Shown here piece after piece: positions 1 through 46,107 of a DNA stretch of 46,107 nucleotides. A program made the translations under genes and the position numbers. This DNA comes from a virus: the IMG/VR virus record IMGVR_UViG_3300025168_000156, positions 1-46,107 of that record; one strand, written 5' to 3'. The notes under the pieces were generated by a model, which was given only the letters and a program-made list of their open reading frames with translations, was not told where the DNA came from and searched no databases. How positions within the stretch are numbered: the first letter of the stretch is position 1; every line of letters begins with the position of its first letter.

Positions 1-1
1 T

Positions 2-1006
2 ACCAACACATATGGAACCACGGTCCAAGATCCATTAATGATACGATGGTCCAATCAAGAATCTGTCACGAACTGGACAATTAGTTCAGACACAACTGCT
101 GGTAGCTTGAGACTTGGATCTGGGTCGGAGTTTGTACAAGCCATAGAAACAAAACGTGAGATACTCGTATATACAGATACATCATTACACTCGTTACGTT
201 TTATTGGGGGCGATTTTGTTTTTGGTATACAACAGATTGCATCAAACATCACGATCATGGGTCCAAAGGCTGCTGTTGCTACGGAAGACTTTGTATTCTG
301 GATGGGTCGAGATAATTTTTATGTATATGCTGGTGGAACACAAACTTTGCCGTGTACAGTTAAGGACAAAGTGTTTCTTGATTTTAATAATCAACAAAGA
401 GATAAGGTTGTATCAGGTGTTAACTCAGAGTTTGGTGAGGTTATCTGGTTTTATCCTTCCGAGTCTAATTCACTTAACAATGGTGGCACAGGTGATATAG
501 ATAAATATGTTGTATATAATTATAATGAAAAGATTTGGTACTTTGGTAGTTTAGCCAGAACAGCGTGGATAGATAGAGGTATTCGATCTTTTCCTATTGC
601 AGCGTCCTCTTCTTATTTATATAATCATGAGACAGGTTACGATGATGATGGATCTGCTATGGCATCGTTTATTGAATCATCACCTATAGATATAGGTGAT
701 GGAGACAGATTTAGTCTTGTTCAAAAAGTTATACCCGATTTAACTTTTGAGGGTTCTGTTAATCAAAGCACACCTGCAGCAAATTTTACTTTAAAAGCAA
801 GAAATGAACCAGGAGAAGATTATGGTAATACATCTGCTGGTACAGCGACACGAACAGCAACATCTCCCGTAGAATTATTTACAAATCAAATTGATCTACG
901 GGTAAGAGGACGATCTTTTGCTTTACGGGTTGATTCCGATGCAACGGGTATGAAATGGAAACTAGGATCTCCAAGGGTCAGTCTTAGACCAGATGGGAGA
1001 CGTTAA
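2..1006 (+). CDS. P22 gp10-like tail stabilisation protein, 5' truncated
   Basis: The reading frame is open to the left edge, so the N-terminus lies outside the window; an ATG at 38 is internal. The visible part holds DPLMIRWSNQESVTNW, a pattern I associate with phage proteins that join or seal the short tail (P22 gp10-like). The rest is rich in beta-strand-type sequence with aromatic residues, for example GGDFVFGIQQIASNITIMGPKA being typical of this family. The role would be a structural part of the tail nozzle or tail hub in the virion. The stop overlaps the next start as TAATG. Family assignment is from memory of sequence patterns; structural tail role likely, exact name moderate. Confidence 0.6.
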   Translation, partial: TNTYGTTVQDPLMIRWSNQESVTNWTISSDTTAGSLRLGSGSEFVQAIETKREILVYTDTSLHSLRFIGGDFVFGIQQIASNITIMGPKAAVATEDFVFWMGRDNFYVYAGGTQTLPCTVKDKVFLDFNNQQRDKVVSGVNSEFGEVIWFYPSESNSLNNGGTGDIDKYVVYNYNEKIWYFGSLARTAWIDRGIRSFPIAASSSYLYNHETGYDDDGSAMASFIESSPIDIGDGDRFSLVQKVIPDLTFEGSVNQSTPAANFTLKARNEPGEDYGNTSAGTATRTATSPVELFTNQIDLRVRGRSFALRVDSDATGMKWKLGSPRVSLRPDGRR

Positions 1007-1179
1007 TGGTATATGGTAATTTAGGTGTAACACCACCAAGACTACCCGAACCACCGCAAGAAATTACATCTCAATATATGTTTGACTTGGTTAGAGCCTT
1101 AGAAGTATTTATTAATCAACAACAAAGTTCAGAAACAGAAGAACAACTAGAAACAATTAGTTGGTTTATGGGTCAATGA
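1006..1179 (+). CDS. small virion-module protein, 57 aa
   Basis: This 57-codon gene starts at the ATG that overlaps the stop of the tail gene (TAATG) and ends in an ATGA overlap with the next gene, so it sits tightly in the operon. The N-terminus is Pro-rich (PPRLPEPPQE) and the remainder looks like a short amphipathic helix with many Gln and Glu. Its coupled position between tail genes suggests a small structural or assembly protein, but I do not recognise a family. It is shorter than 60 codons and easy to miss. Confidence 0.6.
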   Translation: MVYGNLGVTPPRLPEPPQEITSQYMFDLVRALEVFINQQQSSETEEQLETISWFMGQ

Positions 1180-1496
1180 CAGTAAAGTATAAAAACGCTA
1201 AAGTAGATTTGACAACTACCAATGCTACCGCAGTATTAACACCTGCAAATGCTACTACAGCTATAATAAAATCAATATTAGTGTCAGAAGATAGTGGAAA
1301 TGCAGATACAATTACGCTAACTATTACAGCAGGTAGTGATGTGTTTAGTTTGTTTAAGGTAAAAGCTGTAGGGGCGAATACAACAGTTGAGTTGTTAACA
1401 GCACCTTTAGTATTAGCAGAGTCAGAGATACTAAAAGCGACAGCAGCTACAGCAAATCGTTTACATGTGGTTGTAAGTTACATGGAAATAAGTTAA
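1176..1496 (+). CDS. small beta-rich virion protein
   Basis: The ATG at 1176 overlaps the previous stop as ATGA, which is preferred over an upstream TTG at 1161. The 106-residue product is Thr/Ala/Val-rich with alternating hydrophobic residues (SDVFSLFKVKAVGANTTVELL), suggesting a single compact beta-sandwich. Proteins of this size and texture often decorate phage heads or tail fibres. No catalytic motif is visible. The position among tail genes supports a virion role; the function itself is unknown. Confidence 0.65.
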   Translation: MTVKYKNAKVDLTTTNATAVLTPANATTAIIKSILVSEDSGNADTITLTITAGSDVFSLFKVKAVGANTTVELLTAPLVLAESEILKATAATANRLHVVVSYMEIS

Positions 1497-1518
1497 GGTA
1501 GAGCAAAGAGGATATAGT

Positions 1519-2052
1519 ATGACAGGTCTTGGTGGTTTATTTAGTAAAGTAGGTGGTTTTCCAGGCATTTTTCTTGGTGCTAGTCTACTCGATATGTTTT
1601 TAAAAAAAGGTGGAGGTGAAGGGTTAGCAAGTCTTTACACACCAGAACAAATAGCAACAGGTGAAAGAAACCCAGAATATCAAGGTGATGCAGAAAAATA
1701 TAATGTGTTTGTAAATGCTTTGACTGATGAAAGATTTGGTACACAAGAAGAACGTGACAAAGACCTTGAAGAAGTAAAGAAAGCAGCAGATGGTGGTATC
1801 ATGTCAGCTTATAGTTTAGGTGGTATGGCAGAACCACAATTTGGTGGCTTGTTACAAGGCCCTGGCACAGGAACCTCGGATAGTATACCTGGTATAATTT
1901 ATCAAGGTGGTAAACCAGTTCAAAAAGCAGCCTTGTCAGATGGTGAGTTTGTGTTTACAAACAAAGCAGTTAAAGCTGCAGGTGGCGGAAGTATTGAAAA
2001 AGGTGCTGATGCAATGTATGAGTTAATGAATAAACTTGAAAGGAGAGCATAA
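1519..2052 (+). CDS. conserved phage protein with GDGEF-like C-terminal motif
   Basis: A 177-residue protein with a short hydrophobic Gly-rich N-terminus (GGLFSKVGGFPGIFLGASLLDMF), a charged middle, a GGIM...LGGMAEPQFGG segment and the stretch GPGTGTSDSIPGIIYQGG followed by AALSDGEFVFTNKAV. The last two patterns recur in virion-module proteins of many marine phages; the function is not known. It is followed by an overlapping start (TAATG) for the next Gly/Gln-rich gene, and the preceding GAGG-type ribosome site fits the ATG at 1519. I infer a structural or internal virion protein. Confidence 0.6.
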   Translation: MTGLGGLFSKVGGFPGIFLGASLLDMFLKKGGGEGLASLYTPEQIATGERNPEYQGDAEKYNVFVNALTDERFGTQEERDKDLEEVKKAADGGIMSAYSLGGMAEPQFGGLLQGPGTGTSDSIPGIIYQGGKPVQKAALSDGEFVFTNKAVKAAGGGSIEKGADAMYELMNKLERRA

Positions 2053-3020
2053 TGGCTGTAGCTTCTGGTTCTTCCCAAACCTTTTTACCTGGATATCAAG
2101 AAAATTATTTAAAAGATCTTTTAGCAAATGCAGCAGCTTTAGGAACTCAAGGTGGTATGCAAGTTCCAGAATACCAAGTTGCTGGAATGACACCACTGCA
2201 AAAACAAGCCATACAAATGGGTGCATCTGGATTAGGAGCATATGCTCCATTCTTTCAGTCAGCGGCTGGTGCAATGGGCACAGGTCTTGGAACAATTGGT
2301 CAAGGTGCACAAACCTTGGCTGGTAGTACTGGATCCTTTGACCCTGCATCTGTGTCACAGTTTATGAATCCATACACAGAAGATGTAATAAGACAATCAG
2401 AAAAAGACATTTCAAGGTTAGGAACTAAACAACAACAAGGGTTATCAGATCAAGCTGTTCAAGCAGGTGCTTTTGGTGGAGGCAGACAAGCTATTGGATC
2501 AGCAGAGATTGGTAGAAATGTACTTGATCAACAGTCACGAACGGGAAGTCAATTAAGAGCACAAGGCTATCAACAAGCGATGGGTCAGGCACAATCTGCT
2601 TTTGAGAATCAACAAAGAAGACAGCAACAAGCATCACAGATATTTGGTGGACTTGGACAGGCCCAAGCAGGACTTGGACAAGGTATGGCACAGTTGGGAC
2701 TTGGATTGCAAGGAGCACAACAGAAAGATGTATCTGGTCTTCTTGGTTTAGGTGGCTTGGAACAGGCTCAACAACAAGCTGGTCTGGATGCATACAGAAA
2801 AACAATTTCAGAAAGAGCAAAATCACCTTACCAGAACATAGGTTTCTTATCAGATATATTTAGAGGTGTACCATCTACTGGCGGTACATATACACAAAAG
2901 CAAACACAAGACCCTAGTATGCTGTCACAGGTTGCTGGACTTGGTTTAGGATTAGCAGGACTAGGACAAGCATATCCTAATATGTTTAGCGGAATATTTG
3001 GAGCACCAGCAACGGGATGA
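2052..3020 (+). CDS. Gly/Gln/Ala-rich internal virion protein
   Basis: A 322-residue protein opening with SSQTFLPGYQENYLKDLL, then long Gly-, Gln- and Ala-rich segments (for example GLGQAQAGLGQGMAQLGLGL) that look like flexible helices. A central basic/Gln block around residues 105-200 (RQSEKDISRLGTKQQQG and following) may form coiled coil. Such low-complexity proteins between tail genes and large internal proteins are typical of ejection apparatus in short-tailed phages. The stop overlaps the following start in ATGA. Function is inferred from context only. Confidence 0.6.
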   Translation: MAVASGSSQTFLPGYQENYLKDLLANAAALGTQGGMQVPEYQVAGMTPLQKQAIQMGASGLGAYAPFFQSAAGAMGTGLGTIGQGAQTLAGSTGSFDPASVSQFMNPYTEDVIRQSEKDISRLGTKQQQGLSDQAVQAGAFGGGRQAIGSAEIGRNVLDQQSRTGSQLRAQGYQQAMGQAQSAFENQQRRQQQASQIFGGLGQAQAGLGQGMAQLGLGLQGAQQKDVSGLLGLGGLEQAQQQAGLDAYRKTISERAKSPYQNIGFLSDIFRGVPSTGGTYTQKQTQDPSMLSQVAGLGLGLAGLGQAYPNMFSGIFGAPATG

Positions 3021-5278
3021 GTGTACTAAATCGTAAAATGTTTAACAGAGGTGCTCGTAAAGAGTTACGCAAAAAAGGCGGTATTGAAGATGTGCAGCAT
3101 TTTAGAAATGCGGGTCCTGTTGTAGGTCAAGTTGGAAGTGGAATACCTGGCGTAGAATTAGGTAGAACATTTCTTGCTCCTTATCAAGCAAAGACTAGGG
3201 GTGGTTTTAGTTTTAATCAAAAAGTTTTAAAAAAAGTTGCTGAAGGAGGGGTAGGATCATTAAGTCCTTTAGAATTAGGTGTTTTTAATACAATGAGATT
3301 ACAGCAAGAATCTCAAAAAGATGCTGATTATCTTAGATCATTTGGCGATGCAGGTTTTAGAGGTTTAGCAGGTTTGCGTGATGCAGCCGCTCAAGTTGTT
3401 GAAAAAGGTGCTAAATATGGTAGTTCCCCTTTAGCGGGAATGCTTAGTGGTATCGTAGGATATCCAATTCAAAGTAATGTTCCAGACGTTAACACTGTTG
3501 GTGGAAGAATAGCTAGTGCGGGTACTTCTGCTTCTGATGGTTCCACTCAACAACTTATGAAAGATTATGGATTTGAATTTTTCCCAACAGCTGGAGAAGA
3601 ATTAGATAGATTTAAAAGAAGACAAAAAAATATTGATGCGAATACATCTATAAATTTAAATGAACTGTTAAAAGGAAAACCTAAAGGTAACTTAGTAAAA
3701 GAAACAGGTGATCCAGTACCAGAAGAAAAATTAAGTGACCCTTTCATTCAGTCTTTAAAAGGAGAAAAAGTAGTTGTTGATCCTAAAACAGGTAATGTTA
3801 AAGTTTTAGGAGAAGGTGACCCAGATCCTTTTGGTAAAAAAAGTCCTTCAGCAGCAGAAATAGCTGCAGAAGGACCAGGAAAACAATTAGATACAGCAGA
3901 AAATATTGAAGATTTTTTAGGAGAAGGTAAGAGTGAAGAAAAAGAAACTTTTCCAGATTCTACTGGAGGATTTGCAGCAAAAGGTAAACCAGAAGTTGGT
4001 GGAGATCAAAAAACATCAGACATAGAACCTCCAGTAGCAAAACCACCAGAACTTGTAAAAGAGGTTTTTAAAACAGGTAATGAAGAACAAAAGAAAAATG
4101 TTATAGATGACATTGTAAAACAATTCACGGACCGTGCACCAAAATATGAAGGTCTTAACCAAGGGTTAGCTATTGCCAAGATTGGTTTTGCTATGGCGGC
4201 AGGCGAGAGTCCAAATGCCATGACAAATATTGCTAAAGCATTAAGTGATGGTGCGGACATGCTTATAAAGGATAAAGATAAAAAAGATGCTTTTAACAGA
4301 CAAATTAGTTTAACTGGTCTTCAACTTGGTTTGACTGAACAATTTAAAATAAATGCTGAAGAAAGACTATCAAAAGCAAAAACAAAAGAATTAAGAGATA
4401 AACCTCTTGTTATGATCGCTAGTAAAGACATTGAATACAAAGGTAAAAAATATTCAAAAAATGATGTTGTTCCAATTTCACAAGGTGACTTAATGGATGG
4501 AAATTTACCAAGTGGCTTACAGCCTACAAGTTTTGCATCTTCTGTTATGCAAGGAATTGCTGATTCTGTAAAAAATAACAAAAAGTTTCTTCAAGATTTA
4601 ATTAAATCAAAACAGATAAAAGATATTAGTCAAGCTAGATTAGTTAGAAAAGAATATGACGATGCAGCAAGAAGCGTTATACAAGCAGAGAATGGTATTG
4701 GTCTTTTAAATAAAGCTATGTTGCTTACTGCTGAAGGTGGAGTAACTGGTTTAAGTAATGTTGTTAAAGATGCTATGGTAAAAGGTGGTAATTTATTTGG
4801 TTTAGAAGTAGGAAAAGAATATAAAACTAAAGCAGAGGCTGTTTCTGCCATGAGACAATCTTTACAAGATCTAATACCTGTAACATTAGGTGGGGTTCAA
4901 TCTGCAAATTCTATTTCTAACAGAGACGTTGAGTTTTTAATTACTGCATTCTTTGGACCGGGTGCACTTGAGGGTGGAATTTTTAAATTAGCCGCAGAAG
5001 ATAAAGACATAATGGTTGGAAGACTTCAAAATGCAGTGAAAAAAATGAGATCAGAACAACAAAAAAGTATTGGTATGATGAGATCAATTGAAGGTGATTT
5101 GGTGAATTTGTATAGACCGGGAACAACTGAATCTGCTTTAGGAATTATAGATCCTATTAAAGAAAAAGTTGCTCCTTATTTTGGTGAAAATTTACAAACA
5201 GTAAAATCTTTTGATGATTTATATCAACAATCCGAAACAAACGAACTTGGGTTGCCAGTTTTTAAACTTAAAACTTAA
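3017..5278 (+). CDS. large presumed internal/ejection virion protein, 753 aa
   Basis: The product is 753 residues, starts in an ATGA overlap, and has a basic N-terminus (RKMFNRGARKELRKKGG), a long hydrophilic Lys/Glu/Pro-rich middle (about residues 190-350) that looks disordered, and a helical C-terminal half. There is no recognisable enzyme motif. Its size and its place next to the 1095-residue gene and before the endolysin resemble internal core proteins ejected with the genome by podoviruses. This is a contextual inference; no family is recognised. Confidence 0.6.
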   Translation: MSVLNRKMFNRGARKELRKKGGIEDVQHFRNAGPVVGQVGSGIPGVELGRTFLAPYQAKTRGGFSFNQKVLKKVAEGGVGSLSPLELGVFNTMRLQQESQKDADYLRSFGDAGFRGLAGLRDAAAQVVEKGAKYGSSPLAGMLSGIVGYPIQSNVPDVNTVGGRIASAGTSASDGSTQQLMKDYGFEFFPTAGEELDRFKRRQKNIDANTSINLNELLKGKPKGNLVKETGDPVPEEKLSDPFIQSLKGEKVVVDPKTGNVKVLGEGDPDPFGKKSPSAAEIAAEGPGKQLDTAENIEDFLGEGKSEEKETFPDSTGGFAAKGKPEVGGDQKTSDIEPPVAKPPELVKEVFKTGNEEQKKNVIDDIVKQFTDRAPKYEGLNQGLAIAKIGFAMAAGESPNAMTNIAKALSDGADMLIKDKDKKDAFNRQISLTGLQLGLTEQFKINAEERLSKAKTKELRDKPLVMIASKDIEYKGKKYSKNDVVPISQGDLMDGNLPSGLQPTSFASSVMQGIADSVKNNKKFLQDLIKSKQIKDISQARLVRKEYDDAARSVIQAENGIGLLNKAMLLTAEGGVTGLSNVVKDAMVKGGNLFGLEVGKEYKTKAEAVSAMRQSLQDLIPVTLGGVQSANSISNRDVEFLITAFFGPGALEGGIFKLAAEDKDIMVGRLQNAVKKMRSEQQKSIGMMRSIEGDLVNLYRPGTTESALGIIDPIKEKVAPYFGENLQTVKSFDDLYQQSETNELGLPVFKLKT

Positions 5279-5287
5279 AGGTTACAT

Positions 5288-8200
5288 ATGGGTGATATAA
5301 TTATAGAAACCCCTCAAGGTAATGTTCAAATAGAAATAGAGGGAGATGCTCCTAACGAAAAAGAGAAAAAAGCAATTATGGATAAGTTTTTTTCTCAACC
5401 TAGCGTTCAACCTAAAGCTCAAAGTCTAGATTTAGCTAACGCATCCGTAGAAGAAATACAAGATTATGCTAGAAAAAAAAGGTTATCGGGTATTGATCCT
5501 TTAACCAATGAACAAATTACTGATGAAGAGTTTGAACGTACATATAAAGAACCAGGTGTTGATTACTCTACTGGTTTAGACAGTATAGGATCTTTCTCTC
5601 GTTTTGGTTTTGGTAGAATGGATACGGACGAAGAACGTGCTGGATACCTAAAAGAAAAAGTTGGTGAAGATGGGTTTCGTCAAGATGCTCTTGGTAGATT
5701 CATACTTACGAAAAAAGGCAGACAAACTCTTGGAATGGGTAAGGGAAAAGAATTATCCATAGATGAAGAAGGTCTTAGTTTTAATGATATAAAGGATTTT
5801 GCTGGTGCAACGGCTGCTCCAATAGGTGCTGCGATAGGTGCATCTTTGATGGCATCTGGAATAGGATTTATACCAGGAGTTGCATTAGTTGGTGCGGCAG
5901 GCTTTGCTGGTAAGGCTCTTGATGAAGCGGTTGAATATTCTCAAGGATTACAAAAGCAATCTTTTGGAGATGTTCTAAGAGACTCTGCCTTTGAAGGTGC
6001 TTTTGCTTTAGCTGGTGAAGGTGTTGGTAGAGGTATATCTTCTTTTTTTGGTAGGCTTATAAAAGGACCTGGTGGTCCAGAAAACGAAGCACTTAGAGCA
6101 CAAGCTAGAAAACTTGTGAATCAAGGATTTAGACCAACTGTTGCGGGTGCAACTGATGAATCTTTTCGTCCAATATTAAATCGTCTTCAATCAATTTATG
6201 AAGGTGTGTTTCCACAAAAAGTAGCTGCACAACAAAATTTGAAATTAGCTTTACAAGAATTAGAAAATGTAAGAGGCGTAAATAAACAAAGCATAAAAGA
6301 TCTAAATGATTCTATAATGAAAGACATTGATCAAGCATATGCAAATACAAATCAAAAGTTTGAAATGGCACAAAAAAATATTAGCAAAGATACAGAATCA
6401 ATAGTTTCTAAAATAATGAGTAAATTAAAAGAAGATAAAAATGTTCCTAAAAATTTAGCTGATAAATTAACTTTAAGTAAAAGTGTTTTCGACAGAGATA
6501 TGGATGCTTTGTATTCTGGTATTAATAGAACATTAAAAGGCCGTAGAATAGTAAATACTGGCCCTATAATTAAAGCACTTGATGAATTAGCTGAAACAGC
6601 ACCTTTAGATATTAAAGCAACTAAATTTTATAAAGATATTAAAAACCTTGAAGGTGGAAAAGCCACTGTTCTTGAAATGAATAGAATAAGAACACAACTA
6701 TCTCAAGCCAGTTATTCACCAGAGGTTTTTGGTGGAGCAACATCTAATTCATTGGGTCGAATGAAAAAAGTTGTTGAACAATCTTTAAGGGATGCAGAAG
6801 TTGATTTAACTAGAGTAGCAGCAGAAGCAGATGCTAAAGCTGGTTTTGGTCAAGCTATTTTTCCAGAAAAAATTCCAGACTTAGATTCAGGTACAGTTTC
6901 AACAAGTAAAGCAGCTGAGCGAGTAGGCCGCACAACAAGAATATTTGATGAATCAGAATCTTTTCCTACAGGTGATGTTGGATTAAGTGAAGAAGGATTA
7001 GATCTTGTTAATGTTCAAACTGCTTTAAGAAATTTAAGAAGAGCTAATCGACTATATGGCGTAGGAATGGGACGTTTTGACAAAGTCGTTAATGAAAATT
7101 TATTAAAAGAAGCAAAAAGAGGGACGTTAAATCCTAGTTATATTTTTAATGAAATTATCACAAAAGATAATCCAGATGCTTTACGACAGGTGTTAGCTGC
7201 TGTTCGTGGATTACCTACAACCATGAAAAAAATAGATCTTCAAAAAGGTAAAGCTTTTATAGAAAGTCAAAGAATTGGAACAAAAACAATTGACGAAGCT
7301 TTAGATGAGGTAAAATTTTTAAATCCTAATGATCCAGCAAGATTGTCTGTTGAAAGAGATGTGTTAAAAATACAGAGGAATGCTGAAGAATTAGCGCAGG
7401 TTAGAGGAACAGGTGCAGAAGTTGCTGAAGATTTAAGACAAAATTTAGGTCGAATGTTTTTAAAAGAACAGTTAGATAAATCAAAAGTTATTGATAAGAT
7501 TACTGGTCAAGAAGTATTTGATGGTGTTAAATTAGCTAATAATCTTAGTAGTTTAGGATCAACGGCTAAAGTTTTATTTAAAAAAGAATTAAATGAAATA
7601 GATGATGTTGTTCAAACATTAAAGCGAAGTAACGCTAATTTATCTGATAATACAGCTACGGCTCTTGAAGGTAAACCTTTGTTTGATTCTCTTAAAGAAT
7701 TAAAACAAGCAACAAAAGCAAAAGAAGCATTAGAAAAAGATAATTTAATAAATAGTTTACAAAAATCGGGTGGCGATCCAGAAAAAATAGCTCAAGTAGT
7801 TTTTAAAACTCCAGAGTCAATTAATGTTGCTAAAACAAATTTAACACCCCAAACTTTTAACGCAGTTCAAGATGCAGCTATGGGCAAATTGTTAAAAGAT
7901 ATTGGTGCGGCAGTAGATGATGTAGGACGACCTAGATTGACCCCCGATTTTGAAGATGCATTTAAATCTGGAGCACTTGGAACAAAACTTAAAAATGTTT
8001 TAACCAACTATGGAGATGAAACTATCAATGCTATGTTTGGCAAAGGAACTTCTAAAACTTTAAGTACTTTAGCAGATGACATGGTTAAGGTTTCTAATGC
8101 AGCAACAGCTGGTAAAGGTGGTTTAGCTGCACCAACTATTGCTTTGTCTTTGACATTATTTGGTCTTGTAACAGCACCTTTAGCTACTATACCAACCGCA

Positions 8201-8575
8201 TTAGGTTTTGCGTTTATGTCTAAAATGCTAAGAAATCCTACTGTTTTAAAAATTATGATGGCTAGTCGAAAACCTGGTGCAGATAAACTTGGACAATTAT
8301 TTCAAATTGCACAAACAACCGCAGCACAACTAGAGGCACAAGGTGCAAGGGGGTTAACTGAACAAACAGCAGAAGAAGTAAAACCTGTTACAGGAGAGGT
8401 TGCTAAACAATTGGCTCCACAAATAAGTCAAATGAAAACTGATTTAACTTCTCAAATAACGCCTCCATCTGCTGCATCAAGTGCTAGTGGTGTAAGTCCT
8501 TTAGGAACAAATCCAATTGTCAATCCTAACCCAGAAACACAAGCATTAGCACAAGCATTACAAGGAAGAAATTAA
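5288..8575 (+). CDS. very large internal/ejection virion protein with hydrophobic segments
   Basis: At 1095 residues this is the largest protein in the window. The N-terminal 150 residues are charged, with GDIIIETPQGNVQIEIEGDAP as a possible small beta domain. A Gly/Ala-rich hydrophobic region lies near residues 172-215 (IGAAIGASLMASGIGFIPGVALVGAAGFAGKAL) and a second near residues 945-985 (ALSLTLFGLVTAPLATIPTAL), with long helical, Lys/Glu-rich sequence between. Two membrane-active segments in a huge helical protein match ejection proteins that form a channel across the host envelope. The stop overlaps the endolysin start (TAATG). I see no transglycosylase motif. Confidence 0.6.
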   Translation: MGDIIIETPQGNVQIEIEGDAPNEKEKKAIMDKFFSQPSVQPKAQSLDLANASVEEIQDYARKKRLSGIDPLTNEQITDEEFERTYKEPGVDYSTGLDSIGSFSRFGFGRMDTDEERAGYLKEKVGEDGFRQDALGRFILTKKGRQTLGMGKGKELSIDEEGLSFNDIKDFAGATAAPIGAAIGASLMASGIGFIPGVALVGAAGFAGKALDEAVEYSQGLQKQSFGDVLRDSAFEGAFALAGEGVGRGISSFFGRLIKGPGGPENEALRAQARKLVNQGFRPTVAGATDESFRPILNRLQSIYEGVFPQKVAAQQNLKLALQELENVRGVNKQSIKDLNDSIMKDIDQAYANTNQKFEMAQKNISKDTESIVSKIMSKLKEDKNVPKNLADKLTLSKSVFDRDMDALYSGINRTLKGRRIVNTGPIIKALDELAETAPLDIKATKFYKDIKNLEGGKATVLEMNRIRTQLSQASYSPEVFGGATSNSLGRMKKVVEQSLRDAEVDLTRVAAEADAKAGFGQAIFPEKIPDLDSGTVSTSKAAERVGRTTRIFDESESFPTGDVGLSEEGLDLVNVQTALRNLRRANRLYGVGMGRFDKVVNENLLKEAKRGTLNPSYIFNEIITKDNPDALRQVLAAVRGLPTTMKKIDLQKGKAFIESQRIGTKTIDEALDEVKFLNPNDPARLSVERDVLKIQRNAEELAQVRGTGAEVAEDLRQNLGRMFLKEQLDKSKVIDKITGQEVFDGVKLANNLSSLGSTAKVLFKKELNEIDDVVQTLKRSNANLSDNTATALEGKPLFDSLKELKQATKAKEALEKDNLINSLQKSGGDPEKIAQVVFKTPESINVAKTNLTPQTFNAVQDAAMGKLLKDIGAAVDDVGRPRLTPDFEDAFKSGALGTKLKNVLTNYGDETINAMFGKGTSKTLSTLADDMVKVSNAATAGKGGLAAPTIALSLTLFGLVTAPLATIPTALGFAFMSKMLRNPTVLKIMMASRKPGADKLGQLFQIAQTTAAQLEAQGARGLTEQTAEEVKPVTGEVAKQLAPQISQMKTDLTSQITPPSAASSASGVSPLGTNPIVNPNPETQALAQALQGRN

Positions 8576-9024
8576 TGGATTTATCAAAACTAAAAGATCA
8601 ACTCATCATTGACGAGGGCGTAAAATATGAGACTTACCTCGATCACCTTTCGCTAAAGACGTGCGGCATAGGCCATTTGTGCAGAGAGGACGAGCCAGAG
8701 TATGATCTGGAGTTAGGTGCAGAAATATCCGAGGACAGAGTTACAGAACTCTTTGAACAAGATATACAAAGTGTTATTATAGATTGTAAAAAAGTTTATG
8801 ATAATTGGGATAACTTACCAGAAGAAGTAAAACAGATTGTAGCAAACATGATGTTTAACCTAGGCAGACCAAGATACAGCAAGTTTCGTAAACATATACA
8901 AGCTGTCATGGATGGTAGGTGGCAAGAAAGTGCCAACCAGATGCGTGATTCGAGGTGGCACAAGCAGGTGCCAAATCGGGCAGAGCGTTTATGTAAACGT
9001 ATGGAAGAAGTTACAGTTTCATAA
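8575..9024 (+). CDS. endolysin, T4-type lysozyme (GH24)
   Basis: The 149-residue protein has the GH24 layout: E14 in IIDEGVKYETYLD, D23 nine residues later, and T29 followed by CGIGHL, matching the Glu-Asp-Thr catalytic triad of phage T4 lysozyme. The C-terminal half contains NMMFNLG and DSRWHKQVPNRAERLCKRM, the usual helical lobe. It would cleave the glycan backbone of peptidoglycan at lysis. No signal peptide is visible, so it needs a holin (candidate at 36786). It closes the rightward virion operon and its last 14 bases overlap a convergent small gene. Confidence 0.93.
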   Translation: MDLSKLKDQLIIDEGVKYETYLDHLSLKTCGIGHLCREDEPEYDLELGAEISEDRVTELFEQDIQSVIIDCKKVYDNWDNLPEEVKQIVANMMFNLGRPRYSKFRKHIQAVMDGRWQESANQMRDSRWHKQVPNRAERLCKRMEEVTVS

Positions 9025-9175
9025 ACTTCTTGGGTGTTCTGTTTTTAAGATCCCAGGTTCTTTTGTTGCAATACTCACAGCAGTATTTCTTTAGCTGATC
9101 TCGTTTGGTCTTGATATCCCATGCTTCATTGCATCCATCTCTTTCACAAGTTTTCTTAATGTTTGTTACTGTCAT
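9011..9175 (-). CDS. tiny zinc-ribbon-like protein, 54 aa
   Basis: This short gene starts at 9175 in an ATGA overlap with the polymerase stop, so it is translationally coupled as the last gene of the leftward replication operon. The 54-residue product has C10, C15, C32, C33 and C36 (TCERDGCNEAW then KYCCEYCNKRTW), a plausible zinc ribbon, and is strongly basic. A role in nucleic-acid binding is inferred. It overlaps the endolysin gene end convergently by 14 bases. It is below the usual length cutoff for gene calling. Confidence 0.7.
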   Translation of the reverse strand: MTVTNIKKTCERDGCNEAWDIKTKRDQLKKYCCEYCNKRTWDLKNRTPKKFMKL

Positions 9176-11064
9176 CCAACCTCTCCCCAATTATTACCTA
9201 ACTCCTGGTCAACTTTACTTGGAACTTTTAACTCCAGACCTGTCTCCATAATCTCCTTGATTCTTGATGCCTGTTCCTCGGACTCTATGCTAAAACACAG
9301 TTCATCATGCACAGTGATCAAAGGACAAAACCCTTCTGCATAACAATCAGCCATAGCTTTCTTTGTTTGATCTGCTGCACTTCCTTGTATAAGTTTGTTC
9401 AATGCTTTGTAAGTAAAGGCTCTTCGTATGCTAGGCCCATACTCTTTATGTGCTTCTTCATACTTCAAAGGTTTCTTGTAACCAAAACTATTTGGCTCCC
9501 ATAAATTAAAACGACAACGTCTACCTAAAATAGTTCGTATCTGTCCGTATCTAGATGCTCTGGAAGAAACCATATCTGCCAAACCTTTTACAAACGGCAC
9601 ACGAGAATGGTATTTACTCAATAACTCTTTGGCATTTTCTTTTGTTATATCAAGAGTATTTGCCAACTTGCCTATACCCATACCATACATAATACCAAGA
9701 TTAACTGTCTTGGCTTGTTTACGATTAATCTCAGCCATATCTGCCACCATCTGATGAAAGTCTGGATCGTCTGTATGATACTGCTCTACAAGTTCATCAA
9801 TCTTGGGATGTTTATCTTCGCCCAGACTCGCACAATAATGAACCAATAACCTTGGCTCCTGGCTCGAATAGTCAAAGCTTCCCCATTTTGTACCTTCCTC
9901 TGGTAGAAACAAACCTCTAATCAATTCTTTAATCTCTGGATCTCTTGCAGGTATTTGCTGTAGGTTTGGATTAGAAGAAGAGAAACGACCTGTAACTGTC
10001 CCTCCATCATCAGAACGTAGTTGATGAAACTCACAATGTATTCTGCCTTTGTGTTCATACCTTAATATACTATCGATAAAAGTATTGTTAGCCTTGTCTA
10101 CTTCCCTTAACTTTAAAATCTTTGATGCAATAGGATGTTCACAAGTTTGTAAGAATGCTTTTGTAAAAGAAGGTTGATTGTTACTTTCTGTCCGTCCGTA
10201 GGCAACCTTATAATAGTCAAAGACAGCTGCGATACTTGTAGCCACCCAGGGCAATACTTCCAAACTAGTTTCTTTCTTTATATCAAGGACTAACTCATCT
10301 TTTATTTTAATTAACTTTTTCCTTGCCTTTTCAGCTTGATCAAGATCTACCCTTACACCTTTTCTTCTCATATCTAATACAACAGGTATTAAGCTTGTTT
10401 CCAAGTCAAAGATAGTCTCTAAACTCTGTGACGTAATTTCTGTCTGTAATCTATCCCATAGCTTTAACGTCATAATCACATCTTGCTCGGCATAGGCCCC
10501 AACAAACTTTGAAGGCAATCTCCACATTTCTTCTTTGGCATCAATGCCCCAATCACTAGCTGTTGCACGTAATAGCTTTTCATCCTTTCTCATGTCTATG
10601 TAATCTCGCCCTAAAGCATTAAGAGCATAGGAGTATCTGTTCTCATCTACCAAAGGTGCAGCAACCATTGTATCTATGATCTTGCCCTTTACATCAACAC
10701 CAGAGGCATATAGCCAACCCATATCATACATGGAATTGTGCATAATCTTAGGTATGTTTGGTGTGTTTAACTGATCCTTCAACCAAGACATAACTCTGCC
10801 CTCCGAAAGGTTGCCACCTGCTTCATGCCTTATCGGATAATAACCTACAAAATCACCACCTGCGATAGCTATGCCAACAACATATCCATCATTGCGTGTC
10901 CACCCTGGACCTAGCTTTTTAAGGTTTGGATCTCTTGTCTCTAAGTCTATGGCAATGTATTTACAGTTTGTAAGATCTGGGAACTCATCTGGTGCTGTCC
11001 AATCATTCTCCATCTGGTCAAGTTCAAGACGTTCAAGAAAATGCATTGTGCTGTTATCTCTCAT
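9172..11064 (-). CDS. polA-like: family A DNA polymerase with 3'-5' exonuclease
   Basis: The 630-residue enzyme has an N-terminal proofreading domain with D40/E42 (AIDLETRDPN), N110/D114 (MHNSMYDMGWL) and Y191/D195 (YAEQDVIMTLKL), then the palm: motif A D398 (FDYSSQEPR), the O-helix R448-K452-L456-Y460 (RKQAKTVNLGIMYG) and motif C H586-D587-E588 (TVHDELCFSI). No 5' nuclease domain is present. It replicates the phage genome. The ATG at 11064 is chosen because GGTGGAG lies at the right distance; a GTG four codons upstream is possible. Its start overlaps the upstream stop by 11 bases. The residue equal to E. coli Phe762 is Leu. Confidence 0.96.
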   Translation of the reverse strand: MRDNSTMHFLERLELDQMENDWTAPDEFPDLTNCKYIAIDLETRDPNLKKLGPGWTRNDGYVVGIAIAGGDFVGYYPIRHEAGGNLSEGRVMSWLKDQLNTPNIPKIMHNSMYDMGWLYASGVDVKGKIIDTMVAAPLVDENRYSYALNALGRDYIDMRKDEKLLRATASDWGIDAKEEMWRLPSKFVGAYAEQDVIMTLKLWDRLQTEITSQSLETIFDLETSLIPVVLDMRRKGVRVDLDQAEKARKKLIKIKDELVLDIKKETSLEVLPWVATSIAAVFDYYKVAYGRTESNNQPSFTKAFLQTCEHPIASKILKLREVDKANNTFIDSILRYEHKGRIHCEFHQLRSDDGGTVTGRFSSSNPNLQQIPARDPEIKELIRGLFLPEEGTKWGSFDYSSQEPRLLVHYCASLGEDKHPKIDELVEQYHTDDPDFHQMVADMAEINRKQAKTVNLGIMYGMGIGKLANTLDITKENAKELLSKYHSRVPFVKGLADMVSSRASRYGQIRTILGRRCRFNLWEPNSFGYKKPLKYEEAHKEYGPSIRRAFTYKALNKLIQGSAADQTKKAMADCYAEGFCPLITVHDELCFSIESEEQASRIKEIMETGLELKVPSKVDQELGNNWGEVG

Positions 11065-11317
11065 TTTTTTCTCCACCTAAAGCTGCATACCCACAGATAT
11101 CTATCCAGGAGTCTTCGTGGTCTGGTGTCTCAATCAATCTCGACAACTTAACAGCAATCATACAAGCATACACTTGTTCAACTGTAATATCTTTATCTAG
11201 TATTGGTGACCAGAGATCAGCTATTCTTTTGTGATTAAGATAGGCATCACCATAATCCTTTGCCCTTTCTCCACTAATCAATACTTTTGCTTTGTCTAAG
11301 ATTTGTTCTCTTTTCAT
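11054..11317 (-). CDS. small conserved phage protein (DUF6378-like)
   Basis: The 87-residue product contains SGERAKDYGDAYLNHKRIA, LWSPIL, QVYACMIAVKLSRL and DHEDSWIDICGYAALGG, a set of conserved blocks I know from a widespread phage family of unknown function (DUF6378, from memory). The helical pattern with charged residues resembles the all-alpha MazG/dUTPase-type nucleotide hydrolases, but the metal-binding EExxE motif is not evident, so no activity is assigned. It lies between helicase and polymerase and is coupled to the helicase stop by ATGA, suggesting a replication or nucleotide-metabolism accessory. Confidence 0.75.
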   Translation of the reverse strand: MKREQILDKAKVLISGERAKDYGDAYLNHKRIADLWSPILDKDITVEQVYACMIAVKLSRLIETPDHEDSWIDICGYAALGGEKNER

Positions 11318-12834
11318 ATTTGATACCTATTCTCTGATTCCGTTTCGATTATATGTAAGTTTTCTTTTGTTCTTGTAACACCTGTATAAAAGACTCTGTG
11401 CTCATCATCTTGATATTGATTTTTAACACAAGCACGAGAGGACTCTGACATAAGTATTACATTGTCATCCTCTCCACCTTTCATTGCGTGTATGGTTGAT
11501 ATATCAATTCTTGGAGACTCAAAGTCTTCTCCTCTTCTAGTCAACGAATCCATATAGAATCTATCGTCTTTTGAAACATCTAACATATCTCTTGAAGTTG
11601 TGTCTTTAGGGGCAATCATTCCGTAGTTTCGAACTAAATCATCATACCCTAAAATGAGATCATGCTCTAAAAAATCTAGTTGCTTAACGACACCACGTTT
11701 TATCTTTGCTTTTTCTCCCATTTTGGGAAGTACAGCATAGAGGTCTTTGATCATTTGCAAAGGTAATTTACTGCCATTCTGCAAAAGTTCCCAAGTATTC
11801 ATGTTCTTAATCATATCTTGATTTAAACTTGGCTTTCCATACAAGTTGTACAGATATCCGTCATCTCTTAAACCTTCTGCTATAGTTTGTACAATTCGAT
11901 TTGTACGAGCCATAATTGTCCACGAACCTTGGTCAATGTTTACATCAAACAAACTAAGATGATAGTTGACACTGCCCTTCTTTGCTAGAGGTTTCCAATC
12001 CTTTTCTTGTCTATACGATATCCTCTTTACAATCCTATTAGCGATAGAGTACACCGATTTAGGGACTCTATGACTTTGTGTTAAAACTTCTATAGTATCA
12101 CAGGCATTTATAAAATCTCTTACATCAACACCATTCCATCGATGAATACATTGATCATCATCCCCCGCATACCAAATCTCTTTTGCATTCTCCTTCATAA
12201 CATAAACTTGCTCCCATTGTAGTGGAGTCAAGTCTTGTGCTTCATCGACAATCAACAGATCTAAAGAAGGAGAGCTTCCTTGATCTACAAACCCTTTAAT
12301 CATATCCGTAAAATCTACTTTATCATTTTCTTTTTTGTAGTGCTTGTAAACTGCTTCTAACTTTTTTAACAATACCCAATGTAGATTGTAATCGTCTGTA
12401 TCATTGAACTGTTGCCCTAAAGATATACATCTCATAATTGATCTATGTATAATCTCAAGATACTTATTACCTTCTCTAGCTGATACACTAATCAATCCGT
12501 CTTGAATATTTCTTGCAGTTCCATTGTCAAATACCAACCCAACTTCATTACCAATCTTGCCAAAATCATATTTAGACATGACCTGTTCTTTCTTAAAACC
12601 TAACCATTGAAAGCCTGTAGAATGCAAAGTTCTAAACCAAGGTGTATCTTCCTCTGTAAGGTTTAGTTCTGCAGCAACCCTTGATCTAGCTTCCTCTACC
12701 GATTTGCGAGAGAATGATACAAAACCTATTCTATCTGGTGGTATACCTTTTTTCAACGCATCACGAACCACGTTAATTAAAGTATATGTCTTGCCACATC
12801 CTGGCGGCCCAAAGATTAATTTTTCTTTTACCAT
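11314..12834 (-). CDS. superfamily 1 (UvrD/Rep-type) DNA helicase
   Basis: The 506-residue ATPase shows Walker A GPPGCGKT at residues 9-16, motif Ia-like FVSFSRKSVEEARSR, Walker B LLIVDEAQDLTPLQW, motif III AGDDDQCIHRWNG, motif IV-like IMARTN, motif V STIHAMKGGEDDNVILM and motif VI VFYTGVTRTKENLHII. It is expected to translocate 3'-5' on single-stranded DNA and unwind duplexes during replication or recombination. The ATG at 12834 overlaps the upstream stop (ATGGTAA); a TTG five codons upstream is less likely. It lies in the leftward replication operon. Confidence 0.93.
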   Translation of the reverse strand: MVKEKLIFGPPGCGKTYTLINVVRDALKKGIPPDRIGFVSFSRKSVEEARSRVAAELNLTEEDTPWFRTLHSTGFQWLGFKKEQVMSKYDFGKIGNEVGLVFDNGTARNIQDGLISVSAREGNKYLEIIHRSIMRCISLGQQFNDTDDYNLHWVLLKKLEAVYKHYKKENDKVDFTDMIKGFVDQGSSPSLDLLIVDEAQDLTPLQWEQVYVMKENAKEIWYAGDDDQCIHRWNGVDVRDFINACDTIEVLTQSHRVPKSVYSIANRIVKRISYRQEKDWKPLAKKGSVNYHLSLFDVNIDQGSWTIMARTNRIVQTIAEGLRDDGYLYNLYGKPSLNQDMIKNMNTWELLQNGSKLPLQMIKDLYAVLPKMGEKAKIKRGVVKQLDFLEHDLILGYDDLVRNYGMIAPKDTTSRDMLDVSKDDRFYMDSLTRRGEDFESPRIDISTIHAMKGGEDDNVILMSESSRACVKNQYQDDEHRVFYTGVTRTKENLHIIETESENRYQI

Positions 12835-13562
12835 TCTGGTAACCCCCAATTTCTGTCTGAATCATTTCGTCTATTGGGACGTGGAGGTCCTATAAAAGCT
12901 GCAGTATTTTTAAGAGCTTTATAGAGATTTCCATCCCAAGTATAAACATGAATCCAAGCCATAGTGCCACTAACTCTAGTTTTTCCAGAGTTAGACAACA
13001 TTCCTAAAATAAAATCCTTCTTAAAAGTATATTCTCGCATCTGCCATTTATGAGATCCTTTACCAAATTTTTTCCAAGAATAATTATTTAAAAAATCATA
13101 CGTCATTTCTGATTCTTTAATTTCATCTGGGTGTTCAAGAATATATTCAAATCGTTCTTTGTCTATCCTATTTTTAGTAAGTATTTCCTTTTCTTTTTTA
13201 TCTATTTCTTCTTCACTTATGTTAGAATATTCTTTTAATTTAAAAACATCTTGAGAAGCATTCTTTATTTTCTGCTCTATTAATCTTTGTTCAAAAAGAT
13301 GCAGTAAAATTTTAGCACCTTTAGGTTTCATTCTTAAATTCCATTCACATCCAGCATAGACTTCACAAGGTTTAATTTTGTTAAAAATACAGTAATCTTG
13401 TACCGCCCATTTAGCTTTTCTAGGTTTTACCTCGGGTATAAAATTAATTACCGATGTCCAATGCTTGTAAAGTTTTTCTGCTAAAACTTTCCTAGAATCA
13501 TCAGGATTAATTACTGACCAATATTTGTCTCCAAAACTCCACCATTGATCAAAGTCATTCAT
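12828..13562 (-). CDS. protein of unknown function in replication operon
   Basis: A 244-residue hydrophilic protein rich in Trp, Lys and aromatic residues: the N-terminus is MNDFDQWWSFGDKYW, the middle (about 105-170) is a charged helical Lys/Glu region, and the C-terminus contains RVSGTMAWIHVYTWDGNLYKALKN. I see no catalytic or metal-binding motif. The TAATG overlap with the HTH gene upstream and overlap with the helicase downstream show it is part of the operon. A DNA-binding or loader function for one of the helicases is possible but not shown. Confidence 0.6.
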   Translation of the reverse strand: MNDFDQWWSFGDKYWSVINPDDSRKVLAEKLYKHWTSVINFIPEVKPRKAKWAVQDYCIFNKIKPCEVYAGCEWNLRMKPKGAKILLHLFEQRLIEQKIKNASQDVFKLKEYSNISEEEIDKKEKEILTKNRIDKERFEYILEHPDEIKESEMTYDFLNNYSWKKFGKGSHKWQMREYTFKKDFILGMLSNSGKTRVSGTMAWIHVYTWDGNLYKALKNTAAFIGPPRPNRRNDSDRNWGLPEW

Positions 13563-13777
13563 TACTTTGTCCTTGGTCTGGTTTTAATCCAATCTGACAC
13601 ATCTCTTCGTATCCATCGCATAGGACTCTGCTTACTCCTAGCACCTAATTTCAATGGTCGTGGAAAGATACCTTCGTCCATCCATCTGTAGATGGTAGAC
13701 TCGGAAACCTTTATCCATTCAACTATCTCCGTCAATGTGAGAAGCTCCTCTTCTTTAGAATGGGATGTTGGATTCAT
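13562..13777 (-). CDS. AlpA/excisionase-type helix-turn-helix protein
   Basis: The 71-residue product contains LLTLTEIVEWIKVSESTIYRWMDEGIFPRPLKLG followed by WIRRDVSDWIKTR, the pattern of MerR-like winged HTH proteins of the AlpA/HTH_17 group. It should bind DNA specifically. With no integrase in the window, a transcription-regulator or replication-accessory role is more likely than excision. It overlaps the primase end by 23 bases and the downstream gene start by one base. Candidate operator sites for it are the palindromes noted elsewhere, but that pairing is speculative. Confidence 0.85.
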   Translation of the reverse strand: MNPTSHSKEEELLTLTEIVEWIKVSESTIYRWMDEGIFPRPLKLGARSKQSPMRWIRRDVSDWIKTRPRTK

Positions 13778-15293
13778 TACTATTCTCCTCTATTGGTAAT
13801 TCTATTTCTTCTTCCTGAAACTCTGGAACCCACCAAACTCTTATGTTTGACCATTTTCCAGTGTCATCATCTTTTAATGTATAAACACCATTACAATTTT
13901 GACCATCATTTAAATCTTTTAACCTTTGTTGAAGTTGAGGTCTGGTGTAACCATTAAAACCACGTTGTCTTAAAAACTCCTGCAAACCTTTTATCGTAAA
14001 ATATGTAAGATCATTTTCTGTCCAGGGTTTACCTATATTCAATTCTTCTGGTGATCTTGCTCTGATTCTACTTGTACAGTATGTCTGTAACAACTCTTTG
14101 AACTGACCCTTCATGGTTAATTCTTCTGGTACTTCGATAGTTGTAGCTTTTTCTAAAAGACGATTAATTAAAGTTTGCCAATCGCTAGGTTTCATAATCG
14201 GTGGCATATAATTTAGTTGCTCGATACAAGCCTCTTGAAAGTGCTGTTGCATCTGTAATTGCTTGGTAGATATCTCAAGACGTTTACCATTTACATCAAC
14301 AAAGAACAACCTTGGGTCTGACAACAGTATTGTAAGACCTCCTATCGAAGGTGTAGCATCACCATTTCCTACACCAAACTTTCTAGTCTTGCAAACCTGC
14401 TTGTCACAATGACTCTTTAAAGGCTCCACATTACATTGATACTGATACTCTTTCTTCTCATGCTGTTTCTGTAAAGCAACTATCTCTGTTGCAGGTAAAG
14501 GTGGAGAGGAATACTTTTGGTTTATATCTTCAAACATCTTCTGCCAGGTATCCTTATCTTTCTTCTGACAGTACGTGCAAACATTAAATAGAACTGTATT
14601 CCTCGCACCTTGTGGTACACCTAAGTTTAAAAACCCTTGCAGACAAGGAGGGGCATCAGAGAACTCTTCTCTTCTTGTACCAAAATCTATCTTGTTGATT
14701 TCATACAAGGTTGTTTGTTTCTTTTCAGCTTGGGCAAGAAACTGCTCCAAACTTAAATCTTTGCCTTTATCATCTACCGCATATCGAACTGTCTTATCAC
14801 TATCAAAGTATGGTAAGTTTATAAAGTTACCTACATCACCTCTATCTGCTAATATCTGGTCTTGTTTCGGAAATATCTCACAACCAGAAAAACCCATTGC
14901 TGCAGCAATCTCGAACATATGATCACGAAACTCTGCCGCATTAACCCAATCTTTCATAAATATAAATATATGTGCACCACCAGACTTTGAACGGCAAACA
15001 ATAGCAGGTATCTTTAAATCCTTACATTTCTTTGCAATCTCTTTGTGGTCAACATTATAAGTGTCAATGTCAAGGACACCAAACTTGCATTCGTTGTTGT
15101 TGGTAATGGGGATCGATCCAATACCTTTTACACCTTTTAAGTGTTCTTCTATCATTTCTACGGACAAAGGTGTTTTAACGATAATGCTCTTTGCTTCAGC
15201 TTTACCATTACGTCTCTTACTGCCCACAGTAGTTTCACCATGTGCAAGACTAGATCCCTCAAATAGATTAAAAAATTTCTGTGCAACTGACAT
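13755..15293 (-). CDS. archaeo-eukaryotic-type primase (TOTE-like AEP) with Cys-rich C-terminal region
   Basis: The N-terminal third has the AEP hallmarks: D75 and D77 in FGVLDIDTYN, SKSGGAH at residues 102-108, and FPKQ at 141-144 followed by DVGNFINLPYF, the arrangement I know from TOTE-conflict-system primases. A central region (GVPQGARNTVLFNVC) resembles primase C-terminal helical domains, and several Cys residues between about 280 and 310 (QYQC, KSHCDKQVCKTRKFG) could bind zinc or iron-sulfur. It would make primers for the family A polymerase. The start codon directly follows a terminator-like hairpin and lacks a visible Shine-Dalgarno sequence. No helicase motifs occur in this 512-residue protein. 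Confidence 0.85.
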   Translation of the reverse strand: MSVAQKFFNLFEGSSLAHGETTVGSKRRNGKAEAKSIIVKTPLSVEMIEEHLKGVKGIGSIPITNNNECKFGVLDIDTYNVDHKEIAKKCKDLKIPAIVCRSKSGGAHIFIFMKDWVNAAEFRDHMFEIAAAMGFSGCEIFPKQDQILADRGDVGNFINLPYFDSDKTVRYAVDDKGKDLSLEQFLAQAEKKQTTLYEINKIDFGTRREEFSDAPPCLQGFLNLGVPQGARNTVLFNVCTYCQKKDKDTWQKMFEDINQKYSSPPLPATEIVALQKQHEKKEYQYQCNVEPLKSHCDKQVCKTRKFGVGNGDATPSIGGLTILLSDPRLFFVDVNGKRLEISTKQLQMQQHFQEACIEQLNYMPPIMKPSDWQTLINRLLEKATTIEVPEELTMKGQFKELLQTYCTSRIRARSPEELNIGKPWTENDLTYFTIKGLQEFLRQRGFNGYTRPQLQQRLKDLNDGQNCNGVYTLKDDDTGKWSNIRVWWVPEFQEEEIELPIEENSNESNIPF

Positions 15294-15325
15294 AATAAAA
15301 AGTAGCAGTGCTTAACACTGCTACT
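15294..15325 (-). terminator. intrinsic terminator or attenuator before the primase
   Basis: On the minus strand the 10-bp arms AGTAGCAGTG and CACTGCTACT enclose a 5-base loop and are followed by TTTTTATT, which runs straight into the primase ATG. This is a textbook Rho-independent terminator downstream of the SSB-like gene, so primase transcription would depend on read-through or on processing. Confidence 0.8.
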
Positions 15326-15335
15326 CTCCATCACC

Positions 15336-16100
15336 CTAGAAGGGTGCTTCGTCTTGGTTTTCAGAAACAGCCTTGGCTTCTCCCTTCATAACTGAAGATC
15401 GGAAACTTTTAGCTTCATCAAACAAAGCCTTGGAATCCACTAGATCGACTTTCTCTACATTGAGATTGTACCATGTACCTAGTTCATTGGACTCCTCAAC
15501 TGTCTTTATTCGCCACTTGGTAGCAAACAAAGCAGGTTGTTTAAAGTTACCATCCTTATCTTGGATCTTGAACATTGCTATTTGTGTCTTCCACCTACGA
15601 CTAATCTTTAATGCAGAAGATTTCATATCAATGATAGCAGGTTGTGCACTGCCATCGTCATTCAAGACCATACAATAGTGCTGATCAGACTTAACTAACT
15701 GATTACCACTCGGAAGTATCTCTACACTTCTATCCCTGGTCGTTTGACTAAGAACAGGTGAGTCTACTTCGATCTCACCTACAAAGCCACCCCCTTGATC
15801 TCTTGGGACAAACTCAAGATACTTTGTTTCCTGGTAGCAAGGTATAACTACGACACCTTCCTCACCTGTCCAGAACTCTCCTGTAACAGTGTTGAACAAA
15901 TCACCTTGTGATGCACCATCAATATACTGAGGATCACTTTTCTTAATCTGTGGTGACAAAGCTTGGATTGCTCTGATAAAAGGAATCTGTAATTCATTTG
16001 TATCATAGTTAATACCCTCGCCTGCCGAGTTAAGTATGTCATCCATAATTGGAGACACTGTTGTATTAGATTTTGTTGTTATATCTTTTTTATCTGGCAT
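15336..16100 (-). CDS. putative single-stranded DNA-binding protein
   Basis: The 254-residue protein ends in an acidic tail, ENQDEAPF, like the C-terminal tip of bacterial and phage SSB proteins that contacts other replication proteins. The body is beta-rich with aromatic residues (EFWTGEEGVVVIPCYQETKYLEFVPRD, RRWKTQIAMFKIQD, LGTWYNLNVEKVDLV), compatible with an OB fold. It sits directly upstream of the primase and starts behind a GGGAGG ribosome site. The assignment rests on the tail and gene context; I cannot identify the fold from sequence alone. Confidence 0.6.
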   Translation of the reverse strand: MPDKKDITTKSNTTVSPIMDDILNSAGEGINYDTNELQIPFIRAIQALSPQIKKSDPQYIDGASQGDLFNTVTGEFWTGEEGVVVIPCYQETKYLEFVPRDQGGGFVGEIEVDSPVLSQTTRDRSVEILPSGNQLVKSDQHYCMVLNDDGSAQPAIIDMKSSALKISRRWKTQIAMFKIQDKDGNFKQPALFATKWRIKTVEESNELGTWYNLNVEKVDLVDSKALFDEAKSFRSSVMKGEAKAVSENQDEAPF

Positions 16101-16111
16101 ATCTACCTCCC

Positions 16112-16681
16112 TTATTTTCTTTTAACAACTGCTGTTCGTGCCACAAAAGCACCAAACAAATCCAAATCAATAGGAGCACCTTTTTCAACCATGTCCCTTA
16201 CAAATGCTTTAAGAGTCATAGAATGAATGTGCGTCTTTGATTCGGGATGAAAACCTTTTTGATCCAGATCAACCATTAGATCTTTAGCAACATTGTCCTC
16301 ACCTCTACCGAAAGATAAAGTTATGTCATTCTTAATGATATCGTCATAACCATTCTCTCTCAACCAAGCATAAGCCTGGTCTTTCTTATCCATAGGTATC
16401 GATGCAGATACAAAACTCTTTAACGAAACAGTTGCACCATCAACGTCAAGTCTGTCTATACCCATCTCATCCATAACTTCTGGAATTTGCTCAAAAGATA
16501 TGTTCTGCTTTTTAGCTTTCAGAGTTTTTAAAAAATCCTCAGCTTCTTGTATATCTTTTGTCACTTGGTTTAGCTGATTAACTAAACTTGATAATCTCTT
16601 TCCTTCAATCGGATCGACTTTATCAAACGAGGATGATTCAGCAAACATCTCATCCTCTAATAGTATGTTCTTGTTTTCCAT
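16112..16681 (-). CDS. conserved coiled-coil phage replication-module protein
   Basis: The 189-residue product has an N-terminal coiled coil (about residues 25-60) followed by a compact domain: QIPEVMDEMGIDRLDVDGATVSL, IPMDKKDQAYAWLRENGYDDIIKNDI, FGRGED, and THIHSMTLKAFVRDMVEKGAPIDLDLFGAF. This domain recurs in marine phage replication operons without known function. It is the first gene of the leftward replication operon, starting just inside the divergent promoter region, so it may be expressed early. A clamp-like or assembly function is possible but unproven. Confidence 0.7.
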   Translation of the reverse strand: MENKNILLEDEMFAESSSFDKVDPIEGKRLSSLVNQLNQVTKDIQEAEDFLKTLKAKKQNISFEQIPEVMDEMGIDRLDVDGATVSLKSFVSASIPMDKKDQAYAWLRENGYDDIIKNDITLSFGRGEDNVAKDLMVDLDQKGFHPESKTHIHSMTLKAFVRDMVEKGAPIDLDLFGAFVARTAVVKRK

Positions 16682-16708
16682 AACAAGTATCTCCTCTTCA
16701 GGTTTAGG

Positions 16709-16730
16709 TTGACAACATAATTGTTATCAA
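16709..16730. promoter_or_regulatory. operator-like palindrome in the divergent promoter region
   Basis: TTGACAACA and TGTTATCAA form inverted 9-base arms with one mismatch around TAAT. The site sits between the divergent replication operon and the SNF2-like helicase and its left arm contains the -35 box of the rightward promoter. A dimeric regulator binding here would block that promoter and could act on both directions. Confidence 0.5.
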
Positions 16731-16738
16731 TATATTAT
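16709..16738 (+). promoter_or_regulatory. sigma70-type promoter for the SNF2-like helicase
   Basis: A perfect -35 TTGACA at 16709-16714 is followed by TATATT at 16731-16736 (16 bases) or TATTAT at 16733-16738 (18 bases). It lies about 25 bases upstream of the helicase start, which carries TGAGG as ribosome site. Confidence 0.6.
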
Positions 16739-16760
16739 AGGACAATATGAGGTATTATGA

Positions 16761-18230
16761 ATGATAAGTCAAGAGCAATTTAAAACAAAACCATATAAAC
16801 ATCAAATAAAATCATTAGAGCTTGGCTGGGACAAACCTAGTTTTGCTTTGTTTATGGAGATGGGCACTGGTAAATCAAAGGTTTTACTCGATAATATTAC
16901 AATGTTGGCAAGACGTAAAAAAATAAACTTTGCTTTCATTATTGCTCCCAAGGGAGTTTATCGTAACTGGATTGATAAAGAAATACCAGAACATTTTTCA
17001 GAAGATGTAGAACACGAATGTATATTCTGGAAATCTAATATGAACCAGGGTGAGAAGAAGTATTGGTTAAACTTCTGGAGGAATCCACCGCAAGATAAGT
17101 TTATTATCTTTGTAATGAATGTTGAAGCTTTTTCCACGACTCGTGCATTTAAGAATGCAGATGTCATTAGTTCAATGTTTGCAGCCAAAGGTTTGATCGC
17201 CCTGGACGAATCAACCACAATTAAGAATCCAAAGGCCAAAAGAACAAAAGCTTTGTTAAAGATTGCAAATAAGTTTTCTTACAAAAGAGTATTAACTGGA
17301 TCTCCAGTAACAAATTCACCTTTGGATTTGTTTTCGCAGTGTGAGTTTCTAGGGACTAATATGTTGGGATATACTTCTTATTATGCTTTTCGGGCAAGAT
17401 ATGCTGTTTTAAACAGCCGTCAGATGGGTAATCATAGCTTTCAACAAGTGGTAGGGTACCGACATATTGATGAATTAACCAGAAAAATAGATGAATTTTC
17501 CTTTCGAGTTCTTAAAGATGATTGCCTAGACTTGCCTAAAAAGATTTACACATCTAGATATGTTTATATGACTTCAGAACAAATAAAGATGTATGAAGAT
17601 ATTAGAAAGAAAGCTGTGTTGATGTTGGAGAATGATGAATTTGTATCAACTCCTTCGATGATTACACAGATGCTACGTCTGCAGCAGATTTTGTCGGGGC
17701 ATCTAAAATCTGATGATGGCAACATGATTACCTTTCCAACCAGGCGATTGGACGAACTTCTTGAAATTTGTGATGAAGCACCCAATAAAGTTATTATATG
17801 GTCGAGATTTAGATATGATATCATTTCAATCGTTAAAGCATTGAATAGTAAGTATAAAGGAAATGTAGCAAAGTCTTTTTTCGGAGATACATCTGACAAT
17901 GAACGTCAAGAGATTGTTCGGGACTTTCAAGACATGAACTCTGAACTTCGGTTCATGGTCGGGAATCCATCAACTGCGGGAAGAGGTTTGACACTTACTG
18001 CAGCAAATACTGTGATTTATTATGCTAATGACTTTAACCTTGAAACCAGGATGCAGTCTGAAGATAGATGTCATAGAATTGGTCAAGAAGATAGAGTTAC
18101 ATATATTGATCTTATATGTGAAGGAACAATTGATGAAAAGATTGTTAAGTCTTTAACAGGTAAAATTAAACTAAGTGCCCAGGTATTAGGAGAAAATATA
18201 AAAGAATGGCTAAAGATACCCAAGAAATAG
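16761..18230 (+). CDS. SNF2-like superfamily 2 helicase/ATPase
   Basis: The 489-residue protein has YKHQ near residue 14, Walker A MGTGKS at 34-39, motif Ia IIAPKGV, motif II DEST at 149-152 (LIALDESTTIKNPKAKRTK), motif III LTGSPVTNSP near 180, motif V AGRGLTLTAANTVIYY and motif VI RMQSEDRCHRIGQEDRV. The last is the signature of SNF2/Swi2 ATPases. It lacks the accessory domains of cellular remodelers, so it is a short phage form likely to translocate on DNA in replication or repair. It reads rightward, opposite to the adjacent replication operon. Confidence 0.94.
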   Translation: MISQEQFKTKPYKHQIKSLELGWDKPSFALFMEMGTGKSKVLLDNITMLARRKKINFAFIIAPKGVYRNWIDKEIPEHFSEDVEHECIFWKSNMNQGEKKYWLNFWRNPPQDKFIIFVMNVEAFSTTRAFKNADVISSMFAAKGLIALDESTTIKNPKAKRTKALLKIANKFSYKRVLTGSPVTNSPLDLFSQCEFLGTNMLGYTSYYAFRARYAVLNSRQMGNHSFQQVVGYRHIDELTRKIDEFSFRVLKDDCLDLPKKIYTSRYVYMTSEQIKMYEDIRKKAVLMLENDEFVSTPSMITQMLRLQQILSGHLKSDDGNMITFPTRRLDELLEICDEAPNKVIIWSRFRYDIISIVKALNSKYKGNVAKSFFGDTSDNERQEIVRDFQDMNSELRFMVGNPSTAGRGLTLTAANTVIYYANDFNLETRMQSEDRCHRIGQEDRVTYIDLICEGTIDEKIVKSLTGKIKLSAQVLGENIKEWLKIPKK

Positions 18231-18373
18231 ATAAAACAATAGAGATTATTAAAGATTTTAAAAAAGGATGGTTGCCCTACCAAATTGCAGTAGAAAGATT
18301 TAGTAAGGCAACCGGCCTATCTGTTAGGATAGCTGAAGTATTATTTAATGAACAAAGAAAAACTACTAAGTAA
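18206..18373 (+). CDS. small helical protein downstream of the SNF2-like helicase, 55 aa
   Basis: The ATG at 18206 lies inside the last 25 bases of the helicase gene, a typical coupled overlap. The product (IEIIKDFKKGWLPYQIAVERFSKATGLSVRIAEVLFNEQ is its core; only part is quoted per block: DFKKGWLPYQIA and TGLSVRIAEVLF) looks like two or three helices, perhaps a helix-turn-helix. It overlaps the convergent ribbon-helix-helix gene by 8 bases. Function unknown; the coding call is supported by overlap and by plausible composition. Confidence 0.55.
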   Translation: MAKDTQEIDKTIEIIKDFKKGWLPYQIAVERFSKATGLSVRIAEVLFNEQRKTTK

Positions 18374-18524
18374 CTTCTTTCATTTCAGCATGAGCTTTTT
18401 TTATTAACACACCCAACTGCCTAGCAATTGTTCTTTCCTGGTTTTCAGCAATCTGTTTTATCATTTTGTAAACATTGTTTGGAACAGCAACTGTTCTAAA
18501 CTTTACTTCTTTATCTTTTTTCAT
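18366..18524 (-). CDS. ribbon-helix-helix-like (Arc/CopG type) regulator
   Basis: The 52-residue product carries KFRTVAVPNNVYKMIKQIAENQERTIARQLGVLIKKA, which has the short N-terminal strand (VKFRTVAVP) followed by two helices expected of ribbon-helix-helix DNA-binding proteins. The ATG at 18524 is preferred because AGAGGG lies five to six bases upstream; an ATG at 18554 would extend it by ten residues. A good promoter and a large imperfect palindrome lie just upstream, suggesting autoregulation. It probably works as a dimer. Confidence 0.75.
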   Translation of the reverse strand: MKKDKEVKFRTVAVPNNVYKMIKQIAENQERTIARQLGVLIKKAHAEMKEVT

Positions 18525-18541
18525 TTGTCCCTCTTTCTTGG

Positions 18542-18579
18542 TTGTCTGTAACATATAATTATTTATACGTTACTGTCAA
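18542..18579. promoter_or_regulatory. imperfect 38-base palindrome over the regulator promoter
   Basis: Reading inward from each end the arms match at about 15 of 19 positions, with the core GTAAC and TATAA present on both sides. It covers the whole -35 to -10 span of the ribbon-helix-helix promoter, where a repressor would bind. Confidence 0.5.
18550..18579 (-). promoter_or_regulatory. promoter for the ribbon-helix-helix gene
   Basis: On the minus strand TTGACA (18574-18579) is followed after 18 bases by TATGTT (18550-18555). Transcription would begin about 20 bases before the ATG at 18524, leaving just room for the AGAGGG ribosome site. Confidence 0.6.
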
Positions 18580-18612
18580 TAAAAAACAACTTATAAAAAG
18601 TTTTTTTAACTT

Positions 18613-18655
18613 TACCCCAAAAAGTTGTTTTTCTTTTTTTTGGGGTAGAGTTTTT
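18613..18655 (+). terminator. rightward terminator with GGGGTA stem
   Basis: Arms TACCCCAAAAA (18613-18623) and TTTTTGGGGTA (18637-18647) form an 11-bp stem with a 13-base loop, followed by GAGTTTTTT. It would end transcripts from the SNF2-like helicase and the 55-residue gene. The stem shares its outer nine bases with a hairpin at 19698. Confidence 0.65.
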
Positions 18656-18677
18656 TATGTGAAGTGCTAACAAATTA

Positions 18678-18806
18678 CTATTTCGCACTCTTTTTTTCCA
18701 TATTTGTATATGTCACCTTGCAGCACAAACATTGAACCTCGCCTTTTTTAGATTCGGGAAGTTTTGCTTTACATACAAGACAAAATACATCAGCTTTCTT
18801 TGTCAT
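18678..18806 (-). CDS. tiny zinc-ribbon-like protein, 42 aa
   Basis: The 42-residue product has C9 and C12 (FCLVCKAKL) and C26, C28 and C29 (QCLCCKVTY), the spacing of a small zinc ribbon. A strong ribosome site (AAGGAGAT) lies inside the end of the upstream gene, seven bases before the ATG, and the gene overlaps that gene by 17 bases. Such tiny metal-binding proteins are common in phage early regions, often interfering with host enzymes or binding DNA. Specific function unknown. Confidence 0.7.
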   Translation of the reverse strand: MTKKADVFCLVCKAKLPESKKGEVQCLCCKVTYTNMEKKSAK

Positions 18807-19005
18807 AGGTTATCTCCTTAAAATAAATTTCTGCATCTTGCTTATGATTAATTATGCAATATCTCATAATATCGGCAATACTTATTTGTCTATCAACGTC
18901 ATAAGATAATTTTCGAGATAACTTCTTAATGTCATCTAAATCGTTTTTGTCCATCCTCAAAGAATACATGGAAAAATTATCTTTTAATTTATTCGGTCTG
19001 GCCAT
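18790..19005 (-). CDS. small ribbon-helix-helix-like DNA-binding protein
   Basis: The 71-residue product runs MARPNKLKDNFSMYSLRM then DLDDIKKLSRKLSYDV and ISIADIMRYCIIN. A short strand (FSMYSLRM) followed by two helices fits a ribbon-helix-helix or related regulator. The ATG at 19005 is chosen because GGAGG ends five bases upstream; ATGs at 19008 and 19017 are also in frame. It overlaps the upstream gene by 17 bases. Role as an early regulator is inferred. Confidence 0.65.
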   Translation of the reverse strand: MARPNKLKDNFSMYSLRMDKNDLDDIKKLSRKLSYDVDRQISIADIMRYCIINHKQDAEIYFKEITYDKES

Positions 19006-19216
19006 CATGTCCTCCATTTAATTTTCTTATATAAACAATTCGTCTTGCTTGACCTCCTGTAAGGTTAAAGTGTTCGGCTAAATCATCCATAGTAAACTTT
19101 CTATCAATGTTAACCTTTCTATGAACACCACCTTCTTTTTTGTATTTGATATCGTTTTTATGCTCATGCCAATACTGCTGAACCTCGTTTACAAAATCAT
19201 CATTGAATTTTGTCAT
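18989..19216 (-). CDS. conserved helix-turn-helix-like phage protein
   Basis: The 75-residue product contains EVQQYWHEHKNDIKYKKEGGVHRKV and FTMDDLAEHFNLTGGQARRIVYIRKL. The second block reads like a helix-turn-helix (DDLAEHFNLTGGQARRIV), so DNA binding is probable. The start overlaps the hydrolase stop by one base (TAATG), placing it in the same leftward transcript. I have an impression of similar small proteins in marine phages but no functional name. Confidence 0.7.
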   Translation of the reverse strand: MTKFNDDFVNEVQQYWHEHKNDIKYKKEGGVHRKVNIDRKFTMDDLAEHFNLTGGQARRIVYIRKLNGGHDGQTE

Positions 19217-19644
19217 TATTCCATCTCCCTTCTGTAGAATATGTGATCGTTGATACGAACTGTTTGTGTAAAATTATAACTCCAGGATGGGGTTACATAA
19301 TGTGCGTGGTAATGTGTTGAACCTTCGGTAAAATCTACAATATTTAAAGGTCCCTCAATTAAAGCATAAGCAATCTCTTCTGCCCATTCGTAAGCAGCGT
19401 GATCGGTTATGGTTTCGGGTTTGCCGTCACACCAGAAACTAAACTGACACATATTCGGGATCGGGGTTTCGGGATTCCAGGAATAATAATATCCTTCGGT
19501 AACAACTCCACAAACATTGTTGGGGTATCTAGGATCTGCAACTCTGGACATAATTACTTGCCCCACGGCTATCTGTCCAAGTGTTGGCTCACCTCTGGCT
19601 TCAAAGTATATTGCAGTTGCTAAACAAGCTAATGTAGAAATCAT
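19216..19644 (-). CDS. SleB-like cell wall hydrolase (Hydrolase_2 family)
   Basis: The 142-residue protein matches the SleB/Hydrolase_2 layout: LACLATAIYFEARGE with the presumed catalytic Glu at residue 15, GQIAVGQVIMSRV, CQFSFWCDGKPE, a THYHAHYVTPSW block and HIFYRREM. These enzymes cut peptidoglycan. No signal peptide is seen, so export or virion packaging is needed for it to act. It is read in the early leftward operon, far from the GH24 endolysin. A good ribosome site (AGGAGA) precedes the ATG. Confidence 0.88.
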   Translation of the reverse strand: MISTLACLATAIYFEARGEPTLGQIAVGQVIMSRVADPRYPNNVCGVVTEGYYYSWNPETPIPNMCQFSFWCDGKPETITDHAAYEWAEEIAYALIEGPLNIVDFTEGSTHYHAHYVTPSWSYNFTQTVRINDHIFYRREME

Positions 19645-19697
19645 TTGACTTCTCCTTTCTTTTTTTGCTATTAATTAATTACCTCGTTGATTAAGGT

Positions 19698-19745
19698 TAC
19701 CCCAAACTGTTCTTTAATCCTTTCTAGCAGTTTGGGGTAGTTTTC
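19698..19745 (+). terminator. hairpin with GGGGTA stem upstream of the SleB-like gene
   Basis: TACCCCAAACTG (19698-19709) and CAGTTTGGGGTA (19728-19739) form a perfect 12-bp stem with an 18-base loop, followed on the plus strand by GTTTTCATTT. No rightward gene precedes it. On the minus strand it lies in the leader of the hydrolase gene, so it may instead stabilise or regulate that transcript. Confidence 0.5.
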
Positions 19746-19938
19746 ATTTATTGTTAGATAATACACAATTACTTAAAACGATTTTTTCTTCATCTGTAAG
19801 TTCATATAATCTCCAACGAATTAAACTTGTTTCACAACTCTGTAACTCATCAAAAGTTTTATAATAAAACCTAGTTTCACATTTATGATCAGTTGCAGTA
19901 GTCATAAAACAAACAAGTGCCATTGCCTTATAAATCAT
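19744..19938 (-). CDS. small secreted- or membrane-type Cys protein, 64 aa
   Basis: The ATG at 19938 forms an ATGA overlap with the upstream stop, preferred over an in-frame ATG at 19980. The product opens with a short hydrophobic stretch, MIYKAMALVCFMTTA, then KCETRFYYKTFDELQSCETSLIRW, with four Cys residues in total. The N-terminus is a borderline signal peptide, so the protein may act in the envelope. No known family. Confidence 0.6.
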   Translation of the reverse strand: MIYKAMALVCFMTTATDHKCETRFYYKTFDELQSCETSLIRWRLYELTDEEKIVLSNCVLSNNK

Positions 19939-20315
19939 AGTTCTGCTTGGAAACGACACCAACCTTGTTTCTTGATGCAATCATAAATCTTCTGACCAAG
20001 CTGAAGTCTTGCATACCATTCAAGTATCCTTCTGACATCCTTCTCTGAAACTACTCCTAAAACTTTTGTCAGCATCTCATTGTTATAACCACCATCAAGA
20101 TCATCAAAAAATTTATCTAACTTGTTTTCATACTTTTCAAGATATCTTTTACATTCTGATATGCCCACGGCTACCTTATCTAGATCGTCCTTTTCAAAGT
20201 TATAATCCAAAAAACCAGGTGTACTGCCTTCTACACCAAAATAATCTGCATCACTTGAAGATTGAACTCCAAACCAAAATTTGCCGTCTATATCGCCTTC
20301 GTAATATCTACCCAT
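19935..20315 (-). CDS. conserved phage protein of unknown function (MGRYYEGDI type)
   Basis: The 126-residue product begins MGRYYEGDIDGKFWFGVQSS, a distinctive opening I have met in hypothetical proteins of marine phages, followed by DADYFGVEG, a charged helical middle and LQLGQKIYDCIKKQGWCRFQAEL. No enzyme motif is visible. It is read in a dense early operon and ends in an ATGA overlap with the next gene. Confidence 0.7.
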   Translation of the reverse strand: MGRYYEGDIDGKFWFGVQSSSDADYFGVEGSTPGFLDYNFEKDDLDKVAVGISECKRYLEKYENKLDKFFDDLDGGYNNEMLTKVLGVVSEKDVRRILEWYARLQLGQKIYDCIKKQGWCRFQAEL

Positions 20316-20509
20316 TACTTATCCCCTTTTACGTTGATTAAAATTTTTTCTCGAAGATCATTTAATTCTCCAAGCTTTCTTTCATATATATGCGTATCGC
20401 TATGACTATCATAAGAATGATTATCTCTGATATATTCTTGAGTTTCATATATATGTTGTTCTACGGCATGAAAAATATGCCGCAATTCCTCGATTGAAAA
20501 GTTAGTCAT
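20315..20509 (-). CDS. small helical early protein, 64 aa
   Basis: A 64-residue charged protein (IEELRHIFHAVEQHIYETQEYI, ERKLGELNDLREKILINV) that is predicted to be two amphipathic helices forming a possible coiled coil. It overlaps the gene upstream by 8 bases and the next gene start by one base. Function unknown. Confidence 0.6.
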   Translation of the reverse strand: MTNFSIEELRHIFHAVEQHIYETQEYIRDNHSYDSHSDTHIYERKLGELNDLREKILINVKGDK

Positions 20510-20708
20510 CTAATCCCTCCATTTTACAATACATTGTCCTTCCAAAATCATATCCTTGCTTATAGGCACTTGTGAGATTTATATTTAAAAATTCAACATG
20601 TTCTGCAATCGGTCTATCTGCTCTTTTACCTAGTAACAAGGCATCCTCAACACCATCCTTGAATTCATCTATAAATTTCTGTTCTTTTCTTCCATCTTCT
20701 TCACTCAT
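20502..20708 (-). CDS. small acidic early protein, 68 aa
   Basis: The ATG at 20708 overlaps the methyltransferase stop (TAATG) and is chosen over an in-frame ATG at 20738. The product begins MSEEDGRKEQKFIDEFKDGVEDALLLGKRAD and ends YKQGYDFGRTMYCKMEGLDD. It is acidic at its start and has no recognised domain. Coupling to the methyltransferase suggests a shared transcript, but no functional link is shown. Confidence 0.6.
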   Translation of the reverse strand: MSEEDGRKEQKFIDEFKDGVEDALLLGKRADRPIAEHVEFLNINLTSAYKQGYDFGRTMYCKMEGLDD

Positions 20709-22024
20709 TATATTTTCCCTTCTAAATATTTTAAACAATGTGCAATCGTATCAATCACCCAACCATTGCCGAGCATCTTATATCTCTGAGTTTTTGATAT
20801 TGTCTTTTGATTGCCTTTATCATCAATGCCATGAAGAGTTGAATTATCATCCATAGTCATCAATCTCTCACATTCGATTGGAGTTAATGCCCTCCAACGA
20901 ATTTGCTCCTCAACAACAACATTATCCTTTTGTACTGTCGTTAATGTATTCGATTTACTATCACCACGAACCTCCAACCTTTGAGTTGTCAATCCTTGAG
21001 TTTTCATTTTATGATCTTGACGTTTACCATCTACAAGATAACGTCCACGAAATGCACCAATAGAAACCTTTGGCTCTCGATTGCCACCACCCATTGTATT
21101 TAATGTAGGTGCTTTGCCGTTTGGAGAATAAACCCTCCTTAAAATATCATGCCCCTTGATTTCTTCTGCATGACCAACCTCGATACATCTCACTCCAGTT
21201 TGTCCTTGATTTCCAAAACCTTTATAATCTCTTGCCAACAAACAACTAGCCTTGTCTATGTTTTCTTTCAACATGACTTTGCCTTGTTTACCTACAAGAT
21301 CAGCTTGTGGTCTGTCCTCCTTAAAATAGTTATAAGGAACTCCTTTATGGAAGTTAGCCGTAACAGTAAAAGATTTATCTGTATCTGTTGATTGTGTATA
21401 ACGATCTGACCTTTTATTAGTACCATATTTCTCATTACCACGATCCATATACTCAATACTTTTTTGCCCATAATAATGTGTTTCTTCAATCTCTTTCCTA
21501 GTCAGTAAAATATCCCCTAACATTATACCTTTATCTATCTGTGGCATTATGCCCCAACTTGCCCAATACAATCGTTTTCGATTTTGTGCCGAGTCTAATG
21601 CTGAATTAAGTTCAATCGGATGAACACCTAATTGATCGGTAATCACATCCCTAAACTCTTTTTTCATTTTTACATTTTCCAGGAAAAAATTTATCTTCGG
21701 ATTTATCTCTCGGAGTTCGTTCAATATCCTTACAAACTCAAAGAATAACTTTGATCTCGGATCATCAAAGGCTAACTGTTTTCCACTAAACGAAAATCCT
21801 TGGCAAGGCGAACCAGCCAAAATTAAATCTACATGACCTAAATCTTCACCTTTGACATTCTGCACATCTCCAAGCTGAATTACTTGAGGATGTAAAAATC
21901 GGTCAACTGATAAAGCAAATGGATCAATCTCGGCATGATAAACTTTTGTCAATGGTGGGAGATCGGTTCTCTCCCATGCCATGATATCCGAACCAACTCC
22001 ACTAAAAAGATTAAGTATTATCAT
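20708..22024 (-). CDS. C5-cytosine DNA methyltransferase
   Basis: The 438-residue enzyme has motif I LFSGVGS (6-12), motif IV GSPCQGFS with the catalytic Cys at 74, motif VI FLENVKM (E116, N117, V118), motif VIII QNRKRLYW (from 147) and the C-terminal motif MLGNGWVIDTIAHCLKYL. The target recognition region lies between about residues 215 and 350. It transfers a methyl group from SAM to cytosine C5 in a specific DNA sequence. No restriction endonuclease with a matching domain lies beside it, so it is probably a lone protective or regulatory enzyme. It overlaps the upstream gene in ATGA. Confidence 0.96.
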   Translation of the reverse strand: MIILNLFSGVGSDIMAWERTDLPPLTKVYHAEIDPFALSVDRFLHPQVIQLGDVQNVKGEDLGHVDLILAGSPCQGFSFSGKQLAFDDPRSKLFFEFVRILNELREINPKINFFLENVKMKKEFRDVITDQLGVHPIELNSALDSAQNRKRLYWASWGIMPQIDKGIMLGDILLTRKEIEETHYYGQKSIEYMDRGNEKYGTNKRSDRYTQSTDTDKSFTVTANFHKGVPYNYFKEDRPQADLVGKQGKVMLKENIDKASCLLARDYKGFGNQGQTGVRCIEVGHAEEIKGHDILRRVYSPNGKAPTLNTMGGGNREPKVSIGAFRGRYLVDGKRQDHKMKTQGLTTQRLEVRGDSKSNTLTTVQKDNVVVEEQIRWRALTPIECERLMTMDDNSTLHGIDDKGNQKTISKTQRYKMLGNGWVIDTIAHCLKYLEGKI

Positions 22025-22545
22025 TTAGGTTCTCCTATTTCTTTAATTCTATTTTCTATAGCCTTTAGATCAAATTCATCATTATCTTTGATGCCCAACA
22101 TATCAGCAATCTTTTGTAACCATTCTGAAAGTTCATCACTTTCATATTCAAAGGTTAATTTACTGTTTTCATTACTTGGAAATTTATCAAAGTGTTCTGC
22201 ATCATCTTCATAAGTATTTGCTAAACTTATATCAAAACAAAAAGCATCTCCATTCGCACCAACTTTAATTTGATGTTTAAAATCCTTTTCAATATGAAAG
22301 TACTCATCTAGTTTTTCTTCGAGAGTTTCCTTTCTATTTTCTTTAGCAATGTATGCTGAAATTACTCCATTGGTTATAAGTGTATCATCCCCATTTCGTT
22401 CTTCGTGATAAAGATAGTCTTGGTTTAAATCTACAATCCAATTATGCAAATTTAACCAAGATTGATCTCTGACACATTTATTTTTTATTGAATTTCGTTT
22501 AAAAATTTTTTCTAAATCTTTACTATTTTTCATATAAAGTTTCAT
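22021..22545 (-). CDS. hypothetical early protein, 174 aa
   Basis: A charged, mostly helical 174-residue protein: NSKDLEKIFKRNSIKNKC, WLNLHNWIVDLNQDYLYHEE, AFCFDISLANTYEDDAEHF, and SDELSEWLQKIADMLGIKDNDE. No recognised domain or catalytic motif. The ATGA overlap with the methyltransferase start suggests they are translated together, so it could be a specificity or regulatory partner, but this is only context. Confidence 0.6.
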   Translation of the reverse strand: MKLYMKNSKDLEKIFKRNSIKNKCVRDQSWLNLHNWIVDLNQDYLYHEERNGDDTLITNGVISAYIAKENRKETLEEKLDEYFHIEKDFKHQIKVGANGDAFCFDISLANTYEDDAEHFDKFPSNENSKLTFEYESDELSEWLQKIADMLGIKDNDEFDLKAIENRIKEIGEPK

Positions 22546-22546
22546 C

Positions 22547-22741
22547 TTATCCCCTCCACTTGGTTATTTTAATTCTTAATAATTCTAATCGTCCTACTTC
22601 TACAAGATCGGCATCTGAACTTTCTGAAATCTGATACAATCTATTTTCTATTAGATCATCAAGAAGAGAATGCTCATCTTCTGTAAGATGTTTATCAAAC
22701 AAAAGATGTTGTAATATTTCGTGATTAGTTCCATTGATCAT
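22547..22741 (-). CDS. small helical early protein, 64 aa
   Basis: The ATG at 22741 overlaps the upstream stop as ATGA. The product (HEILQHLLFDKHLTEDEHSLLDDLIENRLYQ) is a short charged helical protein with LEDDL-type amphipathic pattern, ending LRIKITKWRG. No family recognised. Confidence 0.55.
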   Translation of the reverse strand: MINGTNHEILQHLLFDKHLTEDEHSLLDDLIENRLYQISESSDADLVEVGRLELLRIKITKWRG

Positions 22742-22929
22742 TTCCAAAATCCCTCCTCATTTTCTATTCTGTCGTTTGTTTTCTCTATGAGATCAATAAG
22801 ATTATTTCTAAATTCACAATACTTATTAAATGTTTTTTGATCTGCATTTACTGCGAAATCATCATTCATATAACTTGAAACAAGACCATAAAGTTTATCA
22901 TCAAAGTCCATAAAATCATTATCACTCAT
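22738..22929 (-). CDS. small acidic early protein, 63 aa
   Basis: A 63-residue protein, MSDNDFMDFDDKLYGLVSSYMNDDF at the start, with a second helix ending IENEEGFWK. It is acidic and hydrophilic, and is coupled by single-base overlaps (TAATG upstream, ATGA downstream). Acidic small early proteins of phages often mimic DNA or bind host enzymes, but no evidence of that is present here. Confidence 0.55.
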   Translation of the reverse strand: MSDNDFMDFDDKLYGLVSSYMNDDFAVNADQKTFNKYCEFRNNLIDLIEKTNDRIENEEGFWK

Positions 22930-23141
22930 TATAATTCTCCCTTGATAAAAAACTGTGCCATGATTTCCTCAACTTGATCACTAACCTTTTCAAATTCTAA
23001 CTGTTTTTCAGATGTGTAGGTTATATCTCCATTTTCATCTTCCATGTAAATAGTATTAGGGGATGAATATTCTAAAACGTATGTAGATAGTTCACAATAT
23101 AATTCTACCCAAGTTTCTGATGGTATTTTAATTTTACTCAT
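22929..23141 (-). CDS. small hypothetical early protein, 70 aa
   Basis: The product starts MSKIKIPSETWVELYCELSTYVLEYSS and ends EEIMAQFFIKGEL. The ATG at 23141 lies at the end of the upstream gene (stop 23134) and is preferred over upstream in-frame starts, which would add a chance hydrophobic stretch. Its acidic middle reads ENGDITYTSEKQLEFEKV. No known domain. Confidence 0.55.
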   Translation of the reverse strand: MSKIKIPSETWVELYCELSTYVLEYSSPNTIYMEDENGDITYTSEKQLEFEKVSDQVEEIMAQFFIKGEL

Positions 23142-23334
23142 CATCTTCCTCCATCTCAATAATATCAGTTTCATTTTCACAATCGTGACACCAATACACA
23201 CAATCAAGATCATCTTCCCAAGTGCGACATTGATTATTCCAATATTGATTAGCTATCCAATTGATCCCTTTACATTCTTCACAAACATATTCAGCTTTTT
23301 CGTAGTGAAAATGATGTTTACATAATTCACTCAT
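23134..23334 (-). CDS. small Cys/His-rich zinc-binding-type protein, 66 aa
   Basis: The start at 23334 has GGAG six bases upstream. The product has C5-K-H-H-F-H, then YVCEECKG, CRTWEDDLDC, and VYWCHDCEN: multiple Cys and His pairs consistent with one or two zinc sites. The tail is acidic (IIEMEEDDE). A DNA- or protein-binding regulator is plausible. It overlaps the upstream gene by eight bases and the downstream one by the same. Confidence 0.65.
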   Translation of the reverse strand: MSELCKHHFHYEKAEYVCEECKGINWIANQYWNNQCRTWEDDLDCVYWCHDCENETDIIEMEEDDE

Positions 23335-23689
23335 AACTAACTCCATTATCGTTAGAAATTGAAAAAGACTTGTCCTTCGGATCAAGGACAACGAATTTTA
23401 TAAATCTTAATAATTTCCATACAACTTCGTCATAGGGATGTTGTCGTGTTTTACAACAATTAAATATTACGTTTTCATCCTCGTATCGTGGCTCTCGAAT
23501 ATTTTTATATAAGATAAAATCTTCACAACATCTTGAACCTTGACCATTGAATTGAAGTACCTCGTCATTACTTTCTGAAATATAAAGGTCAACTTCAACC
23601 TCCATAGATGAAAAGAAATAATCTCTAATCTCTGACCATTCAGCATCTGTGAATGCTCTTTTCTGATACCAATAATTTGTATATCCCAT
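23327..23689 (-). CDS. conserved phage protein of GYTxYW type, 120 aa
   Basis: The N-terminus MGYTNYWYQKRAFTDAEW and the block RCCEDFILYK..FNCCKTRQHPYDEVVWKLL resemble a widespread phage protein group that begins GYTHYW and has a CEDF..CKTxxxPYD motif (recognised from memory). These conserved Cys, Asp and Tyr residues suggest a small enzyme or metal site. The function has not been assigned as far as I know. It shows a strong early-gene context. Confidence 0.7.
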   Translation of the reverse strand: MGYTNYWYQKRAFTDAEWSEIRDYFFSSMEVEVDLYISESNDEVLQFNGQGSRCCEDFILYKNIREPRYEDENVIFNCCKTRQHPYDEVVWKLLRFIKFVVLDPKDKSFSISNDNGVSYE

Positions 23690-23691
23690 AA

Positions 23692-24213
23692 TTACACCAC
23701 CCTATCAAAATCAAGATAATCATTATAAGTTTTGAGTGCCTTATCAAAAGGCATTTCATTTAAAATGACGTTGATGTTTTTGTTTGCAATTTTAAACTTA
23801 TTGATATGAACACCACTAATCTTTTTGATGTTCTTGCTCTTCCAAACATATACGTCATTATCTTTGACATAGACGATTTTATTTTTGTTCAAAAGTCTTT
23901 TAAGTTCTTTTGACCTCTTCCAAAGATGTACTTGATCGTGACACCACATTTCAAAACTTGTGTCATATTCTTCTGCATCATTATAGTCAGATGACATCTT
24001 CCATTTAGGTAGATTTTTTTTACACCATTCGTCTATCTCTCTGATAATGGTGTGTGGAAATCTGTCCTCTGTATATTGATGATCTGATCCACCATGACCA
24101 TCATTGCTGACATGGATTGCTTTCTTACCATCCACATAAACATATCCTTCATAGCAATCTGTTTCATGTGATGCAAAAGCTGAATGCTTTATTGATTTCA
24201 TTTCTAGTTTCAT
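23692..24213 (-). CDS. conserved early phage protein, 173 aa
   Basis: The N-terminal region GYVYVDGKKAIHVSNDGHGGSDHQYTEDRF is Gly/Asp/His-rich and looks like a metal- or substrate-binding site, with IDEWCKKNLPKWKM following. The C-terminal half is basic and helical (HLWKRSKELKRLLNKNKIVYVKDND). I have an impression of similar proteins in marine phages. No named domain can be assigned. Confidence 0.65.
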   Translation of the reverse strand: MKLEMKSIKHSAFASHETDCYEGYVYVDGKKAIHVSNDGHGGSDHQYTEDRFPHTIIREIDEWCKKNLPKWKMSSDYNDAEEYDTSFEMWCHDQVHLWKRSKELKRLLNKNKIVYVKDNDVYVWKSKNIKKISGVHINKFKIANKNINVILNEMPFDKALKTYNDYLDFDRVV

Positions 24214-24216
24214 AAT

Positions 24217-24495
24217 TTATCCTCTCTTGTATTTTATTTCTTTTGGTTCAAATCTTTCATTAATTTGACTTTCCCAAAAATCATTATTGAGTTTTATAAA
24301 TCTAACTCGACCACTCAGATCACAATAATCAAACTGCTCTCCAATTCCTAAATGATAGATGTGAGATAAAACATCTGTATCTTCTCCAATACAGTCCCAT
24401 AATTCGCTATTAAATAATTGACCAAATTCTAAAAATTCAAATTTACCATTGTGAATATCTTCATATCCCTCGTGCCACGAAACTCTTAATAACAT
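24217..24495 (-). CDS. small hypothetical early protein, 92 aa
   Basis: The ATG at 24495 follows AAGGAGGGAAAATA, a strong ribosome site, so I prefer it over longer in-frame starts to 24630 that overlap the upstream gene. The product starts MLLRVSWHEGYEDIHNGKFEFLEFGQLF and ends INERFEPKEIKYKRG. It has many aromatic and acidic residues and no known motif. Confidence 0.6.
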   Translation of the reverse strand: MLLRVSWHEGYEDIHNGKFEFLEFGQLFNSELWDCIGEDTDVLSHIYHLGIGEQFDYCDLSGRVRFIKLNNDFWESQINERFEPKEIKYKRG

Positions 24496-24511
24496 TATTT
24501 TCCCTCCTTGA

Positions 24512-24724
24512 TTAATATTCATATTGAAAAAATGGATGACAATCTTCGTCATCCAATGGATATTCTTCTTTATAATATGGCTTTCTTTTTCCCTCGCTTT
24601 CACATTGATCACAAAGTACCTCTGAGCCATCTATCCATGTGTTTCCACATTTGACGTTTACTATCTTCACATCTTCTTGATAGCGACCTATCGGCTTATA
24701 TTTCTCAACTAAAGTATTACACAT
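24512..24724 (-). CDS. small Cys-containing zinc-ribbon-like protein, 70 aa
   Basis: The product contains NVKCGNTWIDGSEVLCDQCESEGKRK: C26, C38 and C41 with two charged neighbours, plus C62 near the end, a plausible partial zinc ribbon. The gene begins one base after GGAGGGAAAATAA, a ribosome site nearly identical to that of the gene after it. Function unknown. Confidence 0.6.
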   Translation of the reverse strand: MCNTLVEKYKPIGRYQEDVKIVNVKCGNTWIDGSEVLCDQCESEGKRKPYYKEEYPLDDEDCHPFFQYEY

Positions 24725-24958
24725 TTATTTTCCCTCCATATTATATTTAGACCAATGCTCATTCCAAACATCTACCAAAGAACCTCTTGTAAATTTATTA
24801 TCTGCATAAATACCTAAAAATTTAAGATTATTATTTAATATGTAATCCCAAACCTTCTTTCTAAACTCTTGGAATGTTTCACATTCAGATACGATATACC
24901 AAACATATTCATCTAACTTTTCTTCTTGATCCATGATCATTGCTTTTACTCTGCCCAT
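24725..24958 (-). CDS. small hypothetical early protein, 77 aa
   Basis: A 77-residue charged protein (MGRVKAMIMDQEEKLDEYVWYIVSECETF, NNNLKFLGIYADNKFTRGSLVDVWNEHW). It overlaps the stop of the upstream gene by one base (TAATG). Helical, no recognised domain. Confidence 0.55.
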   Translation of the reverse strand: MGRVKAMIMDQEEKLDEYVWYIVSECETFQEFRKKVWDYILNNNLKFLGIYADNKFTRGSLVDVWNEHWSKYNMEGK

Positions 24959-25161
24959 TATATAACTCCCATCTTGGTTGCCATTGCAGAACCAAAAAGT
25001 TCTGTGATTAATTCCCTTGAACCTTGGATAGATAACTCCTTATGGTGAATATCTACGATCTGCTCTTTTTCCTCGATCATCTGATCAAGTAAAGGATTGT
25101 CATATGAGATTTGTTCTTTGATAGTTTTTAATCTATTCAGATCATTGTATACTTCGTTCAT
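24958..25161 (-). CDS. small helical early protein, 67 aa
   Basis: The first gene of the early leftward operon. The ATG at 25161 follows TTGAGGTACAATAAA; an in-frame TTG at 25176 is less likely. The product is one long helix-rich chain (VYNDLNRLKTIKEQISYDNPLL, MIEEKEQIVDIHHKELSIQG) with a hydrophobic end (FGSAMATKMGVI). A coiled-coil dimer is possible. Function unknown. Confidence 0.55.
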   Translation of the reverse strand: MNEVYNDLNRLKTIKEQISYDNPLLDQMIEEKEQIVDIHHKELSIQGSRELITELFGSAMATKMGVI

Positions 25162-25306
25162 TTTATTGTACCTCAATTAATTATTAAAAGTTATTAATAT
25201 GAGAATAAATTATAAATGATATATATGCAATCATTAATTAATGTTTTTTTTACATTATATAGTGTTTTTCTGAAAATTTATTTTTTTTTTTTTTTGCTCT
25301 ATCATG

Positions 25307-25405
25307 GTGTAAGAAGTGTGAGAAATGTAATGAGTACCATGAACCATAGACATACACTCAAATCACTCATTACACTTGTATCGTTATTTTTTACACTTCT
25401 TACAC
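25307..25405. repeat. nested inverted repeat
   Basis: Outer 13-bp perfect arms GTGTAAGAAGTGT (25307-25319) and ACACTTCTTACAC (25393-25405), inner 10-bp perfect arms TGTAATGAGT (25326-25335) and ACTCATTACA (25365-25374). The outer arm is repeated again as ACACTTCTT immediately after. Could be a replication-origin element, a cruciform, or operator sites. Confidence 0.7.
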
Positions 25406-25453
25406 TTCTTATGCTCTTGAGACTACTTTTGCATCTGATAGAAAATTGAAAAA

Positions 25454-25482
25454 TTGAAAAAAATATTTAGTGTTGTCATAAT
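25454..25482 (+). promoter_or_regulatory. promoter for the nuclease gene
   Basis: TTGAAA (25454-25459), a 17-base spacer and CATAAT (25477-25482). The start codon at 25501 follows after a very short leader with no clear Shine-Dalgarno sequence. Confidence 0.45.
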
Positions 25483-25500
25483 ATATGTATATAAAGAAAC

Positions 25501-25908
25501 ATGTCTGAGAGTAATTTTTGGAAAACTATCAAAAGAAATCTGCCATCTGATTGTCATGCCACTCGTATAGAAAATAGAAATGGTGGTGGCATCCCAGACG
25601 TTCACATTGTATTAAATGGCTTTTCTTTTTGGATCGAGTTAAAAGTAAGCAAAGGTAACAAAGTTTTATTGTCCCCTCATCAAATTGCTTGGAACTCTGC
25701 CTATTGCAGAAAAGGTGGTGTTTCTTTTATCTTGGCAAAGCACCCCTCTGAAGGCTCATTATATTTGTTTGAAGGTAATCGGTGTTCTGAGTTATTGGAT
25801 AATGGATTAAGAACCATGAACCTATATTTCGGTAAAGATTATAAAGAATTATTTTCGGTCATTCGGGATTTCGGGTTGGGAAAAATCGGGTCGGGTCGGG
25901 CAAAATAA
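25501..25908 (+). CDS. PD-(D/E)XK nuclease, VRR-NUC-like
   Basis: The 135-residue protein has the core RIENRNGGGIPDVHIVLNGFSFWIELKVSKGN: D33 in GGIPD, E46 and K48 in ELK, and Q60 in LSPHQIAWN, the arrangement of small PD-(D/E)XK nucleases such as VRR-NUC and Holliday-junction-type enzymes. It likely cuts structured DNA during recombination or packaging. It is read rightward, alone, against the leftward genes. Its C-terminus (GLGKIGSGRAK) is encoded by a dense cluster of TCGGG repeats. Confidence 0.8.
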   Translation: MSESNFWKTIKRNLPSDCHATRIENRNGGGIPDVHIVLNGFSFWIELKVSKGNKVLLSPHQIAWNSAYCRKGGVSFILAKHPSEGSLYLFEGNRCSELLDNGLRTMNLYFGKDYKELFSVIRDFGLGKIGSGRAK

Positions 25909-25936
25909 CAAGGTATAAATATACTAGAACATATAA
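25863..25936 (+). repeat. TCGGG cluster plus AGGTATAA element, copy 1
   Basis: Five TCGGG units (25863-25900) are followed by an element reading AGGTATAA, ATATACTA, ACATATAA with short spacers (25911-25936). The same order recurs at 26965-27055 in the same orientation, 1.1 kb away. Confidence 0.65.
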
Positions 25937-25982
25937 TTATACCAATCTGACGGCTCTTATATAAAGAAATTTTTTTTGAGAA

Positions 25983-26016
25983 AAAAATAACCAAGTTTCA
26001 AAGCTTGGTTATTTTT
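25983..26016. terminator. bidirectional intrinsic terminator
   Basis: A 13-bp stem, AAAAATAACCAAG with CTTGGTTATTTTT, and an 8-base loop. T and A tracts lie on both sides, so it serves both the rightward nuclease gene and the convergent leftward gene that stops at 26032. Confidence 0.8.
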
Positions 26017-26031
26017 CCGAGGTAACTCTGT

Positions 26032-26259
26032 TTATAAAATTGCTTTATTAGATAGCTTTTCTGATATAATGCCCTCTTTTTGCATTGCGTCTAAAAACTC
26101 GCACCATTCACTTCTAATAGTTGCGTTATACTCGTTTTGTGTTAATGGCTTTTTAGTTACTTGATTATATAACTTTATAATATTAATATTATTTAAAGTT
26201 TTGTAACCTTGCCAAAAAGCTTTTCTTAATTCTTTTTGAGTTGTTATTTCATATTTCAT
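26032..26259 (-). CDS. conserved phage protein of LRKAFW type, 75 aa
   Basis: The 75-residue product reads ITTQKELRKAFWQGYKTLNNIN and ends EFLDAMQKEGIISEKLSNKAIL, similar to a recurring small phage protein family of unknown function (recognised from memory). The codon usage is very AT-rich. The start overlaps the stop of the upstream Gp88-like gene by four bases (ATGA). Confidence 0.65.
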   Translation of the reverse strand: MKYEITTQKELRKAFWQGYKTLNNINIIKLYNQVTKKPLTQNEYNATIRSEWCEFLDAMQKEGIISEKLSNKAIL

Positions 26260-26885
26260 TTTTTAACCTTTTCTATAATTGTTTTTGTTTCGTTGTGAGT
26301 GTAACAAAGTAAACAATCGACACACTTAGAATGACAATTGATATTAAAATTATCTTTGTTTTCTTTTGTTACATTGTTAAAACTTTTATCAAAATATTTT
26401 GGTAACTTGTTTAATGGTTTGTCTAATTTACTATTAGAATAAATAAGAATTAAGTTTTCTGGTTTTTGGTTATTATCAAAAAACTTTTTTATTAAATCAA
26501 ATCTTTTTGACCACAATGTAAAATTACAATGTGGATTTTTTAAAGCGATATTATTATAATTTTCTAAATGATTTAAATTAATTAATTCTCCGTGGCTATC
26601 AAATCTAAAATATAATTCTAGAATAGTCGGCAATAAAGAAAATTCAATTATACTACTACTCAATAATTTACTATTCCTTTCCAAAGGATTAACCATATTT
26701 TTTCTAAAACTAGTTAACGAATTTATAGAATAGCAAAATGAACAAATTGAATTTTTGTTTTTACTTTGTTTAATACAATACTCATTAGTTAAAGTATTTA
26801 CATTTATTGAATTAATGGCACTGTCGCACGTATCACTTTTTCCAAGCTTTCCAGAACCTTTTGTTATATGTATTTTTTGAAACAT
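26256..26885 (-). CDS. Cys-rich Gp88-like phage protein
   Basis: The 209-residue protein has an N-terminal C20 and CSFCY (C48, C51) and a C-terminal C184-x3-C188-x2-C191-x2-C194 (NCHSKCVDCLLCY), with the middle FRFDSHGELINLNHLENYNNIALKNPHC and LWSKRFDL. This layout resembles phage Gp88-type proteins, of which the N-terminal CxxCY and late Cys cluster are typical, and suggests an Fe-S or zinc cluster. The radical SAM CxxxCxxC motif is absent. A promoter lies just upstream. Function of the family is not established as far as I know. Confidence 0.6.
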   Translation of the reverse strand: MFQKIHITKGSGKLGKSDTCDSAINSINVNTLTNEYCIKQSKNKNSICSFCYSINSLTSFRKNMVNPLERNSKLLSSSIIEFSLLPTILELYFRFDSHGELINLNHLENYNNIALKNPHCNFTLWSKRFDLIKKFFDNNQKPENLILIYSNSKLDKPLNKLPKYFDKSFNNVTKENKDNFNINCHSKCVDCLLCYTHNETKTIIEKVKK

Positions 26886-26915
26886 TTTTACCTCATTAAT
26901 AATAATTAATAATTT

Positions 26916-26943
26916 ATTATAACTTAGTTACAATAAAAAACAA
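26916..26943 (-). promoter_or_regulatory. promoter for the Gp88-like gene
   Basis: On the minus strand TTGTTT (26938-26943), 16 bases, and a perfect TATAAT (26916-26921). The transcript start would lie about 20 bases before the ribosome site GAGGTAAAA. Confidence 0.6.
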
Positions 26944-26964
26944 GTAATTATAATATTTAATAAG

Positions 26965-27055
26965 TCGGGTTTTCGGGATTTTTTTAATTCGGGAATTCGG
27001 GATTTTTTTTTAAATAATAATAATATAATAGGTATAATAATATACTAACATATAA
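26965..27055 (+). repeat. TCGGG cluster plus AGGTATAA element, copy 2
   Basis: Four TCGGG units (26965-27001), then AGGTATAA, TA, ATATACTA, ACATATAA (27030-27055). The order and orientation match copy 1 at 25863-25936, with two small spacer differences. Confidence 0.65.
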
Positions 27056-27200
27056 AACAAACTATCTAGTAAGCTTTAAAAATAGATTTTTTTTTGGTGC
27101 TGCACTTAAAAATTTTAAAAATAGTTTTTCCTGGTCAAAATATTTTACTTGTTAAAACTTGTTTATTTTGATAATGGTCTGAAGGTCTTTAAAAAAAGAC

Positions 27201-27237
27201 AAAAAAATTGGAATAACTGAAAAATCAGCTATTCCAA
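27201..27237 (-). terminator. leftward intrinsic terminator
   Basis: On the minus strand the arms TTGGAATAGCTGA and TCAGTTATTCCAA (one G-U pair) enclose a 4-base loop and are followed by TTTTTTTG. It ends the small leftward operon that begins near 28351. Confidence 0.8.
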
Positions 27238-27243
27238 TAAAGT

Positions 27244-27456
27244 TTAATCAAATTTTGGATATCTTGGATTTTTATCCAATTGAACAATTTTAGAGTTTAA
27301 AAGTTTTTCTTTTGTAATATGTAACCTTTTACCATAATCCAACATCTCAACAACCATATTGCATTGACCTTTGGGAAGGACGGAGGAATTTACTATCGAT
27401 TTTGCAACCTCAAACATATTCTCCCAATTTGGTTCATTTTTAATATATTTTGGCAT
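27244..27456 (-). CDS. small hypothetical protein, 70 aa
   Basis: The ATG at 27456 follows GGAGGTTTTATA and overlaps the stop of the upstream gene by one base, so it is preferred over 27504. The product starts MPKYIKNEPNWENMFEVAKSIVNSS and ends RYPKFD. Amphipathic helices, no known domain. Confidence 0.55.
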   Translation of the reverse strand: MPKYIKNEPNWENMFEVAKSIVNSSVLPKGQCNMVVEMLDYGKRLHITKEKLLNSKIVQLDKNPRYPKFD

Positions 27457-27785
27457 TATAAAACCTCCGAATTTTGATCGCCTTTTAAATATTCTTTTAT
27501 CCAAAAATCAAAAATGGCATTAAAATCTTTTTTATTCCATTCATAAGGAACACCGATACAAGCTAATGTTTCACCTTTAAACAAGTGTACTTGGCAACTA
27601 TTCCAATCTTGCTCCATAATAAAAACTTGTTTTTTGTTCAAATCTTTATATTGCCATTTAGGTTTGAATTCACCCTCTATTGCTGATTTTTTATTATTAG
27701 TTTCATCTCTAATTGATACAGAAAAACCTTTTCCATTAGATTGTCTTTTAAATCTAAATTTATTTTTAGAATAAAATATAGTCAT
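27456..27785 (-). CDS. hypothetical protein, 109 aa
   Basis: The start at 27785 has the ribosome site GTGAGGTAAAA, the same as other genes of this cassette. The product is beta-rich with many aromatic residues (FRFKRQSNGKGFSVSIRDE, WQYKDLNKKQVFIMEQDWNS, HLFKGETLACIGVPYEW) and could be a small binding domain. An upstream in-frame start at 27854 would add a hydrophobic segment that belongs to the other frame's small membrane gene. No family recognised. Confidence 0.55.
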   Translation of the reverse strand: MTIFYSKNKFRFKRQSNGKGFSVSIRDETNNKKSAIEGEFKPKWQYKDLNKKQVFIMEQDWNSCQVHLFKGETLACIGVPYEWNKKDFNAIFDFWIKEYLKGDQNSEVL

Positions 27786-27787
27786 TT

Positions 27788-27961
27788 TTACCTCACTAAA
27801 TAAATGATTAAATGAATTAAAAAGAAAACCAAAAACAATGGTAAGAAAAACCATAAAGTAAATTTATCTAACTTTTTAGAAAATTCACTAGGTTTCATAT
27901 CTACAATTATTTTTGGTCTAACCCTCTTAAGAGGGTTAGATTTATTATTTAAGTTAGTCAT
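27788..27961 (-). CDS. small single-span membrane protein, 57 aa
   Basis: The 57-residue product has a charged N-terminal part (about residues 1-33, Lys/Arg-rich) and one hydrophobic span at about 35-56 (TLWFFLPLFLVFFLIHLIIY). It starts three bases after the upstream stop. The gene ends just before the next ribosome site. A 24-bp perfect palindrome lies in its 5' part. Single-span basic proteins can be holins, antiholins or signal-anchor proteins. It is below the usual length cutoff; the coding call rests on the in-frame span and operon spacing. Confidence 0.5.
   Translation of the reverse strand: MTNLNNKSNPLKRVRPKIIVDMKPSEFSKKLDKFTLWFFLPLFLVFFLIHLIIYLVR
27917..27940. repeat. 24-base perfect palindrome
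   Basis: TCTAACCCTCTT and AAGAGGGTTAGA are exact inverted copies with no spacer. It lies inside the small membrane-protein gene, about 25 bases after the stop of the upstream gene. Either an operator-like site, a hairpin acting on the leftward transcript, or a cruciform. Confidence 0.75.
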
Positions 27962-27964
27962 TAT

Positions 27965-28351
27965 TTAAATTTTAAAAGCTTCTAAAGGCATCTTTAAAAA
28001 ATCTTTTACTGAAGGATTAGTTTCTTTTACATAAGCAAAAGCATAACTATTAGAATAAGGAAAATCTTTATTATTTATAAAGTATTTTACAAAATCTTCC
28101 TCACCTTCAATAAATTCAAAATGCCCACTTGCAATGTCTTTTGCGTATTGGTCGCCATATTCCCAACTACCAAAAGTATTATCTGATTTTGCGACAGTAT
28201 ACCATGCGCTAAAATCATTATGCTTATGAGGTAGCTGATGGATTTTTAATACTCTTACTTCCCAACTACTATCAAAGTTAGCAATAAACCTAGCAATAGG
28301 TTTCTCGATTTTTCTAATCTTTTTAAAGATATTTTTTTCTAGTTTTAACAA
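27965..28351 (-). CDS. hypothetical protein with TTG start, 128 aa
   Basis: The leftward cassette opens with this 128-residue gene. No ATG occurs near the ribosome site GAGGTAAATAAA; the start is TTG at 28351, eight bases after GAGGT. The product contains IARFIANFDSSWEVRVLKIHQLPHKHNDFSAWYTVAKSDNTFGSW and GDQYAKDIASGHFEFIEGEEDFVKYF. I see no known domain. Its expression is expected from the promoter region with adjacent palindromes at 28383-28423. Confidence 0.6.
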   Translation of the reverse strand: MLKLEKNIFKKIRKIEKPIARFIANFDSSWEVRVLKIHQLPHKHNDFSAWYTVAKSDNTFGSWEYGDQYAKDIASGHFEFIEGEEDFVKYFINNKDFPYSNSYAFAYVKETNPSVKDFLKMPLEAFKI

Positions 28352-28382
28352 TTTATTTACCTCATTAATTGTTTTTTTTGAT

Positions 28383-28423
28383 ATGAGAAATATTTCTCAT
28401 GTATGGGAATAATTCCCATACAT
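28383..28423. promoter_or_regulatory. two abutting perfect palindromes
   Basis: ATGAGAAAT with ATTTCTCAT (18 bp, 28383-28400), then ATGTATGGGAAT, one base, ATTCCCATACAT (arms 28399-28410 and 28412-28423). They sit over the probable start of the leftward transcript that begins at 28351, as twin operator sites would. Together they could also form two hairpins in the leader. Confidence 0.7.
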
Positions 28424-28532
28424 TATTAATATCACAGTTAGTTGTAAATGTTAACAATTATTTATAATTTTTAATAACTTTTATAGGGTTACTAGCAACA
28501 GCGATTTTTTAAATTTAAATATATACCAGACC

Positions 28533-28668
28533 CCCACACCCCCTTTTTTGGGGACGGGTGGGTAATAACTGCACATAAAATGCAGGTTCCACGAATTTAT
28601 TTGCATGTATTTTTATTCGAGAACCACACCCCCCCTCTTCCAGAAAAAGGCCCCTAGGAGTCCCTAGG
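28533..28668. repeat. GC-rich structured element before terminase
   Basis: A hairpin of CCCAC and CCCC pairing with GGGG and GTGGG around six T residues (28533-28562), then CTGCA/TGCAG (28569-28585) and CCCTAGG twice. The G/C-rich texture contrasts with the AT-rich genome. It lies next to the terminase genes, where packaging signals are expected, but no such function is shown. Confidence 0.45.
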
Positions 28669-28679
28669 CACAAAAAAAT

Positions 28680-28710
28680 TTGCAAATATAATTTCATTGG
28701 GTTATGTTGT
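28680..28710 (+). promoter_or_regulatory. probable rightward late promoter
   Basis: TTGCAA, a 17-base spacer and TATGTT lie just upstream of the strong ribosome site GGAGGTCCTT for the gene at 28725. This is the first gene of the long late transcript. Boxes are only moderately like consensus. Confidence 0.45.
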
Positions 28711-28724
28711 GGTAGGAGGTCCTT

Positions 28725-29675
28725 ATGGTTCAGTTTAGTGGTAATTTTACAAACGAAGATTTAAAAGGTGACACAGGTCGAAAAGATCCAATAGACGAGG
28801 TCATAGATATATTAACCGCTCCATCAAGACCAGCACCCGTGAATGTTGGTATGATGCCAGAGCGTAGAGGTAACGTAAACATTCCTATGGGACAGTCTAC
28901 GTTTGTAAATGTTCCAGGTCGCCCTGGAGAAGAACAAGCTCAAACTCCTCTAAATGTTGCAAGTCCGTTTACTACTGCCTTAAATTTAGATCCAGATATG
29001 TTTGATCAAGACACTGGGGATATTATAAATTATCCTGTTGGTGGTGGTCGTGGAGGTCCTTTTGATGGAGGTAATTTTTTAACAAGTATTCCTGCAAATT
29101 TTGGAATAGCTAACGTATTAACTGATCCTACGGGAGGTTCTGGACCACCATCAGCAAGAGGACTAGCAGGTATAAACACACAAGGCGGTTATTTAGGAGA
29201 TCAATTGTTTAATATTCCTACGGATCTTGGTGCAAGTATCGATCCTTATGAACAATTTGGTGACAACCTTTTAGGTGGTGACGCATCTACAGTTTATGGG
29301 ATTAACCCTATCGTAAAAAGGATTGCTGAATTTCAAGGCTATGACATGGATACAGATGAGGGTGTAAGAAAGTATTTAGCAGATACTCAACAAACAATGG
29401 AAGATTCTGGAGATGCACTTGAAGCAAGACGCAAGGATCAAGATCGAGAGATGGCAGCAATGTTAGCGGCACAACAACAGCAACCCGTTGACCCATGTCC
29501 AGAAGGCTATCGTATGGATCCAGTATCCAAGGTCTGTGTACCAACGGACGATACCACTGAACCGACTGATCCAGTAAAACGAACCTATGATACGATGACA
29601 AAACCAGAACCTAACTATACCGCAGCAACGAACTTCAATGTTCCAGCTATTAATTTGCCAGATATATTTGGCTAA
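28725..29675 (+). CDS. hypothetical late protein, Pro/Gly-rich, 316 aa
   Basis: The 316-residue protein begins MVQFSGNFTNEDLKGDTGRKDPIDEV, followed by long Gly/Pro/Asp-rich disordered stretches, a predicted helix (RIAEFQGYDMDTDEGVRKYLADT) and a Cys motif CPEGYRMDPVSKVCVP, a pattern I know from marine phage proteins of unknown role. A strong GGAGG ribosome site precedes the ATG. It is the first late gene, before terminase. The stop overlaps the small terminase start (TAATG). Confidence 0.6.
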   Translation: MVQFSGNFTNEDLKGDTGRKDPIDEVIDILTAPSRPAPVNVGMMPERRGNVNIPMGQSTFVNVPGRPGEEQAQTPLNVASPFTTALNLDPDMFDQDTGDIINYPVGGGRGGPFDGGNFLTSIPANFGIANVLTDPTGGSGPPSARGLAGINTQGGYLGDQLFNIPTDLGASIDPYEQFGDNLLGGDASTVYGINPIVKRIAEFQGYDMDTDEGVRKYLADTQQTMEDSGDALEARRKDQDREMAAMLAAQQQQPVDPCPEGYRMDPVSKVCVPTDDTTEPTDPVKRTYDTMTKPEPNYTAATNFNVPAINLPDIFG

Positions 29676-30181
29676 TGACAAAATCCATATCAAAGATTGC
29701 CACGGACATAGAACTATCGCACGATAGGACATTGACCCAGAGACAACGATCCTTTGCCCAATATTTTGTAGAGGGGATTTACAGTAACGCTGAATGTGCA
29801 CGAAAAGCGGGTTACTCCGAGAAGGTTTGTTGGAAGCAGGCTTCTGTGTTATTGAACGGAAGGGACTTTCCGCATGTGGTTGAGTATGTTCAAGAATTGC
29901 GTGAGGAGCGTGAACGTAAATATGGTGTCACAGTATTGGGGCAGATGAAGCGTTTACATGATTTATCCCGTGGTGCGGAAGAAGCAACACAATTCTCTGC
30001 CGCCATCAATGCCGAGAAGTTAAGGAGTAGCTTGGGTGGATTGGTCACGGACAGAAGGGAACAGATTAATGTAATGGATTCAATGTCCAGAGAAGAAATA
30101 TTAAACAAGCTTGACAAGTTAAAGAAACAATATCCTCAGGCATTTGAGGGCGAATATAAAATCGTTGACAATGAATCTTGA
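29675..30181 (+). CDS. terminase small subunit
   Basis: The 168-residue protein has TLTQRQRSFAQYFVEGIYSNAECARKAGYS, the HTH-type DNA-binding core of the small terminase family (Terminase_2), followed by KQASVLLNGRDFPHVVEYVQELREERE and a C-terminal helical region. It recognises the packaging site and feeds DNA to the motor. It precedes the large subunit by an overlapping start, as is standard in terminase operons. Confidence 0.93.
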   Translation: MTKSISKIATDIELSHDRTLTQRQRSFAQYFVEGIYSNAECARKAGYSEKVCWKQASVLLNGRDFPHVVEYVQELREERERKYGVTVLGQMKRLHDLSRGAEEATQFSAAINAEKLRSSLGGLVTDRREQINVMDSMSREEILNKLDKLKKQYPQAFEGEYKIVDNES

Positions 30182-31631
30182 TACAGTACCCGAAGAAACC
30201 CTTAAGGAGATCCTCTCTCTTAAAGAGGCTGAAATACGTTTGGTGGTCCGTGACAAGGCGAAATCAGATTTCATGGCGTTTGCACATCATGTATATGAGA
30301 ATTTTATTGAAGGTAAGCATCATAAGATTATTGCGGAGAAGCTGGAACGCATTGCGAAGGGTGAGCTCAAAAGACTGATTGTCAACATGCCCCCCAGACA
30401 TAGTAAGTCTGAACTGGCATCTTATTTGATGCCTGCATGGTTTCTTGGAAGGAACCCTAAACTAAAAATTATTCAAGCAACACACAACACGGAACTAGCG
30501 GTAAGGTTTGGTCGTAAAGTGAGGGACTTGATCGATGATCCACATTACAAGGATGTATTTCCGAAGACTGATTTAAAATCAGACAGTAAGGCAGCGGGTC
30601 GTTGGGAGACGAGCGAGGGCGGTGAATATTTTGCGGCTGGTGTTGGTGCAGCGGTCACGGGTCGTGGTGCGGATTTATTTATTATTGATGATCCACACTC
30701 GGAACAGGATGCATTATCCGAGACGGCATTTGACAATGCATATGAGTGGTACACTTCTGGACCTAGACAGCGTTTACAACCAGGCGGTTCAATTATCGTT
30801 GTGATGACACGATGGGGTTTGAAGGATTTGACGGGTAGACTGATCAAGGCACAAGGCTCAGATATCATGTCGGACGAATGGGAGATTGTAGAATTTCCAG
30901 CGATTATGCCATCTGACAAACCACTTTGGCCGCAGTTCTGGCAGAAGGATGATTTGTTAAAGGTCAAAGCATCTTTGCCCCTGGCTAAATGGAATGCACA
31001 GTGGCAACAGAATCCAACGGCAGAAGAAGGTGCAATTGTTAAAAAAGAATGGTGGAACATGTGGGACAAAGGCGAAATCCCAGATTTAAGTTACATCATG
31101 CAAAGTTATGATACAGCGTTCAGCAAGAAAGAAAGTGCGGATTACTCTGCAATTACAACATGGGGTGTGTTTCAGCCAGAAGAAGGTGGGGCAGATCATA
31201 TTGTACTTCTTGATGCAAGAAGAGGGCGTTGGAATTTTCCAGAACTTAAAGAGACAGCGTTGGAGGAGTATAATTATTGGGAACCAGATATGGTGATTGT
31301 CGAAGCAAAAGCCACGGGTACTCCATTGACGGATGAATTAAGAAGAGGCGGTATTCCAGTTTTGAACTATACACCGAGCAAAGGTCGTGATAAGGTATCA
31401 CGTATGCACATGGTTGCACCATTGTTTGAGGCAGGTATGGTTTGGGCACCAGAGAAAAGTTTCTCGGAGGAAGTGATTGAAGAATGTGCAGCATTTCCAC
31501 ATGGTGACCACGATGATTATGTTGACAGTATGACAATGGCTTTGATACGTTTTCGTCAGGGAGGTTTTATATCTCTTGATGGCGAAGAAGATGACGATGG
31601 TTGGTATCCAAAAAAGAAGGAGTATTACTAA
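30171..31631 (+). CDS. terminase large subunit (ATPase and nuclease)
   Basis: The 486-residue motor has Walker A MPPRHSKSE at about 73-81, Walker B LFIIDDPHS with D173/D174, the coupling segment MTRWG near 212-216, and the nuclease domain with D314 (SYDTAFSKKESADYS), E378 (VIVEAKATGTPLTDEL) and HDDYVDSMTMAL near 447-458. The ATG at 30171 overlaps the small subunit end by 11 bases; a start at 30144 would overlap much more. It packages DNA into proheads and cleaves it. Confidence 0.97.
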   Translation: MNLDTVPEETLKEILSLKEAEIRLVVRDKAKSDFMAFAHHVYENFIEGKHHKIIAEKLERIAKGELKRLIVNMPPRHSKSELASYLMPAWFLGRNPKLKIIQATHNTELAVRFGRKVRDLIDDPHYKDVFPKTDLKSDSKAAGRWETSEGGEYFAAGVGAAVTGRGADLFIIDDPHSEQDALSETAFDNAYEWYTSGPRQRLQPGGSIIVVMTRWGLKDLTGRLIKAQGSDIMSDEWEIVEFPAIMPSDKPLWPQFWQKDDLLKVKASLPLAKWNAQWQQNPTAEEGAIVKKEWWNMWDKGEIPDLSYIMQSYDTAFSKKESADYSAITTWGVFQPEEGGADHIVLLDARRGRWNFPELKETALEEYNYWEPDMVIVEAKATGTPLTDELRRGGIPVLNYTPSKGRDKVSRMHMVAPLFEAGMVWAPEKSFSEEVIEECAAFPHGDHDDYVDSMTMALIRFRQGGFISLDGEEDDDGWYPKKKEYY

Positions 31632-31870
31632 TGAGTGATGATGGGCCGTACAAAAGTAAAAAACTTAATGCCTTGGTACGAGAAGGAAAAGGCAGAATTG
31701 GTAAAATCAGAAGTAGGGCAAGTGAGTTTGGACCCGAGTCATTAAACGATGAAGAGTATGAAGTATGGACGATATTTAATGAAGAGATGCAAGGTCCAGA
31801 ACTGGTCAAGGGTGCAAAAGGCGGATTGGTCAGACAATTTAAAGGTGGCGGAAAAGTGAGGATATTCTAA
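31631..31870 (+). CDS. small hypothetical protein between terminase and portal, 79 aa
   Basis: The ATG at 31631 overlaps the terminase stop (TAATG). The product is basic at first (YKSKKLNALVREGKGRIGKIRS) and ends GGLVRQFKGGGKVRIF, a C-terminal signature that appears in several small proteins of marine phages. The stop overlaps the portal start. A role in packaging or portal assembly is inferred from place only. Confidence 0.65.
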   Translation: MSDDGPYKSKKLNALVREGKGRIGKIRSRASEFGPESLNDEEYEVWTIFNEEMQGPELVKGAKGGLVRQFKGGGKVRIF

Positions 31871-34248
31871 TGGCAGAGATACCTATCGGACCTGGTGGTC
31901 CAGAGGAAGAAGCTCTTCCTCAAGTTGAAATGGAGATTGCGTCACCAGAAGAATTTGCAGGTGGCGTTGATATTACGGAAGATGGTAAAGGTGGTGCTAT
32001 CCTTGAAGCTTTGATGGGTGGCGAAGGTATGGAAGTCGAGACGGAAGTCTATGATCACAATGCTAATCTGGCAGAGGTTCTAGATGACGGCATCTTAGGT
32101 GAGATGTCCAGTGACCTTGTTGCACAGTATGAAGAAGACAATGATTCAAGATCCGAATGGCAGGAAGGATATGTCAAAGGTCTGGATTTATTAGGTGTTA
32201 AGTATGAAGAAAGAACACAGCCTTTTGCTGGTGCATCTGGTGTAACGCATCCGTTGATTGCAGAATCTGTAACCCAGTTCCAGGCACAATGCTACAAGGA
32301 ACTATTACCAGCAGGCGGTCCAGTAAAAACACAGATTTTAGGTTTGAAAGATGCAGAACGGGAAGAACAGGCAACCCGTGTAAAAGATTTTATGAACTAC
32401 CAGATTACAGAGGTGATGGAAGAGTTTGATCCAGACACCGATCAGATGTTGTTTTACCTGCCGTTATCTGGTTCGACTTTTAAGAAAGTTTATTATGATC
32501 CGTTAAAACAACGTGCAGTAGCTATGTTTGTACCAGCTGAAGATATGGTCATTCCATATTCAGCCTCGGACATTGCAACATCGAGTCGTGTAACGCATGT
32601 ACTGCGGATGGATGAAAACCAAATTAGAAAACTGCAAGTTGCTGGAGAGTATAAAGATATTGAATTATCTTCTTATGATGATTCAGATGATTCTGTTAAG
32701 GAAAAGATAAGAGAGCTTGATGGAACGGATAAGTCACACACAGATGATATTTACACAATCCTTGAAATGCATGTTGATTTAGACATTGAGGGATTTGAAG
32801 ATACGGATCAGATGGGTGAACCAACTGGAATTAAACTACCTTACATTGTTACACTAGATAAAGGTAGTGGAGAGGTTTTGTCCATAAGAAGAAATTATGC
32901 GGCACAAGATCCTGCGAAGAAAAAAGTACAATACTTCGTGCACTACAAATTTCTTCCAGGATTAGGGTTCTATGGATTTGGTCTTATACATATGATTGGA
33001 GGCTTGGGGAGAGCAGCCACGAGTATCTTGAGACAGTTAATTGATTCTGGAACTTTAGCGAACCTGCCTGCTGGTTTTAAAGCAAGAGGTTTGAGGATAC
33101 GAAATGATGATGAACCTCTCAGTCCCGGTGAGTTTAGGGACATTGATGCACCTGGTGGTGATATCAGAAATTCAATTATTCCTCTGCCATTTAAAGAACC
33201 ATCTGCAACTCTAGCACAACTCTTGGGGTCATTAATTGATGCTGGTCGGAGATTTGTTTCTATTGCTGACCAGCAGACAGGCCAAAATATGGGCAAAGAT
33301 ACGCCTGTTGGAACAACAGTCGCATTGTTAGAACGTGGCATGAAAGTTATGTCTGCTATTCATAAGCGATTGCATTATGCACAAAAGCAAGAGTTTAGGT
33401 TATTAGCTAGAATACTTGCAGAGAATCTTCCACCAGAATATCCGTATGATGTAAGTGGTGGAGACAGACAGATTAAACAATCAGATTTTGATGGACGTGT
33501 TGATGTTGTTCCCGTATCTGATCCAAACATATTTTCTATGGCACAAAGGGTGACTTTGGCACAGACTCAATTGCAGTTAGCACAATCAAATCCACAAGTT
33601 CACAATTTGTACCAGGCATATAGAAGAATGTATCTTGCCCTGGAAGTGCAGAATATCGATGAGGTTCTTCCCCCTCCACCAAAACCTCAACCGCTAGATC
33701 CCGCCATTGAAAACGCAAGAGCATTGATGGGTGAATTATTGCAATCATTTCCAGAGCAAGACCATGATTCACATGTCAGTATGCATGTTGCTTTTATGAG
33801 GTTGCCCGTTGTCCAAACTTCGCCACAAGTTTATGGTGTATTCATATCTCACATTATGGAACATATTTCATTAAAAGCACGAGCTATGGCACAACAAGAA
33901 CTACAACAAATGCAAATGCAAGGTATGCCTGTAGATCAATCTTCTATGGACATGAAAATATCACAGATAGAAATGCAATTGACGGAAGCTTTGCTTCCAA
34001 ATCTTATGCCTCAACAACAAGGCCCCGATCCTCTTGTAGCGATTAGACAACAAGAACTTGCGATTAAACAACAGCAAGAACAAAATAAAACACAGACAGA
34101 TGCAGCAAGAATTGATATCGAAAGACAGAGATTAGAGCAACAAGCTGTAACGGACTCTGCACGATTAGAGTTACAAGAAGATATTGCTGATGAAAGGAAT
34201 GAGGTAAACAGAGAGCGAATTGCCGCTCAATCTGCTAAGAGACAATGA
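31870..34248 (+). CDS. portal protein
   Basis: The 792-residue protein lies directly after terminase. Conserved features include WQEGYVKGLDLLGVKYEERTQPFAGASGVTHPLIAE near 95-130, FYLPLSGSTFKKVYYDP, GLIHMIGGLGRAATSILRQLIDSGTLANLPAGFKA, and TPVGTTVALLERGMKVMSAIHKRLHYAQKQEF, an order I know from portals of marine podoviruses. The C-terminal 100 residues are Gln/Glu-rich and coiled. It is a dodecameric DNA gate at one capsid vertex. It is longer than P22 portal. The end overlaps the next gene by ATGA. Confidence 0.92.
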   Translation: MAEIPIGPGGPEEEALPQVEMEIASPEEFAGGVDITEDGKGGAILEALMGGEGMEVETEVYDHNANLAEVLDDGILGEMSSDLVAQYEEDNDSRSEWQEGYVKGLDLLGVKYEERTQPFAGASGVTHPLIAESVTQFQAQCYKELLPAGGPVKTQILGLKDAEREEQATRVKDFMNYQITEVMEEFDPDTDQMLFYLPLSGSTFKKVYYDPLKQRAVAMFVPAEDMVIPYSASDIATSSRVTHVLRMDENQIRKLQVAGEYKDIELSSYDDSDDSVKEKIRELDGTDKSHTDDIYTILEMHVDLDIEGFEDTDQMGEPTGIKLPYIVTLDKGSGEVLSIRRNYAAQDPAKKKVQYFVHYKFLPGLGFYGFGLIHMIGGLGRAATSILRQLIDSGTLANLPAGFKARGLRIRNDDEPLSPGEFRDIDAPGGDIRNSIIPLPFKEPSATLAQLLGSLIDAGRRFVSIADQQTGQNMGKDTPVGTTVALLERGMKVMSAIHKRLHYAQKQEFRLLARILAENLPPEYPYDVSGGDRQIKQSDFDGRVDVVPVSDPNIFSMAQRVTLAQTQLQLAQSNPQVHNLYQAYRRMYLALEVQNIDEVLPPPPKPQPLDPAIENARALMGELLQSFPEQDHDSHVSMHVAFMRLPVVQTSPQVYGVFISHIMEHISLKARAMAQQELQQMQMQGMPVDQSSMDMKISQIEMQLTEALLPNLMPQQQGPDPLVAIRQQELAIKQQQEQNKTQTDAARIDIERQRLEQQAVTDSARLELQEDIADERNEVNRERIAAQSAKRQ

Positions 34249-34727
34249 TCGATCCAATCACATTAGGTGCAGCAGTCACTACAGCTACGACTTGCTACAA
34301 AACTTTTGTGTCTATGGTTCAAGCTGGTAAAGAACTTGAAGACTGCACAGCTACATTGGGTAAATGGATGGGTGCAGTCTCTGATATAGATAATATTCAC
34401 AAGAACTCTAACAACCCATCAACCTTTGATAAATTATTTAATGGCTCCGTCCAGGAAGTTGCAATGGAGAGTTTTGCAGCTAAAAAGAAAATACAAAAAC
34501 AACGTGAAGATCTTAAGAACTGGCTAGTTGGTCACTATGGCTTAATGGCATACGAAGATTTGTTGCGTGAGGAAGGTCGTATACGCAAAGCCAGGCAGGA
34601 AGCTATTTATGCTAAAGCAGAGCAACAACGTATGATACGAGACTATACTATCATAGGTATTTCTGTGTTGATTGGACTATCTGCTCTTGGATGGATGATC
34701 TGGCTCATCACAAAGAGTGTTGCGTAA
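34245..34727 (+). CDS. membrane protein with cytoplasmic helical region, 160 aa
   Basis: The 160-residue protein starts hydrophobic (MIDPITLGAAVTTATTCYKTFVSMVQAG), has a long charged helical middle (AAKKKIQKQREDLKNWLVGHYG, RIRKARQEAIYAKAEQQRMIRD) and one clear span near 135-157 (IIGISVLIGLSALGWMIWLI). It begins in an ATGA overlap with portal and ends in TAATG with the next gene. Position suggests a lysis- or envelope-related function; no name can be given. Confidence 0.65.
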   Translation: MIDPITLGAAVTTATTCYKTFVSMVQAGKELEDCTATLGKWMGAVSDIDNIHKNSNNPSTFDKLFNGSVQEVAMESFAAKKKIQKQREDLKNWLVGHYGLMAYEDLLREEGRIRKARQEAIYAKAEQQRMIRDYTIIGISVLIGLSALGWMIWLITKSVA

Positions 34728-35032
34728 TGCTTATGCTGTATAATTTTATTTATTATTTCTTAATCTTCTTTTGTATTATTTCTTTTCTGGCAATTGTTAC
34801 TTTTGCAAGAGACAAGGAGCATACAACGTGCAGATTAGCAAAACAAATGAGAACAGATAACCAACATATCTGTGTTTACGTTGGAGCAAATTATACACAG
34901 TATAATGAGTACATTGACATGAGTGCTGGTAATGTGCAATGTCCAAGAGAAATGCGATGTAAATATCGACCCAATGAAAAACCCTTTACGTTGAAAAACG
35001 TGGTTAAAAGTATAAAGGAAAGTTTCGAATGA
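34727..35032 (+). CDS. signal-anchored Cys-containing protein, 101 aa
   Basis: The ATG at 34727 overlaps the upstream stop (TAATG). The product has an N-terminal span (MLMLYNFIYYFLIFFCIISFLAIVTF) followed by a soluble domain with C36, C50 and CPREMRC near 77-83. It would be anchored with its Cys-rich domain outside the membrane, which is typical of spanin-like or disulfide-forming proteins. It ends in ATGA with the next gene. Function unknown; an outer part of the lysis system is possible. Confidence 0.6.
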   Translation: MLMLYNFIYYFLIFFCIISFLAIVTFARDKEHTTCRLAKQMRTDNQHICVYVGANYTQYNEYIDMSAGNVQCPREMRCKYRPNEKPFTLKNVVKSIKESFE

Positions 35033-35358
35033 GCAAAAAATTACAAAAAGGCAGTCAATACGAACAGTTTGATTTAGATGGTGACGGAATTGTAAGTGAC
35101 GAGGAGCTCTCACGATCTGAGCATATGATACGTCTTGAAAATTCTGATAAGATGCAAGACCAACAGAGGATGCTTTGTTGGGTGTCATCTATATCATCAA
35201 TCATTTTAATAGTTTTAGTTATGTCACCAGTAATACCAGATGCAAGAGTTGAGATGGTAACGGCTTTACTCTCAACGTATGTTGTTGCAAATTTAGGTAT
35301 CGTTGCAACATTTATGGGTGCGACTGCATTTACAAGGTCAAAAGAAAATGGTAAATGA
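35029..35358 (+). CDS. EF-hand plus two-span membrane protein
   Basis: Residues 14-27 read FDLDGDGIVSDEEL, a complete EF-hand loop with Asp at 15, 17 and 19, Gly 20, Val 22 and Glu 26. Two hydrophobic spans follow near 47-69 (CWVSSISSIILIVLVMSPV) and 75-101 (MVTALLSTYVVANLGIVATFMG). A calcium-sensing membrane protein is suggested, resembling a holin topology. It overlaps neighbours at both ends by four bases (ATGA). The holin role is a hypothesis. Confidence 0.75.
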   Translation: MSKKLQKGSQYEQFDLDGDGIVSDEELSRSEHMIRLENSDKMQDQQRMLCWVSSISSIILIVLVMSPVIPDARVEMVTALLSTYVVANLGIVATFMGATAFTRSKENGK

Positions 35359-35537
35359 TATGGGTTTTAATAGTAATTTTACATGGAACGGATATTCAAG
35401 AACGTGTTTTTTTCCAGGATCTTAATACATGTCTCTCCTTTGCCGAAAAAATACGGGCACAAAACACGCACCAGCAAACTGCGTTTTCCCAAGTTTATGT
35501 TACCACTTATTGCGTACCTCAAAAAGAAGGAGAATGA
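35355..35537 (+). CDS. small secreted-type protein, 60 aa
   Basis: The product opens with MIWVLIVILHGTDIQERVFFQ, a short hydrophobic leader, and has C26 and C53 at either side of a short domain. It starts in ATGA overlap with the EF-hand gene, so it is part of the same membrane cluster. It resembles the gene at 19744 in size and layout. Confidence 0.55.
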   Translation: MIWVLIVILHGTDIQERVFFQDLNTCLSFAEKIRAQNTHQQTAFSQVYVTTYCVPQKEGE

Positions 35538-35564
35538 AGATCCTAAATACTTAAAAGGTAAAAA

Positions 35565-35837
35565 ATGAGTAACATTGAAATAAACCAAACAACATCCTCA
35601 GATTTTGAAGATCTACCTGAAGATGGAGAAATAATTATTGAAGAAGGTGCGTTTACTGGCTTTGAAGGTAAGACTATAAATATTACTGACAGTTCTGGTG
35701 GTGGCAGTGATGTTGAAGCTGGTATACAATTCATCTATCATATGCGTGAACATTTAGTTGATATTGGGATTGCTACAGTATATGGTTTAGTTGTATACGC
35801 ACTGTTTTTATGGATAACTAAAAAAATAAAAGGTTAA
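35565..35837 (+). CDS. tail-anchored membrane protein, 90 aa
   Basis: An acidic N-terminal half (SDFEDLPEDGEIIIEEGAFTGFEGKTINITD) and one C-terminal span near 67-85 (IGIATVYGLVVYALFLWI) ending in KKIKG. The gene follows an AAAGGTAAAAA ribosome site. A role in lysis or virion assembly at the membrane is possible. Confidence 0.6.
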   Translation: MSNIEINQTTSSDFEDLPEDGEIIIEEGAFTGFEGKTINITDSSGGGSDVEAGIQFIYHMREHLVDIGIATVYGLVVYALFLWITKKIKG

Positions 35838-35839
35838 TT

Positions 35840-36082
35840 ATGGCAAAAGACGCTTGTTACAGAAAAGTTAAAGCACGATATAGAGTTTTTCCTTCAGCTT
35901 ATGCTTCTGGAGCTATTGCTAAATGTCGAAAAGTTGGTGCGGCAAACTACGGAAACTCAAAAAAGAAGAAGACTAAAAAAGCAGCAGAAGGTGGAATCAT
36001 AAAATTTGATAATGGTGGTTTTATTGCTAACGGATGTGGTTCTGTAACTCAAAATAGGCGTAAAAAAACAAGGATTTTTTAG
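35840..36082 (+). CDS. basic protein with DACYRKVKARY motif, 80 aa
   Basis: The first 36 residues contain DACYRKVKARYRVFPSAY followed by ASGAIAKCRKVGAANYGN, a motif I associate with small basic proteins of phages and large algal viruses. A Lys-rich linker (KKKKTKKAAEGG) follows, then FDNGGFIANGCGSV and a basic tail. The protein is strongly cationic and probably binds DNA or another acidic partner. The stop overlaps the GTG start of the next gene. Confidence 0.75.
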   Translation: MAKDACYRKVKARYRVFPSAYASGAIAKCRKVGAANYGNSKKKKTKKAAEGGIIKFDNGGFIANGCGSVTQNRRKKTRIF

Positions 36083-36363
36083 TGGCTGTACGAAAAACTA
36101 AAAAAGGTTTAGCGTTAAAGCGTTGGTTCAAGGAGGATTGGAAAGATGTCCGCACGGGGAAGGCTTGTGGGAGAAAAAAAGGTGAAAAACGGGGTACTCC
36201 ATATTGCCGCCCCTCAAAGAGGGTATCTTCTAAAACCCCAAAAACCTCAAAAGAACTTACAACGACAGAAAAAAGAACAAGAATTGCTCAAAAAAAGAGA
36301 ATAGGGCAACCAGCAGGTAAGCCTAGAAGAGTAAAATCAGTTAGAAGGAAGAAACGTGGCTAG
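36082..36363 (+). CDS. basic DUF5872-like protein with GTG start, 93 aa
   Basis: The GTG at 36082 overlaps the previous stop. The product has GLALKRWFKEDWKDVRTGKACGRKKGEKRG followed by TPYCRPSKRVSSKTPKTSKEL, which matches the LkrWf..W.d..tgk.CGR...pyCRPs.Rvs..TPkt pattern of DUF5872 from memory. The rest is Lys/Arg-rich. A DNA-binding or packaging-associated role is plausible. It overlaps the next gene by eight bases. Confidence 0.75.
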   Translation: MAVRKTKKGLALKRWFKEDWKDVRTGKACGRKKGEKRGTPYCRPSKRVSSKTPKTSKELTTTEKRTRIAQKKRIGQPAGKPRRVKSVRRKKRG

Positions 36364-36640
36364 AAAAAAGGATAAACAACCACCGAAGACAAAGAAATAC
36401 TTCCGTTCTACAAAAAAAGGTGCTGGAATGACAAAAGCAGGAGTTTCTCGGTACAGAAGAGAGAATCCTGGCAGTAAATTAAAGACAGCCGTTACTGGAA
36501 AAGTAAAAAAAGGCAGTAAAGCAGCAAATAGACGTAAATCATACTGTGCAAGAAGTGCAGGACAGATGAAAAAGTTTCCTAAAGCGGCAAAAGATCCAAA
36601 TAGTAGACTGAGACAGGCAAGAAGAAGATGGAAATGTTAA
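36356..36640 (+). CDS. basic protein with GTG start, 94 aa (DUF6321-like)
   Basis: The GTG at 36356 starts a 94-residue product rich in Lys and Arg: GAGMTKAGVSRYRRENPGSKLKTAVTGKVKKGSK and FCARSAGQMKKFPKAAKDPNSRLRQARRRWKC-like sequence (here YCARSAGQMKKFPKAAKD). This conserved block recurs in cyanophage and marine phage proteins; I recall it as DUF6321 but am not certain. With the two preceding genes it forms a cassette of three highly basic small proteins. Confidence 0.7.
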   Translation: MARKKDKQPPKTKKYFRSTKKGAGMTKAGVSRYRRENPGSKLKTAVTGKVKKGSKAANRRKSYCARSAGQMKKFPKAAKDPNSRLRQARRRWKC

Positions 36641-36645
36641 TATAT

Positions 36646-36677
36646 GAGGAAGGTTCGCAGGGGTGCCTGCCTTCCTC
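36646..36677 (+). terminator. GC-containing hairpin after the basic cassette
   Basis: GAGGAAG and GCAGG pair with CCTGC and CTTCCTC around a short loop with a four-base bulge. No U-run follows at once, so it may be a processing or attenuation hairpin rather than a strong terminator. Confidence 0.4.
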
Positions 36678-36686
36678 ACCAGTTAT

Positions 36687-36767
36687 GAGGGGTGTTTGGT
36701 TTCTTTTTTAACCTAATACTTATTTAAAATGAATACTAATATTTGATGATAATGCTAAACACCTCTC
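36687..36767 (+). repeat. long-range inverted repeat in the holin leader
   Basis: GAGGGGTGTTT (36687-36697) can pair with AAACACCTCTC (36757-36767), with one G-U pair, across 59 bases. The right arm ends 18 bases before the holin start codon, so pairing could influence its expression. Confidence 0.4.
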
Positions 36768-36785
36768 ACCAAATAAGGAGTTAAT

Positions 36786-37193
36786 ATGCTAGGACTAGGA
36801 AGTATAATAGGGCCTATAGGTTCATTAGCCAGTACGTGGTTACAAGGACGTGTTGATAAAGCTAAAGCAGAAACAGATGTTAAGGTAGCAAAAGCCAAAG
36901 CGGAAGCGAAAGTTTATGAGACTGAAGCAACATCTAGTTTTCTTAATGAGCAGGCTCTTACAAACCAGATGGGTGAATCTTGGAAGGACGAATTTTGGAG
37001 TCTAATTTTTGGGGCAATCCTTGTGGCTTCTTTCTTGCCTTGGACACAACCATTTGTTAAAGAAGGGTTTGTTTTCTTAGAACAATCGACCCCAAATTGG
37101 TTCGCCAACATGTTATATATAATAATAGGCAGCTCATTTGGATATCGCTTTGGTAAGCAAGGATTGCAAATGATAAATAAAAAGGGTAAATAA
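36786..37193 (+). CDS. 3TM-type holin (GTA_holin-like)
   Basis: The 135-residue protein begins with an amphipathic hydrophobic start (MLGLGSIIGPIGSLASTWLQG), a long charged helix (residues 22-50) and the conserved SWKDEFWSLIFGAILVASFLPW (65-86), then a second span near 106-122 (FANMLYIIIGSSFGYRF). This matches holins of the GTA_holin_3TM type. It would permeabilise the inner membrane for the endolysin. A GGAG ribosome site precedes it. A basic 37-residue gene follows by TAATG. Confidence 0.8.
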   Translation: MLGLGSIIGPIGSLASTWLQGRVDKAKAETDVKVAKAKAEAKVYETEATSSFLNEQALTNQMGESWKDEFWSLIFGAILVASFLPWTQPFVKEGFVFLEQSTPNWFANMLYIIIGSSFGYRFGKQGLQMINKKGK

Positions 37194-37306
37194 TGGCTGA
37201 AAGAAAAATTAAAAAAGTAATTAAGGGTTTAAAAAAAGCATCTAAGCTACATGCAGCACAAGCTAAAACTTTAAAAAGCGTTTTAAGAAAAAGGAGAAAA
37301 AAATGA
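37193..37306 (+). CDS. tiny basic protein, 37 aa
   Basis: This 37-codon gene has an overlap with the holin stop (TAATG) and with the next start (ATGA). The product (KKVIKGLKKASKLHAAQAK and TLKSVLRKRRKK in short blocks) is an amphipathic, highly positive helix, a composition I recall from small proteins in marine phages. A nucleic-acid or membrane-binding role is likely. It is much shorter than the normal annotation limit. Confidence 0.6.
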   Translation: MAERKIKKVIKGLKKASKLHAAQAKTLKSVLRKRRKK

Positions 37307-37635
37307 GCAAAAAATTAAAACCAGTTCCAATGGGCAATAAAGGTCTTTCTAAATTACCCTCTAAAGTTCGTAACAATATGGGTTTTATGAAAAAGGGTGG
37401 CCCCGTTCAGAACATTTCTAAAGAAGTTCGTAAAAAAATGGGGTTTACCTCCGCTAATTCTATATCAGATAAAGATGTTGCAATTATGAAAAAAGCTTTA
37501 TCAAAACCATTTAAAGGTAAAATAGATACAGACAAAGAAAAACTTGTTAGTGAGAATGGTAAAACTATGGTTGTTAAAAAAGCAGAAGGTGGTTCTATAC
37601 AAGTTTCTGGTAGTAACTTTTCTGGAATTTATTAA
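37303..37635 (+). CDS. basic late protein, 110 aa
   Basis: The 110-residue product repeats two similar segments (KVRNNMGFMKKGGPV and EVRKKMGFTSANSI), suggesting an internal duplication of about 30 residues, and ends AEGGSIQVSGSNFSGIY, a tail motif found in several marine phage proteins. It is strongly basic. It begins in an ATGA overlap with the tiny basic gene. Role unknown; head or DNA-binding protein is likely. Confidence 0.6.
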   Translation: MSKKLKPVPMGNKGLSKLPSKVRNNMGFMKKGGPVQNISKEVRKKMGFTSANSISDKDVAIMKKALSKPFKGKIDTDKEKLVSENGKTMVVKKAEGGSIQVSGSNFSGIY

Positions 37636-37645
37636 ATAAAACAAG

Positions 37646-37858
37646 ATGGATGTTGCAGACTTCGCAAAACACGTATATAAGATGTTAGAAAGACGTGAGC
37701 AAGACATTGCTACGATCTTAACATCTGGTGGTATTCAAGATATCGAGAACTACCGACTTCTTGTGGGTGAGATACAAGGCTTAACCTACGCAAAGGAGGA
37801 AATGAAATCCTTGTTGGAGAAAAATTACGAAGATGCCCAAGACATTATTAGTACCTGA
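37646..37858 (+). CDS. conserved small phage protein, 70 aa
   Basis: The 70-residue helical product has DVADFAKHVYKMLERREQDIATILTSGG and YRLLVGEIQGLTYAKEEMKSLLEK, a pattern that recurs immediately upstream of GroES-like or capsid genes in marine phages. It overlaps the GroES-like gene by 26 bases. A structural or head-assembly role is inferred. Confidence 0.7.
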   Translation: MDVADFAKHVYKMLERREQDIATILTSGGIQDIENYRLLVGEIQGLTYAKEEMKSLLEKNYEDAQDIIST

Positions 37859-38285
37859 CCACATACTTCAAAAAAGAAATAAAGAAAAAGCTTATGTAAA
37901 AAAAGAAGAGAGGGTATTAGATCCTACGCTTCTTGATAAATCATTTAAAGAAAGATTACCTTCACCAACTGGCTGGAGAATCCTTGTAGCACCTTATCAA
38001 GGTAAAGAAGTTACTAATAAGGGTGTAATCATACCAGATCAGATAAGACAAAGAGAAGCATTAGCCACAGTTGTAGCTTATGTTTTGAAAGTTGGACCTA
38101 TTGCGTATAAAGATGAGGGTAAATTTGGAGATCTAAATAATCCTTGGTGCAAGGAAGGTGATTGGATTTGTATAGGTCGATATGCTGGATCCAGATTTTC
38201 TTTAGAAGATATGGAAGTTCGTATTATTAACGATGATGAAGTTATTGCTACGATTTTAGACCCAGAAGATATTAAACATATATAA
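37833..38285 (+). CDS. GroES-like co-chaperonin
   Basis: Residues 46-145 match the Cpn10 fold: PTGWRILVAPYQGKEVTNKGVIIPDQIRQREALATVVAYVLKVGP contains the first strands and a mobile loop at about 57-72 with the hydrophobic tripeptide V-I-I (GVIIP, 65-67), and KEGDWICIGRYAGSRF, VRIINDDEVIATI and LDPEDI complete the barrel. It is longer than GroES because of a 45-residue N-terminal extension. It probably pairs with host GroEL to fold a phage protein, most likely the capsid protein, as T4 gp31 does. It sits directly upstream of the scaffold and capsid genes. Confidence 0.85.
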   Translation: MPKTLLVPDHILQKRNKEKAYVKKEERVLDPTLLDKSFKERLPSPTGWRILVAPYQGKEVTNKGVIIPDQIRQREALATVVAYVLKVGPIAYKDEGKFGDLNNPWCKEGDWICIGRYAGSRFSLEDMEVRIINDDEVIATILDPEDIKHI

Positions 38286-38295
38286 GGAATAAGAC

Positions 38296-39210
38296 ATGTC
38301 AGAAAATTTAGCTGAAGAAAAAGTCGAAACAACCCAAGAGGAAAAAGATGTTGAAGTTACTTTGGAAGAAAACAACCAACCTATTGTTAATTCTACAACA
38401 GAAGATAAACCTGATTCTGGACAAGTTGAACAAAAAGCAGACGAGCCAGATGACAAAGAATTACAAGATGTCGGTAAAAGGGCACAAGATAGAATCAAAA
38501 AGCTCACAACCAAGTACAAAAACGAAGAAAGAGCCAAGCAAGAAGCCGAGAGGAAGGCCCAGGAAGCAGCGTTAGAGAATCAAAAGCTTAAAGAACGTCT
38601 AAGCAATTTAGATCAAGGCTATATTTCGGAGTATGGTACTCGTCTTGATGCACAGCTTGATCAAGCAAAAAAGAACTATAAAGAAGCTCACGATAATGGT
38701 GATGTTGATAAAATGTTTGATGCTCAACAAGCTCTTTCAAAGATTTCTATTGAACAAGAACGTCATAGAATAGCGAAAGACAGACAAGATGCTCAGTCAA
38801 AACAAGTTACTGATCAACCTCAAGCAGTAGCACAACCACAGCCACAACCTCAAGCAGCGCCTGTTGATCCAAAGGCACAAGCTTGGGCAGAAAAGAATGA
38901 TTGGTTTGGTGATGATCAAGTTATGACAAGTACAGCAATGGGTATTCATCAAAAATTATCTGAAGAAGGGTTTGACCTTTCGTCTGATGAATACTATGAT
39001 GAAATTGATCGTCAGTTAAAAGGTTTGTTCCCAGACAAATTTACAACTGAACGAGCAAACGGAGGAAGTGCCAGGGTCGCTCCTGCTGACACTTCCGCTT
39101 CACGCAAAAAACAGGGACGCAGAACTGTTAGATTGTCTCCTTCGCAGGTGGCAATGGCTAAAAAGCTAAATGTACCTCTTGAAGAGTACGCTAAATACGT
39201 AAAGGAATAG
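38296..39210 (+). CDS. scaffolding protein, head assembly
   Basis: The 304-residue protein is acidic at the N-terminus (EEKVETTQEEKDVEVTLEENN), coiled-coil through residues 55-165 (KKLTTKYKNEERAKQEAERKAQ), has a Gln/Pro linker (PQPQPQAAP), then WFGDDQVMTSTAMGIHQKL and a C-terminal basic segment ending LNVPLEEYAKYV. This is the layout of podovirus scaffold proteins, and it precedes the decoration and major capsid genes. It guides procapsid assembly and is then removed or ejected. Confidence 0.8.
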   Translation: MSENLAEEKVETTQEEKDVEVTLEENNQPIVNSTTEDKPDSGQVEQKADEPDDKELQDVGKRAQDRIKKLTTKYKNEERAKQEAERKAQEAALENQKLKERLSNLDQGYISEYGTRLDAQLDQAKKNYKEAHDNGDVDKMFDAQQALSKISIEQERHRIAKDRQDAQSKQVTDQPQAVAQPQPQPQAAPVDPKAQAWAEKNDWFGDDQVMTSTAMGIHQKLSEEGFDLSSDEYYDEIDRQLKGLFPDKFTTERANGGSARVAPADTSASRKKQGRRTVRLSPSQVAMAKKLNVPLEEYAKYVKE

Positions 39211-39672
39211 ATGATGACAGATCGAACAAAAAGAGAGGCGAATACAAGGGGCACCGCCACCCGAAGAAAACCCTGGTCACCACCGAGCAGACTTGATGCT
39301 CCAAAACCACCAGAAGGATATAGGCAGAGATGGATAAGAACCAACATTCGAGGCGAGGAGGATCAAATGAACGTCCACGCTAAGTTAAGAGAAGGTTGGG
39401 AACCTGTTCGTGCTGACGAGTATCCAGATGAAGATTTCTCTACAATTACAGAGGGAAAACATTCTGGTGTGATTGGTCAAGGAGGCTTGATACTGGCTAG
39501 GATTCCAGAAGAGACGGCATTGGAAAGAAACGAATTTTACCGGGGTCGAACCCGCAACCAAATGACGGCTGTTGATGAAAACTTAATGAAGGAGTCACAT
39601 CCTTCGATGCCAATCCAAAAGGAAAGGCAAAGTCGTGTAACATTTGGAGGAAACCGAAAAGGTGAATCCTAA
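39211..39672 (+). CDS. conserved head-module protein, 153 aa
   Basis: The 153-residue product has WSPPSRLDAPKPPEGYRQRWIRTN, AKLREGWEPVRADEYPDEDF, GQGGLILARIPEETALERNEFYRGR and SMPIQKERQSRVTFGG, blocks that I recognise from a conserved marine podovirus head-region protein. The name of its role is not known; it is probably a capsid assembly or head-tail component. It begins ATGATG right after the scaffold stop; either ATG is possible. Confidence 0.75.
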   Translation: MMTDRTKREANTRGTATRRKPWSPPSRLDAPKPPEGYRQRWIRTNIRGEEDQMNVHAKLREGWEPVRADEYPDEDFSTITEGKHSGVIGQGGLILARIPEETALERNEFYRGRTRNQMTAVDENLMKESHPSMPIQKERQSRVTFGGNRKGES

Positions 39673-39707
39673 TGAAATTTCAATTTTAACTTTAGGAGTA
39701 ACATTTT

Positions 39708-40331
39708 ATGGCTAATACAAGCGTAAAATTCGGCTTAAAACCAATTAATGGTTTTGGCGGTACGACTGCTGATGGAGTAAATCAGTATTTTATAAAGAGT
39801 GATGCTTCAGCTATTTTTCAAGGATCACCTGTTGTTGTTGAATTAACAGGTGGAACTATAGCAATTGGTGATGCAACTGGTGATACTAAACAGTATCTTG
39901 GTGTATTTGCTGGTTGTGAATATGTTGATAACACCACTAAAAAACTTAAATTCTCTAACACATGGCCTGGTTCTGGGTCAGCAGACACTAACCACGATAT
40001 AAAAGGTTTTGTGCATGATAACCCTATGCAACGATATATTATTGCATCTGACGGAACGAATACTAACAAAGCAACTGCTAGGATCGATATTTTCAAGACA
40101 GCAGAACTTGAAAATGGTGCTGCTGGTAGTACTACTACTGGTATTTCGACTGCTCAGATTGATATATCTACAGCGGAGGATTCAGATGCGTCTAATCCTT
40201 TGATGATATTGGGTATCCACGATGATCCTACAAATGCAGATCACTCTGCTGCTGGGGTAAATTATATCGTTAAAATTAACAATCACATCTTCTTCAGTTC
40301 TACTGGAGATTCTGATGCTGCTATTTCTTAA
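39708..40331 (+). CDS. head decoration or minor capsid protein
   Basis: The 207-residue beta-rich protein (SVKFGLKPINGFGG, IAIGDATGDTKQYLGVFAGCEY, GVNYIVKINNHIFF) lies directly upstream of the major capsid gene, the usual place for the decoration protein. A clear ribosome site (TAGGAG) precedes it. The Thr/Asp-rich texture fits an exposed beta protein. It may stabilise the mature shell. Confidence 0.7.
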   Translation: MANTSVKFGLKPINGFGGTTADGVNQYFIKSDASAIFQGSPVVVELTGGTIAIGDATGDTKQYLGVFAGCEYVDNTTKKLKFSNTWPGSGSADTNHDIKGFVHDNPMQRYIIASDGTNTNKATARIDIFKTAELENGAAGSTTTGISTAQIDISTAEDSDASNPLMILGIHDDPTNADHSAAGVNYIVKINNHIFFSSTGDSDAAIS

Positions 40332-40343
40332 AGGAGATTAATT

Positions 40344-41252
40344 ATGGCGATAAGTAGAGCACAACTATCTAAAGAGCTAGAGCCTGGTCTTAATGCTCTT
40401 TTCGGAATGGAGTATGCAAGGTATGAAAACCAGCACTCTGAAATTTTCACAACAGAGTCATCAGACAGATCATTTGAAGAAGAAGTAATGTTATCTGGCT
40501 TTGGTGCTGCACCGACTAAATCGGAAGGTACTGGAGTAGCGTTTGACGATGCAAATGAAGCTTATACTGCAAGGTATAACCATGAGACTATTGCTTTGGC
40601 ATTTAGTATCACAGAAGAAGCTGTAGAAGATAATCTCTACGACAGACTTTCTGGTAGATACACAAAAGCTTTGGCAAGATCAATGGCACACACCAAGCAA
40701 GTTAAGGCAGCATCTGTATTGAACAATGCGTTTGATAGTACAGTTACTGGTGGTGATGGAAAAGAACTCTGTGCAACAGATCATCCGTTAACAACTGGAG
40801 CGACATTTGCGAATGAACCTTCAACTGCGGCAGACCTTAACGAAACATCTCTTGAAGATGCTTTAATTAAGATTGCAGGCTTTGTTGACGAAAGAGGTCT
40901 TATTGTAGCTTTAAGAGGAATGAAGTTAATTATTCCAAGACAGTTACAGTTCGTTGCAGAGAGAATTATGAACTCAACACTTAGAGTATCAACATCAGAT
41001 AATGATGCTAATGCAATGAAGAACATGGGTATGTTACCAGAAGGTTATGTAGTCAATGACTTCCTAACTGATACAGATGCATTTTTCCTTATGACAGATA
41101 CTCCTCGTGGGTTCTTACATTTTGAACGTGTAGCTTTATCTACAGGTATGGAAGCAGACTTCGATACTGGAAACATGAGATATAAAGCTCGTGAGAGATA
41201 TTCTTTTGGATTCTCTGATCCAAGATGTGTATTTGGTTCACCAGGTGCATAA
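40344..41252 (+). CDS. major capsid protein, Mu gpT-like
   Basis: The 302-residue protein contains LNALFGMEYARYENQHSEIFTTESSDRSFEEEVM, YTARYNHETIALAFSITEEAVEDN, GVLNNAF-type segments, ALRGMKLIIPRQLQFVAERIMNSTLRVS and MEADFDTGNMRYKARERYSFGFSDPRCVFGS. The arrangement resembles the Mu gpT (major head subunit) group with an HK97 fold. It follows the scaffold and decoration genes and is followed by two strong terminators, consistent with a highly expressed shell protein. Confidence 0.88.
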   Translation: MAISRAQLSKELEPGLNALFGMEYARYENQHSEIFTTESSDRSFEEEVMLSGFGAAPTKSEGTGVAFDDANEAYTARYNHETIALAFSITEEAVEDNLYDRLSGRYTKALARSMAHTKQVKAASVLNNAFDSTVTGGDGKELCATDHPLTTGATFANEPSTAADLNETSLEDALIKIAGFVDERGLIVALRGMKLIIPRQLQFVAERIMNSTLRVSTSDNDANAMKNMGMLPEGYVVNDFLTDTDAFFLMTDTPRGFLHFERVALSTGMEADFDTGNMRYKARERYSFGFSDPRCVFGSPGA

Positions 41253-41275
41253 CTAAAAACAAATTCTGGGATTTG

Positions 41276-41304
41276 AAGGGTGGCACTTGCCACCCTTTTT
41301 TATT
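41276..41304 (+). terminator. first terminator after capsid gene
   Basis: AAGGGTGGCA and TGCCACCCTT form a 10-bp stem (the inner A-T pairs open to give a usable loop) followed by TTTTATTT. A classic intrinsic terminator. Confidence 0.9.
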
Positions 41305-41366
41305 TGTGATACGTAAGAGGTAGATATATTGTTTTATTCAATATTTCCTCCCAAAAGAAAAACTTT

Positions 41367-41397
41367 ACCAGATTGCATTGCAATCTGGTTTTTTTTA
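41367..41397 (+). terminator. second terminator after capsid gene
   Basis: ACCAGATTGC and GCAATCTGGT form a 10-bp stem with a three-base loop, followed by TTTTTTTTA. It lies 70 bases after the first terminator and forms a tandem pair. Confidence 0.9.
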
Positions 41398-41462
41398 TTA
41401 TATAACTAATTAACCGACAATTACATAATGTAGTTGACATTTGCCAAGACGGGAGAATGGAC

Positions 41463-42341
41463 ATGGCTAATACAACCTTTTCTGGACCTATAAGGTCGCA
41501 AAATGGAATGAAATTAATCAGTAAAGATTCTACTACTGGTTTAATCCAAGACAGAACTCTTGGAGATTATCCACAAGATACAAGACGTTTTTATTTAGAA
41601 GAATGGTTTTTACAAAGACCTGGTTTAAATGCAAATATTGACCAAGTATCAACAGTTGAAGTTCAAAGAGCTTTGAATAGAAACTGGGAAGCACTTGGAA
41701 CTAATATGACTACTGCTTTATGTACCTTTAATAGTACATCAGCAGGAATTGTAGCAACAACAGCAGGTGCTGATCAAGACCAAGCAATTATTACTCCACA
41801 TTTAGATACCGCTGCAACAGCATGGGCAAGTTGTTTATGGGGGACTGAGAATCAAGTACATTTTGAAACATCAATAGCATTACCTGCAATTGATAACCAG
41901 AAAGCATATGCTGGTTTAAAATTAACTAATGATCAGTTAATAGCGACAGATGCTAACCAAGCATATTTTAAATTTCAAACAGATGCTACAAACTCTGAAG
42001 CATTTACTGATTTTACAAAACTGCATTTTATTCATAGTATTGGTGGCACAGATCATATTAGTGTTTTACCAATAACTATAGCTGCAAATACTATTTATCA
42101 CTTAAAAATAGAAATTGATAGTTCAAGACAAATGTCTATTTTTGTAGATGGAGTTCAATATAACATAACAAGCACATCTGGTTCTACAGGCGGTACAGAA
42201 GTTACAACTGGTACAACCAAATCTGCGGCAATGACGGATGATATTGATTTAATTCCTTATATTGGAGTTGAAGCTGGTGCTGGTGCGGCAGAAGCAATTC
42301 ATATTCATTATGTTAAAATGAGCAGAATAATTAACGAGTAA
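41463..42341 (+). CDS. putative virion protein, lectin-like beta fold
   Basis: The 292-residue protein begins MANTTFSGPIRSQNGMKLIS, has LEEWFLQRPGLNANIDQ and ends with an extended beta region: HLKIEIDSSRQMSIFVDGVQYNITSTSGSTGG and HIHYVKMSRIINE, reminiscent of concanavalin/LamG-like jelly rolls. The ATG at 41463 is chosen because GGGAG ends seven bases upstream; the ATG at 41457 is too close. It lies past the terminators, so it needs its own promoter, which I could not define. A capsid or tail decoration function is likely. Confidence 0.6.
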   Translation: MANTTFSGPIRSQNGMKLISKDSTTGLIQDRTLGDYPQDTRRFYLEEWFLQRPGLNANIDQVSTVEVQRALNRNWEALGTNMTTALCTFNSTSAGIVATTAGADQDQAIITPHLDTAATAWASCLWGTENQVHFETSIALPAIDNQKAYAGLKLTNDQLIATDANQAYFKFQTDATNSEAFTDFTKLHFIHSIGGTDHISVLPITIAANTIYHLKIEIDSSRQMSIFVDGVQYNITSTSGSTGGTEVTTGTTKSAAMTDDIDLIPYIGVEAGAGAAEAIHIHYVKMSRIINE

Positions 42342-42356
42342 ACCTAGGAGGTTAAA

Positions 42357-42758
42357 ATGGCTGATGCAGTAGCAACTCAAACCATTCTTGACGGTCCAAA
42401 GTATGCAGTTTTAAAATTCACAAACGTAAGTGACGGCTCTGGAGAAAGTGCCGTCACTAAAGTTGATGTAAGTGGTCTATCTACAGGTGCAGATGGTAGC
42501 ACTTGTACGGGCGTTACAATTCAAAAGATTTGGTGGCAGTGTACAGGTATGAAAGTTAGCATACTTTTTGATGCTACATCAGATGTTTTAGCTATTCAAC
42601 TTGGTGAAAATCAATCTGGTCATCACGACTATACATCTTTTGGTGGTTTACCAAATAATGCAGGATCTGGTGTAACAGGTGATGTACAATTTACAACTGT
42701 TGGTCATTCAAGTGGCGATACATATACAATTATTCTATATCTTAGAAAAGAATTTTAA
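42357..42758 (+). CDS. conserved virion protein, 133 aa
   Basis: The 133-residue beta-rich protein has VATQTILDGPKYAVLKFTNVSDGSGESAV, VTIQKIWWQCTGMKVSILFDATSD and GDVQFTTVGHSSGDTYTIILYLRKEF, patterns common in structural proteins of marine podoviruses. A strong AGGAGG ribosome site precedes the ATG. It probably decorates the capsid or tail. Confidence 0.7.
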   Translation: MADAVATQTILDGPKYAVLKFTNVSDGSGESAVTKVDVSGLSTGADGSTCTGVTIQKIWWQCTGMKVSILFDATSDVLAIQLGENQSGHHDYTSFGGLPNNAGSGVTGDVQFTTVGHSSGDTYTIILYLRKEF

Positions 42759-42763
42759 TTTTT

Positions 42764-42976
42764 ATGAAAATGTCCCAGAATCAGAGACTTGAAGTAGCTT
42801 TGGCTAAATTAGAAGAAAGAGTTGAGTCTCTTCAAGAGGACATGAAAGAATTAAAAACAGATGTAACCCAACTCCGTGCTACGGCTGATAAGTGGCGAGG
42901 AGGTTTTTGGGTTATGATGGCATTGGGCGGTGTCGTTGGTGTTGTTGCTAACTTTGCAATGGGTTGGTTTAAATGA
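42764..42976 (+). CDS. coiled-coil plus membrane-span protein (XhlA-like)
   Basis: The 70-residue product begins with a heptad-type helix (LEVALAKLEERVESLQEDMKELK, to about residue 42) and ends in one hydrophobic span (GGFWVMMALGGVVGVVANFAMGWF, 45-68). This topology resembles the haemolysin XhlA family, which assists phage lysis. The ribosome site is weak and the start codon is uncertain (ATG 42764 or 42770). The next gene overlaps by four bases (ATGA). Confidence 0.6.
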   Translation: MKMSQNQRLEVALAKLEERVESLQEDMKELKTDVTQLRATADKWRGGFWVMMALGGVVGVVANFAMGWFK

Positions 42977-43167
42977 CAATATCTCGTTCAAATATTCCTA
43001 AACAAATAACTACTGGAGGCAGAAAAATGATGAAGAAAAAAGGCTACAGAATGGGTGGCATGATGAAATCTAAAGGCATGAAAAAAGGCGGTAAAGTCAA
43101 AGTAATGTCTATAGCACAGATTAGAGCAGCGGCTAATAAGAAAGGCTACAAACTAGTCAAGAAATAA
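42973..43167 (+). CDS. basic small virion-module protein, 64 aa
   Basis: The product starts MTISRSNIPKQITTGG and has repeated Gly/Lys/Met-rich blocks (MGGMMKSKGMKKGGK) followed by SIAQIRAAANKKGYKLVKK. It is strongly basic. It is coupled at both ends (ATGA and TAATG). A DNA-binding or assembly role is inferred from charge and place. Confidence 0.6.
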   Translation: MTISRSNIPKQITTGGRKMMKKKGYRMGGMMKSKGMKKGGKVKVMSIAQIRAAANKKGYKLVKK

Positions 43168-43841
43168 TGCCCTATTTGCAAAGTAACATTCCTCAATTTA
43201 AGTGTTGGGTTAGAAGGGAATATACTTGTAATCATCTTAGGTATCACGGAGAGTTTTTACATGCTATGGCTATAGCAGTTACGACTATGCCTAATAGATC
43301 TCTAAGTTTCCAAGTAATATTCACGGGTTGTGAGAATGATGATACGGATGATCCAAACGTGCATGGTGGAGCTATGTGGGCACGAATGCCTATAACAGCT
43401 TTAATGGCAGATATTCCCGTGGAAGAATGGCCAGAACCTATGGATACTTATAATGCACAACCTTGGGATTGTTCTTCACGCACCCATGCTGTTTATGTTA
43501 TGGATAGAGCTACACCTTGTCCTTGGTTAGCTAAGATAGATGGTCAGTTATTCCCAGCAAAGTATTTGTTTACAGTTGATTATACAGATAGTGAGATAGC
43601 TGATGATCCAGCACAGCATAAACAAAGTCATGTAATGTATTTGATTGATGCTGGTAAATGGACGGGTAACATTGTAGCATTGCCAAATAATCGTGTACGT
43701 GTTACACATCCAGCATGGTTTGAAACAGGTGAAGGTGCCCCAGATTTTTTACCTTCACAGCATATACATTATTCAAAATCTGATTTAGACTATACATTAG
43801 ATGTAAATAAAATTTTTGATAATTTGTATAATGAGGATTAA
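43167..43841 (+). CDS. conserved virion-module protein, 224 aa
   Basis: The 224-residue protein begins MPYLQSNIPQFKCWVRREYTCNH, with FQVIFTGCENDDTDDPNVHGGAMWARMPITALMAD, SSRTHAVYVMDRATPCPWLAKIDG and HPAWFETGEGAPDFLPSQHIHYSKSDLDY. I recognise these as a conserved protein in marine short-tailed phages, with no assigned role. Conserved Cys, Trp and His suggest an enzyme-like or binding domain, but this is a guess. Starts in TAATG with the upstream gene. Confidence 0.7.
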   Translation: MPYLQSNIPQFKCWVRREYTCNHLRYHGEFLHAMAIAVTTMPNRSLSFQVIFTGCENDDTDDPNVHGGAMWARMPITALMADIPVEEWPEPMDTYNAQPWDCSSRTHAVYVMDRATPCPWLAKIDGQLFPAKYLFTVDYTDSEIADDPAQHKQSHVMYLIDAGKWTGNIVALPNNRVRVTHPAWFETGEGAPDFLPSQHIHYSKSDLDYTLDVNKIFDNLYNED

Positions 43842-44507
43842 ATGGCAACTTCGGATTCAAGGGATTTTGATTTAGACGTAGGTGAGATCGTAGAAGAAGC
43901 GTACGAAAGATGCGGTCTTGAAGTTAGAACGGGTTATGATGCAAGAACAGCGAGACGTTCTCTTAACATAATGTTTTCTGAATGGGCAAACAGAGGACTT
44001 AACTTATGGACAGTTAATTCTGCTACCCAGGCGTTAACAGATGGAACATCTAGCTATACTTTTACGGCTGATTATACGGATATATTAGAAGTTGTTCTTA
44101 GACGAAGTGGTACAGACTTTAGCATGTCTAAGATATCAAGAGGTGAGTATTTAAACTTACCAAGTAAAACTCAAAAAGGCAGACCTTCACAATATTACTT
44201 TGATAGACAAACAATACCAAAGATTTTCTTATGGCCTACTCCAGAGAATAGTACAGATACTTTAGAGTATTTTTATGTTAGAAGAATACAAGATGCAGAT
44301 ACATTACAGAACACTTCGGATGTTCCTTTTAGGTTCCTTCCTTGTATGGTAGCAGGTCTTTCTTATTACTTATCTGTAAAACGAGCACCAGAAAGAACGC
44401 AACTTTTAAAATCAATCTATGAAGAAGAGTTTCAAAGAGCGGCAGCAGAGGATGAAGATAGAGTGGCACTTACATTAACACCCGACATTAAATACTTGAG
44501 TGTCTGA
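43842..44507 (+). CDS. head-tail connector / tail tubular A-like protein
   Basis: The 221-residue protein has VGEIVEEAYERCGLEVRTGYDARTARRSLNIMFSEWANRGLNLWTV near the start, then YTFTADYTDILEVVLRR, PSKTQKGRPSQYYFDRQTIPKIFLWPTP and EYFYVRRIQDADTLQNTSDVPFRFLPCMVAGLSYYLSVK. This order is typical of adaptor/tail tubular A-like gatekeeper proteins in podoviruses. It would ring the portal and form the start of the tail. The stop overlaps the next start by TAATG-type overlap. Confidence 0.75.
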   Translation: MATSDSRDFDLDVGEIVEEAYERCGLEVRTGYDARTARRSLNIMFSEWANRGLNLWTVNSATQALTDGTSSYTFTADYTDILEVVLRRSGTDFSMSKISRGEYLNLPSKTQKGRPSQYYFDRQTIPKIFLWPTPENSTDTLEYFYVRRIQDADTLQNTSDVPFRFLPCMVAGLSYYLSVKRAPERTQLLKSIYEEEFQRAAAEDEDRVALTLTPDIKYLSV

Positions 44508-45016
44508 TGGGAAGATTTGCAACAGGCAAGAACTCATATGGAATATCTGATAGGTCTGGCTTTCGTTATCGATTGAGAGACATGAGAAAAGAATGGAACG
44601 GCTTGTTTGTTGGCAAAGATGAGTTTGAATCAAAACATCCTCAAATAGATTTAAGAGTAAAGACCGCAGATGCAGAAGCAATAAAAGATGCAAGGCCAGA
44701 TAGAGAAGAGCCTTCTGTTTCTGTTATTTTACCTTTTAATCCTTTTAAAACGGGTACGGGCGGAAGTAGTCCTACAACAGTTACAGTTACAGAACCAGCA
44801 CATGGTAGATCTGCTTCAAGTACAATTAGGTTTAGAGACGTAGCACCTTTCGATGGTATACCAAGTTCTACAATGCAAGGTTCATCTGGCTTTACAATAC
44901 AATCTGTGGTAGACACAAATAAGTATACGATTAGTGTAAGTGCTACGGCTACACTAGGGAATGTTTTTGGTGGTGGTGGAGTAGCATCTGCTGGACCCGT
45001 GACGTTGGAGAGTTAG
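44507..45016 (+). CDS. conserved virion protein with beta insert, 169 aa
   Basis: The first 50 residues (MGRFATGKNSYGISDRSGFRYRLRDMRKEWNGLFVGKDEFE) are conserved in marine podoviruses. Residues 85-165 are a beta-rich domain (VTVTEPAHGRSASSTIRFRDVAPFDGI, TIQSVVDTNKYTISVSATATLG), like the small phage beta domains often placed in structural proteins. A tail or connector role is inferred. The stop directly abuts the next gene (TAG then ATG). Confidence 0.7.
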   Translation: MGRFATGKNSYGISDRSGFRYRLRDMRKEWNGLFVGKDEFESKHPQIDLRVKTADAEAIKDARPDREEPSVSVILPFNPFKTGTGGSSPTTVTVTEPAHGRSASSTIRFRDVAPFDGIPSSTMQGSSGFTIQSVVDTNKYTISVSATATLGNVFGGGGVASAGPVTLES

Positions 45017-45871
45017 ATGAGTTATACATTAACAACATTAAAGACTGCTATACAAGATTACACAGAAAACACAGAAACTACTTTTGTATCTCATTTAAGA
45101 GACTTTGTAAGATCTACCGAAAACAGATTGTTTAAGATGGTAGACTTTGAATATTTTAGAAAAAACGTAACAAGTGCTACTTCTTCTTCTGATAGGTTCT
45201 TATCTGTTCCAGATGATTACTTAGCATCATTTAGTTTATCTATAACTAACTCTAGTAATATTGAATTTTTATTAGAAAAAGATGTAAATTTTATACAAGA
45301 ATATAATCCAAATGCATCAACAACAGGTGTTCCTAAGTATTATGCAAGATTTGATGTAGATAATTTTATACTCGCACCAACACCGAATAGTAACTTTTCT
45401 GTTGAACTACATTATTATCACAAACCAACCAGTTTAGCAGACAGTACGATAGTTTTAACAGTGGGCGCTGCAAGTAGTTTTGCTGTGAACGAAGTAATTA
45501 CAGGGGCATCTAGTGGTGCTACAGCTACAATTAGTTCTAAGAATGATGGCACGAATCAGTTAACAATAGTGGTTCCAACAACAAACTTTACAAATGGAGA
45601 GACAGTAACTGGTGGCACAACCGCTCATAGTTCTGCTATATCTGCCATATCAAGTGATACAACAACTACCTGGTTAAGTAAGAATGCCTTAAACGCAATG
45701 CTTTACGGATCGCTTTCAGAAGCGTATATTTTTATGAAAGGTGAACCAGATATGATGCAGTTGTATGAAAAAAGGTTTATGGAAGAAGTAAGTAGATTAA
45801 AAGATTTAGGAGAATCAAGAGAAAATGCTGATGCTTATAGGCAAGGATTGCCTAGAAGACCAAGGACATAG
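45017..45871 (+). CDS. tail adaptor (SU10-adaptor-like) with inserted beta domain
   Basis: The 284-residue protein has LKTAIQDYTENTETTFVSHLRDFVRSTENRLFKMVDFEYF, RFLSVPDDYLASFSLSI, FNLEKDVNFIQEYN-type segments, and TTWLSKNALNAMLYGSLSEAYIFMKGEPDMMQLYEKRF, matching phage adaptor proteins of the SU10 type from memory. Between about residues 149 and 217 lies a Thr/Ser/Ala-rich beta insertion (VNEVITGASSGATATIS, NFTNGETVTGGTTAH) that relatives I know lack. It probably attaches the tail to the portal ring. Confidence 0.75.
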   Translation: MSYTLTTLKTAIQDYTENTETTFVSHLRDFVRSTENRLFKMVDFEYFRKNVTSATSSSDRFLSVPDDYLASFSLSITNSSNIEFLLEKDVNFIQEYNPNASTTGVPKYYARFDVDNFILAPTPNSNFSVELHYYHKPTSLADSTIVLTVGAASSFAVNEVITGASSGATATISSKNDGTNQLTIVVPTTNFTNGETVTGGTTAHSSAISAISSDTTTTWLSKNALNAMLYGSLSEAYIFMKGEPDMMQLYEKRFMEEVSRLKDLGESRENADAYRQGLPRRPRT

Positions 45872-45881
45872 GAGATAAAAC

Positions 45882-46107
45882 ATGGCAACCTCAAATGCAG
45901 CAACTAACTATTTAGAAAGAAGATTATTACATTATATTTTTAAAAATAACTCGTTAAGTTTCTCAAGTCCTGGTGACAATATTTATGTAGGACTAGCAAC
46001 AGCCGTATCTGCCGCTGAAACAGGTTCAGTAACAGAAGCTAGTTTTGGTGGATATGCTAGACAACAAGTAGCAGCAGCAAGTTGGACAACAATAGGTGCT
46101 GACTCAA
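45882..46107 (+). CDS. tail-fibre-like protein, 3' truncated
   Basis: The gene starts at 45882 behind a GGAG ribosome site and runs off the right edge. The visible 75 residues are MATSNAATNYLERRLLHYIFKNNSLSFSSPG then YVGLATAVSAAETGSVTEASFGGYARQQVAAASW. This is the N-terminus of a family of small phage proteins I associate with tail fibres or virion attachment proteins. The length and C-terminus cannot be judged. Confidence 0.6.
   Translation, partial: MATSNAATNYLERRLLHYIFKNNSLSFSSPGDNIYVGLATAVSAAETGSVTEASFGGYARQQVAAASWTTIGADS

Follow-up and report, generated by a model that had tools for sequence, protein, structure and literature searches.

The locus and its neighbourhood

The DNA analysed here (the window) is an IMG/VR virus record of 46,107 bases and represents a marine podovirus-like phage. 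Between its portal and capsid genes lies an open reading frame whose product, denoted the EF protein in the following, combines a calcium-binding-type loop with two subsequent membrane spans. Its coordinates, the loop and the order of loop and spans agree with the original prediction, as judged by sequence, Kyte-Doolittle hydropathy and AlphaFold2. The gene is the middle member of a chain of reading frames that overlap by 4 nt each (34733-35032, 35029-35358 and 35355-35537). The features considered are:

8575-9024, plus strand: GH24 lysozyme, endolysin candidate
19216-19644, minus strand: SleB-type cell wall hydrolase (Hydrolase_2)
34245-34727, plus strand: 160-residue protein with a C-terminal membrane anchor (phrog_32327), a recurrent neighbour of the EF gene
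34733-35032, plus strand: 99-residue protein with an N-terminal span, 4-nt overlap with the EF gene
35029-35358, plus strand: EF-hand two-span membrane protein of 109 residues, candidate holin or co-holin
35071-35106, plus strand: EF-hand loop D15-E26, DLDGDGIVSDEE, identified by sequence, conservation and profile match
35170-35226, plus strand: span 1, about residues 48-66 (Kyte-Doolittle), within a continuous AlphaFold2 helix 24-65
35257-35313, plus strand: span 2, about residues 77-95 (Kyte-Doolittle), within AlphaFold2 helix 71-106, followed by a positively charged tail
35355-35537, plus strand: 60-residue protein after the EF gene, 4-nt overlap, recurrent neighbour
36786-37193, plus strand: phrog_2524 membrane protein related to DUF3154/GTA_holin_3TM, a rival holin

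The EF gene is distant from both hydrolase genes and shares its block with the GTA-holin-related gene at 36786-37193, whose product (phrog_2524, annotated as function unknown) is a likely holin of this phage. The lysozyme of the window is 66-67% identical to its orthologues in two contigs (L071 and L100), in both of which the lysozyme gene and an EF gene share 4 nt. Identity to the EF protein of the window is 78% for the one of L071 and only about 31% for that of L100; two subfamilies therefore occur at the same place.

Several further observations concern this neighbourhood. The lysozyme-EF pair of L100 (5552-6306) resides on a 263-kb contig of a SAR116 single-cell genome, possibly as a prophage or an infection, and provides a clue to the host of the window. 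The SleB-type hydrolase (19216-19644) is located away from the structural genes, and a 'cell wall hydrolase' is also found among the early genes of the Roseobacter phages CRP-1 and CRP-345. A GroES-like co-chaperonin gene (37833-38285) is located just upstream of the scaffold and capsid genes. The anchored 160-residue neighbour (34245-34727 type) occurs in 16 cultured phage records, all labelled hypothetical; as an obligate partner of the EF protein it was rejected, given that CRP-2, CRP-603 and CRP-13 have the neighbour and no EF gene was found in the examined sequence. In one contig (L200, 6340-6915) a Lys-rich protein with a second EF- or dockerin-like motif, DKNKDGKISGSDF, is encoded beside the EF gene.

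The EF-hand loop and its conservation

The loop D15-L-D17-G-D19-G20-I-V-S-D-E-E26 is canonical, with Asp at positions 1, 3 and 5, Gly at position 6, Val at position 8 and Glu at position 12. Its 12 residues are flanked by AlphaFold2 helices (residues 10-14 and from residue 24 onward), in line with the EF-hand pattern, and among all stop-to-stop reading frames of at least 60 codons in the window the motif is unique to this one. Residue-shuffled reading frames of the window gave values of 0.006 (strict motif) and 0.07 (relaxed motif), which, together with the conservation described below, rules out a chance occurrence. As a single sequence, the window protein reaches 19.2 bits against the Pfam model EF-hand_5, below the gathering cut-off of 25.9, because a lone short loop limits the score. 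A profile of the family, searched against PDB sequences, matches an amoebal calcium-binding protein and calmodulins with E values from 1e-8 to 8e-7, mostly over columns 9-32; the EF-hands of calmodulin are matched at about 5e-7. By profile, the loop is an EF-hand, with Ca2+ as its presumed ligand.

A lack of conservation of the loop residues in relatives, which would have refuted the original prediction, did not occur. Across 50 non-redundant representatives (<80% identity), the loop is the best-conserved element of the protein: D15 and E26 are invariant in 50 of 50, followed by D19 (98%), G20 (94%) and D17 (92%). In the wider set, 307 of 311 relatives have the loop in a relaxed form, and the strict form DxDxDGx[ILV]xxxE is found in 293, numbers to be read with the caveat that the loop formed part of some search patterns by which relatives were collected. 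In three of the four exceptions the contig ends ahead of the loop or within it, and the fourth (L063) has Tyr at position 5. Both synonymous codons are used at the Asp positions (for D15, GAT 182 and GAC 125) and at Glu26 (GAA 214, GAG 93), and the conservation therefore reflects purifying selection and not recent ancestry alone. With regard to the caveat, CRP-345, CRP-810, HTVC008M and phiM12 were reached via the membrane half alone, and all four still have the loop: DLNGNGTLDQDE in CRP-345 and DLNGNGKLDPEE in CRP-810, both found using the membrane half as query, and DLDGDGKIVEHE in phiM12, whose match spanned the membrane half only. At the level of sequence, the combination of an EF-hand with two spans is neither chance nor a one-off.

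Further phages with this fusion, which the original prediction had proposed to look for, are plentiful. The numbers of IMG/VR relatives are at least 567, at least 595, 204 and 49, depending on the query, and cultured relatives include the Roseobacter phages CRP-1, CRP-9, CRP-207, CRP-345 and CRP-810, Limnohabitans phage DC31, the Methylophilales phages Melnitz, Pelagibacter phage HTVC008M, and Sinorhizobium phages such as phiM12. In every cultured relative the protein is labelled "hypothetical protein". The window protein matches PHROG 27150 (function unknown; E = 7.6e-7), as do 47 of 57 family members; PHROG 27150 is the same family and is listed without a role in calcium binding or lysis. 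No named holin model in Pfam, NCBIfam or PHROG is significantly matched by the window protein, and neither is GTA_holin_3TM by sequence. Phage_holin_3_6 is matched weakly by 8 of 57 members (best E = 1.4e-4) and a few members weakly match the two-span SLATT model; both could reflect the biased composition of membrane segments.

Membrane spans and predicted topology

The Kyte-Doolittle spans start at residues 48 and 77, giving the two transmembrane helices that the layout of class II holins requires. AlphaFold2, run with 57 sequences, predicts a helix at residues 10-14, the loop, and two long helices at residues 24-65 and 71-106 (mean pLDDT 82, pTM 0.52). In this model the exit helix passes from the EF-hand into span 1 without a break. 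The C-terminal tail is net positive in all 50 representatives and the loop between the spans is neutral or negative in all 50; by the positive-inside rule both ends are therefore predicted to be cytosolic. The predicted topology is thus N-in/C-in with the EF-hand facing the cytosol. Class II holins have two spans and both ends in the cytosol (PMC9636201). Foldseek found nothing significant for the model in PDB or BFVD, a result that is uninformative because the fold is a helical hairpin.

The conservation of the loop can be read in two ways. It is quite possible, at somewhat less than an even chance, that the EF-hand senses nothing and serves as a structural site for Mg2+ or Ca2+, stabilising the N-terminal fold or the pairing of the protein. 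Near-absolute conservation would suit such a site equally with a sensor, and a lone EF-hand would be an unusual sensor, since EF-hands usually come with a partner. Against a structural site stand the canonical Ca2+-type loop, whose position 12 is Glu throughout the family, and, in the predicted model, the continuity of exit helix and span 1, a layout suited to coupling. A structural site is compatible with a role in lysis; the likelihoods that we assign to the readings discussed here therefore overlap and do not sum to one.

Association with lysis genes

In several cultured phages the EF gene is part of a recognisable lysis cassette. In CRP-9 and CRP-1 it is followed by an M15 endolysin and by a protein built like a unimolecular spanin (u-spanin), its lipobox being N-terminal and its span C-terminal. 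No two-span hairpin other than the EF protein is encoded in the cassette of CRP-9. The order is EF gene, spanin2, endolysin in CRP-345, and EF gene, i-spanin-like gene, L-Ala-D-Glu peptidase in DC31. In CRP-810 the EF gene precedes a 'holin family protein' (GTA_holin_3TM by profile) and a GH108 lysin. Cassettes of EF gene, endolysin and spanin are thus found in CRP-1, CRP-9, CRP-345, DC31 and many contigs, and are absent from the window and from T4-like phages. In contigs, M15 or GH24 lysin genes are found immediately beside the EF gene, most of them sharing 1 or 4 nt with it.

The association was quantified for 35 non-redundant loci in which the EF gene is flanked by three or more genes on either side. 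An M15, GH24 or GH108 lysin is at most three genes away in 10 of these loci (25 are without), or in 11 if the GH19-like enzyme of contig L075 is included. Compared to an expectation of one lysin per 60 genes, the probability is about 0.002 for 10 and 0.0004 for 11 loci; compared to two lysins per genome it is about 0.07 for 11 loci, that is, the enrichment is marginal. Taken alone, this proximity statistic argues for a lysis role with moderate strength; more weight lies with the recurrent coupling to hydrolases of different families.

CRP-207 was initially a candidate for a further lysis cassette and was dropped, as the neighbour annotated as lysozyme is not a lysozyme by Pfam. This 'putative lysozyme' (L085, 3292-3873) has no Pfam match and the look of a membrane-anchored coiled coil, and is probably misannotated. 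In CRP-2 (L397, 1210-2116) and CRP-603 (L398, 1200-2069) the EF gene, the endolysin and the u-spanin are jointly missing from the site that they occupy in CRP-9, and a one-span protein is found there in both phages.

Exchange and co-occurrence with GTA_holin_3TM

Orthologous M15 endolysins are accompanied by one of two types of membrane protein. The EF gene is directly upstream or at most two genes away in CRP-1, CRP-9, CRP-345 and DC31, and a GTA_holin_3TM or phrog_2524 gene is found instead in CRP-823, ctQRb9 and CRP-13. By profile, no 3TM gene is present in the genomes of the first four phages, and no EF gene in CRP-13 (nearly complete) or in CRP-823 and ctQRb9 (cassette sequence only). Contigs follow the same pattern: where an EF gene is near an M15 lysin, a 3TM gene is located within six genes in only 1 of 71 loci. 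Both proteins hence take an equivalent place upstream of orthologous endolysins, although they differ in kind, GTA_holin_3TM (PF11351, formerly DUF3154) being unrelated in sequence, having three spans by family definition, and lacking an EF-hand. The 'holin-like' part of the original description is strengthened by the occurrence of the EF gene in lysis cassettes of cultured phages and by its use of the GTA_holin_3TM slot.

The situation differs for loci with GH24 or GH108 lysins, where a 3TM holin-type gene is located within six genes in 13 of 14 cases, and therefore the EF protein may not be the holin there. GTA_holin_3TM itself co-occurs with the EF protein in CRP-810, and a relative of it does so in the window. 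These loci suggest an alternative, in which hole formation falls to the GTA-type 3TM protein (in the window, 36786-37193) and the EF protein acts as antiholin or co-holin, joining the 3TM protein in the membrane and advancing or delaying its triggering, possibly by sensing ions. Besides the 13 loci, this alternative is in line with the gene order EF, GTA_holin_3TM, lysin in CRP-810, L075 and L090, and with known cassettes in which two holin-like proteins share control of timing (PMC13056207). As an account of the whole family it is rather unlikely, since CRP-1, CRP-9, CRP-345 and DC31, as well as 70 of the 71 M15 loci, have the EF gene and no 3TM gene, in the genome or nearby, respectively.

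A different position in T4-like phages

In T4-like phages (HTVC008M, Melnitz and phiM12) the EF gene is located between gp51 and the tape measure gene, in the order gp26, gp51, EF, tape measure, with no lysin nearby. This is no lysis position, and it keeps alive a role in assembly or entry, the latter of which the original prediction had also considered and for which no direct evidence was found. Instead of lysis, the EF protein might as a membrane protein serve the assembly of the tail or baseplate hub, DNA entry or superinfection exclusion, its proximity to lysis genes in small phages being due to the late-gene status of both. This would account for the fixed position and for the gp51/tape-measure context shared by five non-redundant loci, but is quite improbable, as there is no recurrent linkage to tail genes outside T4-like phages and the EF gene couples to three families of endolysins and exchanges with GTA_holin_3TM.

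Interpretation and relation to known systems

The EF protein is probably a holin or a partner of a holin, as judged from sequence and gene context. More specifically, we propose, tentatively and at a little under an even chance, that it is an inner-membrane protein of the lysis module with the layout of a class II holin, acting as the holin where it is paired with an M15 endolysin, and as holin or co-holin beside the GTA-type 3TM protein in the lineage of the window. In the window itself, a role as co-holin or regulator is about as likely as that of the holin.

Lysis timing could then depend on calcium. The N-terminal region of about 46 residues holds a single EF-hand whose exit helix is predicted to run into span 1. 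At low cytosolic Ca2+ the loop would be empty or hold Mg2+; the first membrane lesions would admit Ca2+, whose binding would order the loop. Loaded EF-hands of neighbouring subunits might then pair and thereby favour oligomers, driving the hairpins into a hole-forming assembly, with abrupt lysis as the result. A widespread family of phage holins gated by calcium in this way, in which a cytosolic EF-hand is joined to a hole-forming hairpin and the first leak of Ca2+ leads to all-or-none lysis, is unlikely. The original prediction had derived its calcium trigger from the abundance of calcium in sea water. This argument is weak, as the loop is predicted to be cytosolic and relatives infect freshwater Limnohabitans and soil Sinorhizobium. 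A Ca2+ gradient across the membrane also exists in fresh water and soil, and sea-water abundance is therefore not needed; DC31 and phiM12 as relatives are consistent with such a gradient.

Among known systems, class II holins (type S21 of phage 21; PMC9636201) share with the EF protein the small size, the two spans, the predicted N-in/C-in orientation, and, in several phages, the adjacent endolysin and spanin. Unlike them, the EF protein has a long N-terminal region with an EF-hand and matches no named holin family. The resemblance is one of layout; with its topology being a prediction, the EF protein is a candidate member of this class. LysF1a of the mycobacteriophages Girr and NBJ is likewise a two-span, N-in/C-in, holin-like protein from a cassette with a second holin-like protein, but consists of 80-88 residues, has no EF-hand and belongs to phages of a Gram-positive host (PMC13056207).

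An EF-hand holin was not found among open-access papers searched by title or abstract, which returned lysins and unrelated mentions only. Phage lysins with EF-hand-like calcium sites, described in some of these papers, do place an EF-hand in a phage lysis protein, but in a soluble enzyme and not in a membrane protein; a paper on MetSV, in which EF-hand and lysis terms both appear, deals with a host gene and was discarded as unrelated. Judged by these papers, an EF-hand on a holin-type membrane protein would be new, provided that the protein functions in lysis.

What sets the clock of holin-mediated lysis is a long-standing question, and an ion-binding site within a holin-like protein would provide a trigger at the molecular level, one accessible to tests by point mutation. 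The family is common, with at least 595 relatives for one query, yet unannotated, and it fills an empty holin position in several cultured phages. The annotation of lysis genes in aquatic phages would improve even if the role of calcium were merely structural. In CRP-823 (L401, 2001-2695) the labels seem to be shifted by one gene: the M15 peptidase is called hypothetical, and the name M15 metallopeptidase is given to the following reading frame of 68 residues.
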